This document shows, piece by piece, positions 1 to 64,000 of a DNA stretch of 64,000 nt; position 1 is the first letter of the stretch, and each line of letters opens with the position of its first letter. Made by a program: the position numbers and the translations under genes. This stretch comes from Utricularia gibba (lineage: Eukaryota; Streptophyta; Magnoliopsida; Lamiales; Lentibulariaceae). The stretch is taken from positions 2,604,001-2,668,000 of the forward strand of contig NEEC01000012.1 in assembly GCA_002189035.1 (NCBI GenBank), given 5' to 3'. The notes below the pieces were generated by a model. The model did not search any database. It was given only the letters and a program-made list of their open reading frames with translations, and had not been told where the DNA came from.

Positions 1-2966
1 TTCACAAAATCACACAGAAACGACAAACCCACAACCTTTTTGGGTTCCTTTCCAAGTTCTCTTTCAAAGATTGAAACTTTTGAGGGTAAATGTCTAGAAA
101 AGTTGGTGAAAAGATTGTGCACTTTTCAAGAATCCATGAAAAGAAGAGTAACCCATTCCACGCTTTTGATGTGCTGTTGTTTATCCAAAAAAATGCAGAA
201 GAAGATGCTGGGTTTCTTCTCACGATGCATAGCGCCGCCCTGCAATGCGTGAAATGAAGCTTGGGGCGCTTCAGGGAACACAAGTAGTCAGCGTTGAAGC
301 CAAGAAGCCATGGGTCGATCAGCATAATCAGTATCTATGAAACCCTTCAAGATTTTCCCCGAGTTGTAGATATTGATTCTGCTGAACTCCGCGAATTTAG
401 TTGAACGCACGCACAGATCAAAGAACTGCAATTCTGTAGGCAAACATTTACCAGAAACAATGGCGACGCTCCATTTATCCGGTCTGCTGGAGAACCGCCC
501 GGTTTTGTTTCCGTTTACCCGGTCTAAGGCTTTTGAACATGCACGGGTTGAGCCTTGATGGGCTGGGCGTAAAGCGGCCGGATGGGCTTGGCCACGGGCT
601 GACCCGAAACCCGCACCCCAACCGGATGACCGGCGGGTTGACCGTTGGTTATGATTTTGAATGAATGATTTTAATGTTTATCAATTGATAACAAGATCTG
701 CAAATCATCCTTCTTTCTTCACCTTGCAAGCAATTTGCCCCAAATCTGATTCATTTGTTGACGTTGCTGATTTGCCCCCATCTTGATCCCTGACGTTGAT
801 AGCTTCACGTTGATGTTTCTGAATACGGTGTAAAATGGAGTCCTCTTGCGGTGTTGTAACGGAGAGAAGTGAAGGTGTTGGGGATTATCGATGTGGGGTG
901 ATTCTGAGAAAAAGTTCATGTTTTTTCTGTAGATGATAGTCTTGTTGATAGGAGCCGTTATCTGTTCAAGATCAAAGACAGGAGAGTGCATGTTCTTGAT
1001 GTTTTTGATGGAATGGATGGGGAGGCTGGCAGCGCATGATGTGGAATTAGCTGCACAAATTCATGAAAATAATTTAAGCTAGGTATGTTATCTGTGCAGG
1101 CCAGTCCTCAGATCATGGTGCTACTAGATCAAATGCTCCCATTTGTCTTGAAAGTTGCAGGTGTAATGGTACTTGACCTCCCAAAACTCCATTGTCGCTC
1201 CAGTTTCTGTGGGCACTAATTTTCCGCCTGAGAGCACAAACTTCGTGACAGACCAGTGCTGGGTATTCATTCAGATAATGTCCCTCTGTAGCTCTATTTT
1301 GGCTGACATTGCATGCTTTGGGTCCCTCCGTTACCTGCAAGCATTCATATATTGTAAGAAGATAGAATAGGGAGTGTTTGCACATTAATTTTTCTGCCAT
1401 TTTGTGCAAGAAAATATAGTCAACAAGCTTTGGCTGTCTTGGATGAGGACGAAAGAGACTTGAAAGTTGCAGAGTTTTGATAATGATCTCTTATTTCCCT
1501 GTCTTCCCAGCTCATGTGCGATTGCCCCAGAAATGAACGAATCCCCTGTTTTTTCCTACGCATATTCCCCACCTATCTTCCCATAAACGACATTTGTTGC
1601 ATCCTGCGGGAAAATTTTCATCCATGTAAAATTTTACTACCTACCGAACGAGTCTGAGCCGAAACTGAATCCAGGAACGGATAAGCTTTTGTAGGGTTTT
1701 TCAGGGTGGCTTCTTTAGACCAAGTTAAGTTTCCAGGTGATGGAAGCTGGGTATATTTGTTAAGATCAGAGATATGCAGATGCTTATACTCAAGAGTTTG
1801 TCTTCAGCGGATTCAATGGTAATAGTTACACTGATCAGTGCGACCAGTGCTTTTTATACGGTAGACAAGGCACAATTTCTGACATCTTACGTTATTGAAA
1901 CACAACCTGTATTTATGTGCATTTTCTTTATACAATAGTCAATGTTTGTCCTTTATTTTATTAACGTCTGAGCATCTTTGTCCCAATACTAATCAAACGG
2001 AGAGTGAGATGACATCTCATCACACTGGAGGTGATGATTTCCAGGTAATCATGATTAGGTGTAGTTAATGACAAGTGATTAGTTCAAATAGTTTTGAAAT
2101 TTGTGAACCAATGACACCATGGTTCTAGAGTAGTTGATTAATGAGCCGTGACAGGCGGGTGCAGCTGCTGTAAGTTGCTAGTAGTAGTTTTATTTCATGT
2201 ATTAAAATCATTTGAATTGAAGAACATAGCACAAACAGTTTCATAACTAGAAAAGGGTAAAAGGTAGTTAGTTTTACTTTTGGTGATGAAGAAGGAGAGA
2301 GTTTAATTAAGAATGATTCAGAGCTGTCAGAAGCAGATGGAAAGGAAGATGAATTCATCGAGCATTAAAGAAAGGTGGGGATGATGAGTGAAGAGAGGGG
2401 TAGGTCTGCATGAATTATAGTGGGCTTTGACTGTTCTGCTGTTCTCTTTCACCCTCTCTTCCATCTTCCATCTTCTTTCCTTGTTTTTGAATCTTATGAT
2501 CATGGGATATTTTGTATAATAGCGAAGCAGAAGAAGCAGAACAGGAGCAGGGGAGTGGAGGAGTAGCGAGGAATCATGATTTTCAGGCTAAATAAAGGGG
2601 AAGTTTGGGATTGCATTTCTTGGCTTAATTGCACTACACCCACCTTCCATTAAATTGAGTACAGAAGCAGCATCATCATCCTCGCTTCTACTCTACACTC
2701 GATCAAGTGTGAGAGAGAGAGATAAAAGGTATGAATGGCTAGTCGTTCTGGCAAGAATTCAAGACATGTCCTTTTCACAGTTTTGGTTTCTGTTGGCCTG
2801 CCTGTTTTAGAGTCACTAAGAGGTGCTTCTGGTCAGTGTGACCACTAATGAATTCAGTTCCACCGGGAAGCAGAAGCAATTCAAGGACCAAACCAAAGCC
2901 AAGCTGATACCTAAGCTACTTGTGTTTTTGCTTCACGACTTCCATCTTCTGTTGGCACTGAATGAA
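1..2966. other. unresolved 5' flank, no supported gene
   Basis: I see no coding region with recognisable similarity or a believable exon chain here. Open frames exist on both strands, including one on the minus strand running off the left edge (2-325), but none has a familiar motif. The stretch from about 2690 to 2966, with a GA-rich run near 2710, probably contains the promoter and 5' leader of the neprosin gene that starts at 2967. Confidence 0.5.
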
Positions 2967-5497
2967 ATGGCAAAGAAGATATCACCATTTCTGCTCTTTC
3001 TGGTGGTTTTCTTCCAGACCCCAGAACCAGTTTTCAGCTCTTTGAACTACACAAGACACAAACAAGTCACCAGTTTGAGGTTGGCTAGAATCCAGAGACA
3101 CTTGAGCAAGATAAACAAGCCACCAGCTTTTACAATTCAGGTAACTAATCTTACATCTATCTCCAGTTTCTCTCTCTCCGTGTTAACTCCGTTGTGATTT
3201 GGAGTGTTGAGCAGAGCCCAGATGGAGATATCATTGATTGTGTTCATAAACGAAGGCAGCCAGCTTTAGATCATCCCTTTCTAAAGAACCACAAGATTCA
3301 GGTAAACCAACCTGCTTCAATTTCGAAGAAAAAAAGGTGTTTGCTTTTTTATTGTTTTCAGCGAAGATTACAAGCTACCTTGAAGATAAAAATTGGAGAA
3401 TCAGTCTCTGTTCTCCAGGTCATTAATTGCTCACTTGGATGTGCAGAAAATTCCACCGCAGATGCCGAAAGGAATGAAAAGGGCCCAAGCGGAATCTATC
3501 GTGGACGGCGGTGGTTCAAGTATCAACGGTCGAAAAGGCGCCTGGCAAATGTGGCATCACGCCGGCTATCGCTGCCCCAACGGCACTGTTCCCATACGAC
3601 GAAGCTCCGTCAGCGATGTGCTGAGGGCCAAGTCGCTTTACGAGTATGGGAAAAAACAATCCCGACACGCCGCCGCCATCAACCGCCGCGTCGATGCCCC
3701 TGACATCGTCGGCGGCAACGGCCACGAGGTTAATCTAATTTCTGTAACATATAGACGGTAGTTCGATTTAAATTTTTTATTTGAAATATATATTTTTTCA
3801 AAAAAAAAAGCCAAATTCAGAATTGTGAACCCTAAATTTCGCGAATTGGGGATTATTGCAGCACGCGATAGCGTACACGGCGGCGTCTGGGGAGGTCTAC
3901 GGCGCGAAGGCAACGATTAACGTATGGGATCCATCCATAGAAGCGTTGAACGAGTTCAGTTTGTCGCAGATTTGGGTGCTCTCCGGCTCCTTCGACGGTG
4001 CCGATCTCAACAGCATCGAAGCCGGCTGGCAGGTACACTCCCAGTTTATTTCTCACATTGAGCAATCAATTTAAAGGATACATATCGGATGAAATGTGAA
4101 GCTTTGATGCTTGCATTAGTCAGGTTAGTCCGGAGCTGTATGGTGACTCCAGGCCTCGTCTCTTCACCTACTGGACGGTCAGTTTTTCTCCATGCTTTAT
4201 TGTAGATGAGCGAAGCGTGTAGATTCAAAGTCACTTAGTTTAGCAATCTCAAAATCACTGATTTGTCTTTTTTACATGAATATGAGAAGAAACGGTTGGT
4301 AGGTCTGGTCACCTTACGGGGTAATTGGGTTAACTGCCATTAGTTCCTTAAATCGATACCAGTCGGAAACTCTTTTTGATCACCGCTCCAGATGGTTTTT
4401 AATTTTGATCACGTGAAGTTTACTATTACACATTTTTCCTGCGTAGAGACGGGCGCATGGCCTCGATGGTAAGAATCCAGTGGAATGGGGGTGAAAGTTG
4501 AGTGTACTAGGTTCATTTCATCATGATAAGATATCCATTTAGATAAGGTTTCTGGTTGTTCATAGGGGGTGTATGACTGGTTCATATGGGAAAGAATAAA
4601 TAACTCCCATACACTGTCACAGCTTGTTTGTACACTTCAGTTTTTCATGATTATCTTCTGCAGGAAAGAAATTTTAAAATGCATTAATTTCCTGCCATGT
4701 CCATGATTGCGCCGTGCATTTGGTTAGGAGGCATCATTAACTCTCTCAAGAATTATTTTGGAGACAGAGTGTCGGATACGTGGATAGGAATATGATTAGG
4801 AGAATAGATAGTGTATAATGTTAATTGTTTCTGTTACTCTTTGGTTTGATGTGGGCTTCTGCAGAGTACATGTTATTCATCTTTTATCTCTTATACAGAG
4901 CGATGCATACCAAGCTACCGGCTGCTACAATCTTCTATGTTCCGGATTTGTACAGACCAATAGTCGAATAGCTATCGGAGCTGCAATATCTCCGATCTCG
5001 ACCTTGGAAGGTAACCAGTACGATATCACCATTCTCATTTGGAAGGTAATCTTTTGCTGCTTCACCGGATCCCCAAACTCACTCACCTATGGTTGATATA
5101 AACTCTAGCCATATTCCAGGATCCAAAGTTAGGAAATTGGTGGATGGGATTCGGCGACAACACCCTTGTCGGATACTGGCCTACTGAGCTCTTCACCCAT
5201 CTCTCCAACCGAGCCACGATGGTCGAATGGGGCGGCGAGGTCGTCAATTCCCTTCCGTATGGGAACCACACGGCGACACAGATGGGCTCCGGTCAGTATG
5301 CAGATCAGGGATTCGGTAAAGCCAGCTACTTCAGGAACCTAGAAGTGGTGGATGCTGACAACACGTTGACATCCGTGCAAGGGGTGTCCACTTTGGCCGA
5401 GAACAACAACTGCTACAACATCAAGAGCTCCCACAACGCTGAATGGGGCACCCATTTTTACTACGGTGGTCCTGGGAGAAGCGCTACATGTCCTTGA
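2967..5497 (+). CDS. neprosin-family secreted protease (DUF239, carboxyl-terminal peptidase)
   Basis: Seven exons: 2967-3140, 3215-3301, 3447-3728, 3862-4032, 4124-4177, 4899-5045, 5120-5497. All junctions are GT-AG, all introns are phase 0, and the join encodes 430 residues, normal for the family. The start was chosen because it opens a signal peptide ([16 protein letters not shown]); the open frame upstream of it has no such signal. The neprosin activation peptide follows (GDIIDCV, about residues 60-90), then the neprosin domain from about residue 170. Both family catalytic glutamates are visible: [10 protein letters not shown], spanning the exon 4-5 junction, and VEWGGEV in exon 7. Neprosins are glutamic endopeptidases that cut after proline. 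Plants carry many paralogues, mostly of unknown substrate. The product is likely secreted or cell-wall located. No defect seen. Confidence 0.93.
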
Positions 5498-6676
5498 CAA
5501 GCCCCGGAAGACTCCATCACATGGTACAATATTCTTTCTTTAACGAGAAGATGTTTTAGTTCAGTGTGGGGAATTGGCGTTGCCTGTTTCCCTCAGGCTT
5601 TTTGTGAATCACCACCAATCCTGAAAAGGAAATAGCAAGATACTTTTTCTTATAAATGTAACGTCATTTATGCCATAGCTATATGCACATATTGGCCCAA
5701 AGTTGGAATCTTTTGCATCTATGAATCAGAAAGACGAAATCTTGAAGGGTTGTAATAATAACAATAGAAAGAAGTGAACAATTTTGAGAGGGTTTGGCCA
5801 TCACTTAATTCCCACACCTAGCATCTCCATGGTTGACTCTTACCATCATTTGAAGGTTAATGATTCAGGATTCATGGATCGATCAAGGCACGAGTTCGAA
5901 AGAATCCACGATACGAAGAGATTAAGTCAACTTGAGAGGAGACTATTGCACAGCTTAGTTATGTTTTCAACTGACGACAAGTACAGAATGCATTGAAATT
6001 TCAGGATACTTCCTGCCTGAAAAGCCAACCGAGAGGAAGTGTGTGGACAGAAAGGGTGCCAGCGCAGTGGGTTGAGTACCTGCCAAGTGTAGTTTATTGG
6101 ACAGATGACGATGGCTTTGTTAGGAATCAAGTGGGACTTCTGTGGGAACTCAATAGATTCAACCCTCGTTGTCGTCTTGCGGAGAGATCCCATGCATATT
6201 CACTCCTGACTCGACCGTCATTGCTGCAGAGTCATCTCCATCTCTGAATGCTTCAAGTGCCGGCGGGGGGTCACCAAGCTTTTGTTTCATTCATCTTGTG
6301 GAAAGCAATTCTGGTCTCTGGTTATTTGAGTGAGAGAATGATGAATGGGAATGCAAACAGTAAAAAAAATTCTAACTTTACTTTCCCTAAATAGAGTTCT
6401 TTTTTTGGACAGTTCGTATGCACCAGTTGATTGTTGCTAGAGGGGGCCTAGGGTCAATTCAGCAATATACAGCTAAGTTTCTGTTGAAGACATTTTTGTG
6501 AATTATTAATTACCAACCCCCGTTTTGTCATTAAATTTTTTAACTGCGGGTGAAAAAAAAGTCAATCTTGATGATATGGTAGCCACTTGTTACATAGAAA
6601 AAAGGAACCAGGCCAGAGGCTTTCTATAAATCTATGCTCCTGGGGAATCTTCTTCTCTTCATCCTGAACCAGGAGA
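5498..6676. other. intergenic spacer between neprosin and AMT1 genes
   Basis: Contains the neprosin 3'UTR and the AMT1 promoter and leader. Short open frames at 5784-6247 on both strands resemble no family I know. No repeat or RNA gene seen. Confidence 0.5.
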
Positions 6677-8264
6677 ATGGCGGATTCTATAGGATGCCAA
6701 GGCATAAACCTTGTCCCGTTGCTTGGCTCCGGCGTCAACGCCACGGCTGCAGCGAGCTTCATTTGCAGCCAATTTGAAACCGTGTCTTCTTTGCTGACAC
6801 AAGCTCAATTTGCTGTCAACAACACCTACCTCCTGTTCTCGACTTATCTGGTTTTTGCCATGCAAATTGGATTTGCAATGCTCTGTGCTGGCTCTGTTCG
6901 TGCCAAGAACACCATGAACATCATGCTCACGAATGTCCTGGATGCTGCAGCCGGAGGCCTGAGCTACTATTTGTTTGGATTTGCTTTTGCTTTTGGTGAT
7001 CCTTCCAATGGATTCATCGGGAAGCATTTCTTTGCGCTTGACAGTTTCCCAAATCCCAAAGCAGATTTCAGCTTCTATTTGTTCCAGTGGTCTTTCGCGA
7101 TAGCTGCGGCAGGTAAACACACCATAATAAGCACCGGCTGAAGTAGAAACACATGTGACTAATCGAAAGAAACCATCTTTGTGCTGTTGTGATCAGGTAT
7201 TACAAGTGGCTCGATTGCAGAAAGAACCCAATTTGTGGCTTACCTGATATACTCTTCCTTCTTGACTGGCTTTGTGTACCCAATTGCTTCCCACTGGATA
7301 TGGTCCAGCAACGGCTGGGCCTCTGCAACAAGGTCCCGGGGCTCTCCTCTTTGGGTCCGGGGTCATCGATTTTGCAGGTTCAGGTGTGGTTCATATGACA
7401 GGTGGCCTGGCTGGCCTCTGGGCAGCTCTGATAGAAGGGCCAAGGATTGGGCGGTTCGACAGGGCCGGTCGATCGGTAGCATTACGCGGCCACAGCGCCT
7501 CCCTGGTGGTCCTCGGTAGCTTTATCTTATGGTTCGGCTGGTACGGCTTCAACCCTGGTTCATTCCTTACCATCACGCCCCCTTATGGAACCAGGGGCCC
7601 CTACTACGGACAGTGGAGTGCCGTCGGAAGGACCGCCGTGACGACAACTCTCTCCGGAAGCACTGCTGCTTTGACAACACTCTTCGGAAAGAGGCTTCTG
7701 GTAGGCCACTGGAATGTAATAGATGTCTGTAATGGCTTGTTGGGAGGATTTGCTGCCATAACATCAGGGTGCGCCGTCGTGGAGCCATGGGCTGCAATCA
7801 TATGCGGGTTTGTATCAGCCTGGGTGCTCATCGGCCTCAACATACTGGCCGAGAAGTTCAAGTACGATGATCCACTGGAAGCTGCCCAGTTGCACGGCGG
7901 TTGTGGTTCATGGGGAGTGCTGTTCACCGGCCTATTTGCAAGCAAGGACTTTGTCAATGAGGTGTATCCTGGACATCCAGACCGCCCATATGGGCTCTTC
8001 ATGGGAGGCGGTGGGAAGCTTTTGGCTGCTCAAATAATAGAGATTCTTGTCATCTTCGGATGGGTTGCAGTCACCATGATTCCCCTCTTCTTCACTCTCA
8101 ACAAGCTGAACCTTCTCCGGATTTCGACAGAGGATGAGTTGGCCGGAATGGATATAACCAGACATGGAGGAATGGCATATGTTTACCATGACCAAGAAGA
8201 CGAGAATCTGCCAACACATTTCAAGATGAAGAGGATTGAGCCATCCAATTCTCCCCTCACATGA
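6677..8264 (+). CDS. AMT1: AMT1-type ammonium transporter, with a +1 frameshift
   Basis: Two exons, 6677-7112 and 7197-8264, with the intron splitting a Gly codon. Plasma-membrane ammonium uptake channel of the Amt/Mep/Rh family with 11 expected membrane spans. Family signatures: [49 protein letters not shown] and GLFMGGGGK. The cytoplasmic tail has [11 protein letters not shown], whose Thr corresponds to the phospho-regulated Thr of plant AMT1 proteins. The reading frame breaks at the CCCGGGG run at 7335-7341: the frame coding GWASATRS must skip one base to continue into [12 protein letters not shown]. With that base ignored the protein would be 500 residues, exactly the usual AMT1 size, and similarity is strong on both sides. 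As written, translation ends early. Many AMT1 genes have no intron, so the single intron is a minor oddity. Confidence 0.93.
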
Positions 8265-9495
8265 CCTTAACCACTTGGAAACGTTCACCAGGATGGAGTT
8301 TGATGTACCAGAAGTAGATGACAGATAGTTTTAGAGATGTGGTCCTGAATAGACAATAAGGCAAGTAACTAGCTTTGCTGCTTAACATTGCATTTTGACT
8401 TCCCATTGTCAAGATGGTAATCTTCTAGGAGGAAATGCAAAAATCTTTGTATCCTTCACTAGGCGAAATATAGCAAGCAGTATGGCCGATCATCTCCACT
8501 TTACTGAAATTTACTTAACGCTTCAGGTTGTGTATTCTGAGAATACCTAGCTCCATAATCTGAGATGGGTCACTGACATCTCTACATTAATCTCATCTTC
8601 TAAACATCTAATTTTTCAACCAGTTCCAGGAATACCTCGAGAAGCTTGCTAGTGTTTCCGTGACTAGAGAAAGCAATGACTGCAATGGGAAAAGCTAAGG
8701 AGATTATCATGGCATTTGGTTTTCTTCCTAACCAGAATGAGATGATGACTGCCGGAATCACGCACCTCATTCCCGAATGCTTGAACAGCTTATAGAGAAA
8801 ATACAATTATCAACGAATCAGACAAATATTTGCTCCACAAAATTCTCTCAAGCAGATGTAAAATGCACAAAATAAAATGAGACCACATGTAAACCTGTAA
8901 AACACTCATACTCCATCGCTCATGAAACATCTACCCAGAATCTTCATTGTCTGCTATGCAATCTACTGATCCAGGAAGGTCAAAACTTTAGAAATGATGG
9001 GTTAACAAGATTAATGCAGCATCAATATCACGTCATGCCCAGAAATCAATTCAGGCATATGGATGAAATATGCGTAAATGACCTACGTTGAAATATGACT
9101 CCTATTGAAGCGATCGTCTCGTGTCCAACTCGAACTGCCTCTCCAACCAGGCGGAAGACGCCACAACCGACAAGAATTTGTGGTTGTGGGATGAGGAAAA
9201 ACCGAAAATTGAATAATCGATCTTCCTAGAACTAGGGTTGCGTTGGCTTCCATTGGAACACAAGTTGTATATGTAGCATCATATCATCCATGGAGTACGA
9301 AGTGAAGACCGAAGTCCGCCGTGACATACTGGTTCGCCGGGAGCTATGGAAGAGGTGGGCTCAGCCTCCACAGCCCGTGGCCCATACACAAGGTGAGCCT
9401 ATTCTTCGCCTCTGGTTGAGGCCCGAATCCGCCGGACCCTTAAACATACCGGGTCTCCACTGGACGACCCCTGTGTGATCACATTTGCGTTGGGA

Positions 9496-9642
9496 ATGGA
9501 GCCTGGAGCCGAAGAGGACAATGAGGTGGAGGCTGAAGAGGACGCTTGGGCGACAGAGAATGAGCCTTGGGAGGATTTCCAATCTCTCGATGATAGCGAG
9601 GTGGAAGCAGAAGAAGAAGAGCATCCCGAGGATTTTCAGTAG
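9496..9642 (+). CDS. doubtful acidic micro-ORF (48 aa)
   Basis: An ATG-started frame of 48 codons with extreme acidity (repeated Glu with WATENEPWEDF in the middle), ending in a stop at 9640-9642. The frame is open upstream to the stop at 9394-9396. I do not recognise a family. It lies about 670 bases upstream of the IQD start and could be a uORF in its leader, a short exon, or chance. Confidence 0.18.
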   Translation: MEPGAEEDNEVEAEEDAWATENEPWEDFQSLDDSEVEAEEEEHPEDFQ

Positions 9643-9758
9643 ATTCTTTGTATTTCTACTTTCTTTAATGAAAGAAGACGTCAAACTGACCTCCATCGGA
9701 AAATTTGAAGATGTACTTGATAGAAAGTGGGCCTGACCTTGCCAGACAGTTTTCACGA

Positions 9759-9806
9759 TATTGCCAACCACTTCTCCTTGTCTATTGCCAACCACTTCTC
9801 CTTGTC
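9759..9806 (+). repeat. 24-bp perfect tandem duplication
   Basis: The unit TATTGCCAACCACTTCTCCT plus TGTC occurs twice back to back with no mismatch. Recent slippage or duplication; no function evident. Confidence 0.9.
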
Positions 9807-10310
9807 TGTTACCGCTGTTCTACTCCATTGATGGGGAATCATTTTCTTCAGAAAGAAAATCACCAACTATTCTGGTATGGGTTTTGCATGATCAGGAACT
9901 TTGAGGGTGTTTTGCACAGTTGTAGAATTTTTTTTTGTTTGTTTGGCAAATGCGGGACGTGAACTGTTGTTGTCTACATTAATGCTCCTCATTTACGTCA
10001 CTGCATTGCTTCGGTGGAGCTTTGGATCGTGCTTCTTTTTGAGTTTTAATTGATGGTGTCGTGGGTGCGTCCTCTTGAGATTTGAGAATGAGGTCTTGGC
10101 AAGATTACTTTATGTTTACTTCCTTCACCAATACGCTCTTCCCGTGAGCTTTTAGGTGAAGTGCGTGGAGCATTGCGGTTGTTGTATTTGGAGAAAAGCT
10201 TGAACTTTTCTGCAACCTTGATGTGTACAGGTATATCTGAACAACATTTTTCGAATTGAATGGTTTCTTTAATGGTCCTTGTAATGTGCTTGATTGTGCG
10301 TGATTCAGAA

Positions 10311-12138
10311 ATGGGGAAAAGAAGGGGTTGGATTAATCAGTTGAGGAGGATCTTCAGTTGCCAAACGGAACGGCAAACTGAAAAAGCAGAAAAGGTAAGA
10401 GCAATGACTGGCTGTGTATGCATTTTTCTCTTTTTTTTTTTTCCCTCCTGGTTACAGACAATTATGCCTTTAGACTAAAAGGAAAACTAGAAAAGGGGCT
10501 GCTGCAAAGCAATGTAATGGCTACACTGAGTCTTCAGAGACAGATGGTGCTCTAGTTTCATTGGAATCTGCAGATGAACAAAGTAGACATGCTTACTCTG
10601 TTGCTATTGCAACCGCTGTAGCTGCTGAGGCCGCTGTTGCTGCTGCAAATGCAGCTGCTGAAATTGTCCGGCTTACAACCAGTGCCCAAGATTTGGGTAA
10701 AACTAAGCAAGAGATGGGTGCAATAAAGATCCAGTCAGTTTTTAGAGGCTACTTGGTAAGAGTTCATACTTTAAAACCGCTCACTTGATCATGAAATTAC
10801 TGCATCATCTGTTCACCTTGTCAAATTGTGGGTCATGAGTATGGATTCTTGAGTTAGCCTATAGAAAAACAAGTGCAAGTAGAAAGAGCTGAGAAAAACT
10901 ACTACTGGTTAAATACCTTAGATAATTTGGTTACAAATGACCATTTTTACGCTGTAACAGATATTCTTCTTTGACACATAACATGGTGTATCCGTTGTTT
11001 GAGCTGTAGGCAAGGAGAGCAGTGAAAGCTTTAAGGGGTCTGGTCAGGCTGAGAAATATGTTGGGAGGGCACTCGGTTCAACACCAGACACTTACCACCT
11101 TAAAACTTGTTGAAACACATTTTCGTGTTCAATATGAGGTCCGGATGAGAAGAGCAAGAATGGCCGAAGTGAATTCAGCTTTGCAGAAACAAATGAGGCA
11201 GAAACAGGAAAAAGAGCTTGACAAGCAAAGATTATCTGTAATTGCAGCTGGATTGAATGCCTTATATTTGTGAATGTCTTGTGTGACCTGTTAGCTTTAC
11301 ATTTCTCATGATAACAGGTTGCAGAGGATTGGAATGTCAGTGTGCAAACAAAGGAGCAGTTTGATGCGAGTCTTCAACATCGCCAAGAAGCTGCTATGAG
11401 AAGGGAGCGGTCATTAGCTTATGCGTACTCACATCAGGTAATGCAGTGTGCATTGACTTCTTAGAACATCGGAAAGTAATGTTTACTGTTGGATTTCGGT
11501 ATCAGCAAACATGGCGGTCTAGGAACTTGGCAGACATGTTGAACCAGACCTTTATGGATCCGAACAACCTGTACTGGGGATGGAGTTGTTTAGAGCGATG
11601 GATGGCTAGACGTGGGTGGGAGATTGGAATGGCATCTGGGAGAGAACTAAACAGTGACTCTGTTTCAGCCAAGACTGCCTCCAATCCTTTTCTATCACTC
11701 AATGGAGACATCAGGATGGATTTTCCGGCAGGCCGGCGGCAAAGTTGGGGTGGCCATAGCAAGCATTCTCCCACAACTCCAGACTCAAAAGTTCCACACA
11801 GATTGGGTGCACCGAGCTCACGACGAACAAGTGGCACAGATGAAGACTCCAGGAGCATTCGCAGTTTCCAATCAGAGCATTATAGAAGACGCAGCATTGC
11901 AAGCTCCTCATTGAAGGATGACGAAAGTCTTGGCAGCACAACTAGTGCAATGAGAGGTTACATGGCGTCAACAGAGTCTGCACGAGCTAAATCCCGGGTG
12001 CCAAGTCCTCTTGGTAGGGAAAAAATTGTTACTACACCTGAAAGGGCATCTCCTGGCTCTGCAAAGAAACGACTTTCTTTCTCTGGAACTTCTCCTGCTC
12101 GCCAGAGGAGGCATCCTGACCTTGCAACCCGTGCTTAG
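10311..12138 (+). CDS. IQ67-domain (IQD) calmodulin-binding scaffold protein
   Basis: Five exons: 10311-10394, 10474-10755, 11010-11237, 11318-11437, 11506-12138, all phase 0, encoding 448 residues. The IQ67 domain begins at about residue 108: the IQ motif AIKIQSVFRGYL is split by an intron exactly before ARRAVKALRGLVRLR, the conserved intron position of the IQD family. An Ala-rich helix (residues about 60-85) and EAAMRRERSLAYAYSHQ follow the family pattern. The C-terminal DUF4005 block is present (MRGYMASTESARAKSR). The N-terminus is basic (MGKRRGWINQLRRIF). IQD proteins bind calmodulin and associate with microtubules, plasma membrane or nucleus, acting in cell shape and growth. The alternative acceptor at 10457/10458 would give an in-frame stop, so 10474 was chosen. 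No defect seen. Confidence 0.94.
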
Positions 12139-13631
12139 TTAATTAGAAGAGCGAGTAACTTGGAAGTTTTAGTTGATGTTTTCAGTGTAGTAAATGCAAA
12201 AAATCCTAAAACTAGTCAACGTGGTGTAACAACTCATTTGATGAAGGCGCGAGTGATGACCTCACAGGGACGCCACATACCTGTGTCCATGGCGGCATTC
12301 TCTATCCTTCGCAGTGAAGGGCTACTGAGGGCTCTTCAAAGGAGCCGAACCTCGGTTCTTTAGGATCGCGCGCGCTCGGGGCAATGAATTTTCCCGGTAA
12401 TGAGCTCGCCCGGAAAGCCACGGACGAGAAGGCGGGCGGCGGTGAGCTTCTGATTCATCCCTGCAACTCCCTCCCCATGGCAAGCGATTCGTATATCCGA
12501 GGCCGAGGCGACATCCCAAGCTGGTGATCAATGTGAACGTAGAGAAAGATTTGAGAGTTTTGTTCTGAAACAGTGCGGCATTGACGGGATTCTTGACTGG
12601 TAATCAGTCTCGGTCGTGGACCAAAGTTCCTCCGTCATCAAGTTCCAGAGAATGATGATGATGACACCTGCGTCACAGTTAAGGCCGGAGAATGAAGCTC
12701 AGTCAGAAAGGAAGACGTAAATTCTGCGCATGGTGATGCTTTCCCGGCGCATTGCATGTGGGAGTGATCCAACTCAAGATTCTTGAAAACAACCCAAGGG
12801 GGAGACGAGACGAGACAGTCCCGTAGCCTTGGTGTATAATATTAAAATTAATCATTTAATATATAAAAAATATGAATTACAAAAAAAAAGATTATATATT
12901 TAATTGATTATTAATAATCCATAATATTTGATGTATTCAATTATGATTTTTTAATTTTTTCCATTAAAATTTAGTTTTTTTTATGATTATAGTTACATAT
13001 TAGTTATCCAAAACATTACACTGTATGAATATTTAATATCGTATTAAACTGAAAGTTTCGATAAATCTAAATATCAAACTCCACTACATAGTAAATATAT
13101 ATCATATTTAAAAAAAGATAAATCTAATTGATTACTAATAATTTATAATTTATTATATATTGAATCAAAATCAATTTAATTATTATATATTGTCCTTAGA
13201 TTTTAGTTTGTAGTTCCACCATGTGTTCAAAACTCAGTTAACAGAACCGACAGTCGATGAAAATCAATATAACGGTCATGGCCCAAATGTAGCAACAGCA
13301 AGCGGAGCTCTTCTTCTACTTTTCACACGAAGAACAGCTGCAAAGTCCCTCTGAGGAATCTCTGCATTGAATGATCTTTTCTTCCCTGAAATCTGGCATC
13401 CCCTTTTCATAAAAAAGCTCAGCAGTTGCAATGCAGATAAGGCGCCCTGTTCATATAGCTTGTTAATTTTTTACTTCTAACAAGTAACAATCATTCGACT
13501 TGAAAGATGGAAATCCCATGTGGGGAAGCAAATCCTTTTGACGTGTACAAGTAAAGCTCATTTCTCAGATCCTTGGTATTCTGGAACAACAGATAACCGC
13601 CAATCTCTTGATGAAGTAATGCAGGCGTCCT
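12139..13631. other. AT-rich spacer between IQD and LBD genes
   Basis: The 3' ends of convergent genes lie at either side. The segment 12835-13200 is extremely AT-rich and contains two diverged direct copies of a roughly 60-bp stretch (around 12898-12960 and 13125-13190), possibly an old element. No gene seen. Confidence 0.5.
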
Positions 13632-14251
13632 TCAGCAGTAAAGTTCCCATGAGGGGCCGTTTAGCCAGTCGGGAAAGGTATCATCTTGTAAGGAAGAAGG
13701 AGCTTCTTGAGGCGAGGGGAGGATAAAATGGCTGATGAAGTCACATAGCTCCAGATTGCGAGATTGTGCATTCAGCAGCTGAGATTGAACCACGGCTAAC
13801 TCCGCCTCAAGCTCACTGATCTTCTTCTGCAGCAAACATATCGAGCCCGCGCAGCCGTACACCGGATCCCTCAGTCTCGCGTTCGCTTCGTACACCATGC
13901 TGCTCACCGCGTCCGCCCGATTCGCCTCCGGCAGCTCCTGCGCCGGGAATCAAACATGAATTCAATTTTCCTTCAAAACGCCTACCGAGTAGCTCACACC
14001 TTTATCGGGGGATTAGATCATCGTACCTGGAGCAACTTGATGATGTTGCTCGCTCCGAAAACGCGGTGAGCGGATGTGAACTTGAGAGGCTCCGAGGGCG
14101 GGAAATACGGTGCGAGCACGCAGTCGGCCGTGCAGCGGCGGCGGAGTATTTTGCAAGCTGCACATGGGATGACGACAATAGCCGGAGGAGACGACGGAGA
14201 CGCACTCGAGGACGGCGGGGACAGCGACACCGGGAACTTCATCTCCCCCAT
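13632..14251 (-). CDS. LBD (LOB-domain) class I transcription factor
   Basis: Two exons, 14251-14027 and 13937-13632, phase 0, encoding 176 residues. The plant-specific LOB domain occupies about residues 29-130. The zinc-binding block CX2CX6CX3C is complete (PCAACKILRRRCTADC), the GAS block carries FGASNIIKLLQELPE with the usual intron after LLQ, and the class I leucine-zipper-like coiled coil is present (ISELEAELAVVQSQL). Sequence resembles the LBD1/LBD11 subgroup. These are nuclear DNA-binding proteins for organ boundary and vascular or secondary-growth patterning. A Ser/Pro-rich stretch precedes the domain. No defect seen. Confidence 0.93.
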
Positions 14252-15419
14252 TGCTGTAGCGGCCGCGCAACCTCATGATATATTTATAGCAATAGTTCAC
14301 ACAAGAAACTCGACCGTTTAAAAAATATATTTACATAATTCATTAATTTTAATTCTTTTTTATATTTTTGAAATATATATACTAAAATAATATTATGTTT
14401 CTTAAAAAATGATTAAAAAAAATGTAATTTTCCGTTGGAATGATCTAACCACCAAAGCTACATACAGATGGCGAAGCGTGTGGGAGCTATGGATAGCGAC
14501 CTGGGACCCATTTTTCAATGTATTCAGACATAACGAGATCCCTCCGTGTGGTGTCTTGGTAGGCCTTGCCGACAATCGGCGGCCCAATTACGTGAGGCCC
14601 AATAATTACCCCCGGCCCGTGACGCTTTCCCATTCCTACCGAATTCTTATTTACAAAAATTTATTTTTTATTTTATCTATTTATCTCTTATTTCCTTCAC
14701 TTTCTATTCTCGTTTTATATGTTACTGATAGAGATTCATAGGTGGGATTCAGTTTGAATGGGAATCAAACATGATTAGATATTTTTGTAAGATCTATCTT
14801 TAGTGGTTTTCGAAAATGCTGATACCATTTATTTTTACGAAAATCAGTAATTTGGGAAAAAATTATTATGTAGAAACTAAAAGAAGTTAGTCTAGTTTCC
14901 AACCTCACTTCATATTTTTTCTATGATTTTAATATTCGTTTTTGAAAATTAATAAAGTAAATTAGAAAACTTCTTAAATAAAACTTAATAAAGAAAAGAC
15001 ACGTCAGTATTTACAGAAATAATTAAAGATTTTCTAATCTATTAGAACCGGATCACAATCGATAAATCCATCGATTCCAAATTTTTACATTTTTAACTTA
15101 ATTTTTAAGTATTAATGATCTCAATTTTCAATTATTTTTCTTATTAGTGTTCAAATGAAAAAAATAATATTTTTACTTTTAAGTGATATATACATTTATT
15201 CATAAAAATAATTTTTTTATAGACTTGTATAATTAGTTATATACATAAAAATAAAAAATAATTGATATGAAAACACGAGTCATAAAAAATTGAATTTAAA
15301 TTTGAATCATTTTATAATTTTATATTCATATTTAAATTATTTATTATCGATTTCAAATTTATTGTTTCGGTTTCGATTTTAAATAGTTTCGAATAATTTA
15401 GATCCATAAATATGAAATT
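14252..15419. other. AT-rich spacer, LBD promoter and KCS 3' flank
   Basis: From about 14300 to 15415 the sequence is mostly low-complexity AT-rich DNA. No gene, RNA gene or long repeat recognised. Confidence 0.5.
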
Positions 15420-17145
15420 TTACTTGGGAAGGTGGAACTGGAAGTGTGAGCCAGAAGGAGGATCAAATGTGTCCTGGTTGATCCAGCTGAATTTCTGAAT
15501 AAAGGGGCTGATTTCTTCTGCTTTCTTGTCGCCATTGATCACTTCTTCCCAAACATTGGCATCTTCCAGGTCTCTGATCACCTCCCAAACGCAGCTGTTG
15601 CACTTGAACCCCGACCCGAACCCGATCATCCACAGCCGGTCGCCCCTTCTCAGCCGCTTCGTGGCTTCCATGTACCCGAGCACGTACCAGAGACTGCTGG
15701 CGGAGGTGTTCCGAATCGGTGGAGACTCATCTTGGAAGGCTCCACGTCGTCGTGGCTCAGTGATAGACCTTTGCGGATCTCTTCGATCACTGCTGTTCCT
15801 CCGGGATGCATGCAGAAGTGATCTATTCCGGCTTTGAAATTCAGTGCTGCTTTCTTCCTCGCGTATTTCATTACGAGGTACCTGTCAAGAAATAAATGCT
15901 GATGAGAGTAATAATGAAATCCGAGGTGCAGAAGCCTGGTGGCCGGAGTATCTCTCCGACCCCACAATGCAGACGGCGCATGAAATCAACTGCGACCCAT
16001 GTTTTGTCTGTAAAAGTACAGTTTCTAGAACCGCTTCTGTGGTATGGGAAAGGTGGAGGCAGGAGGGAGGGAGAGGACCTTATAAGCTCGGTGTAGGGTA
16101 GGCATGTTTTGGCGATTTCAGCCGTGTTCTGTGTAAAAGCTCGTTTCGCTGTTCTGGGCAGGCTTTTATCGAGATAGAACCCCAGTTTCCCTTGGCTGTC
16201 TTCTTTCTGCATGCCGCAGGTGTAAGCTTCATCACTGGCGCCCAGATGGGTGCGAACAAGGCATTTCAATTGCAGCTTTGAACGCTTTCTCATTGCGGAT
16301 TTGTTGGTCAGTAGCATGGCGCATCCACCGGAACGGAACAAGCAGTTTGTCAGCATCATCGACTTGTCGTTCCCAGAGTACCTGCGAAGGTTCATCCAGT
16401 GGTTACAGGAAAGAAGAAGCTTGGATTTAGAGTGATCCTGGAATCTCTCGATCCACTGCAACGAAACTGACTGACCAGTTGGGAGCTATGGACTCCGATG
16501 TGACCACGACGGCCATGGAGTTTCTCTGTGACTTGAAGAAGCTGCTGACGATGTTCATCGACACCAAGCTCGCGCTGCAACCCATTCCAGACAGATTGTA
16601 AGACTTCACATCGTCTCTCATTCCGTACATGTTGATGATCCTGGAAACTAGAGACGGAACGCAGGAGAGCAACGATACATTCACTACCAGCAGATCGATT
16701 TCCTTCGGAGAAACCTGCTGAAAAAAACAGTAGTTCAGCAGCTGCTTCTGTAACTATATCCCCGGATTCCCTTTGCACCCAGCATCACCTTAGTTTTCAC
16801 GAAGAGCTGACTCAGGGTATCCCTGAAAAACTCATCCATCTCCAGGATCCCATCTTCAAGGCTATGAGAATTCTCTCTGCCGCCGATGATGTTTCTCGGG
16901 CCGTACGAGTGCTCCCCGATGCCGGAGTTGACGATCGCACGCAGCAAGAACTTGTACTCCTGATGCCCCAGGTTGAGGTTCCGAGCAACGATACTTCCAC
17001 TCAGCTCCGTATCCAGCTTCCGATCATCGGAGGGCTTGTGGCACTCGTAGTCCACAAGGAAGCAGCGCTGATCTCTTCTCCGGCAGTAGCGGCGCAGAGA
17101 GAACCAGAGAGCCCACACGCATATTACCACCATGATGAGCTCCAT
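15420..17145 (-). CDS. 3-ketoacyl-CoA synthase, KCS4/12/19-like, with a -1 frameshift
   Basis: Four exons: 17145-16789, 16717-16476, 16381-16079, 15881-15420. Condensing enzyme of the ER fatty-acid elongase, making very-long-chain acyl-CoAs for waxes, suberin and sphingolipids. One N-terminal membrane segment is seen, fewer than in most KCS, as expected for this short subgroup. The active-site Cys sits in [10 protein letters not shown]; the late catalytic His and Asn regions are SLHRFG and GSGFKCNS. The first intron ends at a CAGCAG tandem acceptor; the upstream choice keeps the Gln seen in relatives. In exon 4 the frame breaks at 15710/15711: SLHRFG must gain one base after GG to continue into [12 protein letters not shown]. 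As written the product loses the GSGFKCNS region. Restored length would be about 455 residues, near normal for the subgroup. Confidence 0.92.
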
Positions 17146-18281
17146 TGTCCAGCTCCCACACCCCGGCCATCATTGTCCTCCTATTTATCAAGACAAAAGA
17201 AATAACTTGCTGCAATGAAGGATCCGTCTGCCGCCACGACTCTCCCTCTTCAGATCACTTTAACGTCAATTTACTACCAGTTACTGTAATCCCACTGCAG
17301 ACCAAAGGTGAAAACTCCATCTTTGACAATCCAGATCCTGTAATTTAGACTGCTACCCCCACCCCGACGATCATGAAAACAAAATCTGAGTTGACTCCAC
17401 AAAACCACCCACCCACAGAATTCTTCTGGGAGTTCGGGGTAATAATTAGAAGGTGTGGGGAGTTGGGCAGGCAATCTATCAAGACCTTAGTGGTGACAGG
17501 TGAAGAATTGAAAATCTGGGGAGCCCGCAATGAAGAAGACCGGTTCGGGCATTTACAGGGAAGCCGGCTGCGAGGACAGGTTTCCTTAAATTATTTTACT
17601 CTGAAACATGGGATCTGTAAGAAGAAAGCGCGGTTCCTTAAAGCCCGGTGGGGACCTCCACACAGAATAGTACCCCTTTTTTTGGAAATACTTAAGAGCA
17701 TTTTATTGCATTAAAAAGTTTTTTAAAAGATGAAAAATAATTAAATAACAGAAATGGTTTAGGATGATGGTTTTAGGGTATTTTAATTAATTATATATTT
17801 AATTTATCTATATTTAAATAAAAATATATATACATAAAATTAATCACGTTTAACATATTATATAGGGGAAAAATGACCTTGTTTAATGCAGAATTGACGT
17901 TTGGAAAATTACATTTATGTCCTTTTCACCCAAATCATAACAGATTGCCGGGCAGTGCAATTCAAATATTAAAATAACTATTATTGATTCTAGTGTGGGG
18001 CCCACAAAGGGACTAATATAGAGTAATTACAAAAAAATGATGATTTTTATATTAATATTTTAATTGATCATTTTATTTTATTTTTATTTCTAGAAAAATA
18101 ATCCTGATGTTTTTTATATTTTAAATATTAAATGTAAAAAAATGTTTTTTAATATTCGGAAAAATGGGGGCAAAAACGAGTCGTCGTCAATGGAAGCATT
18201 CTTACAGGAGCATCAAAAGGGTAACAGAAAAGAAGCGGAATCCGGCGTGGCTATTCCGACAACCAGCATCAGAAATACGGA
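17146..18281. other. spacer between KCS promoter and PMP3 gene
   Basis: The KCS promoter is probably in 17146-17600. A run from about 17690 to 18160 is AT-rich and featureless. A 113-codon open frame on the plus strand (17373-17714) has no recognisable similarity. Confidence 0.5.
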
Positions 18282-18510
18282 TTATGCGACCAGAACATAG
18301 AGGGCGTATATGATTCCAGGTAGGTACCCCAGCACTGTGAGCAGCAAGCAGATCCAAAACTCCACCTAAACAAAACGATCATTACATGCGGAAGAACGAG
18401 GAGGAATTTACAGAGATGTCGCCACCTACCCCGCATCCGTATCTGAGAAATACGCCGGCGGGCGGCAGCAGAATCGCCAGAATTACTTCGACAAACGTCT
18501 CGCTACCCAT
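18282..18510 (-). CDS. RCI2: PMP3/RCI2 small hydrophobic membrane protein
   Basis: Two short exons, 18510-18430 and 18365-18282, phase 0, encoding 54 residues. The product is two membrane helices with the family's hallmark motifs: AILLPPAGVFLRYGCG ending exon 1, then VEFWICLLLTVLGYLPGIIY in exon 2. The intron after the GCG triplet is the classic RCI2 position. Members (RCI2A/B, LTI6, ESI3, yeast Pmp3) sit in the plasma membrane, affect membrane potential and are typically induced by cold and salt. Length and residues match the family fully. Confidence 0.95.
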
Positions 18511-18751
18511 CAAACGATCACCTTTCTCCTCCAATTTCGGATCCTGCGTGGGTTGATAACATAATAAAGGAGTAAACGAAAGGTGTCATCTTGTGAGGTT
18601 TTCCATAAGCTGAAATACGAGCACGTGGACATACCGGGGGTTTCGTGGAAGAGCACCGGAAGCCCGCGTATCATCAGTGCAAAAATTAGAGAAAAAGAAT
18701 GAAAAAGTTCAGATCTTTCCATCTATTGCATCAGAGTTCCATTTGCTGGTT

Positions 18752-19936
18752 TCATGGGTCTTTATAGCGAATGTGGTAGCTGACAATGGAGCCTTCGAAA
18801 AGGTTGAACGTTTGAGCACTGCTGCGAGCAACCTCTGCATCAGAACCACGCTTGAATGTTACCTTACCGCGGGAGGAGTCCCGGTCGATGTGGGTCTCGG
18901 ATTCAATCAGGGGCCCGAAGCGTCTAAACGCTTTAATTAGACTGGATTCTGAAGGTATGATCCTGTTTCTCTCACAGAAGTTCAATACAAGCTCTGCAGG
19001 TAAAAGTTCGCGCTTCATTCTCTTAGCTGATGACTCTTCTGATGCAGAGGATGTGGGGTTTTCCAAGCTTGAAATCACCCTCCTTGATTCGAGTTTTACA
19101 GCGACCATTGGTGAATCCTGTGAACCACATGGAGGAAGCTGAGGTTTCTTGTTGCTGGTGACTGGTAGCATTTTCTGATCTTGATAGTTTTTGACGATCC
19201 ATTTCGTCCAGTAAAAGTCTTTAACATCATCGAATTCGAGTTTTTCACCCAATTCACTCCTCTTCAGCTCCCGTGTTTTGAAAAATACATGGCCTACAAA
19301 GCCCAGCAAGAATATAAAGATTCCATTCTGAAGCATGTGTATTCTTCGGGGAAATCGAGCCAGAAGCTGAAGCTCTGATAGCAACTGACCCACTGAAAAT
19401 GACTCTAATGAGAAAACCATGTTTCGTGTCCTTGAGGCAGTCAACATTGCCCGAGGCTCAAATATAACTTCTTCCTGTTTTACTTTGGTTGTACTTGCGG
19501 ATGCGGATAGAGAAACCTCTGAAGAAATTACCTTGACCCTTCTGTCAAAACTGTTTTCTGTCTCTTGGGGATCAAGATGTTTCATGTTTCTCCCATACGG
19601 CAAAGAACCATCTCTGCAGATTTCATCTTCCACATCCATCTTGTTGATGACCACATGATCAAATGTTTCAGAAACAACCTCTGGAAAGGGAGAAAGAGCT
19701 TCTGCATTATGCCCTGTTTCCAAGCCCAACATACCAATCCCAGGATTCAAATCCTCACCATGAGCAACATCACAGTAGTTCAATTCAATTACCTTAGTGT
19801 CAGCATCGTGCAGTAACTGCCCAGCCTCAATCAGTGAATCTGTAGGTAAAGAAAAACTTCCGATTCCAGTTTCCTGCTCAAACCCTCCAACAATCCCATT
19901 TTCATGAAGCTTCTCAGAATGATTCTCACTTCCCAT
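18752..19936 (-). CDS. PWWP-less tandem paralogue of the neighbouring PDP-like protein
   Basis: Single open exon of 394 residues. The first ATG of the frame is at 19936 (MGSENHSEKL). The C-terminal half matches the neighbouring 965-residue PWWP protein: LEFDDVKDFYWT against FEFHDVNDSYWT, and LPAELVLNF...FRRFGPLIESET against SPAELTLNF...FRRFGALMESET, ending in an RRM-like fold with VTFKRGSDAEVA. The PWWP domain and long acidic N-terminus are absent. A hydrophobic segment (GIFIFLLGFVGHVFF, residues about 200-215) replaces a milder stretch in the parent. Likely origin is a partial tandem duplication. It may compete with the parent for partners if expressed. The family function is chromatin binding with Polycomb and FVE/MSI proteins. 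Confidence 0.8.
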   Translation of the reverse strand: MGSENHSEKLHENGIVGGFEQETGIGSFSLPTDSLIEAGQLLHDADTKVIELNYCDVAHGEDLNPGIGMLGLETGHNAEALSPFPEVVSETFDHVVINKMDVEDEICRDGSLPYGRNMKHLDPQETENSFDRRVKVISSEVSLSASASTTKVKQEEVIFEPRAMLTASRTRNMVFSLESFSVGQLLSELQLLARFPRRIHMLQNGIFIFLLGFVGHVFFKTRELKRSELGEKLEFDDVKDFYWTKWIVKNYQDQKMLPVTSNKKPQLPPCGSQDSPMVAVKLESRRVISSLENPTSSASEESSAKRMKRELLPAELVLNFCERNRIIPSESSLIKAFRRFGPLIESETHIDRDSSRGKVTFKRGSDAEVARSSAQTFNLFEGSIVSYHIRYKDP

Positions 19937-20622
19937 ATTCACGAAATGGGCAAACCGCAACGAATACTACAATGCTCGGGAACCACAAATCTGTCCGAAA
20001 ACATGGTTAATCAAGAACCAAAGGGTAATAAAATGCATTTACCTCCTCAGGTACCGCAGACTTTGAGGATCGCTGAGAAGAATTGAAAATGAAGGCGATG
20101 GACTGAGCTCAGACTTCAACTAATCGCACCAGGCAACATTTTCTCTCTCAAACATGACTGAATTTTGAAAATGCATCCCCAGCGAAGAAGACGCCGGTGG
20201 GGACAGGCCAGCAGTTGCAGGAGCTCAGGTTCGCCAACGGAACCCTTACAAAAATGCGCTGGGCTAAGCTAAAGCCCCTCAGAGAACGGGCCACCTGTAA
20301 CTGCCGGTGGGCCTTGGCGTCGGAATGAGGACAAGTTAATGGCCAGTAAAACAAAAAGGGAGCAGCAACCTCTTTAAAGAATACACAGCATCTTCTCTAG
20401 TTATTACAAACACAGATTGTCGGAAAATGGGGGCACATCCTCCACAAGCATCCACCTCTCGAGACATCGTGGAAGAGCTTCTGCTACCCACCTCTCAGAG
20501 CTTCATCACCTCTGTTAACCAGAGGTAAGAAGAAAAGGATACGCATAAGAGATCAGGAATGAACAAATCGATTACCTGTGAACTCACTTTCGTTTCTACT
20601 CACAGAGAATGGTTACCTGATC
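19937..20622. other. spacer between the two PWWP-family paralogues
   Basis: Promoter and leader of the PWWP-less copy and the 3'UTR of the PWWP gene. No independent gene recognised. Confidence 0.5.
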
Positions 20623-23520
20623 TCAAGCTACGGCGTTTGGCATCCAGGTCTCGTCTCCCACCGGCTGAGGGGCAATGGGGGGAATCTTTACTGAGATCAA
20701 CGGTGAGTAACCAACTTCGTAGCTTACGGTTGCCGGCCCGAAAAGGTTGAACTTTTTGGAACTGTCGCAGGCTACTTCTGCATCAAAACCACGTTTGAAG
20801 ATCACTCTTGCACGACCCGAAGCATGATCCACTTCTGTTTCAGATTCCATCAAAGCCCCGAAGCGTCTGAATATTTTGTTTAGACTGATTTCGGATGGAA
20901 CACGCTTCCTGTCCTCGAAGTTCAGTGTGAGTTCTGCTGGTGAGGATTGCTGCTTCTGCTTCTTAGAAGTTTCATCCAGTTCAGGGGTAGCAGCCAATGA
21001 TGGAAGGCTTCCGGTGGAAAATCTCTTCCGAGACTTGCGACCAGGTTTGACTACACTTTCAGCAACATATTGAGCCATTTCAAGGGTGGAAGCGCTGTTG
21101 TCGCCGTTATTCACCTGTTCCGGTGAATTGTTTTGGACAATCCTGTCTGTCCAGTAAGAGTCATTTACATCATGAAACTCAAACTCTTCAGCAGCCTCAG
21201 CAGAGGCAGTTTCAGATCCTTTTCTTCTTCCTCGCCTACTCAAAGCAATCGAATTCCGAAGACCAAGTAAAAAGGTGTGTGTGGTTAGAGGAAAGCTGTG
21301 TTCTTTGTTGGGATGGCAGGCAAGCAGCTGAATTTGGGATAGCATCTCCTCCACAGAAGATGATTCCGCTGAAACAACCATGGTTGGTCTGTCGAGCTCA
21401 AACATTTTATGGGAATCGTCTGAGCCTGGCGCTGTTAACTTGCTGGCCACTCTGCTGATGCATTCACCGATTTTGAATGACGCCTTGGGAGCTTGACTTG
21501 TTGGGGTAGAAATCCTTGCAGCATGAGTGCTCAACCTTTTCTCTACTCCATCTCCTAGTGGATAGTCCGCTTTCCGTTTTCTAGAAACCGGGAAAGATAC
21601 TGAAATACCAACATCATCCGGAAAAGAATCACTTTCCACATCCACGGAGAATTCCAAGTCCATCAAGTCTGACAAACTCCTCTCCCTTAAAGACTCTGAA
21701 GCATCAACTGGCGTATGTTGAAGGTTTTTTTGTGCAGTGCCTATATCATTTTCAAGCAACTCCTCGAACTCGACCAGCTCAGGTGGCAAAGGGTATCCTT
21801 TGAAATGGCAAAGTGCGGATAGCTGAGCCTGAGTAAGCACAAGATCAAGTCGATCGGCCCCAAAGGCCGAACGAGGTGCCAATTCTTGAATGAAGAGGAG
21901 AAGTTCCGCAGGTTGAAAGTGCTGAGCTTTGCAAGATTTATCCACACCACATCTTTCATTTGAAGACTGCCGTATTCCAGAGTTTGTTATGCATTGGCTT
22001 TTGATTTTGAAGTACTCATCTTGTGGCATGCAAGAACAAGACAGGCCTAACTGTATACGTCTAGAAACCTCTTCCAACGCACAGTCAATAGCATCTCGAA
22101 ATGCCTGAGAATTGCTCTGCCTCACCATCTGACTGAAGTGAGGCCTGAAGGGCTTTAACAATGATGACTCATTCCAAGCAAATGTCTGATCTCCAAAATA
22201 CGCTACCAAATGAGAATCCTTCTTGTAATACTTAATTGCCTCATCAGAAGCATCAGCGGGATCGAATATCTGTCCAGGCCACCAAGGGTGGCTTCGAACT
22301 TTACCCCAAACAAGATCACCTACAGCAAAACGACCTTCCTTTTCTGGAGCTGAAAGATAACCAGACTGACCCATTTTCAAGGAGCTCACAGTTATGTAAT
22401 TGTCTTCATCAGGCGAATGATATTGTTCTTCCTCTGGAGCACATTCTTCAATTAAGGCCTCGGAATTTATTTCTGGATGCAGCGAATCAAACACATACTC
22501 TCCCTCGAATTCCTTGGTACTCTTACCCTCGTCATAGAAAATGCCATTACTTTTACTAGAATCAGCTTCATTTTTCTCACATGTAGTTTCCTCATTGTGA
22601 TACTGGATAGGCATTTTCGATTCACTTGCTTCATCAGCGCCAGTACAATTTTCCAGTATATCAGCATGGCTGACCTTATCGGCCACACATTTTACATCAG
22701 AACTGAGGCTCTTATCCTTGCTCATAGAACTCAAATCACCACTCACATTCGATGATCCAATTTCGAAATCCAACACATCATCAAATCCTACAATTTCAGT
22801 TGAACCAGATGGCGCAGTTTGTAAACCATCCACTACAGCTATTGCTTCACTAAGCAGAGGTGTATCTGCCACCACCAAATCTACATTTTCGGAATTTGCA
22901 GCACTTGTGGTAAACAATATTTCTTGGCCGTCAACAAGATCGAATTTTTCATCTGCATCAGCTTCCATATGATCACTGTACACAACCTCTTTACCAGTTT
23001 CCCCTTCAGGAATTACAATACCATCAGTTTCAGATGCCAAAGAAACATCCGCTGGAGTAGCTACTTGATTAAGTTTCTCATTCAAAATACTATCTTCTTT
23101 TGACAGCAGTGCACCAGCTTCAACACTCGCTGTAATGCAGTCCTTTTCATCTCTAGGTTCTGAAAAATGCACCCCACAATCTAGCATCTTATCCCCACTC
23201 CCTTCAACAGGGACATCCTTCTCTTCAGACGCTACACTATCCCCTTGCTCCTGCCTCTCCTCCAACACCTTACCCGCCAAACCTTCAACTTCCCCAGATC
23301 CCAAATCACCTTCTTGGAGATTACTTACCCCATCAACAAACACAGCGGTTCCTACTACTTCCACCATTATTTCCCCTTCATCTACTCCGTCGAAAGACTC
23401 TGACTGTTTCTCAATGTCCATATTATCAACACCGGCCGCACTAGGGAGATCACCACTCAACCGCGACTCAGGAGACGCACTGTTACTCCCTGGGACGACT
23501 TCACTTTGCCCATCCTCCAT
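20623..23520 (-). CDS. PWWP-domain protein, PDP-like chromatin reader
   Basis: A single uninterrupted exon of 965 residues starting at ATG 23520. The first roughly 390 residues are acidic and low-complexity. The PWWP domain follows at about 394-460: GDLVWGKVRSHPWWPGQIFD, then the aromatic cage region VAYFGDQTFAWN. A Lys-rich nuclear signal (SRKRKADY) lies mid-protein. The C-terminal RRM-like module (FRRFGALMESETEVD, then RVIFKRGFDAEVA, about 890-945) is typical of plant PDP proteins. Those act in the nucleus with PRC2 and FVE/MSI4-5 to maintain H3K27me3, for example at flowering repressors. The frame is clean over 2.9 kb. Its downstream neighbour is a shortened duplicate. Confidence 0.93.
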   Translation of the reverse strand: MEDGQSEVVPGSNSASPESRLSGDLPSAAGVDNMDIEKQSESFDGVDEGEIMVEVVGTAVFVDGVSNLQEGDLGSGEVEGLAGKVLEERQEQGDSVASEEKDVPVEGSGDKMLDCGVHFSEPRDEKDCITASVEAGALLSKEDSILNEKLNQVATPADVSLASETDGIVIPEGETGKEVVYSDHMEADADEKFDLVDGQEILFTTSAANSENVDLVVADTPLLSEAIAVVDGLQTAPSGSTEIVGFDDVLDFEIGSSNVSGDLSSMSKDKSLSSDVKCVADKVSHADILENCTGADEASESKMPIQYHNEETTCEKNEADSSKSNGIFYDEGKSTKEFEGEYVFDSLHPEINSEALIEECAPEEEQYHSPDEDNYITVSSLKMGQSGYLSAPEKEGRFAVGDLVWGKVRSHPWWPGQIFDPADASDEAIKYYKKDSHLVAYFGDQTFAWNESSLLKPFRPHFSQMVRQSNSQAFRDAIDCALEEVSRRIQLGLSCSCMPQDEYFKIKSQCITNSGIRQSSNERCGVDKSCKAQHFQPAELLLFIQELAPRSAFGADRLDLVLTQAQLSALCHFKGYPLPPELVEFEELLENDIGTAQKNLQHTPVDASESLRERSLSDLMDLEFSVDVESDSFPDDVGISVSFPVSRKRKADYPLGDGVEKRLSTHAARISTPTSQAPKASFKIGECISRVASKLTAPGSDDSHKMFELDRPTMVVSAESSSVEEMLSQIQLLACHPNKEHSFPLTTHTFLLGLRNSIALSRRGRRKGSETASAEAAEEFEFHDVNDSYWTDRIVQNNSPEQVNNGDNSASTLEMAQYVAESVVKPGRKSRKRFSTGSLPSLAATPELDETSKKQKQQSSPAELTLNFEDRKRVPSEISLNKIFRRFGALMESETEVDHASGRARVIFKRGFDAEVACDSSKKFNLFGPATVSYEVGYSPLISVKIPPIAPQPVGDETWMPNAVA

Positions 23521-24320
23521 CCCTAATATCCCTCCTCAAAGACTTCAAGAATTATCGAAAAGGGCACTTCAATAATCGCAGGAACTAGAACTAGAACTTC
23601 AACACACCCTTATCAAGAATCTCTTTACCTAATTCAGCAAAAGGCAAATCATTTTGCGAGTACGTAAAAACCTTACAAGCAGATTATATCAAATCCCATG
23701 TCCACCGGAAATCGGAAGCGGGAAAAACTTGAGGGTTCTCAGAGAGCAGCGAGGTCACGACACCAAGCACTAAACCACAAATGTATTTATATATATAGAA
23801 AAAAGGTAATTTTGCTTCTCTACACAATTTAAACACACACCTACTCTTTTGGTTTGGATTTCTAAAAATAAACTATCTCTTTTTCCTTAATATTTACCCT
23901 TTGGCCCCAAAAGTTATCTTAATTCTCTCAGCTCCAAGTTTAGAAATTGATCAAAAATAAAGCTTGGGAACTAAATGTATGATTTCTCTAAAGTTTAGGA
24001 TCCTTTCTGTAATTTTCTCCATGCTTAGAAATAGATCAAAAATGAAGCTTGGGAGCTAAATGTATGATTACTGTAAAGTGTTGGACTCTTTCTGCAATTT
24101 TCTCCAAGTTTAGAAATATATTGGGAGGAATGAGTAGTACATCATCAGCCTTCAGTCCCATACAAAACAGATTTCCTGGTATTGCACAATGGGAAGCATT
24201 TTTGGAATGCTAAAGGATCTCAATCCGAACAAAGAGTACATCAACCACAGGCGATTTTAGTCTCCTTCCGGTGTGACTTTATTAGTCTGGACAATGGCTC
24301 TGGGGTGCTGGCACATGAGA
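23521..24320. other. PWWP 5' leader and promoter region
   Basis: Leader and promoter of the PWWP gene, plus the 3' flank of NDUFA8. Contains an 85-bp tandem repeat (listed separately). No other gene seen. Confidence 0.5.
23941..24120 (+). repeat. 85-bp tandem repeat, two copies plus a 10-base start of a third
   Basis: Units begin at 23941, 24026 and 24111, each opening with TAGAAAT. Shared blocks include AGCTTGGGA, CTAAATGTATGATT and AATTTTCTCCA. The two full units differ at about a dozen positions. Confidence 0.9.
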
Positions 24321-25110
24321 TCAGAGGGGGCATGCTTTCTCAAACTCCTTCTGCTCCTTCCTACAGAATTCAAACTCATTTGTGTGGTAATGCATGCAGC
24401 CAGCATAGGCATCCAGCTCTTTGCCGCAGCTTTGGTGCAACCCTCTTAGCCTACAAAAATGAAGCGCTTGGTGTTTTATATCAGTGCATGCTTATGTCAA
24501 AGATACGGTTTCTTTTAGCCTTTGGAACACATTGCTCCATGATAACAAAGGTTTCAATGATATGAAGTGCAGTGTAGATTCATCTAGCATGACGAGGGTC
24601 TTATCTTTTTCAAAGCAAGTGAGTACCCTGATCTTCAGTAGTAGAAAGCAATACAAGTACATGAAGCATATGAGCAATATGCAAGAAGAACCGTTTATCA
24701 TTCACAGATCCTTCACAACCAGGTTAATCAACATCATCAAGAGGGGGAAATGGAACGAGTTGAACATCATCACTCAGTCAAATGTGATTCTAAAAGCCTT
24801 GGGGGATCTCTGAGCATACTTAGATTCAGATTTCAATAGATTCATGTATGCAGACAAGTTTAGGCTATGGAATCCTCGGCAGATGAAATCCAGTGCATAA
24901 ATAAGAGCTAAATTTAACTTACAGGTGAAGCACACATTTCGTCACTAACCGCCCTTTATCAAGGCAGGTCTCAGGGTTTGGATCATCTTTTTTGCACTTC
25001 AGGAATGCTATGTTCTCAGCACGACATTTGGAGCCAATATGCTTTGAGGCAGCCATCAGCACAGATGAAGTTGGTGCCGGCTCTCCAGATGAAGTAACGG
25101 TGTCCGCCAT
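24321..25110 (-). CDS. NDUFA8: NDUFA8-like accessory subunit of mitochondrial complex I
   Basis: Two coding exons, 25110-24923 and 24450-24321, phase 2, encoding 105 residues, one fewer than the Arabidopsis homologue as I recall it. Twin-CHCH protein: paired Cys motifs lie in CRAENIAFLKCKKDDPNPETC and downstream around CGKELDAYAGC and FCRKEQKEFEKAC. Such proteins are oxidised through the Mia40 route and sit on the intermembrane-space face of complex I. The start is placed at MADTV because the AG just upstream (TTTAG, 25113-25117) looks like the acceptor of a 5'UTR intron whose donor is at 25451/25452. No defect seen. Confidence 0.95.
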
Positions 25111-25451
25111 TCCTAAACACAGAAACTTCATTCAGTGACCCAAACAGATTTCCAAGACCACACCGCAAGAAATGAAAAGCTTCGCACACAAATTGCCATA
25201 ATCGAAATCAATATGAATCATCCAGAAAGCATAACTGTTCACACGCCCACAAATTATCACATGAAATCGATAAATATAAGACTTATTAGAACTCTGCAAC
25301 ACCCAACTTCCAATCCAACATTTTCTGATGATAAACTCACAAAGCTCACCTTTTTCAGAATCAGATCGGTTAGGAAAAAAAACGGATTGATGTCAACTTC
25401 AATGTGATGGAAAAAATGGCTACCATTCAGAGATCTTAAGCAATTACTCAC

Positions 25452-25571
25452 CTCCTCTCCCGCTAGTACACTCCCACAGCGGAAACGATTTGGCGCATAT
25501 GGGTTTTTTTCCCCCCTTCTGCTGAATGTCTTGAGAGTCCACCCATTACCGCAGTCGCCACTTGCCTCCAT
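25452..25571 (-). promoter_or_regulatory. possible 5'UTR exon with a 40-codon upstream ORF
   Basis: An ATG at 25571 opens 40 codons up to a good donor (GAG|GTGAGT) at 25452/25451. Splicing to the NDUFA8 coding exon would run this frame out of phase over the main start. If transcription begins above 25571 the uORF would repress translation; if it begins lower, it is harmless. Confidence 0.35.
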
Positions 25572-26151
25572 TTCATTGTCGGGCTACTTCGTTGTTGGGC
25601 TCAGAAAATTCTGTGGACAAAGGCCTACCATACGGTCCAGAAGTGTGAGCCCAGTTTTGTATACAAGGCTCGATAGATCGGCCCATTCCCTTCTTATGAT
25701 TCCAATGAAATTCAAACATAATTGATATTAATTTTGTTTGTGTTCGTTCATTATAAAACTATTTCAAAGTCTACTTATAAAAAATAATTTTAAAAATAAT
25801 TTTATTATAAAATACAAATAAATCTTATTTTAAAATAAATATATATTTAAAAACAAGTTCCAACAAGTATGATCCATAAATGTAATAAACATAATATGAA
25901 CTAATATATTTGACATATTAAAAGTTGAGGATCAAATATATTCAATACGTTAAAATTTAAAAATTAATTATATCAATAAAGATTAAATATGTTAATTTTA
26001 TTAAATAATTGAAACAAAACGTACAGTTTTCAACATACAATCGGTGCCCAATTCTGTACAGTAGCCTGTCAAGGGAGGCTCTGGAAAGAAGGGAATTGAG
26101 GTCTGTGTTTACAAGAAAGAAGAGAACTGAGGCATGGGGATTCTTTGTGGG
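25572..26151. other. AT-rich spacer between NDUFA8 promoter and AP2 3' end
   Basis: Very AT-rich from about 25690 to 26030. Nothing gene-like seen. Confidence 0.5.
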
Positions 26152-26172
26152 CGAATCCTGATGATGCTGCAG
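26152..26172 (-). promoter_or_regulatory. miR172 target site in the AP2 3'UTR
   Basis: The minus strand reads CTGCAGCATCATCAGGATTC followed by G. It matches the classic miR172 site of AP2-family mRNAs at 20 of 21 positions, with only the last base different. It lies 139 bases past the stop codon deduced for the AP2-like gene, so it acts from the 3'UTR if my gene model is right. Confidence 0.93.
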
Positions 26173-26311
26173 AAGGCAAAATGGGTACTGCTTGAAGTGG
26201 AACTACGCCCTGGCCTTGAATTTTCCATGTCCCGACCGAGTAATCGGCTTCGCCGCTCGTTTTCGTTGCTGCTGATTTCTCCTGAAGTTCATGAGTGGGT
26301 GAGGGAGTAAA

Positions 26312-27971
26312 TCATACATATGGAACGAGTGCTTGTATGGAGCATGGGGGAACCAGGCACCTAGGTGTTTGTGGAAAAGCCTGGGAGCATGCCACCCCAT
26401 GAAGCAAGATGATAATTATCTTCATTCTGTCAATCGGATTCCAGTTGAAGGACATGCTGGTTTTGTTCTGTGTGTTCAATGTGATGTATGACAGAAATAC
26501 CTGAAGACTCTGGTTGCCAGGCATTGCAGAAGAGGGAAAGCGCAATGCTTTTGCAGCTGCAAGGCCATGTCCCTGAGAGCTATTTGAGGACATAGATATC
26601 CCAAGACTGCTGCCACCGCCTGCAGATGAAATCTTAATGGGGGAAAAGTTAGGTTGTTCTCCGTTTCTCTTGAATGTGTCGCAGCTATCCATAGATCCTA
26701 AGTTTCGATGCCGACCTTCGTCTCTGTGACTGAAATCCACCACCCTCATGTAGTTTCCAGGGAAAAGACTAGTTACTTGTATGGCTTTTTTCTCATAAGC
26801 CCTGCATCCAATCAAATGGGTTCAAGCATTAGTGTAAGAAGTCTGGGGAAGATGGTTTTTGGAAACAAAAGCTCACTTCTGCTCAAGTGATCGCCGCTGG
26901 TTATGTTTCGGCAGGGAAGATGATCTTCTGTACTTGGAATTTCCACGAGGGAAACCAGTGCTTTTGTGGCGAAGAAGGTGAATGAATTCCTCCTTTGTGA
27001 AGTTCTTCATCTGCAGAAAAACCCAGTAGGGCAGCATTTGAATGATGATGCTGAAAACTCAGAGCAGCAATCTAACAGTAGGTATTTACCTGCTTCATGT
27101 CCTCCTCGTAGTCACCTGTGCTGAAATTGATGTCTGCACCAACCCCACGAAACATGATAGCTGCTCGATCATAAGTCCTGAAGTATTAGAATGTTTCAGA
27201 CTCAGAATCAGCCTCAACTTATGCATCAAGCTAGCAGAAATTGCTACCTAGCAGCATCATGGGCAGAGTCAAATCCCCCTGAAATTTTGAAACAGAGATA
27301 AACAGAAGCACCATAGATGGAATGGAATTCAACACAAAAAACCAGGGTGAAGAGACCAAGTTCTTACCCAGATACACTTGTTTTCCGCAATCCCTGAAAG
27401 AATAGGAACAAAACATGTTAAACAATAAGTTGCGCACAAACGTAAAATGAATCTTCTGTTTTGGGGGAGGATAGAGTTATAAAAAAAAAAAAAAAACTGG
27501 ATGAGGCACAATCGCAAACACCATACATGCATGCAAGGGAACTCTGAAACAGTCATATACAACGAACCAGATATGGGATTCCCATCTTCCAGTTCTACGG
27601 TAAAAAGTAACCCCTCGGTACTGCGAGCTCCGGGAACGGGGGCCGCGTCTGCTCTTCTTAACCTGGGGTTGCCATACTTGATGACTACTAAACGGCAAAT
27701 GGGTCGAAAGTTCCGGCCCCGTTGACAGATTCAACCAGTATTGAGCTGTAACCGACGGAGACAGTGGACCCATAGGGAAGAGCTGAAGCTCCCCTTTCAG
27801 GCTATCATCCATGTTTCCTTCATTATCAACATCGTCGTCGATGTGTACGACATCCTTGCCTAAGACTGAGAAATTTAGTGTAAACACAGAGGCGTTGCAG
27901 CCTAGTTCATCTCCGGCAGCGGATATGGCAAAGTCATCTTCTCCGGTGGCGTCAACATTCAAATCCAACAT
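26312..27971 (-). CDS. euAP2 repressor (TOE/SMZ-SNZ type) with a degenerate second AP2 domain
   Basis: Seven exons: 27971-27568, 27393-27368, 27278-27248, 27177-27090, 27010-26877, 26801-26501, 26380-26312; 350 residues. Nuclear transcription factor that represses flowering or sets floral organ identity. The N-terminal LDLNV is an EAR repression motif; [10 protein letters not shown] is a nuclear signal. AP2 repeat 1 is intact across the characteristic micro-exons ([38 protein letters not shown] as [11 protein letters not shown]). The linker MKNFTKEEF is typical. Repeat 2 is broken: after [10 protein letters not shown] the usual GVTLHKCGRWEARMG is absent, and the YIYLGLFDSE micro-exon is missing, leaving KAYEKKAIQ. 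From memory, SMZ and SNZ also lack that micro-exon and carry the miR172 site in the 3'UTR. Exon 7 and the stop are the least certain part. Confidence 0.87.
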
Positions 27972-28697
27972 CTCCGTTTTCCCCAGAGACCCAACGGCGG
28001 TTCCCCGCTTGTCCTCAATAGCAGAACAGAAAAAAAAAAGGGAGATTTCAGATCAACCCCTTTCTTGTTCTGGCATAGACAAAGGTTCTGAAATGGAAAA
28101 AGAGGAAAACCCACTACAAAAAGGCCGGAGAAGTGGCGGATGAAGATAAGAGTAGTGGAATTCTGATCAAGACATCAGATACTCCCATGAAGAGGAAGGC
28201 TTACCTTTTATAACCACAGCTGCCAGATGACGTCACAACGGTTTCCATTTTGGTGTTGAAGAAAAGTTTCCATAATTAGATGGATTGCACGCTCTCCCTT
28301 TTTAATAATCATCATTATCATACCTTTTAGCTCATTAAGTAAATATTACCCACCTTAAATTGGATTCAATAATTAGGTGGAACCCTAATTAGTTTCTACT
28401 TTAGGGTTGCCCCCTTTTACAAAACTAACCCTAGTAAACGATAATAAAAAAAAATATTATTATTATATTTTCCAAGTTGACATGTGGGTCCCAAGAAAGC
28501 AACGAACAGATGCCAAGGTGGAGTCAGCAAAGATAGCATACCAGGTTCCATTGCTTTTTTGTAATGTCCTGCGCGACGTGGCTTCTTCTCCTCCTGTTGC
28601 TGTCTCTTTTCGCCATTGGGCTGGGCTCAAGCTCTGCCCTGGGCTGCAGAGCACCATCTACCTGAAAGAGAAGGAAAGAAGGGAACATGCAGACATC
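27972..28697. other. AP2 promoter/leader and PPR 3' flank
   Basis: AP2 leader and promoter, then the 3' flank of the PPR gene. No separate gene seen. Confidence 0.5.
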
Positions 28698-30568
28698 CTA
28701 CCAGAAGTCTCCACAGGAGCAGTGGCCATGGCGAAAGTGATGAAATCTACGGGTGTCTCTCAGAGTGATTTCCCTGTCCACCAATCTGGATACGAATTTG
28801 AATGCGGTGTGGCAATCTCCACAGACCCTGATGTTCTTCTTTATAGAGATGGGAACTCCAGGGGGGGTGACGATGAGAGCAAACGCCACAGCTAGTTTCT
28901 CACTGTGGTATTGTAGCATCTCTTCCCTTTCCTGCTCATCTGCACCCCAGACTGCCTGTGTTGTGTCTGTCACATAGCCCAGTTTCTTGCTTTCCTCTCT
29001 CAGCTTCTCCCAAACTGAACGAATCTCATCTCGTCGGGGATGAGAACCGTCGTTAGCTACGAAAATATGAACTGCATTCCCGATTTCTAGCCAGCTACAA
29101 CCAGGCTCCTTCTTGACGCCTCCATCGCTCATCACACGTCTAACTCTTAAAGCGTCCCTCAGCCTACCGGCGGAGGCGTACATGTTGGAAAGAAGAACAT
29201 GGGGTCCGGAGTCATAAGGGTCTAGTTCGAAAATACGCTCTGCTGCCAAAGCTCCCAACTCCATGTTCTTGTGCATTCTACAAGCCCCAAGTAATGCTTT
29301 CCAAATATCAGCTGTAGGCTGGATTTTCATTTCCTTGATGTATCTCATGGCGCGATCTAGTTTACCTGCACGTCCCAGAAGATCGACAAGAGTGACATAG
29401 TGAGTGATCTCAGGCTCTAAATTGTATTCCTTCATCAAGTTGAAGTAATGCAGTCCCTTGTCTAAAAGACCAGCATGGCTACAAGCACTGATGACACCTA
29501 GAAAACTGATGTTATCTGGTTCATACCCAAGACTGAGCATTTCTTCAAAAAGATTTACTGCTTCCCTTCCTAATCCATGTTGTGCATAAGCTGTTAACAT
29601 TGAATTCCATGAAACCAATTCTTTGTTAACCAAATGATCAAAAACCTTCTTGGCATCCACTATGCTTCCTCCTTTACCGTACATTCGAAGAAGCGTATTG
29701 CCAACAAAAGCAACCAGATTCATACCAGATTTTAGCATGTCAGCGTGCGCCCATTTCCCTGGCTCCAGAGCTCCTGCTTCTGCGCAGGCTGCAAAAATGC
29801 TAGAATATGTGAAATCAGTAGGATCAAGGCCGCCCCTTTTCATCTCACGAAATACCTGCAGTGCTTCTGGTGCTTCACCTTCCCTCGCATATCCTGCAAT
29901 CAACGAATTCCAACAAACTTCATTCCTAGTCTTCAGTCCATCGAACACGATCTTTGCATCCCCCATCCTCCTACACCTTGTGTAGACGTCAACCAATGCA
30001 CTTCCAACGTACAAATTCTCATCATACCCTTCCTTGACACAATGACCATGAATCATCCTTCCCATTTCATCACTTTCCATACCCCGGCAGCCTTGAGAGC
30101 ACTCGATAAAGTAAATCTGTTCGGTCGAAAACCCATCACCATCATATCCTTGTACACTTTCAACGCCTGCTCACATTCATTATTCTGTGAGTATCCACTC
30201 ACGAGCATGGTATAAGAAACCATATCCCTGCCAATCATTTCATCGAACACCTTACGTGCGATCTCCATATTCCCAGCTTTGGCATACATATTGATCACCA
30301 TATTCTGCAAAACACTTGAACTCTGGAATCTTGAAGTGAGGAAATGGGCGTGTACCATTCCACCCTCTTTGATCTTTCCCTCGTTGGTACACTTCTTGAA
30401 TAGCTCACAGTACAATTTAGCGCTCTGTTCCATGGCGCCGTGATGGATGAGTTCAAAAACGAGGAGATTCCCATTTGCAGCCCTTTTCAGAATATCTTCG
30501 CCGTGGATTGTTCCAGAAATCTTACCGTTTTGCGACGGTTGAAACAATGTCCGGCGACATCGAATCAT
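28698..30568 (-). CDS. PPR-DYW organelle RNA-editing factor, with a -1 frameshift
   Basis: One exon, as usual for PLS-class PPR genes. Starts at ATG 30568 (MIRCRRTLF, a basic organelle-targeting look). PPR repeats carry the usual VVSYTMLVSGYSQN and SWNSMLTAYAQHG patterns, then E/E+ motifs (GCSWLEIGNAVHIFVA) and the DYW deaminase. Its zinc and catalytic residues are intact: YHSEKLAVAFALI, then CGDCHTAFK, then HCSCGDFW (DFW rather than DYW at the terminus). The frame breaks at the four-C run 30082-30085 (GGGG in the mRNA): FTLSSALKAAG needs one more G to continue into MESDEMGRMIHGHC. Restored length would be 623 residues. Site-specific C-to-U editing in plastid or mitochondrion is inferred; the target is unknown. 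Divergently paired with plastid RPL10. Confidence 0.9.
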
Positions 30569-30720
30569 GTACAGAAAACGGAATCTGAAAAGAATGAGAC
30601 TTTTTCTTCCGAAAATACCCTTCGACGGCAATCTTCAATTAACTCCACTACAGATAAGGCAGCAGTATTTTACAGGTGTTCGTTCGTTCACCGTCTAATC
30701 AATCCTCCCGAGTTCCAACG
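30569..30720. promoter_or_regulatory. 152-bp bidirectional promoter/leader region
   Basis: Only 152 bases separate the PPR start (minus) from the RPL10 start (plus), so both genes must share this interval for leaders and core promoters, or have promoters overlapping each other's coding DNA. Both products act in organelle gene expression, so co-regulation is plausible. Confidence 0.6.
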
Positions 30721-31431
30721 ATGGAGGCAATGCTCTTCACTTTCCCCTCCACGAAGCCACAATCGTCGCCATTGCTGGTTTCATCTACAACGCTTCCGCT
30801 GAAAACCCGCTTCAACAACCCATTTGATTGTCAATTCAAGCAGCTTAAACATTCTCCGAAGACCCGGTCGTTACCCGGGATCCGGGCGGCGATAAGCCGC
30901 ACCAAGAAAGAAGAAACGATAGAGAAGGTGAGGCAAGAACTCGAGGGTTGTTACCTAATTGCAGGTATCAGCTACAAGGGATTCACCGTTCAACAGTTTC
31001 AAGAACTCAGAACCCAGTTACCGGAGACCTCCAAACTTGTGGTTGCTAAGAATACCCTTGTGTTGAAAGCCATTGAAGGTACGGAATGGGAAGCTCTGAA
31101 GCCATGTATGACGGGTATGAACGCGTGGCTTTTTGTGCACAGCGAGGAGATTCCTGCTGCGTTGAAGCCTTACAGAACTTTCCAGAAGGAGAAGAAGTTG
31201 GAAGATAATGATTTTACAGGGGCAGTGTTTGAGGGGAAGTTTTATGGGGCAGATGAGTTTAAAACGCTGGAGGCATTGCCTTCAAAGGCTGAGGTATATG
31301 CACAGATTCTGGGATCTTTGCAAGGCCCTGCTTCCGCAGTTGTGGGTACCATTCAAGCGCCTGCAAGAAACTTGATCATGGTGCTTAAAGCTTATTGCAA
31401 GAAGCTGGAAGATGAGTCTGCAGGCAACTAA
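30721..31431 (+). CDS. RPL10: plastid ribosomal protein L10 (50S)
   Basis: Single exon of 236 residues. The Ser/Thr-rich N-terminus (MEAMLFTFPSTKPQSSPLLV) with no acids is a chloroplast transit peptide of about 55 residues. The mature part is bacterial-type uL10: KEETIEKVRQELEG, ISYKGFTVQQFQELR, VVAKNTLVLKAI, then the C-terminal helix for bL12 binding (APARNLIMVLKAY). It forms the base of the ribosomal stalk that recruits translation factors. The start was chosen at MEAML; the frame is open 15 codons further up, but the sequence there is not transit-like. Intact. Confidence 0.95.
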   Translation: MEAMLFTFPSTKPQSSPLLVSSTTLPLKTRFNNPFDCQFKQLKHSPKTRSLPGIRAAISRTKKEETIEKVRQELEGCYLIAGISYKGFTVQQFQELRTQLPETSKLVVAKNTLVLKAIEGTEWEALKPCMTGMNAWLFVHSEEIPAALKPYRTFQKEKKLEDNDFTGAVFEGKFYGADEFKTLEALPSKAEVYAQILGSLQGPASAVVGTIQAPARNLIMVLKAYCKKLEDESAGN

Positions 31432-31798
31432 AGGTTTCATCTTGCAGGTCCAGGTAAATGGCAAAGTAAAGTTTTCGTTTTGCGGCTGAGTTTGTGGAAA
31501 ATGTAAGCTTCCTTCATTGGCTAGTAATGTATTCACTAAAACATCATGTATATGATGATAATGACGAATTTGGCAGGAACATTTTATTTTTTCAAATTTA
31601 CATTTTGCAAAAAGCAACAGAGAAGAACAGTGGGATGTTAAACATTATAGCCTTGGAGGTATCGTTGAAGCCTAAACTACATGATACAACCAAGCTGTCC
31701 TGAACCATTTCTCATCAGTATTGGAAAAGGGCTAGTTCTTCCAATCTCAAAGTTTCGCCTTTCTCAATGTTTAGCATGATGCTGCGAGTGCACATACC
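31432..31798. other. shared 3' flank of RPL10 and the USP-kinase gene
   Basis: Convergent 3'UTRs. No separate feature seen. Confidence 0.5.
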
Positions 31799-34700
31799 TT
31801 ATATCTTGTAGCCTGGTAAGGAAGCAGAGGTTTTGAAGCTATTGGGACGCCTATATGTCGAGGCAACGTGAGGGGAACTATGAACCAACTGCATAAATTT
31901 ATTTCATGTTAGCAGTGCACCAGATTACATCAAGTAGCAAAGCAGAGACTTGTACAGTGATTCACCTGGGGATGAGAAGGGGGGGTTGCAGGAGGAAAAT
32001 CAGAGCTGTTAACGCCAAGGAAGTGTGGCATGCTTCTTTTGGCAAGTTCTGTCAGTGTTTCGAGCTCAGGGAGAACAACCTTACCAAGATCTGGTCTGTC
32101 TTTGGGCATTAGTTGTGTACACTGAAGTCCTAGTTTTGCCATACACAGTGCTGCATCCAAAGGCCAATCAGGTACAGAAAAATCCAACACTTCAAGCAGA
32201 GTGCCATGTTCAATGGCGTTGCTTATAGCGTGAGCCAACCCCATTGCTGGTTTGGCCGTCAATATTTGAAGAAGCACGATCCCGAACGAGTAGATATCGA
32301 ACTTCACTCCAAGCAGACCTGTTTGTTGATACTCAGGATCAATATGGCAACTAGCTCCTGTTGTTGATGTTAACCTTAGCTTTGTAATATCATCCATTTT
32401 TGATGGAGGGATGAGCCTGACCAATCCAACATCACTGATTTTTGAAACGTAGTTCTGATCTAACAGAATGTTTGCAAGTTTAATATCACCATGGACCATA
32501 GGCTCTGGCCTTGTTTGGTGAAGATAGTGTACCACTGTAGCAGTTTCTGCTGCTATTTTGAATCGTACTTGCCAAGAGAGTGGCAAAGTGTTCCCTCTCT
32601 TGAAGAGACGGTCTTCAAGGCTTCCATTCAGCATGTACTCATAAACAAGGCAACCATATTCAGGACAGGCTCCAAGGAGTAGAACCATGTTAGGGTGTCT
32701 CAAGGAACTCAGCACTTCAACCTATTAAGGTTTTTTTGTCCAAATAGATATCATCAAAACCATCATCATAATGAACACGTTTTTATTCAAATCTTACTTC
32801 TTGATCAAACTGGTTTTCCCCTTGAAAAGCATCAGGATGCAAAACCTTTACTGCAACTGGTGTATGGTCAAGATGGCACTTGTACACCCGGCCATTATCA
32901 CCTTCACCAATTTTCCGGGATTCAGAGAAGTATTTTGTTTCCTCTTCAATCTCTTCGATGGTGTACCTTCTGTATTTTAATGCCATTGAACTAAGTTCTC
33001 TCTTTTCTATCTCCGAAGGGGCGCTCATCTCAATGTCCAAGCCTTGGTGGGGTTCAAGTAGCACTCTTTGTGCAGCATATGCATCCTCCAGTGCTGCTTT
33101 ATATTTTTCCTTCTCTTGCTCAGCACTCATCCTAGCTGCTTCCTCTGCAAATCGAGCAGCTTCTAGTCTTTTTTCTTCGTTCATTCTCCAGCGATGAAGT
33201 TCTGAAACCTACAGTCTCAACTCAAATCTAAAAAGTACAGAAAATTTGCGTTCTTTGAACCAGATACACTTCAGGTTTCACCTTTTCTTTTGCAGTTTGT
33301 GCTTCCTTAGAAGCAGTGCTATACATTTGCATGGTTTTCTGCAGCTCAATTTTTAGTCTTCTCATTTCAGCCTCAGCATCATCCTTCAAACACATTTTTA
33401 TTGAATAATATCAACAAAATATAAAATCTTTCTGATGGCATTGCACTTACACTTTCAGATGAAGATGAAAGATCAGTGCTACAGTTCAGTTCACATGACT
33501 TGGTCCATGATCCAAGGCTACTCTCGGAACTCATTGAATCTCGTGAACTCGGCATTGAATCCACACGATCAAAGAATATGCCAGACACAGGATCAACAGA
33601 CATATCCGTACTTGGCCTATTAGAGCCCACAAATGATATATCTGTATCCAATAATGATATATCAGCCACCATGCTTGGGTTGTACCCTCTCTCTGAGGAA
33701 AATGGTGACCTGGAACAAACAAAGTATAGGTTTTTAGTCTCTCTATCAAGAACCTTATGCACCACACAGTAAGTATTCATTTAGGAAACTTACTTGAAAA
33801 ACTTATTCTCATCAGCAACAGTGGTCTTTCCTGATGTTGCCCTCTCTACTCCTATCCAAGAAATCTATGATTCATCAAATGAGAAATCCACCATACCTTT
33901 AGGAGAGTCTAAGTATGAATCTGATTGCTCTTGGCAATACATATCTAAAATGGAAAATACATAAATGCCTTTTAACCAAAACAAACCTTTGGGCAAAGAC
34001 ATATGTCTGGGGATTGGAGTACTGGAACTAGAAAAACTTTTACTACCAATACCCTTCTGCATTTGCTGTAACTGAGGTAGAAGCGGAGAGGTAAATGGTG
34101 CCATACGAGAGGCATTCCTCACATATGAAATCTTTGATTTCGAGATAACATAGACAGTGCAAAAATCAGGTGATCCCTTCGATATTTTACTAGGAATGTC
34201 CGTCATCTTCAATTTTCTGCAACATTAACCGGCCAGCAGCTTCTCTTAGGTCATTTTAAAACTAGCACCAAATCATTAAGAGAACAAAACGAGGTACAAA
34301 TGATATATCTTTACTTCAAAAAGCCATGTCGAGATGCACCCAGAACTAAGTTCTCGATTGCTGCATTAGAAACGTATTCGGAAATTGTTCTTGCAATATT
34401 TTTGTCCTCCAATACCACATCAAAGCAGTTTATCTACAAGAAATGATCCCAACGGTAAGCACATGTAAAAATGATGATCAGAGTGTGCCAAACAAAAAAA
34501 AAAAAAACGCACACACATCTTTTCGAGTGCAGAAACAATGGAAGTTCAAGAAGAGATCCTTGGTGTGATCTTCAACCGATCCCAAGTCAGCGGAGCCAGA
34601 CACAATGAGCCCTTTTGTAGCACCTTTATCTACATTGCGTTGACAAGAATCATATGAAAATAAAGCGTCGAATGCCACCACATGAGCAAATCGTCGAACG

Positions 34701-34923
34701 CATTGCAGGCGCATGATGGAATAAGGAAACAATTGATCTTACGCGAAGAGTTGGCGACAACATGAATGAGAATGACTCTCTGGCCTTTCGTAAGGAGGTT
34801 GTCGATGGCCCATTTGATGGCATGTTGGCTCCCTCTTTCTTTGTCGATAGCAACCGCAACTAGCCCGTTTCGGCCTCCATTTTTTCCACTATTACCACCG
34901 TGGTTGGATCCTGAATCCCACAT
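31799..34923 (-). CDS. USP-domain receptor-like cytoplasmic kinase (RLCK IX) without a U-box
   Basis: Eleven exons, all phases consistent: 34923-34743, 34629-34517, 34433-34315, 34216-33987, 33944-33897, 33851-33794, 33709-33451, 33383-33282, 33208-32798, 32721-31966, 31888-31799; 788 residues. Order: N-terminal universal-stress-protein fold (LVAVAIDKERGSQHAIKWA to NLVLGASRHGF), Ser-rich linker, coiled coil (RLEAARFAEEAARM), then protein kinase. Kinase motifs: GEGDNGRVYKC loop, AVKVLHP lysine, HGDIKLANILLD catalytic loop, ISDVGLVRL for DFG. HGD instead of HRD and DVG instead of DFG are common in this clade. Relatives of the PUB34/51-53 group add a C-terminal U-box E3 domain; here the last exon is short and has none. 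The final exon is inferred from a donor after PPSHPQ; without it the protein ends at 31930. The ATG at 34923 is the first in frame. Confidence 0.9.
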
Positions 34924-35245
34924 GTTTCTCAAGATGCAGATGGAGGGTTCGGCTCTCGTTCTTTCCGAAACTGGAACTGTATTCTTCTCTCAAGATTTGC
35001 GGATTGAGAATTGAAAAACCTTCAACAGAAAGGCAATGGCTCTCCTTAAATCTCGCATCAAGAAACTTGGAATCCATTACAAAAAAAAAGAGCTACTTTT
35101 CTAATCTTTTGAAAATACTGTTCAGTTGCAACCACAAAATTCATCAGTTCACAAATGATGGCAAAAAGAGTTGCAACAAGTCCATCGAACTCCATCCCTG
35201 ATGCTTCATCATTTTGTGAAGATGGCGCATTGCCTGAACTTGCCA

Positions 35246-37027
35246 CTAGAGTTGATCAAAAAGACGACTTGTCACCGCATCACCAGAACATAAATTTTGC
35301 AGCTTCATGTTGTATTGAATGAAGATCATATCTGTTAACCTTTTTACTTCTGTTGGGTTCTTTACCGCAGACGCCAGCCTCTCCATTGAACCCCTATCAA
35401 GCTCAAATCTTGATCCACCTTCACACGTTTGATTCAGAATTCTGACAGCTAATCTTTGCAGCACCGGACACTCTTTCCCGAATTCATTCCACCAGTCCCC
35501 TGGAACAAAGACAATGCATTAGATTATCTTTGTGAGGGAAATAGATGAAACATTCTTCTATGGGTTTTTGCACCATCAAGTTCGAAGCTTTTTTCTTTCG
35601 CCATACTTATAGTAGTGTAGAGTCTTCTCACAGCTTTCTTCACATTTACTTGGATGTCTGCATAAAGATTAGGAGTAGAAACTATTGAAACCTGGAGACA
35701 TATTTGAGGCTTGACAAATATCCATGCCAGCCTTAAAGGCACCCATTGCAGTTCTGTATCTTTCCATTTCAACTGTTATTTTATCCTGAACTCTGGTATC
35801 TTCTGTTGATCGCACTACGCAGCATAGCATACCGGTAGCGATTTCTGGATCGATACGCTGGTTATTGGCGTAGAATAAAAACGGGTTCAGGAAGAAACCC
35901 GCAGAATGAAGGGGGTTGTGGAGGAACTCCTCCCAGACACCATCTATCACTTCCCAGACTTGAGTGTACTTGATTTTTTTGTGTTTGAGTTCTTCTTTAA
36001 TGGTCTCTTTGACACGATCCATTGTCTCGTATATGTATCCCATATGCGGATGCGGAGACTCGTTCATATATTCCAACAAACGAACGAGAGGAATAGCAGC
36101 ACTTAAGACAGAGGAGACCTTCATCCAAAATGATTCATCAGAAACCAAGTCAGCTACACTTTCCACTTCCACGATATCAGATGAAAGAAGCACCTTTTTC
36201 AAACTCTCTTTCTGCAGAAAAATAGTCTCCAGCGTTTGGAAAGGGTGTGCAGCATCTAACACCAAAGGTTTGGTGACTAAGTGATGGCTATTATTCAGCA
36301 AACAGTTGAAAACTCTAGGATTGTTATTAATCAATGTTGTGATGTTTTCTGCTTCTTTCAATGTCTCGTTAACCACTTGGAGTTGCTTCAGGTTCTCCAG
36401 CATAAGCCCTATACAGCTGGAGGCACTCATTGTCACAAAAAGCTTCCTTTGTTTCTCTGCAAGTCGCTGGCTTACTTCTTTCATGAATGTCGATGTTGAA
36501 GTTGAGATAATCTGAACAACATTATCCTTACCAACTTCCTCTACAATGTTCATTAAGAATGAGCACATTGAATCCACATTATTCCTCAAGACAGAGATGT
36601 TATAAGAGCTAAGATACACAGTTCCCTTTGGACAGTCCACTAAAACATTAGCTAGATCTCTGTCCATTGCATCTGTCCACTGATCCAGCAAAATACTGCA
36701 ACCAGAAACTTCCCAGGACTTTCTTACACCATTAACATATGCATGCATCCTTTGTAAAGCCTCATCAAATATCCATCCTTTCAACTCTTGAAAACTAGGA
36801 ATACTGAAACTCATTCCTCTAGAAAAGGTATTAATCATCCTCTTGAAGCTGGGTAAGTTGACTGCATTATGATTTAGCCCACTTTCGTACATGAAATCAC
36901 CGATTCTTCTCTTGGTTTCCCTTATCTGTGAGTCATGAATATCCATTTTCGATGCCTGCCGATCCTCCATCTCTGGGTCATCTGGTGAGAGCCTTTCTAG
37001 GTTACTACTACTCTTTACAGAGTCCAT
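35246..37027 (-). CDS. domesticated hAT transposase-like protein (DUF659 + hAT dimerisation)
   Basis: Two coding exons, 37027-35692 and 35499-35246, phase 1; 529 residues. DUF659 lies at about 45-200 (IGDFMYESGLNHNAVNLPSF, RKSWEVSGCSILLDQWTD). The hAT C-terminal dimerisation region is in exon 2 (DWWNEFGKECPVLQRLAVRIL, RLTDMIFIQYNMKLQ). It matches the plant family of immobile hAT-superfamily proteins. It lacks the N-terminal BED zinc fingers that relatives have, and the RNase-H-like catalytic signatures are gone: the Asp motif usually reading TDNA(A/S)N is STSTS, and CAAHCLDL is SASSCIGL. I see no terminal inverted repeats or target duplication. An AG just above the ATG (TTTTAG) suggests a 5'UTR intron. 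Function unknown; likely a nuclear host protein. Confidence 0.88.
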
Positions 37028-39507
37028 TTGAAGCTAAAACAAGAGCTTCTTTTCATCTGCTAAATAGCATTTCTTCAGAACCTGAAACAGAATGTAGAAC
37101 TCGCCCATAAAGAATCATCAAGCCTGATCTTAAAACAACATCGAAGCTCCAAAAGATGCAAAAAACGAGTCTCATCTCCCACAAAGACATAAAAGTAACA
37201 ACAACAAGTCATACTCCACAGTGAAGATGAGAAAATCACAACTTTCCAGCACTCCATCACGTAAATAACGTACAAACCAGTACCTCGAAAGCTACAACTT
37301 CTTCTGGTAGCGTCACCTGAATCACCCATTTTAATACCACAAACACCACCCCGAGCAACATAAATGGAAAAAAAAAAAAGACAACGTAAAGGCAGAGCTA
37401 TGCATGAATCCTTACATTCTGAACGAAAAACGCAAGCATCACCAATCGCCAAGAAACTAACCACCAGCTCCTTACCAGAAAATGAAACATCCCAAAGCTG
37501 AGTGTACAGTAAAACAAAATCCGTACGTTTCCTGGTGAAAACCTCTTCCTCTTCCTTGTCTCTGTTCGTACACCCAAAAAAGAAAAAAAATATAAAAATT
37601 TGGAAACAGCGATCGCTAGCCTTTCCCTAATTGGGCTGATCAACATGCACGATACTTTCTTTCTTTAGTAAAGCCCAATTCTAAAAACAGCCCAACCCAC
37701 CCAATTTTGAAATAAAAAGCCTTTTTTTAAAAAAATATCCAACGGCCAATCACAATCAGGACCACCATATTTTAAAAATGATTCTTCCAATTAATTATGA
37801 ATTTTGATTGAATTGAAATCATTAATATTTTTAGTTATATTTATCATAAAATCTATCAAAATTATTCGATTCAATATAATAAATCATGAATTCGATAGAA
37901 TTAGAATCTATGATTTTAAAAAAATTTATCATCCATCTCAATTCTTAATTCAATATGTTAATCAAATCGAATTCGATCAACGAAAAGTTTGATTCAAAAG
38001 CTCGATTATAGTTTCGAATGCATGTTATCAATTTTTTGAGCCAACCTCAAGCTTAGATTGAACTAGCACAATGTACTAAAGTTTTAAAACGATAATAGTA
38101 TATTTGATAATATACTAAAAAGATATTTTTAAAACGAACCGCCCGGTCCATTCTTGATTTGAACCGTAATTTAACCGTCAAGATCCGACATTGTTATAGC
38201 TTATGGACGCCTCCATTGATTTCACTGGATTTTTGGGCCTGAAAATGGTGGATTGGGTTGGACGCAAACCCCACCGCTGGTGGACGCTTCTGGTTCAAGA
38301 AAGAGATAGAGGGGCGTGGCTGCTTCCACCTCCGGCATCATTCATCGCGCATGAAAGCGTCCGGCCCGGCCTGGGGAAGTTTGCTTGGCATGGAAACAAA
38401 GATGGGTTCTCTGGGTTATCCGTCAAGTGCCACTTGGGGACTTAATCTTGGATTTTTTAAGAATCGGGAGGTGGATTGTGGGTGTTGCAACTACTGGGGG
38501 CTCGCGGGTCGTGTCCCAGCCCCAGCTTGTTGTTGTTGTTTTGGGAAGAAGGTAGAGAATAACAAACTTTGAATGAGGAGTTTCATCAGACGGCAATAAA
38601 TGCAGTTCCCTGTGGTGCCGGTGCCTTGATTCAATCTCTCGCCCACCCAGGACTGAAAATGCCCCGAGTTTGGTTGCTCCTACAGACCCCGCACCAGAAA
38701 TGGAGCCACTTCCCCTGCTGGTGCCTGGTGGCTCAATCAACCCCCAACCCAACCCAGCATTGGCCTCTGAGAATGGCCCGAGTTTGGTGGCTACTTCTGA
38801 CCCCCAACACCTCAAAAATGGAGCCGCATCCTCCGCTGCCGAAAAGGGTTGATTCCCCTTTGCCACTGCTGGTGCCCGGTGGCTGAATCCAACCCCCGAC
38901 CCAGAACTAGCCACTGAAAATGGCGCGAGTTTGGTGGCTTCTAGAGACCCGGCACCCGCTCCTAACCCACCGAAAATGGAACCACATTCCACCCCGCTGC
39001 TGAAACGGGTTGATTCGCTTCTCACAAAAGATTGGTTCTTGATTGAATTCAATACGAAATCATGAACGCATCCTCGCGAATGGTGAGATCAGATCAGGAG
39101 TCCTACCGGCAACTGTCAAGTCATTTTTGCGACTATTCAGGTGTGGGTGGCGCAGTGCACCCACAACGAAATAATAGGCAATGCGCCACGACGAAATAGA
39201 TGTCAGATTGTGTCGGGATCCCTTTTTCTTTTTTTTTAACTTTTTTTCTTTTTTTATTAAAAGATTTACCACATTTTTTTGTTGCAATATTCGTATTAAT
39301 AAATAAAATAAAATTATATATATATCTTGTTGTTTTTTTCCTCGTGATGTCAGAAGTTTCCACTTATCACTGGTGTAGGCAAACCGAGTGCGTCTTCTAC
39401 CCCTGAGGGGAAAAACCGAGCAGAGGAAGAGGAAAGCCTTCTCCTTTCTCTCTGGTTCTGTAGCGCGTTGACGAATTCCGACTCTGTTCGAGTTATGCTA
39501 ACCGAAA
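37028..39507. other. hAT-gene leader, AT-rich spacer and pPLA promoter
   Basis: 37028-37640 probably holds the 5'UTR exon(s) of the hAT-like gene. 37730-38160 is AT-rich. 38200-39060 is unusually GC-rich, with a Pro-rich degenerate repeat (listed separately). 39220-39340 is T-rich. No intact gene recognised. Confidence 0.5.
38654..39056 (+). repeat. degenerate coding-like repeat, three units
   Basis: Three diverged units each start near GAAAATGSCSCGAGTTTGGT (GAGTTTGG at 38666, 38780 and 38937; spacings 114 and 157). The third unit reads openly on the plus strand (ENGASLVASRDPAPAPNPPK). The matching residues of the other units fall in different frames with stops between them. This looks like a decayed Pro-rich repeat gene or gene fragment. 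A 209-codon frame on the minus strand across the same DNA is probably incidental. Confidence 0.55.
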
Positions 39508-41042
39508 ATGGCGTGCATTGATGCAGGAATCAGCACGTTAACGGAGTTTGGATTAGGAATGGGAGTGGGAATGGGATTTGGGGAGCCCGCCATTGATGCA
39601 GATAAACTCAGCTACGAGATTTTCTCCATTTTGGAGACTAGATTTCTGTTCGGTTACGATGGGGAAGCGTTTCAGAAGCCCAAGGACGTGGACCCGCCAG
39701 CGCCGCCGCTGATGGAGGAGGACGCCAGCGCGGAGAATAGTCAAAGGGGAAGGTTTGTGTTCTCAGTCTTGATGCTGGTGGGATGCGGGGGATTATTCCG
39801 GGGAAGGCTCTGGGTTATTTGGAAGAGGTGTTGAGGAGAAAATCGGGGAACCCGGAAGCGAGGATCGCCGATTATTTCGACGTCGTCGCCGGGACCGGAG
39901 TTGGGGGGATTTTCGCGGCGATGCTGGTAGCCGGGAAGACAAAAAAGTGTTTTGACGCGGATGATACGTGGAAGTTTCTAGCGGCGGAGGGGGATAAACT
40001 CTACGATTCGGTCAAGAAACGGGGCGGCTTTTTCAAACGGGCTTTCAAGAAATCACGTCCGTCGCCGACCGCCAGTTTGGAAAAAGTGTTCAAGGCAGCG
40101 TTCACGGAGGAGAAAACGGGGCGTTACTTGACGTTAAAAGACACCCTGAAACCGGTGTTGATCCCCTGCTATGACCTCTCCAGCGCGGCGCCGTTTCTGT
40201 TCTCACGCGCCGACGCACTGGAAAACGACGGCTACGATTTCAACCTATGGGAAATCTGCCTCGCCACGGCTGCGGAGCCCGGAGTATTCGATCCCATTAC
40301 AATGAAATCAATCGACGGGCTGACACGGTGTGTCGGCATTGCTGGCTCGGTTACGATGAGCAATCCCACCGCGGCGGCGATCACTCACGTCCTCCACAAC
40401 AAGGAGGAGTTCCCATTCGTCCGCGGCGTCGAGGACATTCTAGTCCTCTCACTCGGCACCGGCGGCCAACTTTTAGAAGGCAGCTTCGATTACGAGCAGG
40501 TCAAGAAATGGAAACGCAAAGATTGGGCACGGCCGTTAGCCCGAATCTCCAGCGACGGCGCCTGTGATCTCGTTGACCACGCCGTCGCCATGGCCTTCAG
40601 CCACAGCCGTAGCAGCAACTATGTCAGAGTCCAGGTAAACATAATCAAAACGCATTCTTTTCTGACTGTTAGATAGGAAAGGAAACCTTTTCATTTTCCT
40701 TCTCCTCCATCCTCCCTGCATTACTCCACCCTCCACTATTTTGTCGTTTCATCATGATTCATGATCATCTTTTCATTGCAGGCAATCGGGTCGGGTTTAG
40801 GGAGATGTGGGGTGCAATTGGACACGGATCCCAGTCAGAACAATGTGAAGATGTTAGTGGAAATGGGAGACAAAATGCTGAAGCAGAAGAATGTGGAATC
40901 AGTGCTTCTGGGAGGGAAGATCATCGGAGAAGAGACCAATGGGGAGAAACTGGAGCGGTTCGCTGAGAAGCTGGTGCAGGAGCATCTCAAAAGGGGTTCA
41001 AGAATCGCACCTACAGTTGCATTCAAGCAGCCTGCAAATTAA
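39508..41042 (+). CDS. patatin-related phospholipase A III (pPLAIII), with a -1 frameshift
   Basis: Two exons, 39508-40634 and 40782-41042, phase 0; 462 residues if the frame is mended. Plant lipid acyl hydrolase family acting on membrane phospho- and galactolipids, with growth and cell-wall effects. Family blocks: IADYFDVVAGTGVGGIFAAML (the pPLAIII form GTGVG, Gly replacing the nucleophile Ser), LKPVLIPCYDLSSAAPFLFSR, AAAITHVLHNKEEFPFVRG and RIAPTVAFKQP at the end. Anion-binding loop reads LDAGGMRG rather than DGGGxRG. The region where relatives have VDGGLAMSNPT reads IAGSVTMSNPT, so the catalytic Asp is missing. The frame breaks at the four-G run 39746-39749: the N-terminal ENSQR must gain one G to reach GKVCVLSLDAGG. 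As written the patatin domain is not translated from the first ATG. Confidence 0.9.
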
Positions 41043-44000
41043 ACAACTGATCCTCATCAGATCTTGCTACTACTCCACTGCTAGAAGTTAATAAGATTTG
41101 CATTGTAACTGATACAGATGGCAATGATCAAGAAACAGTCAAAAAAATGAAACAAGTATGTTCATCAAAAAGCTCTTTTTAGAGATGATGCTTTATCAGT
41201 TTTCTGATTAGGAACAGGGAACTGAAAACCACAATCAGCATAAATGACTGTGCAGTCTATGAATGTGTCATTTCCAACTGCAGAGGATGTATTGTCAGTT
41301 TTCTAGATGCTCTGAACCTCCTAATCTAATCTCTGGTGCATTTTTAAGCGAGGCCATAAAGATCAAAGCAACCACGTCACAAGTAGTGCTACTGAGTAGA
41401 GGAGAAATGTGCTTAGATTGAACAGGTTAATTGGGAAGGAAACATTTTGAGACAAGGGGGGCGTTGACGGTGACTACACTTGATGCCAACGCATGAAACT
41501 GTAAAAATGCTGCCCACTAACGCCACGCGGGTCCTGGCAGAAGGCAATGGGTGAGAAGGGGAGGGGAACAAGCACATCATTCATTCATGGCATTTAAAGC
41601 TCGGTTCTTTTGTGTTTTTCTTTCTGTCAAAGATCTCTTGCAGTAAAAACTGTACAGGAAGAGACAAAACGTTACCTGGTGTGGGAAGTAGTCATCGATA
41701 AACTGTGAAGAAAACTGTTCTTCAGGTAAGCTGCTGGGGATACATTTCTTACGTGTCAATAATTTGGTTGGGAGTAGGGGTCCTCTTATTTTCTGGCACT
41801 ATAGAATGTAGCAAAGAGAGTACACGCCAAATCAGTAACCGACAACAATCTCCAGCTTCTCAGATTAGGTGGGAAGGAAGCTCTGCACAAGTAGAACACC
41901 AAGACTGGTACAAGTGAATGTGTCTTTACATTCACCTTACCGCAGCTTGAACACATAACAGCCATGTGATGGAACCTGCAATGAAATGAGGCTAATGCAT
42001 CAAAAGTTGAATAGAGGCCTATGTTGCACGACGCGGGAATCATGAGGCTCTCTTAGAAAGAACGATGATGGGCATGATCAGTTGAAGTGGAACCTGAAGT
42101 ATTTCAATAGGAGCTTATTAATAAGATCAACAGGAACTCAATAAAGCTAGCTATCTGAATGTTTTCTTTTAGCATTCTTGAGCGTAGCAAGCAACCATGT
42201 ATTTTCATGTGAAGGAAGAATATCTCATGCTTTAGACACACTTGATTTGCACAGAGGGGATACTAGGAAAAAATTAGCAGTATGGTATCTCTGGATATTC
42301 GCCAAGGAATAGATCACACTCACAAAAGAACATAAACAATGTGAATAATACAGAGAACAGCTGACGTGACAGTAGCCTCAGTCGTTGTGATTCATCGATG
42401 CTCCTGCGTATGGAAACTGTCATGCTCACAACCAGTACCTAGAATACGAAATCAGAATGCATCCTCCCCTGCATTCCACTGTGAACGCGAATCGTCTTGT
42501 TTCAATAAGTATACCTCATGACTCGAGACAAGTCTGCTTCAAGTTGATCAAATATGGTGAACCAGAGCAACTGAGAAGATAAGCATGCGAGAAAGACAGA
42601 GAAAGAGAAGGTGGAAGAAGAAAAAACTCTTTTCAAATAACAGAGAATGCAAAATGGAGCTCCTTACAAAAGAAATTTTGAACAACGCGGGTGACACCCT
42701 TAACTCCCTGACAGAGTCAATGGCAGCAATCATTTTGTTCAGCATGTTCAGGGTGTGGAAATCAAAATATATGATGAAAGTGTGTGGTGCACCAAATGAA
42801 AATCATGTGCATGTACAATAATCATGCGTGTCTCTGGACATCTAACCCTGTAACAGCTCAACAAGGAGTAGGAAGGGACCCATGTACTCATTTTGATACA
42901 CCTGGAAAACGAAAACTAGGATGGAGCTAGAACCTCTACATTGAAGATAGTAACCAAACAAAATCAATATATCTCAGCTGCTGTAGGCGAAGAACCAAAT
43001 TAACAGGCTGGGGAACCTTGTGAAATATTGAAACGTAAGCAATGATCCCCTATGAAAAGCATTTGACAAAGTCTAATTCATATTCTCACCAAGTTCCAAC
43101 ATAACAGTCATAAATTCAATATCATATAGGTATACCTGCACTGATCTCACAGGCATCTGCATAAGATGGTCTATGAGCGACTGGCGTTTTTAAACAGGGT
43201 ACTTTATGTAGTCGAGAAAGAACCTGTGATCAATGAATGCACAGACGCTACTGCTATTGTTCACCATCTATAAAGAATCGGTTTTCCAATTCAGTCATTT
43301 CAGTTAGAGTGCATGATCCACACCTCATTTGTTAGAGCTTCCATGTAGACAAGGAGTTTTAAAAATTCAAACTTTAACGCTTAAGCACCAAATAGCAGGT
43401 ACAACATTAAAAGAAGATGTCAACGGTGTCAAATTTGTTAGAGCATTCATCCTCATGAACCTAACGAATTTCCGGTAGAGCTCCATCAACAATCTGTGAT
43501 GCTATTTGGAAGTGCCAGTCTCTTTTCTAGCACTAGAACTTCTGCTCTCACGGGGGAATCAATTAAAATTCAAACAGAAAAGATATCAATAACACAGAAA
43601 GAACACAAGGGTATCACCACAGTGTGCTGCATCATATCATTCCTTCCAGTATGGAAACACGTCTAAATCCCAAGACTAGCATACGAATTCCCATACGAAA
43701 AATTCTATATTTTGATTGTTTTATCAAGATTAAACGGTGCCAGCAGCCTGCACTTGCAATAAAAAGACAACTTTCTTATGAAATCACTGACTGAACACAC
43801 AAACTTTTGTCATTCCAAGAACATTCTCTCGTTTTCAGTTGAATAAATCCCGATTCAATTAAATTGAAAAAACAACTGCATTGTTGGGTTTTGTTGCGTT
43901 GAAGCCCCGCCACGACAGTAGCCATTTGTGCCGCTGACAAAAACACATTTCCTGAGACTCAACACATGATTTTTCAGACATTTTTACTCATGAACATTCA

Positions 44001-45504
44001 CTATTTCACCCTAACCCCACCAATTTAACCACTTGGACCACCACCCCTTCTTCCCTCAAGGACAGATAATGAAATCCCAAATCAAGAAGAAATTTCCCGT
44101 TGCAAATGGTAAAAAAATCTACAACCAAGTGGGTAACCTGAGTCATTCCCAGGGTAACAAAAAACATCAACAACCATCGCAAACCCACCACTTATCTCGC
44201 ACACCACTCCGCAAGAGAAGAAAACATCATTCATCTGATATCATCACAGGTAGAACGTGATCGAACCCATCAACCAAGTGGCAATTCCACCAGTTGGGTG
44301 GCCGCAAAACATCGATACCATCGATTCCACTACCCAATCCACTGGGTCAGAAATCTCACATTTCCAATCAAACGAGTTTCTACAATTACGCGACGTGGGC
44401 ACGCAAAGCACCCTTCGATACCAATCTTTGACACAAGAGAAGCACAAACAAACCATAAAGATTCAAAAATCTTGTAGAAAAGAAGACGAGTGCGGCAACC
44501 CAGTTCCTGTGTGCATCCCTCAGCCTCTCTGTCGTGATACGTACGTGCAAATGCCGTCCATCTCATGCGACCATGTGCACGCACACAGAGAAAGCAAAAT
44601 AATGATTTTAAAATTACATATATTATTTTTAAATGAAAAAAGGACGAAAATATTGATTTTAAACGTGGTCCTGCAACCAACCAAGTTTTTTTAAAAAAAA
44701 ATACTAAAAAGGAATTTCGACAAAATTAATTCTTTTATTCTCAATTGAAAAATAAAATAAATATCGGATATTATATAATAATATTATAATATTAAAGAAA
44801 AAATATTGCCGGAGGCGGGGGATCTGAATTCCGAAGGCCGGCCAACATCCGTTCCGTTAACATTGGCGTTAGGTTTCAGGGACGTCCTCTCTGACATGCT
44901 CTCTGACTGATTCCCTACCACTTTCCGACGGCCCGGATTTTGCCCACATGCCGAGCTTTTCGATCTGCGCCGTCCATCTGAATCGGACACCCCCGCATAC
45001 ATCCACCTGCTCAGCGGCTTTCGGATTCTACTCGAAACTGCTGAACTGGTAACCGGGAAGTGAAAAAAGTGCTGCGGTGAAGCTTCCGTTCCTTCATACC
45101 GGATCTTTTCACGTGCAGTAAAAAAAGGGGAGGAAACGAACAATTTCACTTACCGCAGTCAATGTACATTCGCAGTAAAGGTGGATGTTGATCGCAGAAT
45201 GCAAGTTAGCAGTAAATGAAATGGAACCAAGACCGAAGGTCTGCACATCGGGAATTGGGCGTCGCTTGTGGAGCTTTCATGTAGATCCCTCAGACCAAGT
45301 AATAAGCAAACAAAACTACGGGTAAGTTGTAAAGATCGATTCTTTGATGAGATCCGAGCTCTGGATCTGTCATGTGTTTCGAACACTAGGGTGAACTGAA
45401 GAGCTATTCCATTGCATCTGCACAAAGTGGGAACCTACCTTCTTCTTCTCCGATGCACCGGGTGTTGAAACCAACACCGGAAAATGCCATCTTTGAAGCA
45501 TAAA
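41043..45504. other. 4.5-kb region without a recognisable protein gene, downstream of MIR160
   Basis: Base composition is gene-like (not strongly AT-rich until about 44620), yet no frame longer than about 145 codons exists and none shows a known motif. It may hold the long 3' part of the MIR160 primary transcript, another non-coding RNA, or decayed sequence. Confidence 0.45.
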
Positions 45505-45612
45505 GGGATAGCATATATGCTTGGCTCCTCATACGCCATCCATAGAAATCCATAGAAGCTATTCAATGGGTTCTGCGTATGGCATACAGGGAGCCAGGCA
45601 TATTCGTATTCA
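45505..45612 (-). ncRNA. MIR160: MIR160 precursor hairpin
   Basis: The minus strand carries the exact mature miR160 sequence (starts TGCCTGGCTCCCTGTATGCC, 21 nt, at 45600-45580) on the 5' arm. The canonical star (starts GCGTATGAGGAGCCAAGCAT) is on the 3' arm at 45536-45516. About 43 bases lie between them, and the arms pair almost throughout with the usual few mismatches. miR160 guides cleavage of class C auxin response factor mRNAs (ARF10/16/17), controlling auxin responses in roots, leaves and seeds. Hairpin ends are approximate, and the primary transcript limits are not visible. An ARF of the target class sits at 63003-64000 in this window. Confidence 0.97.
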
Positions 45613-48600
45613 AACCCTCCACACACATATGGAGATTGCGATGTCTTCATTCTTTAAGTTTGCTGCTGTCAGGAACAAGCCAATGGTTAAAATTAGGGAT
45701 TAGGGCAAGAAGAAAACCATCAGATTCCATTTCGAGCAAGAGGAAGAAACCTCAACAACCCTCTTCACTGCACCCAAAAACCCAGAAGAAGAACAATGGG
45801 AAAATATGCACCAGAAGAAGAAGAAGAAGGTTAGGTTTGTGAGATGATGAGAATTCGGTTGCCCACTAAATATAGACTAAGTCACAGCACAGAGACCACA
45901 CTGTTTTTCTTGTGATATTCATTTTTTTTATTGGGGTATTTAATTAAATTATTCACGCAATTTCCGAAGCAAAGTTTTTGAAATCTTCTTTTTCTGGGTC
46001 GTAAAGCGAGGGTTGCTTTTCCCTTCTGAATCCACTTTGTCTTGGAGTGTTTGGACAACATTGATTCCCCTTCTTCTCTCATTTCCACCTTCCTTGTGAA
46101 GAATAATATTCTCCTCTTGTTTGTTTTTGGAGGGTGTGTGCCCTTTACAAAAGGAAAATAACTCTACCACTGATGTCTGATTTTGAACCATGTTTACTTA
46201 GTCTGGTTCTTTCAAATCTTGTCGAAACCTTCTCGTCTATTGGCACAAGGCTCGAAAAGAATGAATCCCACAATTCAAATCCATCTTCTGAAACTGTATC
46301 TTATCCCAAACCTAATTTCGGGTTTACAATGATGATGCAACAACCACTGGTGTCTCTGTCTTCTTCTCTCTTTATCTTCGTTTGCTTGTTGTGATTCGCA
46401 GAAGACCTTTCACAGCATCAAAATTCTCTAGCCCGTCTCACCCCTCAGTAACTTGCACTTTCCACTCTTGAAACATACCCTTATTTGCAATGAGATGAAT
46501 TCATGGAGGGTGTCTGGTATTAGGGCTTCTGCGCATTCATCAGACTTTGTGTGACTGTGATGTTTAGGGTTTAGTTTCAAGGATTTGATTAGGGTTCATG
46601 AGGAATTAATCTAGAAAGATAGAGAGTAGGTTTAGAGAATGCATTAGGTGCGAATCCAGACTTGACAAGTGGAAAGAGATGGGGTGGTGTCTTTTAGCTA
46701 ATAGGAGTGAATCCAGTTCTTTTTTCCTCAGGGCACTGTGCTATTCTCCCAAGTTGCTCAATATCTTACACGTACGTTTCTCTGAATTGCTTCTGTCGCT
46801 TGTACCATCTTTTCTCTCATGCTACAGAAACTGGGTAATATACAAGATCAGTAAAAACAATGGAGAAAACGATGGAATGGGTTTGTGGGGTGCCTCCCTG
46901 ACCCTGAGAGCGATGTGCAGATCCTAAGCTAACTGCATCACAAAAGCCTAAACCACAACAACCCCATCGGGTTACATGAAGGTTGCAGCATTCCCTCTCC
47001 CTTCATTCCATTAACACACACTAAGCTTCTGGTTCTGAGTAACTGAACTTGGATCAGATCTCTCATCTTAGCTGTTGAGGAACCTGCAAATGCCTCACAT
47101 CCACTCTTCTATGTCAATGATTTCGCACTGGAATTGGAATTGAAGATTAACACAAACACACACACACCAGATCTCGTATGCCAATGGTGATGAGCTTCTA
47201 TTACCACCCAAAACGAGGTATCCAGACATGTATCTGCAACCCATTCTCAGGAATCTAGATGACGAAAAGGGAGGGGAAGGGGGTAATCAAGAAACCCTAA
47301 TGAGCAGGAAATGAAGGTGGAGGGAGCCGAATCTTGGGGTGTCAATATTCAGAGAAGCCAGTCCCGGAGGGTTGGCATCAATGACAACTCCACCCACCTT
47401 CATCCGTCGCCATTGCCTAACCACCCTCTTCCTTCCCGATCAGGACGTCTCCTACAACTGCCTCTGGATTCAGCTCTTTTTTTAATCCATCGTCTCTCCA
47501 CCCCAAATCAGACAAATCAAAACCAAAAGGTGGAATAGTACATTTTCTTATTCGTCGGTGTTGTTCTTGCTTTTCAGGGAAGGATCGGATCTGAGATCCG
47601 CCATTTCCAGGGCTTCGTGAAATCCTCCTACGCACCAAGATTTGTACTATCTCCACGTCCAACCCGACACCCGATGTCTTGCTACTGCTGCTGCGTGTGC
47701 TGGGCTTCGTGTCTGTAGCATTGTCCGCACACTTTTCACAGAGAATCATCTCGCTTTTCCCAGCATGACTTCACGCCGTGGTGAGATTTAAATAAATACA
47801 TAAAATTAAATTAAAATTACGAAAAATGTTAGAATAGAAGCCGCCTGTGTTATTTGTCTGAATTTTAAAACGTGTTTGAGGATTCAATTAATAATATGGT
47901 AAAAGTGTAAATAAACTATGGGCCAGATCCTTTTGATCTGGGCCATCTCATTATCCGTACAATATGGGCCAATGGGTGAGAAATCCAAACACAGCAAATA
48001 GCCCAGCCCAATCCGGTTACCGGCTTAACGAACCATGTTCCAACAACGTTAAATATAAATTTTATTCATGTTTATTTATTTAAATTCAATGAGTTACATA
48101 AATGCCACAAGGAAGGATGCCAAAACAACCTCAAATAAATCTAAGATCGGTTATGAATGGAAAAGATGATGAAATTAAGTAGATTGACTACATAAAATTT
48201 ATAAGGGTCTTTTTTTATGCACGACAAATGATATTTGATAGTAATTTCAAAGTTCACCGTGTTTGACCTAAAGTAAATTAAGAATGGATGACCTCATGGA
48301 AATTATACCAAATGTGAGAAAAACGTAAAACCGTAAAAGTACATTATCATAATCTATATTGAAATAAACAATTTATTTAATTTTTTTAAAAAATTTATTT
48401 TCATTAGAAATAGTTATTAAAATTGTTTTCATACCCACTCAACCAAATAAACCAAAAATTATCTCGTAAAAATTAAGATTGATTTAAAAAATTTATTTTC
48501 ATTAGAAATAGTTATTAAAATTTTTTCATACCAACTCAACCAAATAAACCAAAAATCTCGTAAAAATTAAGATTGATTTAATTAACAGTAAACTACATTA

Positions 48601-48754
48601 GGGATTTGACTTTTGGGATGGATTTTTAAGATTAAAAAACTTAATTAAAGGCAATTAATTAACTAGTGATCATGTTTGCAATTGCAATTCCTTGGTGTTT
48701 TTACATCGGGAAAGCACAGGGCATATGTTGAGAGTTGAGACATGGAGCACGGTT
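45613..48754. other. MIR160 upstream region, no supported protein gene
   Basis: Includes the presumed MIR160 promoter. A minus-strand open frame of 110 codons (47749-47417, opening MILCEKCADNATD) has gene-like composition but no family I recognise. 47790-48660 is AT-rich and contains a tandem repeat (listed separately). Confidence 0.45.
48393..48580 (+). repeat. 98-bp tandem repeat, two copies
   Basis: Unit one from about 48393 and unit two from about 48491, both beginning ATTTATTTTCATTAGAAATA and ending GTAAAAATTAAGATTGATTT. They differ by small deletions and a few substitutions. Confidence 0.9.
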
Positions 48755-49710
48755 TCAGGGCAAAATGGATCTGGGGATGATGATGTCGCCGATGTTGTTG
48801 TGCCATGGATCACTCAAATGGGTCGCCAAGTTCTCCAATGGCCCGGTTCCTGGATATGCCGATTGCTGCACTGCGAATCCCACAACTGCCAGCAGCGCAA
48901 GACGACCTGCCGGAAAAGATGGGGGGGGGGGGGTTCGGTCACCAGGATCCAATGTATGATGCTGTGATGTGAAGGAAGCGAAGCGTACCGTTCTTGATCT
49001 CCTTCACTTTGTACTCTTGGAGCTTTTGGGGGTCCTTGGAGAAGCCCAAGGGGTCGAAAGCTCCACCGGGGTACTTCTTCTTTTCTGTATCTTTCTCGAT
49101 GCTTCTCTGATGCTCAACGAAGGCGATGGCTAGGAACTCGATGACTAAAATGGTGGGGAGAGTGCCCCACGGAACAGGGTTGCCCAGGTAAGTGGCCTGC
49201 CCGCCGGGAACTGCTGCCCATTCCTGGGCCTTGACCCAGTTGCCCAATCCCAAAGCTTCGGGCAACAAGATTCCAGGCTGCGAAAGGGGATGATTCAGCC
49301 CTAGAATTTGAAATTGAAATTGCTGAGGGTGGGGATTCGGAAGGCACTTACGACGGCAAGCATTGCCCATCGGCAATGAATCAGCTCCGATTCCTTGTAT
49401 CTCTCTAGGTTTTCAGGGACTTCTCCGAAACCGAGTGGATCGAAACCGAAATCTCTGAAGTAACGCAAATTAGACCTTTAACTACACCCGAAAACGATGA
49501 AAAGAAGAGAATAACTGTGATCTACCCGGGAGCAGAGCCGTCGAGGTAGGGAGGGCGATCAGATCCAGGAAACCACTCCGCGGACATGACGAATCGCGAT
49601 GAGTTGCATGTGACGCCGAAGGATTTCGCTGTGGCATATTTGGACTTGGCGGAGAGGAAGGAGGGGCACACGGCGCCGACGCCGCAACTTATCAACGCGT
49701 TGGTGGCCAT
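48755..49710 (-). CDS. LHCA1: photosystem I light-harvesting protein Lhca1
   Basis: Four exons: 49710-49526, 49454-49352, 49277-48989, 48906-48755; 242 residues, matching Lhca1. A chloroplast transit peptide of about 40 residues opens with [12 protein letters not shown]. Mature motifs: [18 protein letters not shown], then helix 1 with the chlorophyll-binding [29 protein letters not shown], and helix 3 [19 protein letters not shown]. It ends [17 protein letters not shown] plus a short non-standard tail. Binds chlorophyll a/b in the thylakoid and forms the LHCI belt with Lhca4. The third intron (82 bases) contains a run of 13 C in the mRNA sense just above its acceptor. The promoter has two CCAAT boxes and a G-box. 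Intact. Confidence 0.97.
48921..48933 (-). repeat. mononucleotide run G13 (C13 in LHCA1 sense)
   Basis: Thirteen consecutive G on the plus strand in the last LHCA1 intron, 14 bases from the acceptor, within the polypyrimidine tract. The length is prone to sequencing error. Confidence 0.9.
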
Positions 49711-49827
49711 GATCTCCTTCAGATCGATCGGAAAAAAAACAGACAACTCTAGTGGTTGAAGAAACAGAGGAGCGAGTGAATTTGTAGACAGGCGCCAAGA
49801 TATTTGCAAATCCCATTCTTTTACTCT

Positions 49828-49871
49828 ATTGGTCCATGATTTTGGCCCCTTTCTTCTTATTGGTCCACGTG
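49828..49871 (-). promoter_or_regulatory. LHCA1 proximal promoter motifs (two CCAAT boxes, G-box)
   Basis: CCAAT in minus sense at 49832-49828 and again at 49863-49859, both within GGACCAAT, followed upstream by a palindromic G-box CACGTG at 49866-49871. They lie 118-161 bases above the start codon. G-box plus CCAAT is typical of light-regulated photosynthesis promoters; activity is inferred. Confidence 0.55.
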
Positions 49872-50139
49872 TATGCACGCTATCCAATCCTATGGCTCAG
49901 ATTCAAGATCACTCCATCCGCTTCTCACTCCCTTCTGTACAGTCAGAATGGTTCGTCAATAATTTTTATTTTTAAATATATATTTACATATATTTTTAAT
50001 AACGAATATTTATTTTAAAGAAATATTTTTTAATCTAATACAATTAATTAAAAAATTAAAAGTTTTTTTAAAGAAAATTGTAAAGTTTCAATTTTAAAAG
50101 AATGAAGAACATGAAGGGCGTCATCCAAAGGGAAGGAGA

Positions 50140-52821
50140 CTATGGTCTCTGATCTCGGGAAGTTCTGAAGGAGATGCTGTCGATGCTGATCTCCGTTTGG
50201 CGGGGCGGATCCGACCCGTTATGCTCCGGCGAGTCTTCCACTTCCATTCGGATCTCCCTGTTGTTGCTCCACTGGAACCCGCCGTGGCTCGGAGAAGTTG
50301 ATGCCCCCTCGCCATAAGCTATGTATCCGCCGTCAGCGCTGTTCTCATGGTAGCCCTTGTGTGGCCTTGCAGCAGATACGCCGGCGACATTCTCGCGTCG
50401 AGCGGCGAGGCGGGGCGGCTGGAAAACGGCGTGGCGCTAGTGGATGCGTTCCCATGCTTCGTCTGCTTCTTAGCTGCCTTGTGCCAACTCCTCAGAGCAG
50501 TTGCGACGCCGTCTCCGAATATTGTCGGCTTCAGGTTCGATCCCATCTGATGATTCGCGTTTACAGAAAGTTCAGATACAGGATACTGTCTTGTTCTATA
50601 GGAGAAGCTTTTGAAAGCAGGTTTGGGGAAGATACCTGAGTGACTAAAGCGTAGAGAGGGAGGGTGACATAGCTGCACAGAACTTGAATCACGACGCTGC
50701 AAAATGAAGCACAGTTTGAGTTTCAGTTTCATGGAGAATGTGTCGAGCTCTGTTACAGAGAACTTACCCCATTGTGATCCGGATGACTATGTCTGCAACG
50801 TTTTCGTGATAGCAGGATGGGAAGCGGTACTCGTACTGCAACAGAAGAGTGGAATCCATCAATGGAGATGTCCACAGGATGGAGCTTTTTCATTACAGAA
50901 ACTTACCACACTCCAAGCTAGGAAAGCGAGTTGGAAGGCGTTCTGGAAGAGAACTAAGTGAATCAAGAAGAGCATGAGCTTGGGGCGGTTGAACCAGAAG
51001 AGATCATCTCCAGGCTGAACAACTGGAGTTCCCTTGATCACAGCGCCACTCTCAAGGATTCTTGTTCCCATTTTCGTTATGTTGACTTGCAGCTTTGTGC
51101 CCACCAACAGAAGTATCTGCAGGTTTATTGAAAGAAAATCAGATTCAGCATTCTCATCTTGCAGATCTGGTGAAGAAAATGCAACAGTCTAGTGTACTCA
51201 CAATCAAGGGAATGAAGGGCAACCAGTACTCTGAATACCACCCTGTTCCACAAACAAAAGCAGATTAAGAAGGATTGCAGCAGCAGCGGTTTTTGGATGA
51301 GGGATTTGCAGAACTTTGAAGTAACTCACCATGGGTGTTGGTGAGGAGGAACAGGAGCGCAGATGCCCATAATGCAGGGCTGGAAGCAAACCCATTTTGA
51401 ATTAGGAACAGACAGTTATAGGAACGAAGAAGACAACAGACAGAAGAGAATCGAAGAAGAAACCTTATTCCGACAATGGTTTTGAAATCTTCTTCTAATG
51501 ATTTGCCGATATACTTGTGAAAATCGAAGGAAGCTTGACTGTGAGGAGGTAGATGCGCCTGAAGAACATTGTATCGTGATCATCTGTTGGTAAAACGCAA
51601 AGGGAATTACATTGTTAACGCCGGAACCCTAATCGATCGCTTACAGTGATGAACCCATGTCTGAGAGTGAGGTAATCTACTTTCGCAACCGATGTGAAGA
51701 ATTGCCTGAAGAACGAAACCTGTTGAAGCAAAGTTTCGAATTTCTGAGAATCTGAAAGAGGGCACCCATTATTATCACCGGCAACAGAAAAAGAAAAGAC
51801 TTACGATCCATAGAATCACTCGTGATTTGCTCCATGAGTGCAGGTGTCTCCGCCCAAATGAAGTATCTCTCGCGAATCTGAATCTCTCTGGGTCTTCAAG
51901 AATTCAAAAGAATTAGCAACTGGGTATGATTTAGTTGCAGAAAAGCTGGTAACTTTGCGGAAAATACTACTCACCATTAAGGTACTGGTACTCAACTGTC
52001 TTTGTTTCGTCTTCCCAAGATCGCCATCTCCTTATCTGAATACAGAAACATCGTTAAAAAACTTCTCAAAATCTCAGAAACAAAACAGAGCAAGATGATG
52101 AAATGGAGATAAGATCGCAATTAACATACCTTCATCCTTCCCAAGCCGTAAGTAAGAACACAGTAAGCGATATGAGCGATAGCCAACATGAAGATGAAGA
52201 TATGAAACTGGTGTATTCCATATGCAGAAACTAACTGCTCCAATCCCTGAAAAAAGTTGAGCAAAAACCCAGTTAGCATCAAGCTCCAAAAATGCGATCT
52301 TTATTACTTCGTTTACTCACCCTTGCCAGACAAGGATCCTCGTACTCGCTGTCATGGTTTTCTTCGTCTATCCTACAGGGATGCCAAGAATGCGCAACGC
52401 GTCTTTCCACACAAAGCCCAGATAAGGGCTCTTGCGCCACGGTCAACAGAAACGAGATGCATCCCATAAGCATAAGCTCTGCACACACGATCAGTTCAGA
52501 TTAAGCATAATTAGAGAAAGATTAGAGGCTAGATAAGATCGATTTCTCAAAACTCACCCATCGTGATCTTCTGCAGAGCCTCATATAGAGATACCTTCTT
52601 CTTTTTCTTCAACCACTGCAAAAATGGAGCAAGCGAACTCATTAGTGACGACTGATGACACAGAAAATGGCGGTTTCAGATCACAGATTTTAAAGAAACC
52701 CAAGTACCGATCCCAGGTGATGAAAGAGCTGCTCGATGGCAATAGATATCACGACCAAAACAAGACAAACGGACGCGACGGCCCATGTGGGAGTTCTTTC
52801 CAACGATCTCTCCGACGGCAT
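50140..52821 (-). CDS. MLO: MLO family seven-transmembrane protein, with a -1 frameshift near the C-terminus
   Basis: Fourteen exons: 52821-52708, 52615-52558, 52478-52321, 52246-52130, 52035-51975, 51893-51805, 51719-51645, 51558-51464, 51379-51330, 51242-51202, 51116-50907, 50835-50768, 50696-50636, 50546-50140. Classic MLO structure: [18 protein letters not shown] opens helix 1, RHGFIT and EDFKTIVGI mid-protein, then [20 protein letters not shown] and [16 protein letters not shown]. The calmodulin-binding tail is [21 protein letters not shown] proteins are plasma-membrane calcium channels or regulators; some confer powdery-mildew susceptibility. In the last exon the frame after SPAYLLQG ends early at 50319, while the next frame continues [18 protein letters not shown] to a natural MLO-like tail and stop at 50140. 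One base is therefore missing around 50350-50390. Mended length would be 534. Only the distal tail is affected. Confidence 0.93.
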
Positions 52822-54135
52822 CGGGTTTTTTCTGATTCGCAGAAACGATCTGTCAACAAAAATTTCTGGGTGTTTGAGGCTATTGAACCAGATTCGAAGA
52901 CTTGGAGACTCGTGGGGAAGTATGCATCCATATATAGATCAGGGAGACAGAAGAGTCCAACTCAAAAGTTCAACATCTGAAGAATCAGTAAAGCGCTCCT
53001 GCTTCTCACGGCAGACGGGGTCAGGTCAAGAACAATCGAACATGAAACCACGTCACCCCAAGCCGCCTTCACACGGTTGACAACGCCACGCACCGCAGCC
53101 AAGACCGAAGAAGTATTCCTAGACACATAAAAACGGTAATGCTCTGTAAAAAAATAAATAGAATGTTTATCTTTTTCCAATGGCAATATTCAGATAAATA
53201 GAATGAAATATTATTGATATATAATTAATTTTATTAATTAATTTCTTAAATAGAATAATAAAAAAACATGGAAATGAACCTTTTTTTACCGTTCTAAAAT
53301 ATCTGACTCCACACGTGTCGTTCATACAGCAAAAGCGTGTGGTTTTTCGTCGTCAAATTTGACTAAATGATTAGCACACAGTCATGCCTTGTTTGAATTT
53401 CCCCATTATTTACCGTTTACTCTTTCTATTTACAAATCAAATAAAATAGATTTTCACTGTTTAAAATTAAATAAAATCAAATCTCCATAAAATTAGTTTC
53501 TGTAATTTCAATAAAAAATTATTCATTATTTTTCAAAATAGTAAAACTGAATTTCATAATCAAATCTTAATTTTTATTTCAAATTAAGGTAAAATTTAGA
53601 ATACAAAATTAGAATTTAATTAGAACAATCAATTTTATTATTTTGGGAAAGAGTTGAGATGTTTATTACCAATTTAATTTGAAGACCAATTTTTCATATA
53701 ATAAAATAATGAGAACTAAATATACTCATTTTTTAAATAATATCATTTATATTCATTATATAGTGACATTGGTAATTAGGTTTATGTAATAAATACGTCA
53801 AATTTTCGAGACTAAATATATTTAATATATTAAATAATGAGTATCAATTATATCAATAAAAAATAAATATTTCAATTTCATAAAATATTAGTGATATTTA
53901 ATTAATTGAAAATTTTAAAAATATCCTTTAGAATTGATAGATAGATGAGTAACGCTGACGTGTCGCCACTCCGAAAATATTTTAATATTTGGAGATAAAA
54001 TGTTATAATTAATTAATTAAGATTTTTTATTGGATTATAATTAATAATTTGGTAGGTAGCAGTCTAGCACTAGAAGGAAATGAGCATTATTAATAAATAA
54101 TAATAATAATAATAATATACGGCGGCGCCTTGGGC
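52822..54135. other. AT-rich spacer between MLO promoter and SCPL 3' end
   Basis: The MLO promoter probably lies in 52822-53150. From 53200 to 54120 the sequence is strongly AT-rich, ending in an (AAT)n microsatellite near 54093-54117. No gene seen. Confidence 0.5.
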
Positions 54136-57418
<3,283 letters not shown>

Positions 57419-58114
57419 ATGGTTGTAGCTTTGGGTCCGGGGAAGTTCTACGGAACCAGCCTTCCGCGGCCGCGGTTCTACGGCGATGTTAAATTCAACG
57501 ATCAGAGAGTGGATCCGCCGCCGCCGGTTATGGATCCGCTCATGGCTTGGGCTCGCGAGGCTCACTGGTCGATGGGAGGGCTCAGACTGGAGCGGTACCG
57601 TCTACAGGGGAAGATCGAGGGGAAAATAGAGAATCTCGTGAAGCAGAAGGAGAAGGCGAGGAGTTTCGGGAAGAAGTCGCCGAAGGTCTCTGATGCGTCT
57701 CCATGGGAGGAAGATGAAGCGATGCTGGATTCTCCGTCGCCGCCGCCCGCTCCGCTGGCGATCAAGAGGCGTAGAGTCGTCGGATTGGCCGATGAGGCAA
57801 AGGAGACTAGGGTTAGGCGCGTGGCGAGGAAACTGGGTGGTGAATTCGAGCGAGTTGCTGAAGAAAACGGGATGGGATCCGCAAATGGCGTCGCTGCCAA
57901 CAAGAATTCCGACTCCAACGAGACACAAGCTAAGAAAAGCAAGCGAAGGCTGATGAAGGGAGGGAAGACGGTGGGCGCTGCGATGGTCGGCGCCGCCACC
58001 AGAATCAGAAGTTCACCGAGGAACGGCGGTAGGAAGGCGGGGGCAGCAGTGTTGAGCGCTGCCTTGGCAATCAGAAGCTCACCGAGACTGGCCAGGCGCC
58101 TTGCTGTAGCGTAG
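57419..58114 (+). CDS. conserved plant nuclear-type protein of unknown function
   Basis: Single exon of 231 residues. The N-terminus MVVALGPGKFYGTSLPRPRF followed by DVKFNDQRVDPPPPVMDPL and AREAHWSMGGLRLERYRLQG is a block I recognise as conserved among otherwise uncharacterised land-plant proteins. It has no named domain that I know. The remainder is low-complexity and highly basic: KRRRVVGLADEAKETRVRRV, KKSKRRLMKGGK, and two similar Ala/Arg/Ser units (AAMVGAATRIRSSPR and AAVLSAALAIRSSPR). Composition suggests a nuclear or nucleolar, nucleic-acid-associated protein. It is convergent with the Noc2-like gene, 258 bases apart. Confidence 0.82.
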   Translation: MVVALGPGKFYGTSLPRPRFYGDVKFNDQRVDPPPPVMDPLMAWAREAHWSMGGLRLERYRLQGKIEGKIENLVKQKEKARSFGKKSPKVSDASPWEEDEAMLDSPSPPPAPLAIKRRRVVGLADEAKETRVRRVARKLGGEFERVAEENGMGSANGVAANKNSDSNETQAKKSKRRLMKGGKTVGAAMVGAATRIRSSPRNGGRKAGAAVLSAALAIRSSPRLARRLAVA

Positions 58115-58372
58115 AGTGATGAGCACCAACTTCGAATCTAGCACCTCAACTTGGAGCATACATTGGTTAGGGTTTTTAATTTCAACATTCCCCAAAACTG
58201 ACAATTATATTTGTCACATGGAATCACATGTGAACTCGAATCTCTGACTGTTTATACATCCATTTTGCTAGTTGCCTTAACAGAGGAAAAGCATAATGAA
58301 ATATGAAGGCAAACGAACCTGTTCAAGTTCAAAAAATTAACTCCATGCGCATCCGGGTGGGCAAAATGAGTT

Positions 58373-61300
58373 TCATGAGGAAACTGGGCTGAGGATGCTT
58401 TTGCAGTATTGCAGGAATGGAGTGTTGAGACTGGGCTTCTCAAGCTGTACAGGGAGAATGAATTAAACCATAAACTGAGTGAAGATGCCAACAGAAGCTA
58501 GAGCTAGAAGATGCAAACCTGAAGAAAAGAGTCCACCGATTGATGGTCATGTGGAGAGAACGAAACTTCATCTCTTTTCCTCTGTATAAAGCTTGTGTTC
58601 TGCTCAACCTGCACAGAAAAAAGCGATGAGTGGGGTAGATGATCGGATCCGGTGTGTTGAAGGAAAGGTTGGTACCTGATCAATCTGACGCTTGAGCATT
58701 CGCCGTAGGCTTTCTGTAGTCGTGATTTCGTAGGTCTTTTTCAAACGGATTAGTGGAAGAGCAGCTAGGTCAGGGAAGGAAATGTGGCAGCTCCATTGAG
58801 AGAAGTGAGCACATAGCTGCTCAATAGCTGAGCTAAAGCAACGTTCTTGGAAAGTTTTTGTTTTCAAGTAATGTTTAGGCAACTGCACAGATCAGTTCAT
58901 CAGTCACATAATCAAAAGACTTGATGCATGTTTTGAGCATAAAGTATATGGATTCTAACCTTCAAAACAGACGACATATTGATGGCATTTTGAGCCTTTC
59001 TTCCCTCCTTTGCAAACTTGTATTCGAAGATATCAAGCACTATTGAGATGACAGGAATAAAATTTCCACTGGATCTGGAGAGATAATTGAGCCATTCCAC
59101 GCATTTTAGCCTCAGAGGGACGTATCTGGGTCCCGGAAACAAACGGGCTATGCCATTAATTATTTGAATGGCCAAAAACAACAATTGCTGAATATCATAA
59201 TCAGCAGTGTTTTCTCCTACAAATCTAACACAGATGTCGAGACAGTTGACGTATTCCCAACTGCAAATCTTTCTGAAAGCTTCCTGTTCAGAAGAATAAT
59301 ATAGAAATACGTTGGTGAAAAAAATAAACAGGCTTGTCGGCCCCCAAAAATTGGGTAGATCTTAATACGGCAAAAACATTGCAAAGAAAAAAGATTACAA
59401 GCATTCAAATCGTGTGAAATACCTTCTTCTTTGTCACCTCTCCCCAAACCAATAGCTTTGCAAGTTGATTCATAGAAGCTAAAGCCTTAAGCGAGAAAGT
59501 TTCCACATCTACAGAACAGAGCTGGACCAAGTGATCTCTCATACACAACATCTGCGTTAAGTCTATGGTTTCTGCTACTCTGAACCGCGAAATGAATGCC
59601 GAAAACGTTTTTGAAATGCAGATATCAGGGTTTATGGAGCCAAAAACAGCAACAAGGTCCCTTATAATAAAAAAGGAAGCTGAAGACAACATACTATCTC
59701 CAGTTGCCCACAAATGCACAATCACCTGTTTCAAATATGGATCAGGATATGAAAGTTGTAAAATGGCACTCAAATTAAACACCAATGACATCTAAGTGCA
59801 TGTGAATTATCAGTGGATAAAATATGATTTTAAAATACAAGTTAAGGTTAAGTGAAAGTAAGGTACTACCAAATGATGATAATAATCCAAAGAACAAGCC
59901 CATTGACGAAGACAAAAAGACAAGACGGTTTTTAGGCCTGGGCTCTCTGTTTATTTTGTATGAAAGGTTAAATCACGATATTACCTTAACAAGTGGTGGA
60001 ATCTGCGACGGAAATGCTGCAAAGAACACTAGAGAAGCTCTGATCCTTGTTGCAATAAAGGCCAAAATGTCTGTATCAGTAACCTGATTCAAAAGAAATA
60101 GTGTACTTCTCACAAAAGACTTGACGAACGGCCTCAAAGTTTTCCACATCGAATTTCTGTTCAATTCTAGCAATGCTTCTTTTCCGCTTTTTGATGATGA
60201 TAGTTTCAAGAGATGTTTGAACAAATCCGCTCCACTAGATAGTGTAAGAATAATAATGCTATTAAAGGTCTCGCTGTTCTCAACCCTATACACCATGGCT
60301 TCAGTTCCATAATGGCAGGCTGCACGATAAGCATTGAGTAGGCTGGCAAGGACAGTAACGTTATTATCCTCCTTTGCCTTACGAAACCATGCATTAAAGA
60401 TCTCATCTGTCAAAAACCTTCCTTTGGCCTTGGAATGAATAAATTCACCTTGATCTCCTTCATCACCGGACTCATCTTCATCTGAGTACTATTCATAGAG
60501 ACAATGAGAAATTTACACAATCCGCACACTCTAATTTTGTTAAACTTATAACAACTTAAGGGAAAATGAATTCTGGTTAAGACATAGAAATGTCACCCAC
60601 ATATGTCAAAAAATTTCAATAAACAGAGCACGTTCACTCCAAATTCCAGAGAAAACCAGGAAAAAGAAATGAGAGAAAATATAACCTTCGCCTCCATTTT
60701 GAAATGTCTCATCCACAACATCCAACTTCTCCAAAAGCTTACTGAAGCTAGGGTCCTGAGATGTAGAAGGCGCTCAAGAGATAGCACAAAGTAAGTGCAG
60801 TTTATTTCTGTTCTCACTAAAGAGGAAGTTACCTTCTTTCTCAGTTTTTCCAATTTCTGCTTCTGCTTCGCAAGTTTGGCATGAATTTTCTGATTTTTAG
60901 AGGAAGAAAAGCTCCCTGCAGTTTCATCAGCACAAAAAATTAACCTCTAAATGAAAGCTGAAGAAACTATAGAAAAAACGAGCAAAGCACAAAGCCACCT
61001 TCATTAGTTCTTGCCGCTTCATTTTCTTCAAAATCTGGAGAGCTCGAGTCCTGAATGATTTTATTATCATGAAAAGAAAAAGCGCCACGGATAGGGGAGC
61101 AGCAAAGAAAATAAATTCTGAACCTCAGATAGGTATCCATCGCTCTCTGATAACTCTGCATCCTCATGCAACTCAGTTCCAACAAACACATTCTCCAGAG
61201 AAATGCCGTGAATGCTCTCAAAATTAGTGCTCCTGTGCATAGCATAAAACACACTCACTGAAGACCGTACAGGCATATGCAATTACCTTCCATCGGAAAA

Positions 61301-61672
61301 ATTCAATTACCTTCCATTGGAAATAACGGCTATCTTTTCCACTTCCTCCTCTGTAGAATCACGCCCACCTTCTGCATTAAAAGGAAGAAAAAAGAAAGAG
61401 ATTCAAGTTACAGAAGCAGCTATAACAATCAGAACTCGATTCCAACAAATAGAACACAAACTTCGAGACTTTCTCTTGAACAAAGCCTTTGTTTTCCGCC
61501 TGTTCCTCAGCACGGATTGAAGATTCTTCTTCGCAAACTTCCTCGCCTTCTTCCGAGCTTCCCCATCCAAAATCAACAAATCAGTAGATGATTTCCGCGC
61601 GTCAAAGAATCTGAAGTCCGAAGTCCCCAAAGTCTCCAGGGGTTTAACTAGGGTTCCAGTTTCAGAACGCAT
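58373..61672 (-). CDS. Noc2-family nucleolar complex protein (NOC2/REBELOTE-like)
   Basis: Twelve exons: 61672-61462, 61371-61311, 61232-61124, 61050-60999, 60915-60833, 60755-60686, 60481-59985, 59725-59423, 59283-58960, 58882-58676, 58608-58519, 58444-58373; 692 residues, all phases consistent. Basic N-terminus (KKARKFAKKNLQSVLRNRRK) and acidic middle (DEDESGDEGDQGEF) precede the alpha-helical Noc2 domain from about residue 330 (LPKHYLKTKTFQERCFSSAI, QLLFLAIQIINGIARLFPGP). Noc2 partners Noc1 and Noc3 in nucleolar pre-60S export; the plant REBELOTE branch also affects floral determinacy. The first ATG in frame is at 61672. The donor of exon 2 is duplicated 24 bases downstream; use of the second would hit a stop at once. 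Which branch it belongs to needs a tree. Confidence 0.92.
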
Positions 61673-62234
61673 TGGAAATCTCAAGACTCCAATAATAGAG
61701 AGAGACAGACCTGCCCATCCGCAAATGCTCGGGCCCAGATAAGCGGAAGCCCAGGGCGTACAAGCCCACCCATTAAATACGACACGGTCGATACACGCAC
61801 AGTTCCCCGCGTATCCGACGCGGCCTCCAGCGATGCAACAGTAGATGACGAGCTGTGTGTCCGTCCGTAACTGTAAAGCGCAGCGGTGTCCAATTCGAAT
61901 GTATTGGCAAGGGACTACTTTACAGTTGAACAGTCACACACATCAACTGCCCACACTCCACACCCATGAGAAAAGGATACATTTTCCTTCTATTATCTTA
62001 TTTATTTAGTGGACTAACAGTAAAAAATTTCTTTTTATTTCAATGATTTTATTTTGTTGAATCTATATATATATATATATATATATATCTTGTAATAATA
62101 TCTCATATTGATTAAAAATAAAGAAAATAACGTAATTAAAGAAATAAAATTCTTCATATCTCATACAAAGTCTTTTTTCTAGAAAGGGAAATGCAACGTA
62201 AAGATTAAATGTTTGAATCAAATAATATGATATA

Positions 62235-62270
<36 letters not shown>

Positions 62271-63002
62271 GAAATTCTATGAAATTTCAATTATACCCTT
62301 GAAATTTAGTAGAATTTCGATCATTAAATCTGATATTATATTCTATTTAGATCTTCCAATAACATATGTATTACTTATTTATATATAATAACTATTATAA
62401 AATATATTAAAATTTAAAATAAAACTGGTTTTAAAAAAATTCTAATAAATTTATTTTTTATACAACTTGGTTAAATCTAAATTTTGAATAAAAAATATAT
62501 ATTTTTAATTTTGGCCAACAGTAAAACACGGAATTGTGATTAATTTAAAACCCTAGATTTGAAATTAAAAATTATGGGGTATTGGAACCAACATGGAATA
62601 AAGGGGCGTGGTAGGCGGCCGCGCCTGGTCCAGCGCCGTCGCTGTAGGCGTCGTAAGGTGGAACCAACCAACAGCCCTATGAGCTCGGGACCATTCCCCT
62701 TCAATTGCCCAGGAACAAAAAACCAGCCCACTACTGCTTTAGCTCAGCTGCTCCCAGGACTCATGACACCCGCCCATCAATGGCTCAGGGTGAACTCAAC
62801 ACATCACCGTGGATCTAATGGAATTCAACTGCGTAATCATGAGATTTGAGTTTCTGGGTCGAGGAGTAAGCAGCAGTACTACTGAAATATGCACATCGGC
62901 TAAAGGGAATAGTACAGTGAGCTTAATGGGGACGCCTAGACTCATCATCTGTAGACTAGTACTACTGATATTGGCTTCCGCAATGGCAGCGAACGGTTTA
63001 TC
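61673..63002. other. Noc2-like promoter, AT-rich spacer and ARF 3'UTR
   Basis: 61673-61960 is the probable Noc2-like promoter. 61970-62540 is very AT-rich with two (TA)n tracts. 62560-63002 is probably ARF 3'UTR and flank; open frames there resemble nothing known. Confidence 0.5.
62064..62267 (+). repeat. pair of (TA)n microsatellites
   Basis: TA dinucleotide runs at 62064-62088 and 62239-62267, about 150 bases apart. Because TA is self-complementary the two tracts could also pair in a large cruciform. Confidence 0.9.
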
Positions 63003-64000
63003 TCATTTTCCTTGTGTCTCGTCGGGGGGGTTCTCCGCCGGCGCCGGAGGGGGGCTAGCGTCTGCTGCGGTGGTGGTCCTCTGTTGGGAGCTGATTTGCT
63101 CTGCTGTGAGAATGGGTTGACCGAAGAGGATGAAAGCAGGGGCAGTGGGATCAGCCTCTTTCTTTACTTCGCCTTTGTCGCCGGCCGCTGTGGCGTTCAC
63201 TCCTGGCTGGGAGTCGTTGCGTTTTACTGGTGGGAACCCGAGGCGGAGAAGCCTGGGTCCCTGTAAGCCGGCAGCAGAAATGTTATCTGGGAAGCAACAC
63301 AGGGGGCTGCTGGGGCTCAGGGGATTTCCGATGAGCATAGGAAGGTGAAGAGGGAAGTCGAGTGGAGGTTCGAGGAGCCGGGGGCGCTTCAGCACTGGAG
63401 GAAGATGAGGATGTGGGAAGTCAGGGATGAGTGGATCGAGCACGAGTTCAACTTGCCATGGATTGACGCCATCCACGTTTTGCAGAAAATCTGGCTCATC
63501 CCAAGTCACCTGCAATTGGATTCAGTTTCAGTAAAAAGGAAGAAAAAGTTTCAATTCAGAGATGAATCTGCGTTACCTGAAGAAGCTTCCATGGGGAGGC
63601 GGGCCAATGGACTGGATCGTGAACCTGAGGTGATGAGACAGTGCCCATAAACCAGCTTGTTCTTAGCGAATCCTCTGTCTCGAAAGCCATCCTGATTCTC
63701 ATCCCGGTGCACCATTGGACAAACAGAGAAGCTCTTACAGCTGAAGCAGACACGACGAACTCCGGCGTGCCTGCACGGGGGTAGTAGACGACTTCGAATG
63801 GCTGCCGATTTGCAGCCAGCCGGACGGACTCGAGGACAGATTCAGGGGTCCTTTTTACATGGCCCCCTTTCACAGTGTTGCCGGTTTGTGGAAGAAAATC
63901 AGGGAACAATGCTCTGTAAGAGGCGGCATTAAGTATCGGAAGCATTTTCTTTCTCCGAACTCCTATATACATTTCCCCATTCTCCATTTTCACAAAGACC
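63003..64000 (-). CDS. class C auxin response factor (ARF10/16/17 group), 5' part beyond the window
   Basis: Two visible exons, 64000-63577 (continuing off the right edge) and 63509-63003, phase 0. The first opens inside the B3 end (VFVKMENGEMYIGVRR) and carries the Auxin_resp domain: ESVRLAANRQPFEVVYYPRAG, VQWCTGMRIRMAFETEDS, DPVHWPASPWKLLQ. The second starts VTWDEPDFLQNVDGVNPWQV and is a Pro-rich middle region with AFILFGQPI near the end. It stops at 63003 without a PB1 (domain III/IV) module, as in ARF17. Class C ARFs are nuclear repressors that limit auxin responses and are the main targets of miR160; a site-like stretch lies at 63250-63270. Start and B3 domain cannot be seen. Confidence 0.93.
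63250..63270 (-). promoter_or_regulatory. divergent miR160 target site in the ARF coding sequence
   Basis: In mRNA sense it reads CGGCTTACAGGGACCCAGGC plus T, encoding AGLQGPR where class C ARFs normally have AGMQGAR. Against miR160 it pairs at 17 of 21 positions; mismatches fall at miRNA positions 1, 8, 17 and 21, and the cleavage centre (9-11) is paired. Position and reading frame identify it as the ancestral site; activity is uncertain. Confidence 0.8.

Follow-up and report, generated by a model that had tools for sequence, protein, structure and literature searches.

Introduction

miR160 is an ancient plant microRNA that acts as a brake on auxin-response genes. In Arabidopsis, MIR160a is locus AT2G39175 (PMC5799662), MLO12 is At2g39200 (PMC5570895), and AtpPLAIII-alpha is At2g39220 (PMC7238252); because these locus numbers are close, the three genes are taken to be near neighbours. 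A small-RNA study of Utricularia gibba (PMC8333044) gives the species a genome of ~100 Mb and two recent whole-genome duplications, and reports from it the canonical miRNA biogenesis genes DCL1, SE, HYL1, HST1, and AGO1. The main text of that study makes no mention of miR160.

Here we describe a MIR160 locus in a 64,000-nt stretch of U. gibba DNA (the window), its duplicates elsewhere in the genome, and the genes around it. The gene belongs to an ancient family as an ordinary member and a textbook regulator; its presence is expected.

Results and Discussion

The MIR160 hairpin

The hairpin lies on the minus strand of the window at 45515-45603. A motif search of the window placed the mature miR160, TGCCTGGCTCCCTGTATGCCA, on the 5' arm at 45600-45580(-) as an exact 21-nt match with no mismatch, and the miR160 star, GCGTATGAGGAGCCAAGCATA, forms the 3' arm at 45536-45516(-). 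The miR160 21-mer has one match in the window at three or fewer mismatches, and 100 shuffles gave an expectation of 0. The first-pass annotation had put an exact miR160 and its star on opposite arms of a minus-strand hairpin, and its coordinates prove correct to the base. It had also proposed folding 45490-45630(-), which yields a stable hairpin of -54.6 kcal/mol (shuffle mean -34.5; z = -5.65) matched in stability by 0 of 200 shuffles. The miRNA/star duplex in the predicted fold has two unpaired positions on each strand and, at either end, an exact 2-nt 3' overhang; such overhangs are typical of DCL1 products. The Rfam covariance model RF00247 (MIR160) aligns over its full length (model positions 1-90 of 90) to 45515-45603(-) with a score of 77.4 bits (E = 1.3e-15), against a curated cut-off of 48 bits. 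It is the sole Rfam match within the window.

Assignment to the MIR160 family draws on this score, the miR160 on the 5' arm, the star on the 3' arm, the stable and compact hairpin, and the ARF targets described below. By the fold, the overhangs, the RF00247 match, and the exact 21-mer, this is an intact MIR160 gene at the sequence level, as had been claimed. The "phased" small-RNA reads put forward with that claim are the wrong test, because phasing is the mark of tasiRNA loci and a MIR gene gives a single stacked duplex; there is no basis for reading this locus as a source of phased siRNAs.

The MIR160 family in the U. gibba genome

Six loci score above the RF00247 cut-off in the 100.09 Mb searched (516 contigs). 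Four of them, in the window, C213, C505, and C402, carry the exact miR160, and the other two are one-base variants. L005 (C413:1035617-1035707) is a MIR160 hairpin of 53.2 bits whose mature miRNA differs at position 14, and L006 (C412:913479-913565) is a MIR160 hairpin of 52.7 bits whose mature miRNA differs at position 13. No gene block common to the window and C413 was found, and C412 gave short matches only. The copies on C213, C505, and C402 resemble that of the window in having an identical miR160 and star, the upstream 20-mer described below, and a duplicated block around them. The hairpin arms are identical among the four exact copies and the loops have diverged. A consensus fold of all six sequences has 35 pairs, nine of which have both sides changed in some sequence; its covariation term is slightly unfavourable (+0.42).

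A conserved element upstream of the exact copies

Pairwise matches and an alignment show that the four exact MIR160 copies share a conserved block. In the window it spans 45986-46056(-), at 386-456 nt upstream of the miRNA. Its 20-nt core in the window, TCCAAACACTCCAAGACAAA, occupies 46036-46055(-), ~440 nt upstream of the miRNA. A search of 100 Mb for the 20-mer TCCAARCRCTCCAAGACAAA found exactly four perfect matches, each of them upstream of an exact MIR160 copy. This conservation suggests that the block is a probable promoter region and its core a putative promoter element. An element of 20 nt that is unique to these sites in the genome and common to the four surviving MIR160 duplicates is a direct candidate for promoter tests.

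A simple pattern search for a TATA box found none in the 1 kb upstream of the window MIR160; among the four exact copies, only C505 (-468) and C213 (-824) have one by this pattern. Auxin response elements were considered and set aside, the hexamers being scattered with none position-shared across the four copies. Farther upstream, a noncoding block at 46640-47420 is 71-73% conserved with C213 only and has no Pfam match. It was rejected as a repeat family, since it is present only in the window and C213.

Neighbouring genes and duplicated blocks

The convergent neighbour of MIR160 is a patatin-like phospholipase gene at 39502-41042(+) (Pfam Patatin, E = 2e-18). In its product GTGVGG replaces GxSxG, a motif that we take to be the mark of pPLAIII proteins. 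The next gene on the upstream side encodes a chlorophyll a/b-binding (light-harvesting) protein at 48753-49884(-) (Pfam Chloroa_b-bind, E = 6e-14 on 48942-49412), and an MLO gene lies at 50154-52822(-) (Pfam Mlo, E = 2e-12 on 50322-50786); the extents of both are taken from the C213 match. Between MIR160 and the chlorophyll-binding gene, a 98-bp unit is present at 48385-48581 in about two tandem copies that are 95% alike.

The window is collinear with C213 over 21.9-64 kb, a segment that includes the patatin gene, MIR160, the chlorophyll-binding gene, the MLO gene, and an ARF gene. A kinase gene (32-35 kb) and MIR160 are common to the window, C505, and C402, and C505 has the patatin gene in addition. 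The C505 and C402 blocks are closest to each other. This pattern of four blocks fits two rounds of duplication.

A chorismate synthase relic in the interval around MIR160

The 7-kb stretch around MIR160 had been said to look empty apart from this gene. As far as intact protein genes are concerned this holds, in that a Pfam scan of ORFs (E up to 0.1 and 1) found none between the patatin gene and the chlorophyll-binding gene, ~41.1-48.7 kb. The stretch does, however, contain the conserved element upstream of MIR160 and the relic of a chorismate synthase gene. A hydrogenase match at 44330-44725(-) (E = 0.021; 15.6 bits, cut-off 27) was taken as chance.

The relic extends over 42464-43554 on the strand of MIR160. 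It consists of four collinear blocks (42464-42756, 42989-43051, 43131-43189, and 43483-43554) that nhmmer matches to the genes on C505 and C402 with E values of 2e-16 to 8e-5. Controls gave no such blocks in the reversed sequence and a best E of 2.2 in 20 shuffled windows. The relic sits within sequence conserved in C213 (about 41442-44133), and C213 likewise keeps four blocks of chorismate synthase. The Pfam search returned no PF01264 match in the window. Because the frames are broken and most exons are missing or unrecognisable, we regard the window copy as a dead gene.

C505 and C402 have full recognisable sets of chorismate synthase exons downstream of MIR160, whereas the window and C213 have only relics. 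The joined exon pieces from C505 and C402 match PF01264 at E = 2.8e-126, and these are the only PF01264 loci found genome-wide. Measured from the miR160 5' end, the C402 exon at +3933..+4063 has a one-base frame break relative to C505 and is otherwise open. The break may be genuine or may come from misassembly, and C505 may therefore hold the sole intact chorismate synthase. Regulator and enzyme fared differently in the same duplicated blocks: MIR160 was kept, whereas chorismate synthase went from four copies down towards one or two, in a genome known to delete DNA.

ARF targets and an eroded miR160 site

Nine ARF loci genome-wide carry miR160 sites at 0-2 mismatches. The coding context of these near-perfect sites, next to the ARF domain, is IQGAR-like, and with them the classical miR160-ARF module is complete at the sequence level. 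ARF matches of identical score and identity at C2:4842361-4842570 and C112:29918-30127 are perhaps an uncollapsed assembly duplicate.

The window itself contains an ARF10/16-like gene ~17 kb from MIR160, at 63003-63999(-), which runs off the window edge (Pfam ARF_AD, E = 5e-21). It is 45-47% identical to three site-bearing ARFs and reads LQGPR where these read IQGAR. The corresponding miR160 site, 63250-63270, has mismatches at miRNA positions 1, 8, 17, and 21, and its duplex energy ratio is 0.75 of perfect. By mismatches and energy this site appears eroded and borderline. The ARF copy on C213 (energy ratio 0.55) and a relative on C451 (0.61) each have a mismatch at position 11. This position adjoins the cleavage point, and the usual targeting rules count such sites as lost; by these rules the C213 and C451 sites look lost. 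The one-base miR160 variants of C413 and C412 are not better partners for the eroded site, as they add a mismatch.

Site erosion may have freed a few ARF10/16-like genes, among them the window gene 17 kb from MIR160, from control by miR160, while the nine other ARFs keep near-perfect sites. We put this forward tentatively, at somewhat less than an even chance; three eroded sites were compared (window, C213, and C451), and the erosion is clear in two and partial in the window copy. If so, the linked group would be a concrete case for the rewiring of auxin control in a rootless plant.

Function of the locus

The locus is very probably an ordinary functional MIR160 gene, its transcription, processing, and slicing being those expected of its family. 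The hairpin features, the site-bearing ARFs, the invariant arms, the upstream 20-mer, and the biogenesis genes reported from U. gibba speak for this; the lack of a pattern-matched TATA box in the 1 kb upstream and the silence of the PMC8333044 main text on miR160 weigh against it. RNA polymerase II would transcribe it leftwards from near the conserved block, ~46.0 kb, and DCL1 would cut out the hairpin at 45515-45603. AGO1 loaded with miR160 would then slice the mRNAs of ARF10/16/17-type auxin response factors. The surrounding 7 kb is a duplicated block that kept MIR160 while its chorismate synthase decayed.

The 21-mer alone is insufficient as proof of a MIR gene, since ARF loci match it too (on the opposite strand), and the match in the window might be fortuitous or belong to a fragment of an ARF gene that merely contains the miR160 complement. 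Such an origin has practically no probability here. A star lies on the other arm and pairs with 2-nt 3' overhangs, the fold surpasses 200 of 200 shuffles, RF00247 matches at full length, and no coding frame of an ARF runs through the site; the fold, the Rfam match, and the overhangs already refute it. A second alternative accepts the hairpin as intact and supposes a silent duplicate, no longer transcribed, with miR160 supplied by the three other exact copies. The existence of those copies and the decay of the adjoining chorismate synthase in the window block speak for it. Both arms have nevertheless remained unchanged beside a diverged loop and diverged flanks, which indicates selection, and the upstream 20-mer has been retained; we consider silence improbable. 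A functional MIR160 gene remains the preferred reading of the locus.

Mitochondrial COX1

Mitochondrial COX1 reads LLLLCCSALVEV, with a Cys-Cys pair. PMC11688529 describes a Cys-Cys pair in COX1 helix 3 from every Utricularia studied and from some Genlisea. At L041 and L042 (C515), a long open frame splits COX1 between profile positions 210 and 211; this frame looks like an intron-encoded protein.

Comparison with Arabidopsis MIR160a

The window shares the mature miR160 with the Arabidopsis MIR160a neighbourhood, and the MLO and patatin-like kinds of gene that accompany MIR160a occur in the window as well (50.1-52.8 kb and 39.5-41.0 kb, respectively). Orthology between the two was judged by gene kinds and by locus numbers taken from published papers. 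Since MLO and patatin-like genes are found near MIR160 in both, the window block resembles, and looks like, the ancestral MIR160a neighbourhood.
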